Virus record (IMG/VR): IMGVR_UViG_3300030406_001777
Location: 1 to 37,559 of that record
DNA length: 37,559 bases
Source: a virus
Direction: 5' to 3' (one strand)
A model generated the notes under the pieces. That model worked only from the letters and a program-made list of their open reading frames with translations. It was not told the DNA's origin and made no database searches. Every line of letters begins with the position of its first letter. Position 1 is the stretch's first letter. A program made the translations under genes and the position numbers. Positions 1-37,559 of the stretch are shown piece by piece.

Positions 1-77
1 CAATCAACTAGAAGACTCAGACCTCAAGGTAAAACCTCCAAGAGGTTATCTAGCCTGACACCTGATGGTCTACGCAA
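1..77. repeat. Direct terminal repeat (left copy) of a circular contig
   Basis: These 77 bases are identical to the last 77 bases of the window. The reading frame of the small terminase runs through the repeat without a break when the ends are joined. An exact overlap of this length is what a k-mer assembler leaves on a circular molecule, so I read it as an assembly overlap and not as a biological terminal repeat. Confidence 0.93.
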
Positions 78-627
78 GAGGGTTCTTGACGCATTGCCTT
101 TATGGGAGTCCTACCCTAGGTGGTTCAGGAGAGTATTGGTTTTGCTGCCGACCCATGGTGACATATTCTCGATAGCAGAAGAACTCAACACTACGCCTGA
201 TGAACTGCAAGGCATGATAGAGAAGAGACCTACATTCTCAAAGCTTGTGAAGTTTATTCAGGATAATGGGCACTACCCTGCCTGTGCATCAACCAAAGAG
301 TATTTGAAACATGCCAACCTTGTTGAGCACTATGCAAACGAGAGCACTGTGTCTGCTGTGATACACTTAGAAACAAATGCAGGACAGGCACCAATCAATC
401 ACAAGATTGTTGACGCTGCAGGATGGTTTGCAAACATAGAGAATGACACAGAAAGAGTGCGAAGGCAACAAGCCCATGCACTTGACAAATACGAGAAGAA
501 GATAGATTCTGATGCTGTGGTTGAAGAAGTAGAAGAAGGATTGCAACCCTTTGTAAGAGACATCAACCCGGAGGAACAAGATGGCAACGAAGAGAGTAAA
601 GTTTCCGAGGAGACAAGCACTAAATAG
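1..627 (+). CDS. terS: Terminase small subunit (main part; gene starts at 37456 across the contig junction)
   Basis: This is the DNA-recognition subunit of the packaging motor, which selects the phage DNA and hands it to the large subunit. When the contig is closed, the frame begins at ATG 37456 and gives a 217-residue protein. The N-terminus is Arg/Lys-rich. A helix-turn-helix-like stretch follows (about residues 58-76, around IFSIAEELNTTPDELQG), then a long charged helical region, and the tail is Glu-rich. Identification rests mainly on position directly before the large terminase, with an overlap of 47 bases, and on this architecture. A TTG at 94 is in frame but lies inside the gene and has no ribosome site, so it is not the start. 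The start lies just downstream of a strong promoter. Confidence 0.72.
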   Translation, partial: QSTRRLRPQGKTSKRLSSLTPDGLRKRVLDALPLWESYPRWFRRVLVLLPTHGDIFSIAEELNTTPDELQGMIEKRPTFSKLVKFIQDNGHYPACASTKEYLKHANLVEHYANESTVSAVIHLETNAGQAPINHKIVDAAGWFANIENDTERVRRQQAHALDKYEKKIDSDAVVEEVEEGLQPFVRDINPEEQDGNEESKVSEETSTK

Positions 628-2146
628 GGCTGTCCCCAAGTATACTCCTTCGCCTTGGCAAGAGGCACTACACCGTAATCAGGCAAAGCGTAAATGGGTC
701 TGGGCTGGTCGTAGAGCAGGCAAAGGTAGAGCAGCCATTCAAGAAGCTATCTCCACTATCCTAGAAGCAAGCAAGACTAAGTTTATTGTCAAAGGTGAGG
801 ACGTCACCGACACCCTAGTTCCTGACATACACATCTGGACTGTTGCACCAACCAAGGCACAGATGAGACAGGTGTGGAATGAGATGAAAGCCTACATACC
901 CAAGTACATGTGGAAAGGTTATGATGGCAGGGCTGGTGGTCGTGGTGGTGCGTGGCATGAAGATGAATTTTATGTAGAATTAGAAGTAAGAACCCCCAAC
1001 GGGGGGTTTGCAGCCGATACTGTACGCAAGAGCGTACTTTGGGAACTACGGTCTGCAGACAATCCCGAAAGTTTGCAGACTGTAGGGCTAGACTTTTTAC
1101 ACATTGCAGAAGCACAAGATGTCAAGAAAGTAGCATGGGACAAGGTAGAGTGGGTAACAGAGTCACCCGGCAGAATGGGCAGAGTCTTTGCAGAAGGCAT
1201 CCCCCCTATCGCAAGGTCACACTGGTTCTCTAGGCAGTTTATGTATGCAGAGAACAACCCGTCATTACAAAACCTTGCTGTGCGTGCAACAAGCTTTGAC
1301 AACATGTATTTGACTGATTCGCAAAAAGACAACATACGTCAACAAAGAGAAACCACAGCAGAGTGGATATGGGAGCGTATGGTAATGGCAAAGCAACCTG
1401 ATGTCGGTGGTGGATTCTTCAGAAAGATAGAAGACGCTGCTGTTGGCATGGAGCTTGCAAAACCGATTGAAGGACATGCTTATGTAGCTGGTCTTGACCT
1501 TGGTAAACAGGTAGACCCGACTGTGCTAATAATCAAAAACAGGATAACTAGAGAAAGTGTGCACAGTATTGAAATGTTAAAAACAGACTGGGTGTTGCAG
1601 AAAGAAACTCTGCTTGCCGAGCTTGCACAATGGAACTGTGAGACTGTAATGATGGACTCATCAGGCATGGGTGGTGATGTATTATTTGACGAATTGCTGA
1701 ACCTCGGTGTCCCTGTAGTTGGCAAGAAGTTTACGCCTCAAACCAAGTACCAGTTATTCTTGAACTATGCAGTCGCTTTACAAAATGGTACTGTGTCCTT
1801 TCCTCCAGAGTGGTCCAAATTGAGAAGTGAGTTAGATGCAATAGAGGTACAACAAGCTGGTCTTGGATATACCTTTAGGCACCCGAACTCTGCACATGAT
1901 GACTGGGTGGATGCCGAGGTTTTAGCCCTCATGGCGTGTGACCCACCTGACGCTATGGATGATGAGTACGAGCCAGTGACCACAATAAGAACAGTTGAAC
2001 CTTTGACGGAAAATAGTGTATCATACACGGGAGGACGCTTAATGCGTTGGAGGAGACAAAGAAAAGCAAAGCAGTTACAAGAACTGCGAAAGTTGACAGA
2101 GATTAGCACAAATCAGGAGTCACTCCTGCTTGACGCAATGGATTAA
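581..2146 (+). CDS. terL: Terminase large subunit (packaging ATPase and nuclease)
   Basis: This is the motor protein that drives DNA into the prohead and cuts it. The 521 residues carry an N-terminal ATPase with Walker A GRRAGKGR (residues 43-50) and Walker B with catalytic Glu in VGLDFLHIAEA (E177). The C-terminal RNase H-like nuclease shows the first Asp in AGLDLGK (D306), the second in VMMDSSG (D359) and a late acidic cluster in HDDWVDAE (D440-D444). The start at 581 is fixed by GGAGGA five bases upstream, although it overlaps terS by 47 bases. Length and domain order are normal for tailed phages. The portal gene follows directly. Confidence 0.95.
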   Translation: MATKRVKFPRRQALNRAVPKYTPSPWQEALHRNQAKRKWVWAGRRAGKGRAAIQEAISTILEASKTKFIVKGEDVTDTLVPDIHIWTVAPTKAQMRQVWNEMKAYIPKYMWKGYDGRAGGRGGAWHEDEFYVELEVRTPNGGFAADTVRKSVLWELRSADNPESLQTVGLDFLHIAEAQDVKKVAWDKVEWVTESPGRMGRVFAEGIPPIARSHWFSRQFMYAENNPSLQNLAVRATSFDNMYLTDSQKDNIRQQRETTAEWIWERMVMAKQPDVGGGFFRKIEDAAVGMELAKPIEGHAYVAGLDLGKQVDPTVLIIKNRITRESVHSIEMLKTDWVLQKETLLAELAQWNCETVMMDSSGMGGDVLFDELLNLGVPVVGKKFTPQTKYQLFLNYAVALQNGTVSFPPEWSKLRSELDAIEVQQAGLGYTFRHPNSAHDDWVDAEVLALMACDPPDAMDDEYEPVTTIRTVEPLTENSVSYTGGRLMRWRRQRKAKQLQELRKLTEISTNQESLLLDAMD

Positions 2147-4072
2147 ATGGTAAATAGTTACAGACCAACACAAATGGAATCAGACTCAGTAGCCGAAGAA
2201 ACTATTGATTTACTATCTGCTCCACCACTAGATGAGCCTGCCCTTAGTGAGGCATGGGTCAAGACACAATTATCCAAAGGTGGTGCAGCATCTCTATTTG
2301 ATAAATTTTATGACAACTGTGCAGAAGCAGACGAATTTTACCTTGGGGAGTTTGACTACTCCGTCCCTCTAGGGGGAACTAAAATAAACCTAGGTACTTT
2401 TCATAGTATAATAGAAACTTTGGTAGCTCATGCCTCCCCAAGATTTATGGACATTGATGTCCCTGCCCCAAGCCCAAGAGCAACTGCCAGAGCAGAACTT
2501 ATTGAAAAGTTCCTAAATGGTGCACACCACATGCTAGAACAAAACACTCCTGTAAAGAGAGAGATTGTAAAACATCAAGGTCTTTATGGTGTGTCGCTAG
2601 TTAAGTTTGAGTTTGCAGGTAGCCAATGGGGCGAGATGCCAGAACCACCAGAAGATGGTGTAGACATGGCAAGCTATGAGCAAAGAGTCAGAGAGATTTC
2701 AGAAAACAGGAAGTTTAAGTTTCCCATAATTTCAGAAGTAGTAAACCCACAAGAGTGTGTGTGGGATACTGCAAGTACACATCCAAGGTGGATAATTAGA
2801 AACACAGAGATAGATTCAGAATGGGTGATGGCACATTTCCCAGACTTTGAAGGAGAGGTCATGGATGGCAAGTGTGACTTTGCAGAAGTATGGACATCTA
2901 CACACGTAGGTTACATGGCTAACGGCAGGTGGGCACTTGAACCTAGAAGGCACGCATACGGCAGAATACCGTGGATTATCTTTCACCCACAAACAGGAAT
3001 CAAAACAATCGGCAACAAACCTGAGCACTTGTACAGAGGTATAGGTTCAGGTAACTTTGGGATGATTAGAGCCGAGTCAAGACTAGCATCTCAGTATTTA
3101 GACATCGTGGGTAGAAACGCATGGTCATCACTAAACTTCCAAGGACCAAGAGGTATGACAGAAGAAGTGATGCAAGAGTTCTCACAAGAACCCGGTGCAC
3201 GTAACTACGTGCCCCCTAATGTGCGTATTGAACCACAGCAAACTGCAGAGGCACCACAATCTATATTGCAAGCGATGAACACATTAGAAAGAGCAATCGA
3301 AGCAAACACAGTGCCTGCAGTTGCCAGAGGAGAGAGACCATCTGGTGCAGCATCTGGATACCACACTGCTGTTCTTGCAGGTATAGCTAGTTTGAACTTT
3401 GGTGCGATTGTAGATGCAACAGAACGTGGCTTCCAAGAAGCTAACGAGATTATTTTAAGAATTGTTGAAGACGTAATTGGTGACACAGTTACAGTGTTTG
3501 GCATGACAGAAGCTGGTAGCACAGACGCCAAGATAAAGCCAAATGACATACGTGGGCACTATGTTAGTGCAGTTCGTCTAACATCAACAAGTCCTGAAGA
3601 ACAAGAACGAAAACTGTCATTATGGAGAGATACTTGGAGAGCAGGATTTGTAGACTGGACTACTGCCCTACGAAAAGCTGGTGTGTCTAACCCACTAGAA
3701 GTTGTGGGTAACAGGATAGCTGAAGACTTCTTCAACTTGCCACAGATACAACAAGCATTCTCTCAACTAGCAGCACAGAGTCTACCGATACTGCAGCAAG
3801 CTGTAGAGGCTGCATCTCAAGGTGCAGAGACTGGTATAGACGCTGCTTCAATAGCTGAAGGGATACTTGGTGGAGCACCAAATGCTGGTCAGTTTGGTTT
3901 AGGTAATCAAGCTGCTGCAGGTGCACCAACTGGTGGACAGATAAGACCAGTTATACCGGGAAGCGTTGATGAACAAAATTTAATTGGAAGACAAATGGCT
4001 AGTCCTAGAAGAGGACCACAGCCAAGCGTGGGTGCAGATGTACCACCGGGTCTTGATAATATAGGAGCATAA
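2147..4072 (+). CDS. Portal protein
   Basis: The portal forms the dodecameric ring at one capsid vertex through which DNA enters and leaves and to which the tail attaches. The 641-residue size, mixed alpha/beta sequence and position directly after the large terminase fit a podovirus-type portal. The C-terminal 100 residues are rich in Gln, Ala, Gly and Pro, as in the barrel and tail of many long portals. The ATG abuts the terL stop codon and has no clear ribosome site, so translation is probably coupled to terL; a second ATG at 2174 is possible. The following gene overlaps by one base. Assignment is by context and overall character, since no short catalytic motif exists. Confidence 0.82.
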   Translation: MVNSYRPTQMESDSVAEETIDLLSAPPLDEPALSEAWVKTQLSKGGAASLFDKFYDNCAEADEFYLGEFDYSVPLGGTKINLGTFHSIIETLVAHASPRFMDIDVPAPSPRATARAELIEKFLNGAHHMLEQNTPVKREIVKHQGLYGVSLVKFEFAGSQWGEMPEPPEDGVDMASYEQRVREISENRKFKFPIISEVVNPQECVWDTASTHPRWIIRNTEIDSEWVMAHFPDFEGEVMDGKCDFAEVWTSTHVGYMANGRWALEPRRHAYGRIPWIIFHPQTGIKTIGNKPEHLYRGIGSGNFGMIRAESRLASQYLDIVGRNAWSSLNFQGPRGMTEEVMQEFSQEPGARNYVPPNVRIEPQQTAEAPQSILQAMNTLERAIEANTVPAVARGERPSGAASGYHTAVLAGIASLNFGAIVDATERGFQEANEIILRIVEDVIGDTVTVFGMTEAGSTDAKIKPNDIRGHYVSAVRLTSTSPEEQERKLSLWRDTWRAGFVDWTTALRKAGVSNPLEVVGNRIAEDFFNLPQIQQAFSQLAAQSLPILQQAVEAASQGAETGIDAASIAEGILGGAPNAGQFGLGNQAAAGAPTGGQIRPVIPGSVDEQNLIGRQMASPRRGPQPSVGADVPPGLDNIGA

Positions 4073-4275
4073 TGGCATACAGAGATAAAAGGTCAGTAAG
4101 AAACTTAACACCCATAGAAGCTGGGTTTGTTAGGTTCTTTGAGCTTATGGAAACATCATTTAAGAATGTAAACAGCAACTATAAAAACATTGAAGTACAA
4201 AATCCAAAACCAGTGCAAAGGAATCCACGGACTCCTGACAGAGATTTTAATAGTCCATTTCAAGGAGGAATATAA
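4072..4275 (+). CDS. Small protein of unknown function between portal and 877-residue virion protein
   Basis: This 67-residue protein starts with a TAATG overlap with the portal stop and has AGGAG five bases upstream. The N-terminal half (residues 10-35) looks helical and ends in an aromatic stretch around FVRFFELM; the C-terminal half is Pro/Arg/Asn-rich and probably disordered. It sits within the head-assembly genes and is co-translated with the portal, so a minor structural or assembly role is likely. I do not recognise a family. Confidence 0.75.
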   Translation: MAYRDKRSVRNLTPIEAGFVRFFELMETSFKNVNSNYKNIEVQNPKPVQRNPRTPDRDFNSPFQGGI

Positions 4276-6908
4276 TGGTAATGCCTTTTGACACATACGG
4301 TGCTTCACGAAGAGCAAGAGAAATGCAGGACGAAGTAGAAAGAAGAAGAAGGTTACAACGAGACTTAGGTAACCCTCAAGCAGATAATGCTAATATATAC
4401 TCTACTTCATTTGACCCACCTCCGGGTGCAATGAATCCTTTTTCAGACCCAAATCAATCTGTTCCTCCTTCAGGCACAGGTTTTGCACCAACTCCTACAG
4501 AAGTGGTTAACAGGCAAATGTTATTTACACCATCGCAAACTTTTGTGTCTGCAGAAGAAGAAGAAAGAAACAGGCAGAGATTAGCACAAGAGGAAGCTGC
4601 GAGATTAGATGCTACACTGCGTGCACAGCAACAAGCTGCTGCAGCAACACAGTCAGGTGGGTTTGGTGGAATGCAGTTTCCAACTGCAGATAGAACTGGA
4701 GCACCGGGCTTAGCTACACCAGTGTTAACTCCACAACAACAATTACAACAACAACAAGAAGTGGATAATTTAAAAGACGGGTTAGCAAGAATTTTATTCG
4801 GAGATGTTCAGAGATTCTTAAGTGGAGCAGAATTACCTGAAAGAAATGCTTTATTAAGAATAGGAATAGGTCCTGAGCAACTTAATTCAAATGACCCAAA
4901 TGTGCTTAGAGACACTATAGAACAAATTATTAATTCTAATGTTGTAGGTCAACCTGAGTTTGATACTATGTCAACAAGACTTGCTTACTTGCCTTTTGGA
5001 CAATCTCCAGAACAAAGTAGATTGCAAAGAAATGTTGATTTAAATGAAAGGTTAAGAAAATTATTAGGTGGTGATGCTTCTGCAACAGACTTAAGCACCC
5101 CTCCAACAGGCACTACGCCTGCAGCTACAACTACGCCTGCAACTGCAGCAGCACCGGGTACAGTAACTCCGGGTGGTGTTGTAGGTGGCACAGTTCAGCA
5201 AGGTACAGTAGGTCAAACACCTATAGGTCAAGTATTTAACGAAGCATACGATGCTATTGCATTACTTAGAAGTGGTGCTACAGGTACTAGATTGCCTTCA
5301 GAAATTTACACACTTGCAGCACAAGAAGCACAGAGTGAAGCTAGGACTGGACCTGCAACAGACTTAATTGACACATTTAATGCAATACTTGCAGACCCTA
5401 ACCAAAGAAGTTTTACTCCGTTTACTGAACTAGAACTACCTGCACAGCTTGCTGCTGAAGAACAAAGAAGGCAAGAAAACTTTGCAGATGCACAAAGGTC
5501 AGCAACACAAACTTTTGAAACAGCTCAGCTTGGCAGAGAACAAGCATTCCAGCAAGGTGAAGCACAACGTGAAAGAGACTTTGCAAGCCAAGAAAGAGTA
5601 GCTACACAAGCTTTCCAAGCTGGTGAAAGTCTTGCACAAAGAAATCTTGAAAGAGAACTGGCAAACAGCTTAAACACTACTAACACAAACATTGCTAACA
5701 TAAATGCAGATGCTACAAGATTTGTTGCTGAAAGCAATAGAATATCTGCAGAACAGGTAGCACTGATTAACACAAGAAGTGCACAAGAGGTTGCTAGAAT
5801 TACAGGATTAAACCAAGCAAACGTTGAATCTATCAAAGGGCAGTATGCACAAATAGTGGCTAGGCAAACAGGTCAAGACAAAGCAACCGTTCAAAGAATT
5901 ATAGAAGCTGGTGCTTTATCTAGGCAAAGAGAGCAGGTTGCAAGTAATGAAAGCATATCTGAAAAACAACTACAAAACGCATTAACTTTACAGCAACTTA
6001 CAGGTACAAACCAACTTGATATTGTTAACTTACAAAATCAAGCAGCAGAAAAAGTTGCAAATGCAAATAACACTAATGCACTTGAAATTGTAAAATTGCA
6101 AGGTGATGACGCTTTTGCACTTGCACAAATGCAGATTAGTAACCAGTTTACTAACCAAGCTGAAATTGAAAGATTACAGAATGAGTACCAGAAGGAACTT
6201 GCTACATTAACAAATACAACTGAAGAACAAATTGCAAGGATTAACACTGAAGCTAACGCAAGTATAGAGGCAGGAAGAATTGCTGCAGACAAAGCAGCTT
6301 ACGAATCACAGCAAGCATTTCAGTCGCAAGAAGCTCAGGCTCAAAGAGATTTTGAGGCAGGTCAAGCTACGGCTCAAAGAACTTTTGAAGGTGGCGAAGC
6401 TGGTGCACAAAGAGCATTCCAACAGCAAGAAGCACAGCTAGACAGGGCTGCACAAGCTGAAAATGTAAGAACGCAATTCTTAAATGGATTGCAACCATCA
6501 GAGTTTGCAGAACTACAAAGGGATATTGCTAGAGGTGGATTGACTGTAGAAGAGTCTGAAAATCTTGCTGCACTTGTAGCGAGAGGTGGATTATCTGCAG
6601 AAGAAAGAATAGCAGAAATGAATGCAGAAAGCAGGTCAGATGAGATGAATGCGTTTATCTCGCTACTATCTAATCCGTCAGCACTTGGTGCATTCGTAAC
6701 TGCAATATCTGGAGAGTTGCCATTTGATGCAGTACCTACTTTAGGTCAGTTGTCAGAAATGACTCCTAACAGAATACAATACTTACAAGGTGCATTGTCT
6801 GCTCTGGGTATAGACCCACAATCATTTATAAGAATGGCACAGTCAGTTACACCACAGGCATTCCAAGAAACAGGACCATTTGGTCAGATAACAGCTATGG
6901 TAGCGTGA
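4275..6908 (+). CDS. Large Gln/Ala-rich coiled-coil virion protein with 11-residue repeats
   Basis: This 877-residue protein is unlike any family I can name. Residues 1-120 are charged helix, 120-160 are Gln-rich, and 270-315 are a Thr/Pro/Ala/Gly linker. Residues 399-462 form six consecutive 11-residue units with an aromatic at positions 403, 414, 425, 436 and 447 (pattern AxxxFxxxExx). A second block has Phe at 682, 693, 704 and 715. The stretch between them is a long Asn/Gln/Ala helix. Hendecad repeats of this kind form right-handed coiled coils or membrane-lying helices. A strong AAGGAGG sits eight bases before the ATG. Position between portal and the giant protein suggests an internal virion or DNA-ejection component. 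Confidence 0.8.
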   Translation: MVMPFDTYGASRRAREMQDEVERRRRLQRDLGNPQADNANIYSTSFDPPPGAMNPFSDPNQSVPPSGTGFAPTPTEVVNRQMLFTPSQTFVSAEEEERNRQRLAQEEAARLDATLRAQQQAAAATQSGGFGGMQFPTADRTGAPGLATPVLTPQQQLQQQQEVDNLKDGLARILFGDVQRFLSGAELPERNALLRIGIGPEQLNSNDPNVLRDTIEQIINSNVVGQPEFDTMSTRLAYLPFGQSPEQSRLQRNVDLNERLRKLLGGDASATDLSTPPTGTTPAATTTPATAAAPGTVTPGGVVGGTVQQGTVGQTPIGQVFNEAYDAIALLRSGATGTRLPSEIYTLAAQEAQSEARTGPATDLIDTFNAILADPNQRSFTPFTELELPAQLAAEEQRRQENFADAQRSATQTFETAQLGREQAFQQGEAQRERDFASQERVATQAFQAGESLAQRNLERELANSLNTTNTNIANINADATRFVAESNRISAEQVALINTRSAQEVARITGLNQANVESIKGQYAQIVARQTGQDKATVQRIIEAGALSRQREQVASNESISEKQLQNALTLQQLTGTNQLDIVNLQNQAAEKVANANNTNALEIVKLQGDDAFALAQMQISNQFTNQAEIERLQNEYQKELATLTNTTEEQIARINTEANASIEAGRIAADKAAYESQQAFQSQEAQAQRDFEAGQATAQRTFEGGEAGAQRAFQQQEAQLDRAAQAENVRTQFLNGLQPSEFAELQRDIARGGLTVEESENLAALVARGGLSAEERIAEMNAESRSDEMNAFISLLSNPSALGAFVTAISGELPFDAVPTLGQLSEMTPNRIQYLQGALSALGIDPQSFIRMAQSVTPQAFQETGPFGQITAMVA
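5469..5660 (+). repeat. Six hendecad (11-residue) repeats, block 1
   Basis: Residues 399-462 of the 877-residue protein fall into six units of exactly 11 residues, with Phe (or Leu) at one fixed position and Gln, Arg and Glu at others. Examples are RQENFADAQRS, REQAFQQGEAQ and ATQAFQAGESL. The repeat is seen in the protein; the DNA copies have diverged. Confidence 0.85.
6306..6458 (+). repeat. Four to five hendecad repeats, block 2
   Basis: Residues 678-728 of the same protein repeat the 11-residue pattern, with units such as AQRDFEAGQAT, AQRTFEGGEAG and AQRAFQQQEAQ. Phe recurs every 11 positions (682, 693, 704, 715). The block mirrors block 1 across a 220-residue helical spacer. Confidence 0.85.
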
Positions 6909-6916
6909 GGTAACTA

Positions 6917-9900
6917 ATGCCAACGCCATGGGAAAAATATCAACAGAGAAGAAATAATCCATACCGAGGTGGTAGTGGATTTAAAGGTAGAGCATTAGCT
7001 CAAGCCAAGATAAATGAGTATCAGTATCCATACGAAATGGGTAGTGTTACATCTGTAGAAGTTGACCCAGAGATAGAAGAGCAGAAACGTAGAGAAGCAG
7101 CAGAGGCACAGAAACAAAAGATGCGTGGAATACTAAGTGGTCCAGCAGCATTGTTTCCTAACTTGCAAGATTTAAAAACAGGAGAAGGCTTAAAGCTTGG
7201 TGTCGATGAAACAGCTCTTCCAAAAAGAGAGCAAGAAATAAGTGGCAAACAAAACCCTTTTAAATGGGCATTATCTAAAACAGTTGCACCTACCCTAGAA
7301 AAATGGCAAGAGCTTACAGAAGCCACTGCAGGTTTAGTTGCTACCCCTTTTAGTAGTGAATTGCAATCTCTTAAAAACCAAGGTGTATCTGCAGGTGACA
7401 GGTGGAGAGCAATAGACTTGCCTACTGCAAGAATAGGTAAGCCTAAAGGTGAAGGTTTTGGATTTGATGTTGGTGTGAAAGGTGCAGTTGAATTAGTTGT
7501 TGACCCTGTAGGTTGGGCAACTACTGTTATGCCAATAGGGTTAGCGTTCAGGGCTGCATCATATCCTGCAAGAAAACTAGGAGCAGTTGCAGGAAAATTG
7601 ACTGGTGTAACAAAATTATCAGAGTCAGGTAAAAAAATATACGCTCAAGCAGTTAGACAAGCTGACGATGTAATTAAGGCTGAAATGGATAATGTATCGC
7701 AAGATATATTTACAGAGTTATATGAAAGAAATGTTTTAAATGGTCCAACAAAAAATGGTGGTCTTGGCAAAATTGATGAAGCAAGAGTTATGTCAGAACC
7801 AAACCCTGACTTAAACATACTCATGAACTACGATGAAATCATGAGCAGTAAAGACCAAATTGGTTACGTAGATGGATTGCTTGCATATATTAATGATAGA
7901 GCAACTGCAGCAGAAAAAAGAAGAAGTGGAACTTTTTTTAGAGCCATGAATAACGCTGTGCAAAAGTTTAGACCAAGTGTTGCTAAAAGAATGAGTGCAG
8001 AGGGCAGGATAGAAACTTATTACAATCAATACATTACTGCAATACCGACTGCAGCAAGATTAGCTAAATCTGAGTTAGAAAATATTGACCATGTTGACTT
8101 ATTTGATTTAAAAAGAAAATCTTTGTCAGCTAAAGTAAAAGCAGACTTGCCTGAAGGTGTAAAACCATTAGAGTTTCAAATAAACGAACAAGCATTTATT
8201 ACACCTAAAATTAACACTGAAACAGTGGCTTTTGCTGACGATGGCAATGCCACAAATTTAATTAAAGGAATTAAGGCTTTAACAGATGATGCTATTGACA
8301 CTAAAAGATTAAGGGTCTCTGTTAACACAGACACAAACACAGTAAGTTTGGCTACAGAACAAGGGTTTAGTCTGGGCACACTTAGATTAACAATAAACCC
8401 TACAAGTGGTACAGGCAAAATACCAATTAAAGGTGATGCAAAAACTTTAACATCAGTAAGAAAAGAAATAGAGGAAAGCCTGCAAACGATGAACAAGCGT
8501 GCAGATGCTTTTGGGGGAGATGAAGCCCAGAAACGTTACGCAATACAAGACGATGGTCACTTTGAAGCTTTTAATAGTGCATCTTACACATTTGAACCCG
8601 AAACAACAAACGTATGGCAACTGCCAAAAATATTTGGAAAAAAGGAAGTTGAAAGACTGCAAAGGTTCAGGGAAGATGAACAAATCGCAACTAGCCTTGG
8701 CACGCTTGGTGGAAAATTAAGAAAAGAAATAGCAAGTGATATTGAGCCAATCATTAACCGTATTGGCTTAATAAACAAGCAAGTAGCACAAACAGGTAAC
8801 CAGCAAGCACAGTTTGTTAGAGAAACTGCATCTATAGTTCAAGATGCAAATAGAATATATAAAAACGGAATAAACAGGTATTTTGCTGAAACACAAAACT
8901 TTATAAATAATGCAAACAAGGTTGATGATTTAAAAGGTTTATCTTTTACATTTAGAAGCTTAGCACAACAAGGTGATGAGGTTGTCCCTAAATTGCCACA
9001 AAATTTAGCACAAGCTAAAAGCGAATTGTCAGACTCATTGTATAACTTAAAGAAAAATTTTATAGAGATTAAAGATTTTGTTACTGCAGATGAAGCTTTA
9101 ATTGCTTTAAGAAACCTTGACGATGGTCTAAGAAATGGTCAGCTTAGAGCAAATGTTGTTAACAGAGCTGGTGGAGGGCTAGATGAATTTTTGGGAGAAA
9201 GAGAACTTAATGGTGTTGTAAGGCAAATTATGAGGTCTTATGCACAGAAAAACCAAAACTTAGATTTTCTTATTGAGAATGGAACTAACGTATTACGAAA
9301 AAAATCAGACGCATTTACCCCTAAACTCGTATACAGAGACCTTGAAAAATTATTTGGTAAAGGTGCAAATAGAATAGGAACTACAGGTGCCAAGGCTCCT
9401 GCTGGTCAAATAATAAGAGACCTAAGAAATGAATTTAAAAAACTATATGGATTAAGTATTGAGGACACAGCATCAGTTCAAAAAGAAATGCCATTCTTGC
9501 AATTCTTGGATATGGCAGGCACAGTTGTAGGTCATTCACATAGCACAGGCAGACCAATAAGGTTATACACAACTGGGTATTTTGAGTTAACAAATAAACA
9601 AGCTAGCTACTTAGATAAATTTTATGAAGTAATGGACAGGGGTGGTCAGCTTGTTAGAGAAGAAGGTGCATTGGGTGCATTTGATGACGTTGTTCAAATG
9701 AAAACATCTAATTATGTTCATCACTTAGTTGAATCAAGAAATCAGATTATGAACGAATATCAAGTAATGGAAGAAATTATGCAAAACGGTGCAACAATTA
9801 GCCCTAAACTTGGTAAAGAATTATTCCAAAACACAAGAAGTTTTACAGATGTAATTACAGAAGGTATTGAAGCTCAAGGTATAAAGTATGCTGACAATCC

Positions 9901-12862
9901 TGCAGATATTGCAGAGGCTTTCCATAAACAAGTTCAAGAATCAATAGCAAACGAGCATTTAAAAAATAAAATTAGAGTTGTTGCTGCAAGAGAAATTGAC
10001 AGCGTTGCAATACAAAAAAGAATACTAAACACTTTTACTAGCTCAAGAATTATAGGGCAAGGCTTAACAGGTTTTTCTATTAATAACGCAAGAGCTTTTA
10101 CCGAAACTTACAAAAAGAATTATTTAAATAATAAAAACAATCAGTTATTTATAAAAAAGAATTATCCTGAATTTGCAAAAACTTTAGATGAATTAGCTGA
10201 TATAGATAACCTTGACGCTACAACAATAGATGTTTTAGTAAAAAGAAACACTACAGGGGACGTTGTGAAAAGATTTTTAGATGATGTAGCAGAGAAAGAA
10301 AGATATCAACAGAAATACGTAGACAACATTAATCTTACTCTTAAGCAAACTAAATTCACCGTGCCTGAAGTTTTTGGAAAAGGAATATTTGCAAGAGAAA
10401 GAGTTGCAACACAAGAAAGGTTGCTTAGGAGATATAACGGCACAAAAAGTGGTGCAAACATATATGGCTTAGAAGATATACTTTTTGATGATAAATTAGC
10501 TACAAACATAGAAAATGCACTAGGCATATCAGAGCCCGGCACGTTTGCTAAATTTGCTGATGCAACATCTAACGTAACTGACAAGATAAGAGTATTGCAG
10601 ACAGCCATTGACCTTGGTACTCCATTCTTGCAAGGTTTGCCAACGCTTGTTACAAGACCAACATTATGGGGTAAAGCAACTATTGAAATGTATAAAACAG
10701 TCTTATTCCCAAGAACAGGTGGTGCAGTACAACGAACTGCTTTTTACAGAGAAAAAAGAGATGTAATTAGAAAAATGAACAGGCTTGGAATTAATATGTC
10801 AGGCACAGGTAATGATTATTTTAGAGCTTTAGATAATGGTGGAAGCGTTGGTGATTACATAAAGGGTAAAGGTTTTAGTGATGACAATGTATTTGTAAAA
10901 ACAGGTGTAGTAGCCGATAAAACTATTGGAAGATTCCAAGATGGGTTTGAACATTTTGGTGACATGTTAAGAGTAGGATTGTTTGAAGCACACGAAAGAG
11001 ATGTTGTTAAAGGTTTAAGTGCTGATGCTTTAAGAACGTATGAAAGAACAGGACAGGTGCAAGATGATGCAGTTCGTAAGAATCTTGATGACTTAGGTCA
11101 GTACGTAAATCAAATGACAGGTGCTTTTAGCCACACACAGAACATGATATCTAGGCAACAAGCAAACATTGAAAGAACATTTTTATTCTTTTCACCAAGC
11201 TACACACGTGCGTCAATGGGGCTAGTTGGTAGCGTACTATCAGGTGGGCTTAAAGGTGAGGCTGCACACACAGCACTTAGAAACATGCTGGCTGCAGGTG
11301 TAGGCATGCACGTAGGAGTTGCTGCTGCACAAGCACAAGCACAAGGCAAACCTATTGAAGAATTTTTAAATTTAGACCCATCATCTTCCAGCTTCTTAAC
11401 TACAGACGTTGGTGGAGTAAAAGTAGGATACGGTTCTTTCTGGAACTCATCATTTAAATTATTTGCAAGAATATTAGAGGACCCTTCTTTTAGAGGAGAT
11501 GTCTTAGACTCACCATTGTTGATGACAGGTGCTGGTAGAGGGCAAGCTGGATTTGATGAATCAGGTATTAAAAGCAAGATAGCAAACAATCCTGTTGTGC
11601 AATGGCTTAGAGGTAGAAGTTCTCCTGCTGGTTCACAGTTTTGGAACTTAGGTATGGGTTCTAACTATCTTGGAGAAGAGTTATCTCCTGTATCAATAGA
11701 TGCAGCACAAGAAATTGGAAGCAACTTGTTCCCGTTTTGGGCACAAAACTTTTTTGACTCAGGTTTTACTAATGGTGCAACTTCAGCTCCTTTTGAATTT
11801 TTTGGTTTTAGGACATACGAGATACCACCATGGGAAAGAAGAGATGCAATACGTGATGAGATTGCTATGTTGAGGCACGATACATTATGGAGAGACCTTA
11901 ATGATTTACAGAAAAAACTTATACTTGATGACAAAGGCAACAAGAACGTACAAAGGTTAATTGAGCTTGATGAAGAAATAAAAGAGAAGAGACGAGTTGT
12001 AGGTGGTGGTGAACTTGACAACCAAATTGATGATTACTATGCAGACATAGAAAGGGCACAGCAATACTACGAATCAGAAACTAAAAAACTATTACATTTA
12101 TTGCACAACAGGGTTTCAGATGAAAACGGTGTAGTTATACAAACACCTGCAGATGTTATAAGAAACGAGAAAAGAATTAGAAACGAAAAGAACACTGCAA
12201 TAGAACTGCTAGATGACCCTATAGCAAACCCACAATACCAAAACGTAAAAGCATATTTTGAGTCTTTTAATAACTTTGACAAAACAGAAAGACCAGAAGA
12301 CTACTTTGCAGAAAAATATGCTGATATATACTTTTCGCCAGAATGGGAAAACTTTAATTTTTATGACTTTAAAGCAAGAGACGAAGCTATAGCTGACCTT
12401 AAGAACAGATGGGGTGGCGATGGAGAACAGTTAGAACAGTATGCAAAAAACTTGTTGTTTGGCAGAAAGCTGCAGGTAGACCCACTTATATCTGAATATT
12501 ACATAGGGGTCAATAAATACTTTGACCTATATTACAAGGGTGCACACGATGCAATCTTTACAAACAAGTACAGAGGTGAGTTTGATGAACTGTACGAAAG
12601 ATTTAGAAAAGCAGGTGTGCGAGACCAAGAATTAATATTAGAAAAAAACAAAAGGTTTAGGAAAGCACTTAACTCGGAAGTTGGTGCAGTGAGAGAGTCT
12701 ATGAGAAAAATAGACCCTGCACTAGACGCTTTCTTGTATAGGTTTAGGGTGGGTGGCATCACAAAACCTATGCACCAATTTAACCTTGATAGGGTAGATG
12801 AACTCAACCAATTAGGACACATGGACGAGTATGTTCCACAATGGAGAGTTGCAGGACAATAA
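6917..12862 (+). CDS. Giant virion protein (1981 residues), probable internal or DNA-ejection protein
   Basis: This is the largest gene, nearly a sixth of the genome. Large proteins between portal and capsid genes in podoviruses are usually carried inside the capsid and ejected with DNA. The protein is mostly charged helix. A hydrophobic stretch lies near residues 180-235 (KGAVELVVDP...GLAFRAA). A conspicuous hydrophobic region lies near residue 1430-1485 (FLFFSPSYTRASMGLVG and AAGVGMHVGVAAAQAQ). The FFSPS motif after an asparagine-rich helical stretch recalls a segment shared by large phage polyvalent and internal proteins. I see no lysozyme, protease or nuclease motif. GAGGT precedes the ATG by about six bases. 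The C-terminal 300 residues are again acidic/basic helix. Confidence 0.82.
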   Translation: MPTPWEKYQQRRNNPYRGGSGFKGRALAQAKINEYQYPYEMGSVTSVEVDPEIEEQKRREAAEAQKQKMRGILSGPAALFPNLQDLKTGEGLKLGVDETALPKREQEISGKQNPFKWALSKTVAPTLEKWQELTEATAGLVATPFSSELQSLKNQGVSAGDRWRAIDLPTARIGKPKGEGFGFDVGVKGAVELVVDPVGWATTVMPIGLAFRAASYPARKLGAVAGKLTGVTKLSESGKKIYAQAVRQADDVIKAEMDNVSQDIFTELYERNVLNGPTKNGGLGKIDEARVMSEPNPDLNILMNYDEIMSSKDQIGYVDGLLAYINDRATAAEKRRSGTFFRAMNNAVQKFRPSVAKRMSAEGRIETYYNQYITAIPTAARLAKSELENIDHVDLFDLKRKSLSAKVKADLPEGVKPLEFQINEQAFITPKINTETVAFADDGNATNLIKGIKALTDDAIDTKRLRVSVNTDTNTVSLATEQGFSLGTLRLTINPTSGTGKIPIKGDAKTLTSVRKEIEESLQTMNKRADAFGGDEAQKRYAIQDDGHFEAFNSASYTFEPETTNVWQLPKIFGKKEVERLQRFREDEQIATSLGTLGGKLRKEIASDIEPIINRIGLINKQVAQTGNQQAQFVRETASIVQDANRIYKNGINRYFAETQNFINNANKVDDLKGLSFTFRSLAQQGDEVVPKLPQNLAQAKSELSDSLYNLKKNFIEIKDFVTADEALIALRNLDDGLRNGQLRANVVNRAGGGLDEFLGERELNGVVRQIMRSYAQKNQNLDFLIENGTNVLRKKSDAFTPKLVYRDLEKLFGKGANRIGTTGAKAPAGQIIRDLRNEFKKLYGLSIEDTASVQKEMPFLQFLDMAGTVVGHSHSTGRPIRLYTTGYFELTNKQASYLDKFYEVMDRGGQLVREEGALGAFDDVVQMKTSNYVHHLVESRNQIMNEYQVMEEIMQNGATISPKLGKELFQNTRSFTDVITEGIEAQGIKYADNPADIAEAFHKQVQESIANEHLKNKIRVVAAREIDSVAIQKRILNTFTSSRIIGQGLTGFSINNARAFTETYKKNYLNNKNNQLFIKKNYPEFAKTLDELADIDNLDATTIDVLVKRNTTGDVVKRFLDDVAEKERYQQKYVDNINLTLKQTKFTVPEVFGKGIFARERVATQERLLRRYNGTKSGANIYGLEDILFDDKLATNIENALGISEPGTFAKFADATSNVTDKIRVLQTAIDLGTPFLQGLPTLVTRPTLWGKATIEMYKTVLFPRTGGAVQRTAFYREKRDVIRKMNRLGINMSGTGNDYFRALDNGGSVGDYIKGKGFSDDNVFVKTGVVADKTIGRFQDGFEHFGDMLRVGLFEAHERDVVKGLSADALRTYERTGQVQDDAVRKNLDDLGQYVNQMTGAFSHTQNMISRQQANIERTFLFFSPSYTRASMGLVGSVLSGGLKGEAAHTALRNMLAAGVGMHVGVAAAQAQAQGKPIEEFLNLDPSSSSFLTTDVGGVKVGYGSFWNSSFKLFARILEDPSFRGDVLDSPLLMTGAGRGQAGFDESGIKSKIANNPVVQWLRGRSSPAGSQFWNLGMGSNYLGEELSPVSIDAAQEIGSNLFPFWAQNFFDSGFTNGATSAPFEFFGFRTYEIPPWERRDAIRDEIAMLRHDTLWRDLNDLQKKLILDDKGNKNVQRLIELDEEIKEKRRVVGGGELDNQIDDYYADIERAQQYYESETKKLLHLLHNRVSDENGVVIQTPADVIRNEKRIRNEKNTAIELLDDPIANPQYQNVKAYFESFNNFDKTERPEDYFAEKYADIYFSPEWENFNFYDFKARDEAIADLKNRWGGDGEQLEQYAKNLLFGRKLQVDPLISEYYIGVNKYFDLYYKGAHDAIFTNKYRGEFDELYERFRKAGVRDQELILEKNKRFRKALNSEVGAVRESMRKIDPALDAFLYRFRVGGITKPMHQFNLDRVDELNQLGHMDEYVPQWRVAGQ

Positions 12863-12877
12863 ATTGAATATTATAAT
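12849..12877 (+). promoter_or_regulatory. Candidate promoter for scaffold and capsid genes
   Basis: A perfect -10 box TATAAT (12872-12877) lies 17 bases after TTGCAG (12849-12854), in the only gap between the giant virion gene and the scaffold gene. Transcription would begin near 12884, about 26 bases before the scaffold start. The -35 match is weak. Extra transcription of the scaffold and capsid genes would make sense because they are needed in the largest amounts. Confidence 0.45.
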
Positions 12878-12909
12878 CAAAAAAAAGAAATCATTGGAAG
12901 GCTACGGCT

Positions 12910-13689
12910 ATGACAACAGAAAAAGATAATATTGAACAACCAGAGACTACGGTCGAGGAACCCTCTGTAGAAACTCCTGAAGAGGAGAATACAGAGTTAA
13001 TAGAGCAGGCAGTGCAAGACGCAGAAGCTAAGGCAGAAGTTGAAGAACAGCCCTCATACTTAACTGAAGATGACGTTAATAGAATACTGTCAGAACGTAA
13101 AGACGCATTTGATAATGCACAAGGACGAGCTCAACAGTATACAAATCAAAAGGTTCAGGAAATTCAGGATGACGCTAAGGCACAGATAAAAGAATTTATG
13201 AACGATTTTTCATCTATATTGGACGAAGACCAAAAAGAAGTCCTAGACCAAAAGATGCAGGAGCGAGAAAGAAAAGCTAAAGAAGAGAAACTTGACCGGT
13301 TAATTGAAAACATGGACAAGCCTCAACAAGGTTCTGGCGTAACTCCTGATAATCTTGAAGACTTAGAATCGGCAGTTAAGGATACAGCAACGGCATTAGG
13401 TTTAGACATTGATGTTAGAAGTAACAAAGATGTTTGGAAAGGCTGGGATGCAGGTATGAGTTTTTCTCAATCTGTAAGAATAGCCAACGCCAACCTAAAA
13501 GCCATGGCACAAACAGGAAAAAAAGAGCCTGTACAACAAACGCCGGCAGCACAGAAAGTGCCTCCGACTACACAGGGTGCACCTACACAACCTAAAAGGG
13601 CGTATAGGAGCCTCGGTGACTTGTCGAATGCAATGATATCTGGGCAAATATCGGCAGAGGAATACAGAGCTCTAAAGAAAAAACTTTAG
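12910..13689 (+). CDS. Probable capsid scaffolding protein
   Basis: Scaffolds guide assembly of the capsid shell and are then lost. The 259-residue protein has the expected plan: a very acidic N-terminus (residues 1-50), a central charged helical region that should form a coiled coil (about 60-135), and a basic C-terminus ending in EYRALKKKL, which in scaffolds binds the capsid protein. It lies directly before the major capsid gene, 17 bases away. GGAAGG sits about nine bases upstream of the ATG. No protease residues are evident. The assignment is by architecture and position. Confidence 0.75.
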   Translation: MTTEKDNIEQPETTVEEPSVETPEEENTELIEQAVQDAEAKAEVEEQPSYLTEDDVNRILSERKDAFDNAQGRAQQYTNQKVQEIQDDAKAQIKEFMNDFSSILDEDQKEVLDQKMQERERKAKEEKLDRLIENMDKPQQGSGVTPDNLEDLESAVKDTATALGLDIDVRSNKDVWKGWDAGMSFSQSVRIANANLKAMAQTGKKEPVQQTPAAQKVPPTTQGAPTQPKRAYRSLGDLSNAMISGQISAEEYRALKKKL

Positions 13690-13706
13690 AAAAAAGGAAA
13701 AATTAG

Positions 13707-14603
13707 ATGGCAACAGGATTGACATTATCGTCAAGCTCGAGTCTATCAGACATGTCAAAGACAGTTATTGCTTCGGCGATTTCTAACATTGAGCCTGCTG
13801 GTCCCACAAACCAGTTAGTGTCAAGGTATGACATTCCTCAAGGTGCAAAGCAAGTTAACATCCCTATCTGGGGAAGAAACGATGCTCACGCACTAACTGA
13901 GGGTGTAGACATTTCTACTCCACAACAACTTTCTGTTACTGTGACAAGCATTACTGCATCTGAACACGGTATCATGACTTTTGTTTCTGATAGATTAAGC
14001 AGACAAAACAACGAAGACATATTAGCACACGTAGGTGAAGTGCAAGGTGGAGCTTTAGGTAGATTACTTGAAGACGACCTAATCACATTATTCGATGGGT
14101 TCTCAAACTCAATCGGTTCTGCTGGTTCAAACCTAACATACAGAGATATTGCTGGTGCAGTATCTTTCTTAAAAACTGACAACAACTCATCTTTTGGTAT
14201 GGCTCCGGGACAGCCTAACGCAGTTATGCACCCAGAACAAATCAGAAGATTCGTACAAGAAGTTACTGGCATACAGGCTGGTGGTTCTGGTATGGCTGCA
14301 CAGCCTATCCCAGAAGGTATCACTGCTGACGTAATCCAAAACTACTTCAGAGGAAACGAAAGAGCATTTGGTGTGCCGATTTTCCAATCAGGTGTACTAA
14401 GCAGAGACGGTTCTGGTGACGCTAAAGGTGCAGTATTTGTACCGGGTGCACTAGCACTAGCTATGGCTCACGAAATGGAAGCTGAAGAAGAAAGAGATGC
14501 GTCATTAAGAGGTACTGAAATGGTAATGGTAGGTGAATGGGGAGAAGCTGAAGTAGCTGACCCTTGGGGTGTAGAAATGCTTGGTGCTGCTGACGCACTA
14601 TAG
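13707..14603 (+). CDS. Major capsid protein
   Basis: The 298-residue protein follows the scaffold and is the best candidate for the capsid subunit, probably with an HK97-type fold. It shows alternating beta and helical segments, a strand-rich early region around KQVNIPIWGR (residues 49-58), a helical region with EVQGGALGRLLEDDL that resembles the spine helix, and a C-terminal beta-rich part with the acidic GEWGEAEVADPWG motif. The codon choice is notably clean and uses more C-ending codons than neighbouring genes, as expected for a highly expressed gene. AAGGA lies about nine bases upstream. Confidence 0.82.
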   Translation: MATGLTLSSSSSLSDMSKTVIASAISNIEPAGPTNQLVSRYDIPQGAKQVNIPIWGRNDAHALTEGVDISTPQQLSVTVTSITASEHGIMTFVSDRLSRQNNEDILAHVGEVQGGALGRLLEDDLITLFDGFSNSIGSAGSNLTYRDIAGAVSFLKTDNNSSFGMAPGQPNAVMHPEQIRRFVQEVTGIQAGGSGMAAQPIPEGITADVIQNYFRGNERAFGVPIFQSGVLSRDGSGDAKGAVFVPGALALAMAHEMEAEEERDASLRGTEMVMVGEWGEAEVADPWGVEMLGAADAL

Positions 14604-14611
14604 GAGGATAA

Positions 14612-14932
14612 ATGACGACTAACCAAGATTATTACGTTAAAGAGATTGAGACTAACGATGCTCATCAGTACACAACAATCTTTGATTCTGTTACTGGTGC
14701 ACCATTCAGAGTAAAAAATGAAATGGTAGGGCATTATCTTGAGAAAGTTAAACGTGAAAATCAGGTTGTCGACAATAAACTGGTAGCTACTGGAAAGTGG
14801 ATACCAGCCTTCGTAAAAACAACAAATGAAATAATTGGTTCTCCGTCTTCCGGCAAGGCTGACAAGGTAGCTCCCGTTAGTCAAGTTAAAGCTGGGAAAC
14901 GAAGACGAGGTAGGAGAGGTAGAAAGAAATGA
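14612..14932 (+). CDS. Small head-associated protein with a very basic tail
   Basis: The 106-residue protein has a predicted alpha/beta N-terminal part (residues 1-75) and ends in a stretch of Arg, Lys and Gly (KAGKRRRGRRGRKK). A strong GGAGGATAA precedes the ATG, eight bases after the capsid stop. The next gene overlaps by four bases (ATGA). A basic tail suggests contact with packaged DNA or with the acidic face of the capsid. I do not recognise a family. Confidence 0.75.
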   Translation: MTTNQDYYVKEIETNDAHQYTTIFDSVTGAPFRVKNEMVGHYLEKVKRENQVVDNKLVATGKWIPAFVKTTNEIIGSPSSGKADKVAPVSQVKAGKRRRGRRGRKK

Positions 14933-15309
14933 CTACTCTATTAGGCAGATGGGAAACCATCGTAAAACAATTAAGGTTTGAGAATAACTGGGCTGAAGTG
15001 CTTGAGAATTATCTTAAAGAACAGAAGCTTGATGAACTTCCTGAGCCTGAATGGTCTGATGACGACCCTACCATGGCTTATGTTTATCTACCAGCTCGTT
15101 CGCTAAATGGTGAACTGGTACGGTATGACAAAACTAGAGCTAGGATGTTTCCAGAAAGCATCGTTGGGTATCTTGAGAAAGGTGGTCTTATGAAGCTCCC
15201 TGCAAAGGTTGCAGCATCTAAGACGAAAGAGCAGCTCCCCAAGATGGAAACGGAGAAACCAAAACTTGATAAAAAAATTGAAAAATTAGGAGACTTACAA
15301 GATGAGTAA
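14929..15309 (+). CDS. Small protein in head/neck module, function unknown
   Basis: This 126-residue protein starts inside the previous stop codon (ATGA). The first 85 residues look folded (a helix with WETIVKQLRFENNW, then strands around MAYVYLPARSL). The last 40 residues are Lys/Glu-rich and probably disordered. It belongs to the run of tightly packed genes after the capsid gene, so it may be a head-completion or neck protein, but nothing in the sequence fixes this. Confidence 0.72.
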   Translation: MTTLLGRWETIVKQLRFENNWAEVLENYLKEQKLDELPEPEWSDDDPTMAYVYLPARSLNGELVRYDKTRARMFPESIVGYLEKGGLMKLPAKVAASKTKEQLPKMETEKPKLDKKIEKLGDLQDE

Positions 15310-15691
15310 CACTATGGGTAACAAGTATAACTCTTCCAACGCAGAGACTCTATCTGGAGCTAAGACATTGGCAGTCACAGACGCTAAATTCCAATTCTTA
15401 GACCCGGGAGGTTCTGCAAGAAACGTAGACTTGCCTGACTTGAGAACACTAACTACTGACACAAACTCAGAAGGAACAGGTGACGCAGGTACAGACAGAT
15501 ACGTTGATGCTCAAGGTGGTTTCTTTTCTATTAGCAACACTGCTGATGGAAGCGAAGTAATCACTGTTAGAGGATGGAACGGTTCATCTACAACTGGAAC
15601 TATATGTACACCAACTCAAAACGAGACTGCATTCCTTTACTGGACTGGTGCAGATAACGGATGGATTGGTATAGCTGGTTCTGACGCATAA
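15302..15691 (+). CDS. Small beta-rich structural protein, possible capsid decoration protein
   Basis: The 129-residue protein overlaps the preceding gene by eight bases. It is rich in Thr, Ser, Gly and Asp and has almost no Lys or Arg after residue 60, typical of compact beta-sandwich proteins on virion surfaces. A Gly/Asp-rich middle (GTGDAGTDRY) precedes strands such as SEVITVRGWN and ETAFLYWTG. A role as decoration or head-fibre protein is a guess from composition and position. GGAG lies about ten bases upstream of the ATG. Confidence 0.7.
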   Translation: MSNTMGNKYNSSNAETLSGAKTLAVTDAKFQFLDPGGSARNVDLPDLRTLTTDTNSEGTGDAGTDRYVDAQGGFFSISNTADGSEVITVRGWNGSSTTGTICTPTQNETAFLYWTGADNGWIGIAGSDA

Positions 15692-15704
15692 GCAATGAAA
15701 TGAA

Positions 15705-15764
15705 GTAATGGGGAGTGTTCAAAAGTTACATTCCCAACCGAACATAATTCCCACTCCCCATTAC
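15705..15764. other. Perfect 13-bp inverted repeat between two structural genes
   Basis: GTAATGGGGAGTG (15705-15717) pairs perfectly with CACTCCCCATTAC (15752-15764) around a 34-nt loop. There is no T-run after it, so it is not a standard rho-independent terminator. It lies just upstream of the ribosome site AAAGGAG of the next gene and could be a processing site or a partial attenuator separating capsid from downstream gene expression. Confidence 0.85.
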
Positions 15765-15777
15765 AAAAGGAGATAAG

Positions 15778-16077
15778 ATGGCATTTGGACATCAAAAATT
15801 AACGGTAGCAGATTCTGCTGTCGGACTTACAGTACCTTCAGGCGTAAACTACGCCTGTATATCAATAGAGACTGCTGCAGTAAGATTAAGAGTTGATGGC
15901 ACGAACCCTACAGCAACTATTGGGTTTCTTGCTAGTGCAGGTCAAGAACTAAAAATATTTGGTAATGACCAGCTCACAACAATTAAATTTATAAGAGACA
16001 CAAGCACATCAGCTGTATTAAACATACAGTATGGTGTGAGGGTTGACGGCAATCACTGTATAGATATCAATGGGTAA
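15778..16077 (+). CDS. Small beta-rich virion protein
   Basis: The 99-residue protein is predicted to be almost all beta strands, with segments such as ACISIETAAVRLRVDGTNPTA and a C-terminal VLNIQYGV. I recall similar short proteins in head and tail modules of tailed phages as uncharacterised structural proteins, but have no firm function. AAAGGAG lies seven bases upstream of the ATG, right after the 13-bp hairpin. It overlaps the next gene by eight bases. Confidence 0.72.
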   Translation: MAFGHQKLTVADSAVGLTVPSGVNYACISIETAAVRLRVDGTNPTATIGFLASAGQELKIFGNDQLTTIKFIRDTSTSAVLNIQYGVRVDGNHCIDING

Positions 16078-16531
16078 ATATAATAAATCAAATAAAAATA
16101 ACATATTTAGAGACAAGCCAGAGATTACAATCTCAGAACACACTGTTGTAAAAAACGGTAAGAAGATGAAGATTGTAGTGCCTGAAGGCAAGATAGGATA
16201 TGGAGATGTAGAGTCGCATGCACAGATGGCTGGCGACCTTGCAACAAAGCACAGCGATGACAACAAAGCAGGAGAGAAAGCCTACGAAGAAGTAAGGAGA
16301 CATCGTGACACAGACTCCGGTTCTACCATAGAGGAAAACAAGCTGAAGATGGCATACAACAAAATGGCTAGCAGAATGCCTGTAATACAACAATTTAAAA
16401 TTACAGACAATACTGGTAAACACATTGCAACTGAGTACCTATTTATGAAGACAGAGCCTAGTGGGCTAACAAGACCTCTTAAGATAAGGGTCGATTTAGA
16501 CACAGGCAAGACAGAGGAGATACCAGTATAA
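16070..16531 (+). CDS. Unknown protein in head-to-tail module
   Basis: The 153-residue protein has a basic N-terminus, a strand pair around KKMKIVVPEGKIGYG, a helical middle (residues 48-103) and a strand-rich C-terminus (KHIATEYLFMKTE and KIRVDLDTGKTEEI). It overlaps the genes on both sides (eight bases and one base), so it is translated with them. Position suggests a head-completion or connector role; there is no motif that proves it. Confidence 0.7.
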   Translation: MGKYNKSNKNNIFRDKPEITISEHTVVKNGKKMKIVVPEGKIGYGDVESHAQMAGDLATKHSDDNKAGEKAYEEVRRHRDTDSGSTIEENKLKMAYNKMASRMPVIQQFKITDNTGKHIATEYLFMKTEPSGLTRPLKIRVDLDTGKTEEIPV

Positions 16532-17874
16532 TGGCTACAACCACTGCACTAAGCACAATACTGCCACAATTTGCTAGAAGAATAGGGTCTTACATAGGCT
16601 CTTTTAGCACAACTACTACAATAACTACCAACACATCTGTGGTATCTACTGGTCTCAGAGACCTTGGGTTTACAGATGATGACGTATTAAATGATTCTTT
16701 TATCAAAATAACAAGTGGCAACAACTTAAACGATGTAAGGTTGATAGCTGATTACACAGGAAGCAGTGGCACAATAACAGTGTCTGGCACAAACTTTAGT
16801 GCTGACAGTGGTACAGGAACTACGTTTGAGATATACAGATATGACCCTGACCAGCTAAGAGATGCACTAAACGATGCAAGCAGACAAGCATTCCCTGCAT
16901 TATTTAAAAGAATAGACGACAGGACATTGACTGTCGCACCCTCGCAGGCACGATACGAGCGACCAAGTAGCATAGAGCCGGGTTACATACGGCAGGTATA
17001 CTTGCTCCCGAAGCTTGAGTCTAAGACTTACACAGAAAATATATTGAACGACCAGAACGTAGACATGGAAGCTGACAGCAGCAGCCTAACCAACTGGACA
17101 GACAGCACACACATTACTGCTGCAGTAGAAGTAGACACAGTTAGTCCTAACAACTACATGGTGTACAGAGGAGACCAAAGTGCAAAGCTAACATGTGCTG
17201 CAAGTAACACAGGCACATTTACAATATCAGTTACTAACCCTACAAATTATGAATCAGAAGAGTTAAACTTTTCTATATGGGTATATTCAAAATACGCAAG
17301 CCTTGTATCACCAATGCTGCAAATAGATTCCGACACTGCTGTTACAGGTACGAGCCACAGTGGAGGTGGTTGGGAAAGATTGACAGTATCTACTACAGCT
17401 TCAAACGTTGGAAGCACAATAAAAGCAGGATTAAGTTTTGGAAGCAACGGTGCGATTTACACTGTATATGCAGACGAAGCTATCCTAACTTCTGGACCTA
17501 GTGCATCACCACTAGGTTATGAAACTATTGTCTTTGATTGGGACGAAGAAGGCGACAACCTTATATTTAAATCACAACCACCACCACATTACCAGTTACA
17601 CGTAGTTGGGTGTGGTGCTTTAGAAACACTTACTGCAGGTGCAGATACAATCACCCTTGAGCCACATCGTGTTAACTTGCTGTTAGATTACGCAGCACTT
17701 ACATTCTTTGAAGGTGAACTAGACCAGTCATCTACTGATGACCAGAATGCAATACTAAGACAAATAACTCACTACAGGAATAAGACGCAGACAGGAAAGG
17801 GAGAAATGGTAGCACCTTCACTTAAAAAGAACTTGTTACCAGCAGATAGTGCATCTATGTTTGGGAGTTATTGA
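16531..17874 (+). CDS. Probable tail/neck protein with a carbohydrate-binding-like jelly roll
   Basis: The 447-residue protein has three parts. The N-terminal part (1-160) contains a helix RDALNDASRQAFPALF that is typical of phage connector-like proteins. Residues about 174-322 read like a CBM4/9-type carbohydrate-binding module: MEADSSSLTNWT opening, YRGDQSAKLT, a Tyr/Ser-rich strand, GGGWERLTVS and YTVYADEAILT. The last part (330-447) returns to helices and resembles the continuation of the first. The jelly roll therefore looks inserted into a structural protein. Such domains on virions commonly bind host polysaccharide or cement subunits. The gene overlaps the preceding one by one base. 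Confidence 0.72.
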   Translation: MATTTALSTILPQFARRIGSYIGSFSTTTTITTNTSVVSTGLRDLGFTDDDVLNDSFIKITSGNNLNDVRLIADYTGSSGTITVSGTNFSADSGTGTTFEIYRYDPDQLRDALNDASRQAFPALFKRIDDRTLTVAPSQARYERPSSIEPGYIRQVYLLPKLESKTYTENILNDQNVDMEADSSSLTNWTDSTHITAAVEVDTVSPNNYMVYRGDQSAKLTCAASNTGTFTISVTNPTNYESEELNFSIWVYSKYASLVSPMLQIDSDTAVTGTSHSGGGWERLTVSTTASNVGSTIKAGLSFGSNGAIYTVYADEAILTSGPSASPLGYETIVFDWDEEGDNLIFKSQPPPHYQLHVVGCGALETLTAGADTITLEPHRVNLLLDYAALTFFEGELDQSSTDDQNAILRQITHYRNKTQTGKGEMVAPSLKKNLLPADSASMFGSY

Positions 17875-20342
17875 TGCCATCAAACTACGATATTAAATTA
17901 ACAAAAACAGATGGCAGTTCTAGCGAAGTAAAACTTACTCTTGATAGAACTACACAAAGTGGTGGGTATGCAGTAGAACACATCTCCCCTGCCCCACCAA
18001 ATCAAGCAACTGATGCTGCAAACTACCAACAACAATCACCAGACCTTGGGCTTGTACTAGACCAAGACTCTTTTCACAGAGGCTTTGGACAATCTCTCCT
18101 AGAGCGTTTTGATGACGCAAGTAGTGCTAACGCTGCTTTGAGTCGCTATGCGTACTCTGAGGGCGTGTTAGGCATGTTTAAAGGCGAGATGGTGTTAGGT
18201 TACAAAGAGGATGAAGTCAACGTAATACTTAGAAACGGTACACTTGAGAACGGTGGTGTGTCTGAGTTTACTGGTACAGATGTAACCATAGCAGTAGATA
18301 GTGACACTGTAAGAACAGGTGACTTCTCAATGAAAGCTACAGTTACAGCAAACAGTGGCACAGTTACACAAGCATACTCAGGCACTGTGTCGGTATTGAG
18401 AAGCAAAGAAATAACCTTTGCTGCATTTGTAAGAAGAGAAAGTGGTTCAGGAACTATTACAGCTAAGATTGCTGACAGTGCTGGGACTACCACTGGTACT
18501 TCGTCTACATCAGCAGCAGGTAGTGATTGGGAAGTAGTATACGCAACTAGAACTATAGATTCAGGTGCAACAAGTATTACATTGACTCTTACTGCAAGCA
18601 CGAGTGGAGATGTATTTTACATAGACGATATACACGTAACACCTTCAGGTGGAACAGACTGGACTAATCCACAAGAGTTTAATGGCAATATTTATGCAGC
18701 AGCAGGTAGAGTTGTATACAAATGGAATGACAGTGAAGAGTATTGGGCAGCAGTATACGCTGACGCATCCAACGACATAACAGATATGATTAGCTTTGAT
18801 GGTGCATTGTATATAGGGTTTGGCACAGTAGCAACATACCTTAGAAGCACAGATGGTACTACATGGGCTGCTCCATCTACTAACAGTGGTAATGGTAGGT
18901 TTGCAGAATTTTTTGAGAGAGCAAGGAACAATAATGGTAACTACGCACTATTTAAAAGCAGAGCAAACCAAGTATCAATATCAATAGACCCGTCAGATAC
19001 AGCTAATTGGGGTAGTGAATTACAAGTAGGAGACAGCGACAGAAAGATTACTAATCTTGTACAGGCTAATGATATCTTGTACGTAGGTCGTGAAGATGGT
19101 CTGTTCTCGTACGACAGAAGCACACAGAAGTTTAGGGACTTACAGCCTGAAGCTAACTTGTTTCCAGACGACAATAACTTTAAAGCAGCAACTGGTAGAG
19201 CAGGACAACTGTTTGCATCAGGTGGTGACCAGTCTTTTTGGCAGATAGGTGACGGTTTCTTTGACGGAGCTAAAAGCTGGACAGACTTATCATATTTATT
19301 TAAAGCCTCTGGTATACGTGGGTTTGGTGGTAGAGTATCTGCAGTAACACAAGACAGAAACAACCTATTTGTTGCACTAGCAGATGACCTTGAGGGAGAG
19401 TCTGGCTTTCCATACACATTCCCATTTGCTTTTGCTGGTTCAGGAAGGTCACAAGCAGTCAAGCTTATAGGTGTGCGTACACAACGTGAATCACCATCAG
19501 ACAGCCCTGAGCAAGTAGCACACACAATAACTAGCTTTAGTGTGTCAGAGATTACAGCTATGGGTAAATTTAAAGGCACGGATGCTGTTAGAACAAGTAT
19601 GTTTGTATTTGGAAACAAAGTAGAAGATGACTTGGCAGCAATATCCAACGACACAGTATTAAAAGCTTTTAGGCTTAGAATGCCTATTAGAAACGAAAAC
19701 CCTGCACTTAACTCTTTGTCAGAGCACAGGCTAACAGGTAATTTTTATACTTCTTACGTAAACTTTAATTTCCCAGATGTAAATAAGTCTGCAATAAAGA
19801 TTACGCTTACAGGCAGGAATTTAGATTCTAATAAGAAAGCTACAGTATTTTATAAAACCGATGATGCTACAGATGATGACACTACAGGCTGGACAACTTT
19901 TGGTAGCTCTGGAGAAGTAACATCAGCATCAACAACAATTACGTCTAGCATACAGCTTAACTTTAAACGTATAAGATTTAAGATTGTATTATCTACAAAT
20001 GACTCTTCATCATCACCAGTAATCACTGGTATTGTGTTTCATGCAGCATGGAATCCTATTGAATACAGACGATGGAGTGTAATGGCTAAGATTAGTGATA
20101 AAAGGAGTCTCGCTATGCGTAGAGTACGTACACGTACATTACGTACTACCGACCTTAATAATCTTGAGACCTTGAGAAAAGAACCCTTTATCCTTTATAC
20201 TGACCTTGATGGCACAAGTCATTATGTAAGTTTGCGATATCGGGACGAGTTAATCAAATCTCGAATACAATCTACAAGAAATGTAGAACTTGACCAAACA
20301 AGACGGTTAGTATTAGAACTAACGGAGGTGAAAACAAGCTAA
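17874..20342 (+). CDS. Large tail protein: jelly roll plus beta-propeller
   Basis: An 822-residue protein from ATG 17874 (a TTG three bases earlier is in frame but less likely); GGGAG lies about seven bases upstream and the start overlaps the previous stop (TGATG). Residues about 120-258 match the plan of a carbohydrate-binding jelly roll, ending FYIDDIHVTPSG, and resemble the module in the preceding gene. Residues 260-480 contain repeated strand groups (GNIYAAAGRVVYKW, GALYIGFGTVATYL, DILYVGREDGLFSY, GQLFASGGDQSFW, NNLFVALADD), which look like propeller blades. The C-terminus (740-823) is basic and may dock on the tail. Probable tail hub or nozzle-associated protein. Confidence 0.75.
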   Translation: MPSNYDIKLTKTDGSSSEVKLTLDRTTQSGGYAVEHISPAPPNQATDAANYQQQSPDLGLVLDQDSFHRGFGQSLLERFDDASSANAALSRYAYSEGVLGMFKGEMVLGYKEDEVNVILRNGTLENGGVSEFTGTDVTIAVDSDTVRTGDFSMKATVTANSGTVTQAYSGTVSVLRSKEITFAAFVRRESGSGTITAKIADSAGTTTGTSSTSAAGSDWEVVYATRTIDSGATSITLTLTASTSGDVFYIDDIHVTPSGGTDWTNPQEFNGNIYAAAGRVVYKWNDSEEYWAAVYADASNDITDMISFDGALYIGFGTVATYLRSTDGTTWAAPSTNSGNGRFAEFFERARNNNGNYALFKSRANQVSISIDPSDTANWGSELQVGDSDRKITNLVQANDILYVGREDGLFSYDRSTQKFRDLQPEANLFPDDNNFKAATGRAGQLFASGGDQSFWQIGDGFFDGAKSWTDLSYLFKASGIRGFGGRVSAVTQDRNNLFVALADDLEGESGFPYTFPFAFAGSGRSQAVKLIGVRTQRESPSDSPEQVAHTITSFSVSEITAMGKFKGTDAVRTSMFVFGNKVEDDLAAISNDTVLKAFRLRMPIRNENPALNSLSEHRLTGNFYTSYVNFNFPDVNKSAIKITLTGRNLDSNKKATVFYKTDDATDDDTTGWTTFGSSGEVTSASTTITSSIQLNFKRIRFKIVLSTNDSSSSPVITGIVFHAAWNPIEYRRWSVMAKISDKRSLAMRRVRTRTLRTTDLNNLETLRKEPFILYTDLDGTSHYVSLRYRDELIKSRIQSTRNVELDQTRRLVLELTEVKTS

Positions 20343-22543
20343 TGGCAAACGAATTTAAACATAAAACGGTAGGTACACAGCTTACACAAACTGAGTACGA
20401 AGCTATAGGTGGGCACGTATTAGACTCACAAGCAGCCGGTGACATCATATACGCAAGCTCAACAACACAACTATCAAGGCTAGGTATCGGTACTGCAGGT
20501 AAACTTCTAGCTGTGAACTCTGGAGCTACAGCCCCAGAATATGTTGCAGCAGTTACAGGAGTAACCTCTGTTCTTAACGCAGCCTTAGTAATTGGTAGAG
20601 ACGCAGACAACGACATTGACTTCGGTACTGACAACACAATTTTATTTAGAGCTGATGGTGCAGACCAGATTAAACTCACAAATGGTGCACTACTACCTGT
20701 TACAGATGATGACATAGACTTAGGCTCATCTTCCTTGCAATTCAAAGATGGTTACTTTGACGGAACACTGGAAGCTGATGCAATTACAGTGGGTGGCACA
20801 GCAGTATTAACTGGTGGTGCAGAAACAGCAATTACATCTGTGCTAAACGCAAGTCTTGTTGTAGGTAGAGATGCTGATAACGATATAGATTTTGGCACAG
20901 ATAACAATATTATTTTTAGAGCAGGAGCAGCAGACCAAATTAAGTTAATAGATGGGGCTCTTGCACCAGTAACAGACAATGATGTTGACCTTGGTACAAG
21001 CTCACTTGAATTTAAAGATGCTTTCTTTGATGGCACAGTTACTACAGATGCTTTAGCAATGGCTACAAACACAGCAGATATGTTGTTAATAGCAGATGGT
21101 AGTACATTTAATCCAACAGCAGTTAGTAGTTTGTCAGAAATATCTACAGTAGCAAATGATGATGTATTTATAGCAATAGACACATCAGGTGGTGGTTTAA
21201 AGAAGATAGCTAGAAGTGCTATAGTCTCTGGTCTTGCTGCTTCAGGAGCAATATCAAATGTTATAGAGGATACTTCACCAGAACTTGGTGGAGATTTAGA
21301 TGTACTTACACATGGAATAGTAACAGGTGCTAGTAATAGAAACATAGCACTTACACCACATGGTACAGGTGTAGTAAGAATTGATGGTTCTAATGGTGTA
21401 GACATAGAGTCAGGTGCTATATCAATTAAGAACGCAGGTGCAGAGTCTTATGTAAGATTTTACTGTGAATCATCAAACGCACACTACACACAATTACAAG
21501 CATCACCACATTCTGCTTACTCTGGAAATGTAACAGTAGTATTACCTGCTGCAGCTACCAATTTAGTTGGTGATGACACAACTCAAACACTAACTAACAA
21601 GACATTAACAACACCTAAGATAGCTGAAATAGATTCATTGTCATCTGGTAGTATTACTCTTGATGCTGAAGCAAACATAGAACTAAACGCAGATGGTGGA
21701 ACTATTACATTTGCAGATGCAGGTTCATCACTAGGAACTATTACGTCATCTGGGTACTCTGGTAATGCAGCAACAGCAACTGTTGCAACCACAGTTACAA
21801 TTACAGATAACGAAAGCACAGACGAAGATAATGCAGTTGTATTTACAGCAGGGGGTGATGTAGATGGTGGTAATTTAGGATTAGAATCTGATGGAGATTT
21901 AACTTATAATCCAAGCACAGGCAGACTTACAGCTACTCAACTTGCAGGTACATTACAAACAGCAGCACAAACAAATATTACTTCTCTTGGAACACTTACT
22001 ACTCTTACAGTAGACAATGTAATTACGAATGGAACTACTATTGGTCATACTGACGATACAGACTTACTTACATTAGCAGATGGCTCTTTGACTCTTGCAG
22101 GTAATTTAACGCTTAGTGATGATAAAACAATAACACTTGGTAATGAAGGTCAGGTTGTATTAGGTGATAACACGCCAGCTAATGGTAAAGGTACAGGCTT
22201 AATAATAAAAGGTACATTAAAGACTGGTGTAACAGCAGGAATGGTCGTTCATTTACATTCAGATGGGGAGTATGAACACGCAGATAAAGATGATGAAACA
22301 ATGATGCCAGCAGTGGGTGTAGCTCTTGAAGATGCAGGTAGTAATAAAAAAATATTAATATATGGCATATACAATGATACAGCACTAAGTTTAACGCAAG
22401 GTGAAGAATTATATGTAAGTGATGACGGAGCTGTAAGTCATACAGTCCCGGGTTCAGGAGATTTTTTACAACGAGTAGGTGTAGCGTTAGATAGCAATAC
22501 TGTGTTATTTATGCCAAGCCTTGATGTTATAGAACACGCATAA
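20342..22543 (+). CDS. Tail fibre protein with internal duplication
   Basis: The 733-residue protein has a fibre-like sequence of short Gly/Asp/Thr-rich strands. It carries the TQTLTNKTLT motif that recurs in many phage fibre and collar proteins. Residues 75-147 and 165-237 are near copies of each other with a 90-residue offset (both contain GRDADNDIDFGTDN and LFRA/IFRA). The C-terminal 120 residues (from GKGTGLIIKG) look like a compact beta domain, possibly the trimer tip. It overlaps both neighbours closely. It probably links the short tail to the receptor-binding tip or is itself the receptor-binding fibre. Confidence 0.85.
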   Translation: MANEFKHKTVGTQLTQTEYEAIGGHVLDSQAAGDIIYASSTTQLSRLGIGTAGKLLAVNSGATAPEYVAAVTGVTSVLNAALVIGRDADNDIDFGTDNTILFRADGADQIKLTNGALLPVTDDDIDLGSSSLQFKDGYFDGTLEADAITVGGTAVLTGGAETAITSVLNASLVVGRDADNDIDFGTDNNIIFRAGAADQIKLIDGALAPVTDNDVDLGTSSLEFKDAFFDGTVTTDALAMATNTADMLLIADGSTFNPTAVSSLSEISTVANDDVFIAIDTSGGGLKKIARSAIVSGLAASGAISNVIEDTSPELGGDLDVLTHGIVTGASNRNIALTPHGTGVVRIDGSNGVDIESGAISIKNAGAESYVRFYCESSNAHYTQLQASPHSAYSGNVTVVLPAAATNLVGDDTTQTLTNKTLTTPKIAEIDSLSSGSITLDAEANIELNADGGTITFADAGSSLGTITSSGYSGNAATATVATTVTITDNESTDEDNAVVFTAGGDVDGGNLGLESDGDLTYNPSTGRLTATQLAGTLQTAAQTNITSLGTLTTLTVDNVITNGTTIGHTDDTDLLTLADGSLTLAGNLTLSDDKTITLGNEGQVVLGDNTPANGKGTGLIIKGTLKTGVTAGMVVHLHSDGEYEHADKDDETMMPAVGVALEDAGSNKKILIYGIYNDTALSLTQGEELYVSDDGAVSHTVPGSGDFLQRVGVALDSNTVLFMPSLDVIEHA
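20564..20782 (+). repeat. Internal duplication in fibre gene, copy 1
   Basis: Codes for fibre residues 75-147. Copy 2 lies exactly 270 bases downstream. The protein copies are very similar while the DNA has diverged at many third positions, so the duplication is old and is kept by selection. Confidence 0.88.
20834..21052 (+). repeat. Internal duplication in fibre gene, copy 2
   Basis: Codes for fibre residues 165-237, matching residues 75-147 at a constant 90-residue offset. Both copies start with TSVLNA and contain GRDADNDIDFGTDN. Confidence 0.88.
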
Positions 22544-23940
22544 TGGCTAATGAAGTAACAAAATTAAATGGAATAGCAATCGCAAATATTACTGATTTAA
22601 ATGGTATTACTGATGCTAACTTATCTAAAATAAATGGACAAGAGTTTACTGGTTCAATAGACATTGCCACAATAACTGGTTATACACAAGTATCAGCTGC
22701 TGGTAACTATGGTGCAAACATGACATACGATGAAGATAATAACTTTGTATACGTACAATATCCTAGAAATGGTGGTGGTGGTGCTGCAAGAGTAGGGTCA
22801 TTTAATTCTACTAACCAAAATGTTGACTGGGGTGCAGAACAGACTATTGAATCAAGTAACGCATTTTCTAGTAAAACCTGTGATTATGACAAATATAACA
22901 ATAGGGTATGGACTGCTTGGATTGGTGGTAGTGGAAATATATGCTATGCAAGATGTGGGCGTATTAATTCTGATAAAACAATAACGTGGGGTGATAGATT
23001 GGAAGTACAGGAAGGCTACAACACACTAAATAGATATAATCAGGGTATATTAGGTCAAAATATGGCAGTAGACCAAAATACAGGAAAATGTTTACTTGCT
23101 TGGAATAGTTCAGCAAGTGGAAACAACATAAGTGGTGCAAGTAGCCACCACCCTGTTGGAGTTATATTAACAATAGATGACCCAAGTGCATCAGATAGTG
23201 ATAGTGATTTTTGTGATATATCAGCAAGTAGTCAGGTTAGACTGGCAACTGGTGGTTCAGGACAATCATTCCCTATGATACAAATACATTTTGACGAGAC
23301 GAATGATGAATGGGTAGGAATTACAGATGCAAATGGTAGTGGTACTGGTATACACGCTCTAAGAATTACTGATAATTCTGGGTCACCTTCACCAGCTAAC
23401 CAAACAGAACTTACAGGCAATTCATCACATTTTATACAAGGTGATGGGGACCACAACGGAAATAAAAGTCCAGTTGGTGGCAGGTATGGTGGTATGATGA
23501 TGGTTCACGATTTAAGTTCTGACCGATTTATAATGGGTAGCACAACTGCTGATGGTACTACACCAAAACTATTTGCATTTCAAAATACTGGTAGTGGTAT
23601 TACTTGGGATACAACTGGTTTTGCAGTAAGTCATGGAACTACTATAAGTCAAAGTGGTAAGGGTGGCACTATTGCATATAGTCATGCCAGAGGAAGGTTT
23701 GCAACACATGGTCAAGATGGTGATGAGAAGTTAGAAATATTTAGTTATACATCTGCTGGTGGATTTGTAAGCCACAATGCTAGCAGCTTAATTACAATTA
23801 GCACAGATGATGACCCTTTCTACAAAGGTGGTGCATCAATGCAAGATATGACAGCGTTTGCTAGTGGAGCAACAATGATTGTTGGTGGTGATTATGATTC
23901 TAGGTACCCATATTACGTAATTATAGAAATGGGTGATTAG
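22543..23940 (+). CDS. Beta-propeller tail-tip protein, probable receptor-binding protein
   Basis: The 465-residue protein begins with a linker in which a short KxNGxxIANI-like unit repeats (KLNGIAIANI, DLNGITDANL, KINGQEF), a pattern often found at the base of phage tail-tip proteins. Residues about 60-450 contain at least six blade-like motifs built on an Asp-rich turn followed by an aromatic strand: near 62-72 (YDEDNNFVYVQ), 114-126, 176-187, 249-260, 321-332 and 378-389. The spacing of 52-73 residues suggests a six- or seven-bladed propeller. Its place after the fibre makes it the best receptor-binding candidate. Confidence 0.75.
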   Translation: MANEVTKLNGIAIANITDLNGITDANLSKINGQEFTGSIDIATITGYTQVSAAGNYGANMTYDEDNNFVYVQYPRNGGGGAARVGSFNSTNQNVDWGAEQTIESSNAFSSKTCDYDKYNNRVWTAWIGGSGNICYARCGRINSDKTITWGDRLEVQEGYNTLNRYNQGILGQNMAVDQNTGKCLLAWNSSASGNNISGASSHHPVGVILTIDDPSASDSDSDFCDISASSQVRLATGGSGQSFPMIQIHFDETNDEWVGITDANGSGTGIHALRITDNSGSPSPANQTELTGNSSHFIQGDGDHNGNKSPVGGRYGGMMMVHDLSSDRFIMGSTTADGTTPKLFAFQNTGSGITWDTTGFAVSHGTTISQSGKGGTIAYSHARGRFATHGQDGDEKLEIFSYTSAGGFVSHNASSLITISTDDDPFYKGGASMQDMTAFASGATMIVGGDYDSRYPYYVIIEMGD

Positions 23941-23941
23941 T

Positions 23942-24232
23942 GTGGCTAAAATAATAAGAAGAAAATCAGACAATTTAGTAATAGCAGTCCTTGATGATGA
24001 CAATGTAGTAAATTTAGGTTCTAATGGCTCTACTTATAATAATGGTCAGACATACGACCAAGATATGACTGACAGCACACATGAAGTAGTAACAGGTGTA
24101 ACTGCACCAACAACGTTTTTTTCTGGTTATTTTACATACGATACTGACTGGTCATTAGATACTGTTGCCTTAAACAGATATAATGAAATGGCAAATGAAA
24201 TGAATTTGCCTTTAATAGATGCTGAGTTATAG
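23942..24232 (+). CDS. Small tail-associated protein, unknown
   Basis: The protein is 96 residues from GTG 23942, giving MAKIIRRKSD at the start; an in-frame GTG at 23933 would overlap the previous gene by eight bases. The first choice places GGTGAT just upstream and reads better, but either is possible. Strands (NLVIAVLDDDNVVNLG) and a Tyr/Asp/Thr-rich middle suggest a small beta protein, possibly a tail accessory or fibre-assembly protein. No family recognised. Confidence 0.65.
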   Translation: MAKIIRRKSDNLVIAVLDDDNVVNLGSNGSTYNNGQTYDQDMTDSTHEVVTGVTAPTTFFSGYFTYDTDWSLDTVALNRYNEMANEMNLPLIDAEL

Positions 24233-24240
24233 GAGTAATA

Positions 24241-24456
24241 ATGGCTAGTGAACAAGAATATATAGATGCAATAGCAGACTTAAACACTCTGTTAGCAGTT
24301 CGTGACTTGCGAATAAAAGAACTAGAACTGCAAATGATTAAAGCAAATAAACTAATACAAGGAGCAGATAATGCCGGGAACAATGAAAAGAAAAATGGGC
24401 AAGGGAATGAAGAAAAAGCCAGCAGGCAAGAAAAGAAAGATGAAAAAACCAGCTAG
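24241..24456 (+). CDS. Small helical protein with charged tail
   Basis: The 71-residue protein has a predicted helix or coiled coil (residues 4-40, with heptad-like Leu/Ile at DLNTLLAVRDLRIKELELQM) and a Lys/Glu/Asn/Gln-rich disordered tail. AGGAG lies eight bases before the ATG. Its last 86 bases also encode the beginning of the following basic protein in another frame. Function unknown. Confidence 0.68.
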   Translation: MASEQEYIDAIADLNTLLAVRDLRIKELELQMIKANKLIQGADNAGNNEKKNGQGNEEKASRQEKKDEKTS

Positions 24457-24478
24457 AAAAATGACTTATGGCTACTAA
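24371..24478 (+). CDS. Tiny Lys/Arg-rich protein (35 residues) overlapping two genes
   Basis: An ATG at 24371 with AAGGAG seven bases upstream opens a 35-residue frame in which 18 residues are Lys or Arg (it starts MPGTMKRKMGKG and ends RKMTYGY). It overlaps the end of the preceding gene by 86 bases and the start of the next by 11. The good ribosome site and its similarity in composition to the next five proteins support it. It may bind nucleic acid. Confidence 0.6.
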   Translation: MPGTMKRKMGKGMKKKPAGKKRKMKKPARKMTYGY

Positions 24479-24659
24479 GAAAGTTGTCAAAGTAAAAGGT
24501 GTTAGCATGAGTGGTCTGACTGCAAGACAGCAGCAGGCTATGAAGAAGCACGGCAAACACCATACAGCTAAACATATACGTGACATGAAGAAACGTATGT
24601 CAAAAGGTGCTTCATTTACAGCAGCCCACAAACAATCACAGAAAGCAGTAGGAAGATGA
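24468..24659 (+). CDS. Small basic protein (63 residues)
   Basis: A Lys/Arg/His-rich protein with a helical middle (SGLTARQQQAMKKHGKHHT). The segment around GLTARQQQAMKKHGKHHTAKHI recurs in small proteins of marine and cyanobacterial phages, as far as I recall, where it has no known function. It overlaps its neighbours by 11 and 4 bases. It belongs to a run of tiny basic proteins and is probably a DNA-binding or virion component. Confidence 0.68.
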   Translation: MATKKVVKVKGVSMSGLTARQQQAMKKHGKHHTAKHIRDMKKRMSKGASFTAAHKQSQKAVGR

Positions 24660-24880
24660 TGAAACTATTTACATCACTAATGCCACTGATACCACAGCCG
24701 TACAAGAATATCGTTAAGTTCTTCTTGGCTACACTTAAAAACGTAGATGAGAAAGAAGAACTAGAAAGAATAGGTAAGCTATTTGCAGACATTCTTGAAG
24801 ACGGTTCTGTGACTCCACAGGAGTGGTTGTCACTTGCAGGTAAAAATGGATTAGGTATACTTAAAGGTAATGGCAAGTAA
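24656..24880 (+). CDS. Small amphipathic helical protein
   Basis: A 74-residue protein with two adjacent Met codons at 24656 and 24659. The N-terminal 28 residues are amphipathic and hydrophobic (LFTSLMPLIPQPYKNIVKFF), followed by a charged helix and a region DGSVTPQEWLSLAGKNGLG that resembles an EF-hand-like or helix-capping turn. It could lie on a membrane. A holin-like role is possible but not supported by a clear membrane-spanning segment. Confidence 0.62.
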   Translation: MMKLFTSLMPLIPQPYKNIVKFFLATLKNVDEKEELERIGKLFADILEDGSVTPQEWLSLAGKNGLGILKGNGK

Positions 24881-25064
24881 AAAGAAAAAAACTAAATCAA
24901 GGGTAAACGAAGCAGGTAACTACACCAAGCCAGCTATGAGGAAGCGTATCTTCCAAAGAATCAAAGCTGGCAGTAAAGGTGGTGCTGCAGGTAAATGGTC
25001 TGCACGTAAAGCACAGATGCTAGCACGTGCATACAAGAAAGCAGGTGGTGGTTACCGTGGCTAA
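24870..25064 (+). CDS. Small basic protein (64 residues)
   Basis: Begins MASKKKKTKSRVNEAG and is Lys/Arg-rich throughout, with a central helix (KPAMRKRIFQRIKAG) and a Gly/Lys/Ala stretch KGGAAGKWSARKAQMLARAYKK. The GKWSARKAQ-type segment is shared by short proteins of many environmental tailed phages, as far as I recall; their function is unknown. AAAGGT lies just before the ATG. It overlaps its neighbours by 11 and 8 bases. Confidence 0.7.
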   Translation: MASKKKKTKSRVNEAGNYTKPAMRKRIFQRIKAGSKGGAAGKWSARKAQMLARAYKKAGGGYRG

Positions 25065-25299
25065 AGCTAAATCCCAAAGGTCACTCAGTAAGTGGGGCAA
25101 GCAGGATTGGGGTTATGTTAGTAAAGGTGACGAAAAGAAACCTAAGCGTAAGCGTGGTAGATATCTACCTAAAAGCGTGCGTGCAAGGATGACTGCTGCA
25201 GAAAAGGCTGCAAGCAACCGTAAGAAACGGGCTGCTGGTGGTGTTGGCAGCAGAGCTAAATATTCAAAGAAAGTAAGGAAAGCTGTTAGAAATGCCTAA
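25057..25299 (+). CDS. Small basic protein, resembles DUF5872
   Basis: An 80-residue protein from GTG 25057 (MAKAKSQRSLSKWGKQ); a longer in-frame start at 25027 would read far into the preceding gene and has no ribosome site. The pattern SLSKWGKQDWG...GRYLPKSV...MTAAEKAASNRKKR matches what I remember of the DUF5872 family of phage proteins with no known function. It is extremely basic and probably contacts nucleic acid. Confidence 0.72.
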   Translation: MAKAKSQRSLSKWGKQDWGYVSKGDEKKPKRKRGRYLPKSVRARMTAAEKAASNRKKRAAGGVGSRAKYSKKVRKAVRNA

Positions 25300-25567
25300 G
25301 AAGAAGTATCAGAACCCCAAAGGTGGTTTAAATGCAGCAGGACGTGCGTATTTTAAACGAACAGAGGGTGCGAATCTAAAAAGACCATTGAAGAAAGGGA
25401 CATCACCTAGGCGTGTAAGCTTTGCTGCACGGTTCGGTGGCATGAAAGGTCCCATGAAAGACAGTAAAGGTAGACCAACTAGAAAAGCGTTAGCTTTAAG
25501 GGCATGGGGTTTTAGGAGCCCAGAGTCTGCTAGAGCGTTTGCAAGAAGACACAAAAAGAAAAAGTGA
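25292..25567 (+). CDS. Small basic protein, resembles DUF6321
   Basis: A 91-residue protein with the conserved opening NPKGGLNAAGRAYF, then EGANLKRPLK, a middle GGMKGPMKDSKGRPTRKA and a tail ALRAWGF. These blocks match my memory of the DUF6321 family, found in tailed phages and some bacteria, function unknown. The stretch KGPMKDSKGRPTRKAL is the most diagnostic. It overlaps the preceding gene by eight bases. Confidence 0.75.
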   Translation: MPKKKYQNPKGGLNAAGRAYFKRTEGANLKRPLKKGTSPRRVSFAARFGGMKGPMKDSKGRPTRKALALRAWGFRSPESARAFARRHKKKK

Positions 25568-25573
25568 GGAACT

Positions 25574-25699
25574 ATGCCAAAACCAAAAGGTAAAAAGAAA
25601 TATAGCAAGGGTCAGATGAAGATAGCTAGGGTCGCACCACCTAGAAATAAAATTACAGGTGCAGATTTTAAAAAGCTAAGAAGGAAGAAAAAGAAATGA
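25574..25699 (+). CDS. Tiny basic protein (41 residues)
   Basis: The ORF opens MPKPKGKKKYSKGQ and ends with five Lys/Arg-rich residues. The segment RVAPPRNKITGADFKKLRR resembles a short protein common in environmental phages next to DUF6321-like genes, as far as I recall. GAGGA lies three to four bases before the ATG. The stop overlaps the next start (ATGA). Confidence 0.72.
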   Translation: MPKPKGKKKYSKGQMKIARVAPPRNKITGADFKKLRRKKKK

Positions 25700-25848
25700 T
25701 GGGGAAACTAAGACCACAAATATTCTTAGCAATCATTGTGTTAGGCATACTATCAAGCATAGGTATAGTGTACGAATATAATGAGATAGCTACAGGATGC
25801 GTTGGTGGTATCATAGCGTTGGGAATGAAAGTTTTGGAGAGCGAATAA
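25696..25848 (+). CDS. Small membrane protein (about 50 residues), possible holin-like protein
   Basis: ATG ATG at 25696/25699 opens a protein whose residues 9-26 (FLAIIVLGILSSIGIVY) form a clear membrane helix. A second, weaker hydrophobic stretch follows (TGCVGGIIALGMKVL). Size, two hydrophobic helices and late position in the virion operon would fit a holin or a small envelope-acting protein, but no lysis enzyme lies next to it, so this stays a suggestion. It overlaps the preceding gene by four bases. Confidence 0.6.
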   Translation: MMGKLRPQIFLAIIVLGILSSIGIVYEYNEIATGCVGGIIALGMKVLESE

Positions 25849-26943
25849 ATGAAAAGAATAATTAGGATAATAAAAGGAATACTAGGCATACCTGTCAAGG
25901 TCGTAAAAGGCTTTGGTAGGTTTTTCTTTGAGATTGCAAAAGCATTTAAGAGAATGGTGTTTTCTATCCTATACTCTCCTGTGTTATTGGCAATACAAGC
26001 TTACAAGAAAGGTGTAATTATACGTGATTTTATATTTGCGAAAATAGATTATCTTGACCAAGAAAGCAAGAAGTGGCACAGGTTCTTCCAAATTGTATCA
26101 AGTCCGTATTCTATGCTGCTTAAGCTAGGGTTTAGTCCACAGATGGCTATGAGTTTCTTAGCAGTGGGTTCTACTGTGGGTACAGGTGTGGTTGTAAACG
26201 AGACTATACTGGCAGAAAGGTCGTTTAGTAATCGTGATGCAGGTGTGTATCTTGCACCATCAGAGATACCTAACTCTGAACTAGAAGAACAATTTAAAGA
26301 AGAGATTACCACCAATACGTTAAGGGTTTTGCTGAATGACACGCCCGTAGAAACTATAGATATATCAAACGTAAACATAGGTACATCGTATGCAAGTAAT
26401 GGGCAACCATCAGCTTTGCCTACAGGTAAAACAGAGGCAATACTAATTGATGGAAACAACACGAGAATAGAGATAGGTAAGCTTATATTTAGCAGGAACA
26501 GTTGCAAGACTTTGAATTTAGAAAATATAAATGCAAACAAGGTCACAATTAAAGATAATCAAGCAGACGGATTGTCTGTGTATCAAACAGCTTCATCTAC
26601 GATACCTAACTTGAGAGTTAGTGGGGGTTATTTCATGAGTGATTTGCTTCAGACGGAAGGTGGGCTGTACGACCGACTTCATATATCGCCACTAGATTCG
26701 ATGTCAACATCTAAGACATACGTTAACCAACTAAACCTCACTAACATTGTTTCTAGTGGTGGAACTTGTGACTTAAAAAAGCTAGACATTGGTGAATTAG
26801 AAATCACTTTCAACAGAATAGGTGGAGATAATAGCTTACTTACAAAGGCGTTGACCGTATCTAGTACAGTTACAAGTGCTAATTGGGTGGTAGATGGCAA
26901 TATAGAAGTGTTGATGGGCGAAGTAAGCAGAAAGCCTAACTAA
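25849..26943 (+). CDS. Unknown protein with membrane-active N-terminus and beta-solenoid-like C-terminus
   Basis: The 364-residue protein starts with an amphipathic basic helix (MKRIIRIIKGILGIPVKVVK) and hydrophobic segments around residues 36-50 and 90-118 (FSPQMAMSFLAVGSTVG). Residues 150-360 are strand-rich with repeated Leu/Ile-Asn ladders (LNLENINANKVTIKDN, LNLTNIVSSGG), which recalls a right-handed beta-helix. GGAGAG lies eight bases before the ATG, directly after the preceding stop. It may be a late virion or lysis-related protein. No family recognised. Confidence 0.7.
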   Translation: MKRIIRIIKGILGIPVKVVKGFGRFFFEIAKAFKRMVFSILYSPVLLAIQAYKKGVIIRDFIFAKIDYLDQESKKWHRFFQIVSSPYSMLLKLGFSPQMAMSFLAVGSTVGTGVVVNETILAERSFSNRDAGVYLAPSEIPNSELEEQFKEEITTNTLRVLLNDTPVETIDISNVNIGTSYASNGQPSALPTGKTEAILIDGNNTRIEIGKLIFSRNSCKTLNLENINANKVTIKDNQADGLSVYQTASSTIPNLRVSGGYFMSDLLQTEGGLYDRLHISPLDSMSTSKTYVNQLNLTNIVSSGGTCDLKKLDIGELEITFNRIGGDNSLLTKALTVSSTVTSANWVVDGNIEVLMGEVSRKPN

Positions 26944-27101
26944 TGCCACTGTACGTATTTATATGCAACAACGATGACTGCGAGATTGAAAGCTTTGAAG
27001 AGTTAGCAGGGTACAATGACGACACAACATTCATGTGTCCGGGGTGTGGAGAGGTTACTAAATCTAGGAAAGAATTTTACCAATTTGATTTCAGGATGTA
27101 A
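26943..27101 (+). CDS. Small zinc-ribbon protein, FmdB-like
   Basis: A 52-residue protein that starts within the previous stop (TAATG). It begins MPLYVFIC and has two cysteine pairs, CNNDDC and CPGC, 25 residues apart, the plan of FmdB-type regulatory zinc ribbons, whose usual start is MPxYxYxC. The spacing of the first pair (C-x4-C) is unusual for that family, which mostly has C-x2-C. It is the last gene of the rightward operon. Function unknown; a zinc-binding structural or regulatory role is likely. Confidence 0.7.
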   Translation: MPLYVFICNNDDCEIESFEELAGYNDDTTFMCPGCGEVTKSRKEFYQFDFRM

Positions 27102-27105
27102 TATG

Positions 27106-27121
27106 GTTGCGTAGTCGCAAC
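27106..27121. other. Short perfect hairpin after the last rightward gene
   Basis: GTTGCG and CGCAAC pair perfectly around a TAGT tetraloop, four bases after the stop codon of the zinc-ribbon gene. It may protect the 3' end of the mRNA. Confidence 0.6.
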
Positions 27122-27156
27122 AAACTAAACGCTGACTATTAATTAAAAAGGCTACG

Positions 27157-27188
27157 TACGAAGGGGAGCATTTACGCTCCCCTTTGTA
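27157..27188 (+). terminator. Strong hairpin terminator at the convergent gene boundary
   Basis: AAGGGGAGC (27161-27169) pairs with GCTCCCCTT (27176-27184) around ATTTAC. Including one G-U pair, the stem extends outward to 13 bp (27157-27188), and TTTGTATTT follows. On the opposite strand a T-run (GCCTTTTTAATT) follows after about 10 bases, so it may also act on the leftward unit. It separates rightward genes ending at 27101 from leftward genes ending at 27288. Confidence 0.8.
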
Positions 27189-27194
27189 TTTAAG

Positions 27195-27251
27195 AAAGGA
27201 GAACTGACTAAACAGTTCTAAAAATATTTTAGTTTAGAATGTCTCCTTTTT
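27195..27251 (+). terminator. Second, complex hairpin followed by a T-run
   Basis: AAAGGAGA (27195-27202) and TCTCCTTT (27242-27249) close a region that contains the alternative hairpin AGAACTG/CAGTTCT (27200-27219) and a CTAAAC/GTTTAG pair. A run of T follows (27247-27251). It could be a back-up terminator for the rightward unit. The overlapping stems cannot all form at once. Confidence 0.6.
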
Positions 27252-27287
27252 CAACATGGACAGTTTGCAAATATGCTTTTTGGAATT

Positions 27288-27677
27288 TTATATTCCCAAT
27301 TCTTTAGAACTATCTAAGCTTTTCTTAATACGTTTTTCTTCTTTGCGTAAGTCTTTAGTCAAGTCTAAGAACACATCTAACTCCATCGTAACTAGATGCA
27401 CTGCAGTATTCTGATTTACCTTGTGTGTCTGTGCTACTATGGGTATCTTGCGTGTTGCGTTGCCTGCGTCTCGTGCCTGTTGAACTGCTTTGAGTGTTCT
27501 GCTAGACACAACTTTACCTGCCTTGACTTCAAGTGCAAACTTAATTGACTCTACATCAGGCACATGTCCTGCCCTACCTGACCTGCCTGTTACAGGGTTA
27601 CGTACTGCATTGACTGCATCCCCACCTATTGCGTCTGCCCACCATCGCTCCCATCTTTTCCATACGGATTTATCCAT
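27288..27677 (-). CDS. PD-(D/E)XK nuclease, Holliday junction resolvase-like
   Basis: The 129-residue protein shows the core of the PD-(D/E)XK fold: an early acidic residue in WKRWERWWADAIGG (E10), Pro-Asp (D41) after a Gly/Arg-rich loop, and the EVK motif (E50, K52), followed by a helix with QARDAG and a late strand IPIVAQTHK. The order and size match archaeal Hjc-type and phage resolvases. It would cut branched DNA made by replication and by the RecT-like protein. It overlaps the helicase loader gene by eight bases and is the last gene of the leftward operon. Confidence 0.75.
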   Translation of the reverse strand: MDKSVWKRWERWWADAIGGDAVNAVRNPVTGRSGRAGHVPDVESIKFALEVKAGKVVSSRTLKAVQQARDAGNATRKIPIVAQTHKVNQNTAVHLVTMELDVFLDLTKDLRKEEKRIKKSLDSSKELGI

Positions 27678-28539
27678 CTCTACCTGCCTTTCTCCTTACA
27701 CTCGCACCCTGCAGCACAACGTTCTTGGATAGTGTGTGGTCCTGCAATCTGTCTGCACAAGCATTACCGAGGTATTGTGCCCATTCAGAAGACTTAATGT
27801 TGGTTGTGATAAATGTCGGGAGTTTGGTTTCATATCGTGTGTCAATGATGTCAAACAAGACTTGCCTACTCCAATCAGTAGCGTACTCTTGTCCTAAATC
27901 ATCTAACACAAGATACTGTATCTTCTCTATTTTTTCAAGATACTCAATCCATTTCTCGCTACTGTGTTGTGATATCCATGCCCTGCTATTGTTCATAATT
28001 TCACGCACAGTTGTATAGTGCACAGGCTTGCCCATACCTATGAGGTTTGCAGTTGAAGCTTTTGCAAGGTGAGTCTTACCGAGTCCCGGTGGACCCATCA
28101 TAATCAACCAAGGTTCTCCATCATCATTCATCCACTTGATTACTGATTCCTTTGCATACGCTCCGTCATCGTAGTAGCTTGTGTCAAACTCTGAGAGATT
28201 CGGCACATTGCCAGACGTAAGTCCAGACTGTCCCCAAAGAAACTCTCTCATTGTACCCTTACGCTCATTGATGGCACATATACATGGAAAGTATTTTCCA
28301 AAGTCAGGGTGTTCTACTGCGAAATGCCCTGAGAGCCATTTTAAGCCACCACACACGCAGTCTTTGGGTGTTTTCCACCTCACACTACTATCCTTCTCTG
28401 CAGACTGCATGTATTCGTTTAATTGTGCCATGGTGTAATTCTTGGGTAACTTGCCTGATTTGTCAGGTAGCACAGGAACTTTGCCCTGTGCCACCTTTCT
28501 TGGGTCGTTATCCTCGAATAAAGATTTGAACTCAGTCAT
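27670..28539 (-). CDS. DnaC/IstB-like AAA+ ATPase, probable helicase loader
   Basis: The 289-residue protein has Walker A GPPGLGKT (149-156), Walker B YLVLDDLG (209-216), sensor 1 TTN (245-247) and an Arg in CADRLQD (R264), the arrangement of DnaC-type loaders. The first 110 residues are family-unlike and contain two Cys pairs (C61/C63 and C86/C88) that may bind zinc. Because the phage has no helicase of its own, the protein probably loads host DnaB onto the phage origin. AAAGG precedes the ATG by about ten bases. It overlaps both neighbours by eight bases. Confidence 0.88.
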   Translation of the reverse strand: MTEFKSLFEDNDPRKVAQGKVPVLPDKSGKLPKNYTMAQLNEYMQSAEKDSSVRWKTPKDCVCGGLKWLSGHFAVEHPDFGKYFPCICAINERKGTMREFLWGQSGLTSGNVPNLSEFDTSYYDDGAYAKESVIKWMNDDGEPWLIMMGPPGLGKTHLAKASTANLIGMGKPVHYTTVREIMNNSRAWISQHSSEKWIEYLEKIEKIQYLVLDDLGQEYATDWSRQVLFDIIDTRYETKLPTFITTNIKSSEWAQYLGNACADRLQDHTLSKNVVLQGASVRRKAGRDG

Positions 28540-28789
28540 TTTGTCTTAACCTTTCTAACCTTTTTTGGTTTATGCCATAATGTTGAATCGCAATCAAATC
28601 CTTTTCTCGCATTTCAATGAGTTCTTCTGACCTTTTTATTATTTCCCTCAACTCTTCGTTATGTCGTTTCTCATGCCTTATCCAACTTTTATAACCCTTT
28701 ATGACAACATCCCAGTATTTACTATTCATTTGCTCTGACCTTCTTCTCTCGGCTTCCCCGTCTCTGTGAAAGTAATGCACTTTTCCCAT
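28532..28789 (-). CDS. Small charged helical protein
   Basis: The 85-residue protein begins MGKVHYFHRDGE and is then a long charged helix, probably a coiled coil (residues 20-82, rich in Glu, Arg and Lys). The ribosome site AGGAGAAC lies immediately upstream. It sits between a zinc-binding protein and the helicase loader and overlaps both, so it may serve replication. No family recognised. Confidence 0.72.
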   Translation of the reverse strand: MGKVHYFHRDGEAERRRSEQMNSKYWDVVIKGYKSWIRHEKRHNEELREIIKRSEELIEMREKDLIAIQHYGINQKRLERLRQND

Positions 28790-28977
28790 TATGTTCTCCT
28801 ATTCTCCATCCATCGCTCAGCGATAGAGTCTATATCAGGTGTGTCTGAAACACTGTGTGCAACACGTGCAGCAATCACTGCCATGTTGCAAGCATCACAA
28901 CACCTGCCACTGTTTTCTATTGGATATGGGTTGTGCCCATGTCCGTTAATAACGTTCTTACATATTACGCAATACAT
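28789..28977 (-). CDS. Small zinc-binding protein (62 residues)
   Basis: The start at 28977 is preferred because AAAGGAGAAC lies just upstream; a longer in-frame start at 29076 would cross a strong hairpin and overlap the RecT-like gene. The protein has CVIC at residues 3-6 and a second pair CCDAC at 26-30, with conserved GHGHNPYP between them. Short proteins of this design are common in phages and likely bind zinc. Its role is unknown; it lies between the recombinase and replication genes. Confidence 0.75.
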   Translation of the reverse strand: MYCVICKNVINGHGHNPYPIENSGRCCDACNMAVIAARVAHSVSDTPDIDSIAERWMENRRT

Positions 28978-29021
28978 AAGTTCTCCTTTCTCTTTAGTTT
29001 GTTTAGAACGTAGAACGTTCT

Positions 29022-29047
29022 GTGCGTGCACGCCCCCGTACACGCAC
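29022..29047 (-). other. GC-rich hairpin between RecT-like gene and zinc protein
   Basis: In the leftward transcript GTGCGTGTA pairs with TGCACGCAC (nine pairs, one G-U) around an 8-nt loop CGGGGGCG. It lies in the 85-base gap after the RecT-like gene. No T-run follows, so it is more likely an mRNA stabiliser or processing site. A nearby palindrome AGAACGTTCT and several CGTGC repeats add to the structure. Confidence 0.75.
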
Positions 29048-29062
29048 GGAACTGATACGGAA

Positions 29063-30052
29063 TTAAATCTCGTCATCTTCCATGACTCTGATAACCTGTA
29101 CGTTTTGGTAGTTCTTCATTGCACCATTTACTTCTCTGTTCTGAAATGTAAGCTTACACAACACTCTCGTACCATTCTCAAGGCTCCTGTATACATCAGG
29201 TTGTTCCTCGTAAATCCAATACGACACATTGTATTCATTCCACTTTGGCTCAAAGTCTTTGACCTTGACAATGTCCATGAACTCTATCTGTCCATAGGGC
29301 TGACCATTAGCAGTCTGCAATTCTTTGAATGTGTTGACCGTAAGCACCTTTGAGTCAGTAAATTTGGTGGTTCCTTCCACTTGTACAATCGTAAAAGTGT
29401 TGTCTGTGTCGCCATCACTGGTATCGCTGGTCTCTTCCGTAGGAAGAGACTCGGACGTGTCTTCAACTGACGCAGGCTTGTAAACTTTTGGCTCAGCCTG
29501 TGGTTCAGGTTCGGGTGCACTCACAACAGTTTGTGTACCATCTTCATCCCACTTAACATCAGCACCAAGTTCTGATGGTTCGTATGCACCTGTACCATGA
29601 AATGCGTCAGGGCAATGCCATTTCGCACCGTTACTCATGGCTCTTGCATACAACATGTTACGTGGGTATTTAGTAAAGTTTGGGTTCTTGGTTAAGTCTG
29701 CTTTTCCTGCATCCTCAATCGTAAAAGTGGAGTTTCCCACTTTTTCCCAACCATCTCCATTGACCTCAAAGAAATCAATGGAACACAACTTGTCAGTGTG
29801 TTCAACAACCTTGTACTTGTACTTGCCTGACCTCTTTATCATGTCAGCAAATTTGTGTGAGTAGAACGAAGGCTTGCCTTGCACCACATAAATGCTAGTC
29901 ATTGCCTCAAATGGTCCTAACCCAAACTCACGTCCTGCCATAATAGTGACCAAAGCTTGTTGAGGGTTCTTGAATTGTGCAAACAGTCCCGAACCTATGA
30001 AATCGTTTGCAATTTGTTTCATGTCGTCATACGACATAGGTAGATTATCCAT
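29063..30052 (-). CDS. RecT-like single-strand annealing protein with extra C-terminal domain
   Basis: RecT-type proteins anneal complementary single strands and promote phage recombination. The first 165 residues match the family: FKNPQQALVTIMAGREFGL (28-45), SFYSHKFADMIKRSG (62-76), FTIEDAGKADLTKNP (110-124) and KYPRNMLYARAMSNGA (128-143). A Glu/Thr/Ser/Asp-rich linker (178-217) leads to a strand-rich domain (218-329; YQNVQVIRV at the end) with the look of an OB fold. No RecE-type exonuclease is adjacent. AAGGAGAAC lies upstream of the ATG, and the gene overlaps the preceding one by eight bases. Confidence 0.85.
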   Translation of the reverse strand: MDNLPMSYDDMKQIANDFIGSGLFAQFKNPQQALVTIMAGREFGLGPFEAMTSIYVVQGKPSFYSHKFADMIKRSGKYKYKVVEHTDKLCSIDFFEVNGDGWEKVGNSTFTIEDAGKADLTKNPNFTKYPRNMLYARAMSNGAKWHCPDAFHGTGAYEPSELGADVKWDEDGTQTVVSAPEPEPQAEPKVYKPASVEDTSESLPTEETSDTSDGDTDNTFTIVQVEGTTKFTDSKVLTVNTFKELQTANGQPYGQIEFMDIVKVKDFEPKWNEYNVSYWIYEEQPDVYRSLENGTRVLCKLTFQNREVNGAMKNYQNVQVIRVMEDDEI

Positions 30053-30524
30053 CTAGTTCTCCTTCCATTTCTATTGTATTCCTGAGCATCGCATTAGCTT
30101 TGTCAGAAATTTCTTGTTGAGTTACTTTATTAGCAACTATTTTGATTGTCAAGCCTGACTCTTGCCTAGCATCTTTGATTCTCTCTGCAACTGTACCCTT
30201 GTATTTTTTCGCAATGGAATTTAGATGTACGCCATCCGGTTTAGGTGGTGCAGGTGGTTTGAAAAGCTTAGCTTTGTCAGCATCACTGACGCCATTGATA
30301 TCCTCAATCGTCTTGATGATGTCAGCATTCCAATCAACTTTAGTGTGTTCACTCTTGACAAGTATTCCCTCTATGTCAACAGTGTCCAAGCCATCGGGGT
30401 TACCGAGTAGCTTGACTTGTATTGCTTGCTTTAGTTGCGAAGCATTTGCAGTAGCCATCTTAGCTAGTGCTTGCCATACGAGTAAGCTTTCAACTTCATC
30501 GTATGTAATATCGTGGTCCATCAT
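30045..30524 (-). CDS. Unknown protein upstream of the RecT-like gene
   Basis: The 159-residue protein has helical ends (residues 8-36 and 103-150) and a middle with a Pro-rich loop (KLFKPPAPPKPDG). It overlaps the RecT-like gene by eight bases and the preceding gene by four (ATGA), so it is translated with them. Genes at this place in other phages are often recombination partners, but I see no nuclease motif. Function unknown. Confidence 0.75.
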   Translation of the reverse strand: MMDHDITYDEVESLLVWQALAKMATANASQLKQAIQVKLLGNPDGLDTVDIEGILVKSEHTKVDWNADIIKTIEDINGVSDADKAKLFKPPAPPKPDGVHLNSIAKKYKGTVAERIKDARQESGLTIKIVANKVTQQEISDKANAMLRNTIEMEGELDG

Positions 30525-30889
30525 AGTGGCATCTCTCCTTCTTTTGGTTCTACGTGTACGTCAGTCAAGTGTATTGGCTCTGAATCCTCTACAGGTTTCT
30601 CGTACACACTGTCATTTTCTGCAGCTTCTTCTGCAGCTTTCTCTGCTGCAAGTTCTTCTTGCTGTGCTTTGTACTCGTCTTGTGCGTCATCTGAGTACAC
30701 AACTTCATCAAACTCAGGAGACTTCTCGGTCTTGGTGGTTTGTAAGCCTGTACCTACACAAGCAGTACATGGTATTGCCATGATAGGTTTCTTTTCCTTA
30801 GTCCTTTTGTCTCCATAACGTATGATGCTTTCGTGATACAGATTGCCAAAACCTTTACACTCAGCACAATATTTTTTCTTACCGGGCAT
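30521..30889 (-). CDS. DnaJ-type zinc-finger protein
   Basis: The 122-residue protein starts at 30889 (AAAGGAG six bases upstream); a longer frame from 30931 lacks a ribosome site. It contains two CxxCxGxG motifs, CAECKGFG (8-15) and CTACVGTG (41-48), the zinc-binding pair of DnaJ chaperones, but no J domain. The remainder is acidic, with Ala/Glu-rich helix (EELAAEKAAEEAAEN). It lies between a protein of unknown function and the RecT operon, downstream of the AAA+/VWA pair. It may be a chaperone-like adaptor. Function is inferred only from the motif. Confidence 0.78.
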   Translation of the reverse strand: MPGKKKYCAECKGFGNLYHESIIRYGDKRTKEKKPIMAIPCTACVGTGLQTTKTEKSPEFDEVVYSDDAQDEYKAQQEELAAEKAAEEAAENDSVYEKPVEDSEPIHLTDVHVEPKEGEMPL

Positions 30890-30890
30890 G

Positions 30891-31436
30891 TTACGCTCCT
30901 TTCCATTGGGTAGGTAGTTTGTAATCAGCATTGGCTTTTACCCATTTGCCAACACGTCTTTCTCTGTTGCCCTCTCTGTCTACAATCTTGTAGTGCAGGG
31001 GAGCAGTGTAGGTTGTACCCTCGTGACCATTGACGCCAACACGAATCACTGCATACGATATCTCGTTGTCAGGATGTGGGTTGTCCATAGTACGCACGGG
31101 CACACCTCTTGCCTCTGTCACAACTGCATACATCAATGCGTTTGTATCCTCAACCACATGCTTTACAAAGTCTGCCCAGATTTCTGTATTCTCTGGCAAC
31201 ACTGCAAGCACAGGGTAGGGCACTACATCAAATGCGTTCTTGTCCACACCGAATCTCTCAAGCACATTGAAGAACTTGTCCTCATGGTCTTGCAACTCGG
31301 GTGGCAACTTGCTACGGTCTGCAAGTGACATCATGACTGATGACACCTGACCTGTGTGATAGGTTTGTTGGTCAATGAGTAACTGCAATGAAGATACCAT
31401 TGCGTCACTCACATCCATTAGTTTTTGTTTGTCCAT
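30891..31436 (-). CDS. Unknown protein downstream of VWA gene
   Basis: The 181-residue protein is folded-looking, with a helical N-terminus (residues 5-35), strands around FDVVPYPVLAVL and ISYAVIRVGVNG, and a basic C-terminus. AAAGGAT precedes its ATG. It lies two bases after the VWA gene and one base before the zinc-finger gene, so it is probably a partner in the AAA+/VWA module. No family recognised. Confidence 0.72.
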   Translation of the reverse strand: MDKQKLMDVSDAMVSSLQLLIDQQTYHTGQVSSVMMSLADRSKLPPELQDHEDKFFNVLERFGVDKNAFDVVPYPVLAVLPENTEIWADFVKHVVEDTNALMYAVVTEARGVPVRTMDNPHPDNEISYAVIRVGVNGHEGTTYTAPLHYKIVDREGNRERRVGKWVKANADYKLPTQWKGA

Positions 31437-31438
31437 AG

Positions 31439-33148
31439 TTATCCTTTGAAAAACGACAACACGTTAACGATGTCGGTAGTTGATAAGTCTGTTGAATTAG
31501 GCACCTCAACTGCAAGGTCTGCAGGTAGAGGGTGCTTGCCATTGTTGTGTCCAATGTACAAGGTTGCAAACCTAACACCTTGTCGTAGCCAAGTTTCTGA
31601 TTCTCTCCTGCAACAACCAACAGGGTCATCAGCCTCGCACACATTAGGTGCACCATCTGTAATGACAAGTACCTTTGAACTCTCCAAGTCAATAATCTTG
31701 GATAGCTTTTTCATTGCACCACACAATGGTGTAGCCATCTGCTCTACTTTGGGCACAGTACCCTTGGTAATCGGAACCAAGACACTGTAATGTCCAAGTG
31801 TATGACGATAGTCTTTTGAGGCAGTAAACCCATAAGCTTTGGTGTCAGGGAATCTTGCTTGCACTGCAGACACAACGTTCATTGCTGCGTGCATTCGGTT
31901 CCACTTGTATCTATGGTTTCCCATTGACGCTGACATATCAACAAGCACAACCATTTCGGTTGCAGTTTGTGGATACTTGTGGAACACACGAGAGTCGCCA
32001 AGCAATGGCAATCGCCATGCTCTACGTGAAACTCTGTGACCTGAATGACCCAATGTGTTTGCACCTCTGTCCAATGCACCTTCCAACTCAAGTGATTGAA
32101 TCGGAACTGTTGGTGTAAATGGCACAGTATCTCCTGTGTCATACAGGACTGCAGTGCATTTGTCTGACTTCATAGCTTTCTTCGCTTGGTTAAGTTTTTC
32201 TTGGTTCTTGAGGTTGTCCTCGACCACACTCTCAAAGTTATCGGGTGCATCGCCAACCCCTGCAGTAGCACGCTCAGTCTGAGTTGACTGCTTCGTGTCA
32301 TCCACAACAGCTTGCTTGACATCCTCGATAATCTCATCAACCACATCGTCAATGTCCTCAACAGTCTTTTGCTCTTCAGGCTCACCATTCTTTGGGTGCA
32401 CCGTAGCTCTGCTTGTAGTAACTTTCCCTGCAGGTTGGTCATCAAGCTTACCCTGCTCGTGTAGTTGAAACTCAACTGCCATGTCCAATGCACCAAGCAA
32501 TGTTGCAGTAGCGTTGGTTGTTTCTCGCAAGCTAGCAATCAAGTCTTTGTGACGTCTGCACAACGACTCAATCACAGGGTCTCGTATCTCACGCAGGGTG
32601 CACATTCCGTACAGATATTTACGGAACCAACCCCATGTCAAGTCAAACTTTTTACTCTCGCCTTTGTCTGTAGCAAGTTGCAAGCTGAATATGCTACGTG
32701 TGCCAGCACGCAATACTTCTTGACTCTCAATTTCTTTGAGGTGTTCTTTCCAAATCTTTGGTCTGTTGAAATGCAGACTCGCAAGCTTGGCACACCTTCT
32801 GTTGTCCAAGATGTTGAAGATGGTGTCAAAAGCAGTCACGTTGTAACCTGAATTAGCTATGGGATTACGTTTGGACATAATCTCCCTTAGCTTTTTGACA
32901 ACACGTTGTGCAACTTCTTTGGGATGAAACTTTACCTGAGCAATAGTCAGCAGGTTTGCATTGAATGGTTGCCTACCTGCAGGCTTTGACACACGCCAAC
33001 CATCGCCATACCAACTCTCAACTCTTGAGTCGTAGGTCTGACCTGAGTGGTTTGTATCAATCTCAAGTGTACTATCCAAACCTGCTTGGTGTTGCAAGAA
33101 GTTTAGATGGTCCTTGGTCTCGTCTTTTGGTTTTCTGTGTATTTTCAT
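31439..33148 (-). CDS. VWA-domain protein, CobT-like partner of the AAA+ ATPase
   Basis: The 569-residue protein ends in a von Willebrand A domain (residues about 395-560) with a metal-binding site: DMSAS (D404, S406, S408), a Thr in MATPL (T473) and ITDGAP (D498). The middle (255-330) is acidic, as in CobT and MoxR-partner proteins, and the N-terminal 240 residues are helical. The AAA+ gene lies directly upstream, seven bases away, so together they resemble MoxR/VWA or CobS/CobT pairs. Cobalt chelation is unlikely here, as no CobN homologue or corrin gene is present. Confidence 0.83.
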   Translation of the reverse strand: MKIHRKPKDETKDHLNFLQHQAGLDSTLEIDTNHSGQTYDSRVESWYGDGWRVSKPAGRQPFNANLLTIAQVKFHPKEVAQRVVKKLREIMSKRNPIANSGYNVTAFDTIFNILDNRRCAKLASLHFNRPKIWKEHLKEIESQEVLRAGTRSIFSLQLATDKGESKKFDLTWGWFRKYLYGMCTLREIRDPVIESLCRRHKDLIASLRETTNATATLLGALDMAVEFQLHEQGKLDDQPAGKVTTSRATVHPKNGEPEEQKTVEDIDDVVDEIIEDVKQAVVDDTKQSTQTERATAGVGDAPDNFESVVEDNLKNQEKLNQAKKAMKSDKCTAVLYDTGDTVPFTPTVPIQSLELEGALDRGANTLGHSGHRVSRRAWRLPLLGDSRVFHKYPQTATEMVVLVDMSASMGNHRYKWNRMHAAMNVVSAVQARFPDTKAYGFTASKDYRHTLGHYSVLVPITKGTVPKVEQMATPLCGAMKKLSKIIDLESSKVLVITDGAPNVCEADDPVGCCRRESETWLRQGVRFATLYIGHNNGKHPLPADLAVEVPNSTDLSTTDIVNVLSFFKG

Positions 33149-33155
33149 GTAGCTC

Positions 33156-33971
33156 CTAGCTTGTAAAGTGTGCAGTTGCTGATGTCATCACAACTGATTG
33201 ATAGTCAGGTTGTATCTTGTCTCTTAGGTTGATACGTATTGCATCAACTGCATCAAAGCCACGACCAACTAGCTTTGCCAAGTACATAAGGTCACGTGTC
33301 GATACGTAAGTAACAGGCTCGTTCCTCATGTCATTCGCCCAATTCATGAACGCTTTTGCATACTGTTCGTCCCCACCAAGTATGTCTTCTAGTGCAGTCT
33401 TCTCGTCACACAATGGTTCTGTAATGAACTTGTAAATCATCATCCTAGACTTGAGAGCCTCGTCAAGATTCACAACATTGTATCCTGCTGATGGTGGGTT
33501 TGCAGTAGCTAGTAGTTGAAAGTCCTTGTGAACTTTAATCTTCTCGCCACTCTTTTCTGTTAGGGTAAGTATTCTTGTTTCATCGGTAACACCCATGATT
33601 CTACCGATGTGTTGTTGGTTAAGTCGTGTAATCTCGTCCATCAATAAGAACGAGCCTTCACGTGCTGCACGTGTGAGTGGACCATCAGACCATGACATAG
33701 TAGGTCTGCCTTCATCATCTGCGACTGCTTGGTATCCACCAACCACGTCAATGATGTCCAATCCCGGATGGCAACCAACGTACTCTGCATTTCTGCCAGA
33801 CTGCTTGATTACCTCGTGCATAACTTGTGTCTTACCACAACCTGCACTACCTAGTAGTACCACAGGGAATGGTGAAACGTTTTTGATATCCTCAATCAGG
33901 TCAAGACCTGCTTGGGTAAATCTTGGTTTATGAGTTCGGTCACGAACTGTTTTTAGTTGCATGTGTGCCAT
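33156..33971 (-). CDS. MoxR/CobS-type AAA+ ATPase
   Basis: The 271-residue protein has Walker A GSAGCGKT (41-48), Walker B FLLMDEI (D112, E113), sensor 1 in LLATANPP (N158) and the arginine in LKSRM (R176). The order and spacing match the AAA_5/MoxR group that includes CobS. Its proteins work as hexameric remodelling machines with VWA partners. AAGGAGAAAAC precedes the ATG. It forms the first part of a module with the VWA gene; the target is unknown. Confidence 0.87.
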   Translation of the reverse strand: MAHMQLKTVRDRTHKPRFTQAGLDLIEDIKNVSPFPVVLLGSAGCGKTQVMHEVIKQSGRNAEYVGCHPGLDIIDVVGGYQAVADDEGRPTMSWSDGPLTRAAREGSFLLMDEITRLNQQHIGRIMGVTDETRILTLTEKSGEKIKVHKDFQLLATANPPSAGYNVVNLDEALKSRMMIYKFITEPLCDEKTALEDILGGDEQYAKAFMNWANDMRNEPVTYVSTRDLMYLAKLVGRGFDAVDAIRINLRDKIQPDYQSVVMTSATAHFTS

Positions 33972-33980
33972 GTTTTCTCC

Positions 33981-34151
33981 TTACTTAAGCACTCTTTTTC
34001 TTACGTCTTCTGCATAAAGCATGAGGTGCTTGTACTCAGTTGACCTCATTAACTTGGCTCTCTGCGATGACTCTAGTGTTTCGATAGCATAGATAAGCTT
34101 TTGTGCTCTCATTGCTAGCTCTTGCAATCGTTCTCCGATTGTTACTTGCAT
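33981..34151 (-). CDS. Small helical protein upstream of AAA+ gene (56 residues)
   Basis: ATG 34151 with AAAGGAGAAC just upstream gives MQVTIGERLQELAMRAQKLI and ends with RKRVLK. The protein looks like one or two amphipathic helices rich in Arg, Lys and Leu. It lies ten bases before the AAA+ gene. No family recognised. Confidence 0.72.
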   Translation of the reverse strand: MQVTIGERLQELAMRAQKLIYAIETLESSQRAKLMRSTEYKHLMLYAEDVRKRVLK

Positions 34152-34195
34152 AATGTTCTCCTTTCTTTGAACAAGTTTAGCATAATGTGCACAAG

Positions 34196-34489
34196 TTACA
34201 CAAGATACTCGTCAGATGATTCTGACTTCTGTTCTGCAACTGGTTGAGTCGCAGGCTCAGCTTTAGCTTTAGCTTTGGGTTTCTTAGGTGCAGGCTGTGC
34301 TGCAGGCTTAGTGTAACCCATAGGCTTGTTGTAGTTGTCTTGCAAAATCTTGTTTGCATCCAACTCGTTGTTTGTACAAACTTGTTTGAGTTCGTACCAA
34401 GATGTCGTGCTAGGTAACTCCATACCTAATCCGTTAAGGTAGTTGATTACAACTGCCCTCTTCTCTTGTTTCTTAACCGATAGCCACAT
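34196..34489 (-). CDS. Small protein with Lys/Pro/Ala tail
   Basis: The 97-residue protein has a folded N-terminus (residues 1-56, starting MWLSVKKQEKRAVV) and a disordered tail (57-97) built on Ala, Lys and Pro (KPAAQPAPKKPKAKAKAE). AAAGGAGAAAC precedes the ATG. It follows an AT-rich palindrome in the operon. The tail resembles nucleic-acid-binding tails. Function unknown. Confidence 0.7.
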   Translation of the reverse strand: MWLSVKKQEKRAVVINYLNGLGMELPSTTSWYELKQVCTNNELDANKILQDNYNKPMGYTKPAAQPAPKKPKAKAKAEPATQPVAEQKSESSDEYLV

Positions 34490-34512
34490 TGTTTCTCCTT
34501 TCTGCTACTTGG

Positions 34513-34556
34513 TTATTTAATTTATTTATTCATATAAATATGAATAAATTAAATAA
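34513..34556. repeat. AT-rich palindrome upstream of the 97-residue gene
   Basis: A 19-base arm at 34538-34556 (ATATGAATAAATTAAATAA) pairs with the sequence before it (34513-34535), which has one extra 4-base unit, around a two-base loop. It is followed by AAGCGA. A similar palindrome with the same AAGCGA flank lies at 35780-35825. It may be a promoter, operator or mRNA structure. Confidence 0.7.
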
Positions 34557-34582
34557 GCGATACGATGTGTACGTATCATGAC

Positions 34583-34726
34583 TCATTCTTGCTCCTCTAC
34601 TATGTCGTAAGCATTATCAGGTATATCCTCTTTATCCCAAACAAAACTATCGGTATAACCAATGTTGCTACATTCATTGCAAGTCGGACATTCATCACAT
34701 TTTTGTTTGTACCAATATTTAATCAT
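34583..34726 (-). CDS. Small Cys-rich protein (47 residues)
   Basis: AAGGAGCAAG lies before ATG 34726, whose first bases overlap the previous stop. The protein is MIKYWYKQKC followed by a regular cysteine array C-x2-C-x2-C-x2-C (C10, C13, C16, C19), then an acidic tail. The spacing recalls zinc or iron-sulfur binding sites. Function unknown. Confidence 0.65.
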   Translation of the reverse strand: MIKYWYKQKCDECPTCNECSNIGYTDSFVWDKEDIPDNAYDIVEEQE

Positions 34727-35055
34727 TCTTGCTCCTTATCTTGGAAAGTTATTGCTTTACTCAGGGGTTCAGGCTTTTTTTCAAACAGAGTGTAATTCCA
34801 TGCCTTTTGGTTGCAGGTTTCAATATCAACCTCATCGTACTCAGGGTCAATATGTTTCCATGTACCATCTGAATTTTTTACCCAACCATCTTGCCCATCC
34901 ACAACTTGCTCGCTATCAAGCCAACCATCAGAGTCATCTAACGCACAGAAATATGCGTACATTTCTCGTTGTGTCTGAAACGTTCTGTTAACACTTACTT
35001 CTTTATCGTTGCCAAAGACAACCGATACAACGTATTCTTTACCAAGCCAACTCAT
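34723..35055 (-). CDS. Acidic protein of unknown function (110 residues)
   Basis: Starts MSWLGKEYVVSVVFGND and is predicted alpha/beta with a highly acidic middle (residues 40-80, many Asp and Glu). AAAGGAGAAC precedes the ATG, which overlaps the preceding stop (ATGA). Acidic proteins encoded early by phages often mimic DNA or bind host proteins, but nothing here proves it. Confidence 0.7.
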   Translation of the reverse strand: MSWLGKEYVVSVVFGNDKEVSVNRTFQTQREMYAYFCALDDSDGWLDSEQVVDGQDGWVKNSDGTWKHIDPEYDEVDIETCNQKAWNYTLFEKKPEPLSKAITFQDKEQE

Positions 35056-35195
35056 TTTTGTTCTCCTTTCGTTGTAATAGCAATCAGCTCGTCTATGTAC
35101 TCAAGGAACTTATCGTCCCCTAATTCTACAAGCCTATCCCTGTATATTTTTGCAATTGTTGTGCCCTGTTTCCAGAAATCACTTAGTTCTGCCAC
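35052..35195 (-). CDS. Small protein with GTG start (47 residues)
   Basis: GTG 35195 with AAAGGAGAAC five bases upstream opens MAELSDFWKQGTTIAKI, a mostly helical 47-residue protein. The stop overlaps the next start (ATGA). Family unknown; the ribosome site is as good as those of the neighbouring genes. Confidence 0.7.
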   Translation of the reverse strand: MAELSDFWKQGTTIAKIYRDRLVELGDDKFLEYIDELIAITTKGEQK

Positions 35196-35225
35196 GTTGT
35201 TCTCCTTTCGTTAGTTTCGTGGTAA

Positions 35226-35333
35226 ATAGGGCAGAGGGAAATGCTCCTCTATGCGACAGTTCCTGCCAGTTATAGCGATGCAATCCTTTCGGAATAGGCA
35301 CCACAAGTCCACACTTCAATCAGTCTGCCCTAT
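35226..35333 (-). ncRNA. 108-nt multi-branched RNA structure in early operon leader
   Basis: In leftward RNA a 10-bp closing stem is formed by ATAGGGCAGA and TCTGCCCTAT (both ends exact). Inside it four hairpins can form: AAGT/ACTT; GGTGC/GCATC with a GAAA tetraloop on top; GGCAG/CTGTC; and AGAGG/CCTCT. Two of the inner stems use G-U pairs that would be mismatches on the other strand, which supports RNA made leftward. It lies between the 126-residue and 47-residue genes. I cannot match it to a known riboswitch or ribozyme. Confidence 0.6.
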
Positions 35334-35386
35334 GATATAGTGAGCAGTTTAGTGTCATGCTCAGGACATCCAAGGAGGTTCAAGGC

Positions 35387-35767
35387 TTACGTAAGGTGCT
35401 CCCACCTGCTGTAAGCATCGTTAGATATCGTGTCCTTGTCTAGTTGAGCCACCTCTTCAGGTGTCATCTGTTCGCCATCATCGTAGATATCGCTGAACCT
35501 TGTGTCAGCTACAATCTTCCCATTCTGCATGGTAGGGTCAAAGTCATTTGCAAACTCTACGATATCTTTGACCCCACCAGTGTAGGGAGCAATGTCGGTG
35601 TTGGACAATGCCCAAGCTAACTCCATGCTGTGATATTGTGCTTTGTCTAGCTCTCGCCTAGTTTCCAAAGCCTCTTGTAAGTCCACACCAAGTTGCAGAT
35701 ACTCGTCTGTGCTGATGAAGACTTCGTTGTTGTTGTCGTTGTTTTGGTTGTTAGTTGGTCTAACCAT
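35387..35767 (-). CDS. First gene of the early operon: acidic protein, unknown
   Basis: The 126-residue protein has an Asn-rich start (NNQNNDNNNE) and strongly acidic composition (many Asp and Glu, few Lys and Arg). It is the first gene downstream of the promoter at 35908-35936. AAGGAGCAGGA precedes the ATG. Early, acidic, small phage proteins often target host enzymes. Function unknown. Confidence 0.72.
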   Translation of the reverse strand: MVRPTNNQNNDNNNEVFISTDEYLQLGVDLQEALETRRELDKAQYHSMELAWALSNTDIAPYTGGVKDIVEFANDFDPTMQNGKIVADTRFSDIYDDGEQMTPEEVAQLDKDTISNDAYSRWEHLT

Positions 35768-35779
35768 TCCTGCTCCTTA

Positions 35780-35825
35780 TTATCTTTATTCATTATTCAT
35801 TATCTTTGATAATGAATAAAGATAA
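35780..35825. repeat. AT-rich palindrome in leader of the first early gene
   Basis: TTATTCATTATC (35793-35804) pairs perfectly with GATAATGAATAA (35808-35819), and TTATCTTTATTCA (35780-35792) can alternatively pair with the 13 bases at 35813-35825. The flank TAAGCGA is shared with the palindrome at 34513-34556. Confidence 0.7.
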
Positions 35826-35831
35826 GCGACC

Positions 35832-35852
35832 CGTGCGTACGTGTAACGCACG
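35832..35852. other. Hairpin CGTGCGT/ACGCACG in early leader
   Basis: Seven perfect pairs around a 7-nt loop (ACGTGTA), within the transcribed leader of the early operon. Confidence 0.6.
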
Positions 35853-35863
35853 CATTCATAAAC

Positions 35864-35872
35864 ACGATGCGT
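35864..35872. promoter_or_regulatory. ACGATGCGT motif, copy downstream of the early promoter
   Basis: The 9-base motif ACGATGCGT occurs here and again at 35936-35944, one on each side of the promoter at 35908-35936. The extended forms are ACACGATGCGTACAT and CAACGATGCGTGTAT. The arrangement suggests a repressor or activator site. A related ACGATGTGTAC lies at 34563. Confidence 0.45.
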
Positions 35873-35907
35873 ACATGATTAGCAAGTCTTGTTACATTCT
35901 ATCTATA

Positions 35908-35936
35908 ATTTTATCATCTTGCGTCCATGATTGCAA
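35908..35936 (-). promoter_or_regulatory. Promoter of the leftward early operon
   Basis: On the minus strand, TTGCAA (35936-35931) and TAAAAT (35913-35908) are separated by 17 bases, a good sigma-70 type promoter. Transcription should begin near 35901, giving a leader of about 135 nt before the 126-residue gene. An ACGATGCGT motif abuts the -35 box. Confidence 0.65.
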
Positions 35937-35944
35937 CGATGCGT
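35936..35944. promoter_or_regulatory. ACGATGCGT motif, copy upstream of the early promoter
   Basis: Second exact copy of the motif, overlapping the -35 box by one base, 72 bases from the first copy. Confidence 0.45.
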
Positions 35945-36051
35945 GTATCTTTATCTTCCCTTATTTTCCCCCGTCTTCCCGGTGCTGCGTACACAATAAT
36001 TTTGCGTTGTAGCGATTTCGTTGTGGTTCGCCCCTCGCTGTCGGGATTTAA

Positions 36052-36067
36052 ACGAATACCCTACAAC
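36052..36067 (-). repeat. 16-bp inverted repeat, left arm
   Basis: ACGAATACCCTACAAC is the exact reverse complement of 37220-37235. A related direct-strand copy (15 of 18 bases identical to 37218-37235) lies at 36004-36021, so this short region contains an imperfect inverted repeat as well. It contains the recurring CCCTAC motif. Confidence 0.8.
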
Positions 36068-36106
36068 TTAGAATATAGATCTCGCTTTGCGAGTTCTATA
36101 TTCTAA
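36068..36106. other. Long hairpin, 12-bp stem plus 5-bp tip
   Basis: TTAGAATATAGA pairs perfectly with TCTATATTCTAA; after one T-T mismatch the tip CTCGC/GCGAG closes a TTT loop. It is non-coding and lies between the early promoter and the upstream terminator. Its role is unknown; a regulator site or small RNA element is possible. Confidence 0.75.
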
Positions 36107-36180
36107 TCTCAACAAAGACTGGCGATAATTATGCCACCCCTACGCAAGCGATAGTTGGATTTCCACCAGATTCCGACCAT

Positions 36181-36219
36181 AAAAAAAGGGCTAGGCTGGA
36201 AGAACCAACCTAACCCTTT
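36181..36219 (-). terminator. Rho-independent terminator of the 36394-36725 genes
   Basis: Read leftward, the hairpin is AAAGGGTTAGGTTGG, TTCTT, CCAGCCTAGCCCTTT, a 15-bp stem if two G-U pairs are counted, followed by seven T. The G-U pairs exist only in this direction, so it ends leftward transcription after the small gene at 36227, eight bases upstream. Confidence 0.88.
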
Positions 36220-36226
36220 GAACAAG

Positions 36227-36394
36227 CTAACAATCATTGTCGATGATTTCAATGTAAGCAACATTTAAACCCTCTTGACGCATGTCTGCAAAGGCTTGTT
36301 CTTTAGCAAGCTTATCTAACCTAGCCTGCTTTATCTGCTCTTGTGCGTCTGCCAGCAGATTGGCATCTATTTTGATGTACTTAGGCTGAGACAA
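36227..36394 (-). CDS. Small protein with TTG start (55 residues)
   Basis: TTG 36394 has AAAGGAG seven bases upstream, and the 55-residue frame runs to a stop just before the terminator. It begins MSQPKYIKIDANLLAD and is a helix rich in Gln, Lys and Ala, ending IEIIDNDC. It overlaps the preceding zinc-finger gene by 14 bases. Function unknown. A TTG start is unusual, but the ribosome site and the downstream terminator support it. Confidence 0.6.
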   Translation of the reverse strand: MSQPKYIKIDANLLADAQEQIKQARLDKLAKEQAFADMRQEGLNVAYIEIIDNDC

Positions 36395-36725
36395 TCTTGG
36401 CTCCTTTCTTAACTAGAGCAGATACAGCTTTTTTATTAGCCTTACACCAGTTCTTTTGTTTATGACCAGTGCCATAATCATTTGAAAAGCCTTTTGCAGT
36501 CTGGAATGTTCTACCACACCTCGAACATGCGTAACTATGTTTGTTTCTACCGTGTTTGATAGGGCTTTTCAACTTCATCAATTCCATGACATCTAGCTTT
36601 TTAGGCTTGTCAACTAATGTCTCGGCTGACATACCTTGTAACCTGATAGCGTCTACAATTGCTGAAGTAATAGTCGCAACCATTTCTTCATTCATAACTG
36701 CTTGTTGTTTTTTTGAGTTAGCCAT
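36381..36725 (-). CDS. Zinc-finger protein, possible DNA-binding regulator
   Basis: The 114-residue protein has an N-terminal helical region (1-55) and a C-terminal finger C67-x2-C70 ... H88-x5-C94 in a basic context (YACSRCGRTF). AAGGAGAAAT precedes the ATG. It is the first leftward gene next to the structured region, which is a good place for an early regulator or origin-binding protein. No promoter upstream could be assigned with confidence. Confidence 0.72.
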   Translation of the reverse strand: MANSKKQQAVMNEEMVATITSAIVDAIRLQGMSAETLVDKPKKLDVMELMKLKSPIKHGRNKHSYACSRCGRTFQTAKGFSNDYGTGHKQKNWCKANKKAVSALVKKGAKIVSA

Positions 36726-36856
36726 ATATTTCTCCTTGGCTTGTTTATAAGAGAAAATCTCTCTATGTTTTTGTGCTATAGCATGCTGAAGTCAACAACA
36801 CCCCAAGCTGGAGGCTTGCGAGCTTTTGCCGAACGTGCGTTCTTCACGCTCGTGAG

Positions 36857-36883
36857 TTCTGTCTTCAGATAGAGAAGACAGAA
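36857..36883. other. 10-bp perfect hairpin
   Basis: TTCTGTCTTC pairs with GAAGACAGAA around AGATAGA. Confidence 0.75.
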
Positions 36884-36961
36884 TCGGTTGTTTACCAGTA
36901 TGCTAAGCTAAGAAAACAGAGAGAGAACGCCAACCTGCGTAAGGTTGATGCCACTTAACAG

Positions 36962-36982
36962 GTGTCACATCTCGTGTGACAC
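36962..36982. other. 8-bp perfect hairpin
   Basis: GTGTCACA pairs with TGTGACAC around TCTCG. Confidence 0.72.
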
Positions 36983-37023
36983 GAACTACGATAATGTTAC
37001 GACTAGAACGAGCAGGGATTACT

Positions 37024-37040
37024 AAGGGATTCTATCCCTT
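37024..37040. other. 7-bp hairpin with 3-nt loop
   Basis: AAGGGAT, TCT, ATCCCTT. Confidence 0.65.
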
Positions 37041-37048
37041 GGTTCGTC

Positions 37049-37066
37049 TGGGGGACGAGACCCCCA
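37049..37066. other. GC-rich hairpin TGGGGG/CCCCCA
   Basis: Six perfect pairs around ACGAGA, followed directly by CCATGG. Confidence 0.65.
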
Positions 37067-37104
37067 CCATGGGCTGACGAGGGGGTTGAGAGCCCAACGG
37101 CTAG

Positions 37105-37129
37105 GTTGCACGCTATCTCTGCGTGCAAC
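37105..37129. other. 9-bp perfect hairpin
   Basis: GTTGCACGC pairs with GCGTGCAAC around TATCTCT, one base before the three-way junction. Confidence 0.78.
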
Positions 37130-37130
37130 T

Positions 37131-37197
37131 GAACATAAGCAGGGGGCTACGCAAGTGCGTAGATCCCCTACACGGACGCAAGATGCGTCTTATGTTC
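37131..37197. ncRNA. Three-way-junction RNA-like element
   Basis: GAACATAAG (37131-37139) and CTTATGTTC (37189-37197) close two inner hairpins. The first is AGGGG, one bulged G, CTACGC, AAGT, GCGTAG, AT, CCCCT (37141-37169). The second is GACGCA, AGA, TGCGTC (37175-37189). Nearly all 67 bases are accounted for by perfect pairs, which is far beyond chance. It is not a tRNA by its loops and lacks a T-arm. The strand is not determined by the pairing. Confidence 0.65.
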
Positions 37198-37219
37198 ACA
37201 CTAGTGCTAGCCGTAGGGC

Positions 37220-37235
37220 GTTGTAGGGTATTCGT
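37220..37235 (+). repeat. 16-bp inverted repeat, right arm
   Basis: GTTGTAGGGTATTCGT is the exact reverse complement of 36052-36067 and lies next to another GTAGGG copy at 37213. Confidence 0.8.
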
Positions 37236-37327
37236 ATATGTTATGGTGGTACTCAGCGTGCTGAAACCCTACGTTGCACTTAGGGGACTATAGGGGTGTA
37301 TGTGTGTACCCGTGCTATACGCTAGTA

Positions 37328-37350
37328 GTACGTTCTACGTCCTAACGTAC
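37328..37350. other. 7-bp perfect hairpin near terminase promoter
   Basis: GTACGTT pairs with AACGTAC around CTACGTCCT. Confidence 0.62.
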
Positions 37351-37371
37351 CCCCTACTCTCTAAAGAAAAA

Positions 37372-37393
37372 GAATATATATAAATATATATTC
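37372..37393. repeat. AT-rich palindrome
   Basis: GAATATATAT, AA, ATATATATTC is a perfect palindrome just upstream of the terminase promoter. Such DNA melts easily, as at origins and some promoters. Confidence 0.7.
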
Positions 37394-37418
37394 CAAAAAG
37401 AAAGGTCTCTCTCCCCCA

Positions 37419-37448
37419 TTGACAGAGCTGTTTTTTTTGCGATATTAT
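37419..37448 (+). promoter_or_regulatory. Promoter of the rightward virion operon
   Basis: Perfect -35 TTGACA (37419-37424) and -10 TATTAT (37443-37448) are 18 bases apart. The predicted transcription start is about 37455, next to the ATG at 37456, so the mRNA would be leaderless. There is no Shine-Dalgarno sequence before this ATG, unlike nearly all other genes here. Confidence 0.8.
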
Positions 37449-37455
37449 GCTCTTT

Positions 37456-37559
37456 ATGGCAGATAACAACAACCCATACAGGCAATCAACTAGAAGACTC
37501 AGACCTCAAGGTAAAACCTCCAAGAGGTTATCTAGCCTGACACCTGATGGTCTACGCAA
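37456..37559 (+). CDS. terS: Terminase small subunit, 5' end (continues at position 1)
   Basis: ATG GCA GAT AAC at 37456 opens the frame that continues through the 77-base overlap into the gene at 1-627. The protein starts MADNNNPYRQSTRRLR. An in-frame ATG at 37447 overlaps the -10 box and is unlikely to be in the transcript. Confidence 0.72.
   Translation, partial: MADNNNPYRQSTRRLRPQGKTSKRLSSLTPDGLR
37483..37559. repeat. Direct terminal repeat (right copy)
   Basis: Identical to positions 1-77; the two copies represent one sequence in the circular genome. Confidence 0.93.

Follow-up and report, generated by a model that had tools for sequence, protein, structure and literature searches.

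A maintained hairpin-rich element in the gene-free early/late junction of a marine phage, and inverted copies of the adjacent early gene in four of its relatives

Why should a phage of a compact family keep 730 bases without a gene between its early and virion operons, and why are these bases so crowded with hairpins? The question is raised by positions 36726-37455 of the record IMGVR_UViG_3300030406_001777, the whole of which (37,559 nt) is called the window here. The first and last 77 nt of the record are identical, about a common assembly k-mer size, and this terminally redundant contig was read as a circle of 37482 unique bases. Rightward virion genes, including TerL and the portal, extend up to about 27 kb; the leftward genes include a helicase loader, a RecT-like protein, a VWA protein and a MoxR-type ATPase. 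At 31439-33971 in this early operon, the VWA-domain protein adjoins the MoxR/CbbQ/CobS-like AAA ATPase. The gap sits exactly between the two transcription directions, and GC and AT skew both switch sign there. Its borders are the leftward early gene starting at 36725 and TerS starting at 37456, as a preliminary description of this DNA had placed them. That description had also found no gene in the gap, and indeed no ORF of at least 60 aa lies wholly within it, no ORF of at least 50 aa in it is common to relatives, and a tRNA/tmRNA search of the window found none.

Folding sets this gap apart from the rest of the genome. The minimum free energy on the + strand is -288.7 compared with -212.4 +/- 6.0 for shuffled sequences (z = -12.8), and the - strand gives z = -10.05, so that the comparison with shuffles which the preliminary description had proposed comes out strongly on both strands. 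Across the whole genome in tiles of 700 nt, the region is the extreme outlier on both strands, at about -13.6/-11.9 (unit, 5.5 kcal/mol), followed by its neighbour at 36031 (-7.6/-7.3) and then 33931 on the - strand (-7.0). The earlier impression of a hairpin density above that of the remaining genome is thus borne out. In windows of 100 nt, the region is far less exceptional (mean z of -2.0 vs -0.48 elsewhere) because much of the signal is pairing over more than 100 nt. Taken by itself, 464 nt of the variable hairpin region has z = -9.7 on the + strand and -9.9 on the - strand. Perfect helices make up 25-38% of the region in the window and in relatives L003, L007 and L016, compared with 4-9% in E. 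coli 16S rRNA or RNase P RNA, for which the fold z is about -0.6 to -4.6. The region is therefore more perfectly paired than ordinary structured RNA.

The perfect and near-perfect stems, and the three-way junction at 37131-37197, are collected in Table 1 and agree with the eight or more perfect hairpins and the junction first described. The suggestion of small RNAs, in the plural, gains no support: a structured element is present, and its helices nest in multibranched domains.

Table 1. Features of the early/late junction and its borders (window coordinates)
Feature	Position	Strand	Remarks
Left word copy	36052..36067	-	exact inverted copy; 3' of first early gene unit
Hairpin beside left word	36068..36106	.	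near-perfect, directly beside word; hairpins at same place in most relatives
Terminator of first early unit	36185..36219	-	15-pair stem, T run
First early gene	36381..36725	-	114 aa, basic, CxxC...H...C zinc-finger-like; part of exchanged stretch
Variable hairpin region	36726..37219	+	non-coding, about 494 nt, without conserved ORF
5' domain	36758..36926	+	closing stem 36758-36788/36896-36926 around several hairpins
Stem-loop	36857-36883	+	10 perfect pairs, inside 5' domain
Stem-loop GTGTCACA/TGTGACAC	36962..36982	+	8 bp
Middle domain, type A	37014..37223	+	fold common to window, G001 (L003/L032) and G005 (L008)
Stem-loop	37021-37043	+	10 bp including one U.G; middle domain
Stem-loop	37049-37066	+	6 bp; middle domain
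Outer stem	37097-37104/37207-37214		encloses hairpin 37105-37129 and three-way junction
Stem-loop	37105-37129	+	9 bp, within outer stem of middle domain
Stem	37131-37139/37189-37197		closes three-way junction
Stem-loop	37142-37167		
Stem-loop	37175-37189		5 bp
Right word copy GTTGTAGGGTATTCGT	37220..37235	+	junction of variable and constant parts
Constant 3' domain	37220..37405	+	~190 nt; blocks GGRACTATARGGG; CTAAAGAAAA-palindrome-CAAAAGAAAGG
AT-rich palindrome	37372..37393	.	10 bp, between A-rich flanks; other subfamily has different palindrome
Late promoter TTGACA-18-TATTAT	37419..37448	+	7 nt before TerS ATG
TerS start	37456..37559	+	wraps on to window 1-627; 218 codons with stop
TerL	581-2146		after TerS

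A search with TerL gave 16 IMG/VR contigs as relatives, with best segments at 80-100% identity; one contig is nearly the same as the window. Similar DNA was found in none of the cultured or annotated phages, where the relatives recovered by TerL are only distant (about 24-30% identity), and GTDB genomes gave no relative by TerL or by the palindrome pattern. Searches of Rfam 15 (GOLLD, ROOL, group I/II introns, tmRNA and others) at gathering and permissive thresholds returned no family, the best sub-threshold match having 19.4 bits vs a threshold of 44.

Among these relatives, the hairpins and their neighbour change together. The variable region is unrelated to that of L005 and L007 although the TerL proteins are 96-99% identical, and in near-continuous alignments similarity to L005, L007 and L008 starts only at about 37206-37211. 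The family of the first early protein also changes completely between lineages, the zinc-finger-like basic form being present in some, and genomes with the RNA here called type A also carry the type A early protein. In these alignments, the hairpin part behaves as an exchangeable cassette that is swapped together with the first early gene. All relatives examined carry the segment in the same orientation, and all keep a non-coding stretch of several hundred bases here. The strong fold is not universal, folding z being weak in L010, L013 and L015.

In the type A middle domain, the sequence varies but the shape is retained. In an alignment from three marine phages, 16 of its 49 pairs are altered on both sides, none on one side only, and 95.2% of cells are paired; the structure was taken partly from folding of the same three sequences and the compensation is essentially that of one comparison, window/G001 vs G005, so it is rated as strong rather than final. 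Shuffles give 5.5 +/- 2.0 compensated pairs and slid controls 0-1. The covariation that the preliminary description had named as a check is thus found, with compensatory changes above the control level as in conserved structured RNAs. Sixteen double changes with no one-sided change and 95% pairing indicate a structure under constraint or actively maintained, and 36726-37455 is almost certainly a real, maintained structured element. A covariance model of the type A domain matches only the window, G001 and G005 genomes.

Which strand would act, if the element acts as RNA, is answered by weaker signs. Both strands fold almost equally well. In symmetric helices, there are 34 G.U vs 21 A.C oppositions, a weak excess in favour of the + strand, and the internal single wobbles of the + folds comprise 17 G.U vs 8 A.C; helix-end pairs give no strand bias. 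One type A pair has switched from U.G to G.U, a swap that makes sense for a + strand RNA. Promoter-like + sites occur at the 5' edge of the region in L008 (TTGACA-16-TATTGT) and L003. The window itself has no clear promoter for a + RNA, and its region has no leftward consensus promoter, other promoter types being possible. A transcribed RNA from the junction is plausible, and these signs lean towards a rightward RNA rather than a leftward one or an element of DNA only. A T7-type promoter, GGGGACTATAGGGG at 37283-37296, was considered and dropped: it occurs exactly only once in the genome, its number of matches at 3 mismatches is reached by 28 of 100 shuffles, and no single-subunit polymerase was found among the proteins scanned. 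The rightward operon encodes a protein of 1981 aa (6917-12862) with no Pfam or solved-structure match, and the idea that it is a virion RNA polymerase was rejected on the same result.

Downstream of the hairpins, conservation takes another form. The constant 3' domain has 66-98% sequence identity in relatives and no conserved fold, its RNAalifold energy being small on both strands, and two motif scans of IMG/VR for it recovered only contigs of this phage family. The palindrome is conserved together with its A-rich flanks (37364-37405). Iteron-like GTTCTA repeats, with zero to two copies, were not convincing. Beyond the 3' domain lies the late promoter, whose family form is TTGAC[AG]-18-TATTAT; the spacing is identical in L005-L008, L010 and L013, and L017 has TACTAT. 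As only 7 nt lie between the promoter and the ATG, here and in most relatives, the mRNA of the TerS/terminase operon is probably leaderless.

This border also receives insertions. An ORF of 235 aa lies between the late promoter and TerS in L018 (107-814) and at the same place in L011, L012 and L016. It matches MUG113, related to GIY-YIG-type nucleases, and is nearly identical where TerL differs by up to 17%; it is probably a mobile nuclease gene that spread recently. Another inserted ORF, of 174 aa and with no Pfam match, lies between the 3' domain and TerS in L015 (1817-2341), and the late promoter of other relatives is absent at this insertion site.

The boundary between the exchanged and the constant parts is marked by a word that recurs, inverted, on the far side of the early gene. 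In the window, it is the longest such match, 16 nt, and 0 of 200 shuffles reached this length. Exact inverted pairs of 15-17 nt, again unmatched in 200 shuffles, are present in 8 of 12 genomes, and another two have pairs of 11-12 nt; L005-L007 have no more than 9-11 matching nt between the copies. The inverted copies stand 1.2-2.2 kb upstream of the right copy, and the word and the end of the 3' domain are a fixed distance, about 173-186 nt, apart. Its identity is specific to the lineage, the copies agreeing within a genome (GTTGTAGGGTATTCGT, GCCCCTTGTAGAACC, GCCCCCTGTATAACC and CCCCTTGTAAACCTT). Most genomes have a hairpin directly before the word on the early side; the word itself is, by eye, not self-complementary. 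Since the flanks of the word are unrelated, simple gene conversion of a longer tract is no explanation. In L016, AGGCGTGATGCC directly adjoins CCCCTTGTAAACCTT in the non-coding region, but in the inverted copy a run of near-perfect hairpins, ~100 nt long, comes between them, an arrangement that looks as if whole hairpins had been gained or lost.

Where the hairpins may have come from is suggested by four relatives. In L005, L006, L007 and L015, the early gene next to the non-coding stretch recurs in it as an inverted copy with gaps, at 12-17 sd above shuffles (scores of own gene vs non-coding stretch over shuffles: L005 245/133, L006 249/135, L007 326/166 and L015 325/149). The copy in L015 is colinear, gapped and inverted, and it covers the early unit in full, starting with the 5' leader and finishing with the end word. 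The same shuffled-alignment test gave no gene-copy signal in the window, G001, G005 or the other subfamily, and no other gene among the loci compared is a source of the window's hairpins. The non-coding stretch of L005 matches its own gene with z of 13.8 and that of L007 barely (2.5), and the stretch of L007 matches its own gene with 17.7, above the 6.6 for the gene of L005. As each copy matches its own gene best, either copying took place repeatedly or the copies have been renewed. Between L005 and L006, there are 3 mirrored changes, 46 in the gene only and 30 in the copy only. Co-evolution of gene and copy base by base, through ongoing pairing or conversion, is unsupported by these counts; the copy does not track the gene, and renewal would have to be episodic.

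The copies differ in how far they are folded. In L005 and L015, the gene-copy part folds hardly better than a gene; the copy in L007 is clearly folded, most strongly toward its 3' end; and the region in the window is hairpinned throughout. Ordered in this way, the relatives form a series from gene copy to hairpin array, of which the order is our inference. As the window's hairpins have no gene similarity, their own origin from an inverted copy would likewise be read from the relatives. In L015, the two arms have linkers in common, in the arrangement CTAGAACTA[hairpin]CCGAAGCACG, yet the perfect hairpin that these enclose differs from arm to arm, which would be expected of stems exchanged as complete units. 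A rod-like RNA across both arms was considered and set aside, since strong pairing is found only in the gene-copy genomes L005, L007 and L015, where the gain from cross-arm pairing is -68 to -193 kcal/mol vs about -26 to -42 in others; this pairing is due to the inverted copy and is hence not general.

These observations can be brought together in a mechanism with two parts. Template switching, or fold-back copying, in replication would supply the inverted copies and would make and repair perfect stems. It would explain stems that are nearly free of wobbles, double changes without intermediates and the replacement of a hairpin at the same spot, and it would also account for the turnover of sequence and for two strands that fold nearly alike. 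There is precedent: template switching makes and maintains RNA hairpins with multi-base compensatory jumps (Monttinen and Loytynoja 2022, PMC8794818), and perfect stems, such jumps and reverse-complement insertions are common to both cases. The precedent concerns single stems in RNA genes, whereas here a whole region is involved, with an inverted gene copy on the kilobase scale adjoining in relatives. The short inverted words have a parallel in the ODIRA model, in which such words near origins are the sites of fold-back copying (PMC4689423). Template switching is the likelier main maker of the stems.

Could copying alone be enough? Recurrent fold-back copying and palindrome repair might fill a gene-free gap with functionless hairpins, and the perfect stems with few wobbles, the near-equal strand folding, the turnover of sequence and the recognisable inverted gene copies in four relatives are all as such a neutral process would leave them, template switching alone being able to create and maintain perfect stems (PMC8794818). 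Nevertheless, phages with an 11% difference in TerL have the multibranched type A architecture in common, the compact family retains several hundred non-coding bases in the relatives examined, and the matched word and the 3' domain hold fixed places; a purely neutral by-product is unlikely. The retention of one architecture across an 11% difference in TerL is not explained by template switching, and selection on the fold is therefore invoked. The fold would then be kept for what it does, the likeliest role being that of an untranslated, rightward RNA of about 0.6 kb in the service of the early/late junction, quite possibly within a transcription-dependent origin like that of phage c2, of which the conserved AT-rich palindrome would be the DNA part. 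That the gap holds a structured and probably rightward-transcribed early/late junction element, possibly including an origin, has about an even chance of being right. The longer chain, by which a structured non-coding RNA was repeatedly born from an inverted early-gene copy through template switching at the matched word, then hairpinned and kept for its fold, is rather unlikely to hold as a whole.

The other readings differ in the use they give to the fold. An origin of the c2 kind proper, in which a non-coding transcript primes or opens the origin and the palindrome is a site of unwinding or binding, is a tentative proposal. It has the layout in its favour (leftward early genes, a non-coding junction and a late promoter directly before the first rightward gene), along with the skew switch, the flanked palindrome, and an exchange of cassette types that recalls the dissimilar types of c2-type origins (PMC7150918). 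The skew, however, follows the direction of transcription too, repeats were not found in convincing number, and the c2 transcript is leftward and not unusually folded, whereas the bias here is weakly rightward. Position, skew switch and close c2 layout make an origin plausible by analogy, and origin function of some kind is somewhat less likely than not. An arrangement comparable to lambda nutL/nutR or HK022 putL/putR is improbable beside this: both divergent transcripts would carry a recognition element, the first early protein would be its partner, and the hairpins would belong to an RNA-polymerase-modifying leader. The word of 15-17 nt would indeed lie in sense in both predicted transcripts, each time after a hairpin or stem, it is identical within a phage and different between lineages, and in some lineages the product of the first early gene is small, basic and zinc-finger-like. 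Yet the word is not itself a hairpin, its copies in L005-L007 match over so few bases, the early protein family is replaced completely between lineages, and the late promoter is downstream of the element, so that TerS need not be reached from it. Equally improbable is a role at the level of DNA, in which cruciforms or hairpins of single strands would serve packaging or recombination and the matched words would be the crossover cores. Stems that avoid wobble pairs on both strands, the adjacency to TerS, a matched core of fixed length with unrelated flanks resembling recombination cores, and the insertion of two different genes between the region and TerS in five relatives would fit such a role, but none of the relatives examined has the segment inverted, the U.G to G.U swap is RNA-like, and the contig behaves as a circle with a k-mer-sized repeat, so that nothing indicates fixed ends here. 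Packaging, which the preliminary description had offered as one function, gains no support beyond this adjacency to TerS.

Several known systems resemble the junction in part. The origins of the c2 type are divided into groups that share no similarity with one another, and they may depend crucially on a non-coding transcript (PMC7150918); the record of phage c2 (NC_001706) has a 611-bp junction with early promoters and a putative origin. Here, as in c2 and other Ceduovirus, a non-coding junction of 0.6 kb separates divergent early and late modules, with a late promoter before the first late gene. The likeness is one of layout and not of fold, as the c2 junction folds no better than shuffles. 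Consensus promoters corresponding to PE1 and PE2, the early promoters flanking the leftward transcript of c2, were not found in the window, and replication activity has been shown for c2-type origins, whereas here it is putative. The GOLLD and ROOL RNAs (PMC12286853) are also phage non-coding RNAs, of 0.6-0.8 kb and with a multibranched fold. They differ from the window, which has no Rfam match and no tRNA, whose stems are unusually perfect and whose 3' part keeps its sequence but no common fold. The CBASS-activating cabRNA (PMC10686824) is likewise a structured phage RNA from the terminase region, but it lies inside the terS/terL coding sequence, whereas the element here is upstream, in a gene-free gap. 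What is unusual is the relation between a hairpin array, the neighbouring gene and the matched word. There is a likeness in plants, where microRNA genes are born by inverted duplication of the target gene and a non-coding hairpin locus thus derives from an inverted copy of a coding gene. Small-RNA machinery is not known in phage, unlike the plant systems, and the phage copy is in the sense of the gene on the opposite strand, its product being putative.

If the preferred reading of a copied and then selected junction element is true, one phage family would hold a natural series from gene copy to hairpin array, in which the rise of complex RNA folds could be watched along with the reason why compensatory changes jump. 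Marine phages would have a new junction element that governs the early/late switch or replication, and also a defined matched word that can be tested directly for a role in pairing, recognition or crossover. Even the dull outcome would be of use, as a compensatory-change signal that comes from copying and not from selection would be a warning for covariation-based RNA discovery.

Hairpins of other kinds occur elsewhere in the genome. Where the rightward and leftward genes converge, the intergenic stretch 27101-27250 is strongly folded, with z about -7 on both strands, and is probably a two-way terminator. Near-perfect AT-rich hairpins also lie immediately upstream of leftward early genes, at 35780-35825 and 34513-34556, as if each early mRNA started with a hairpin.
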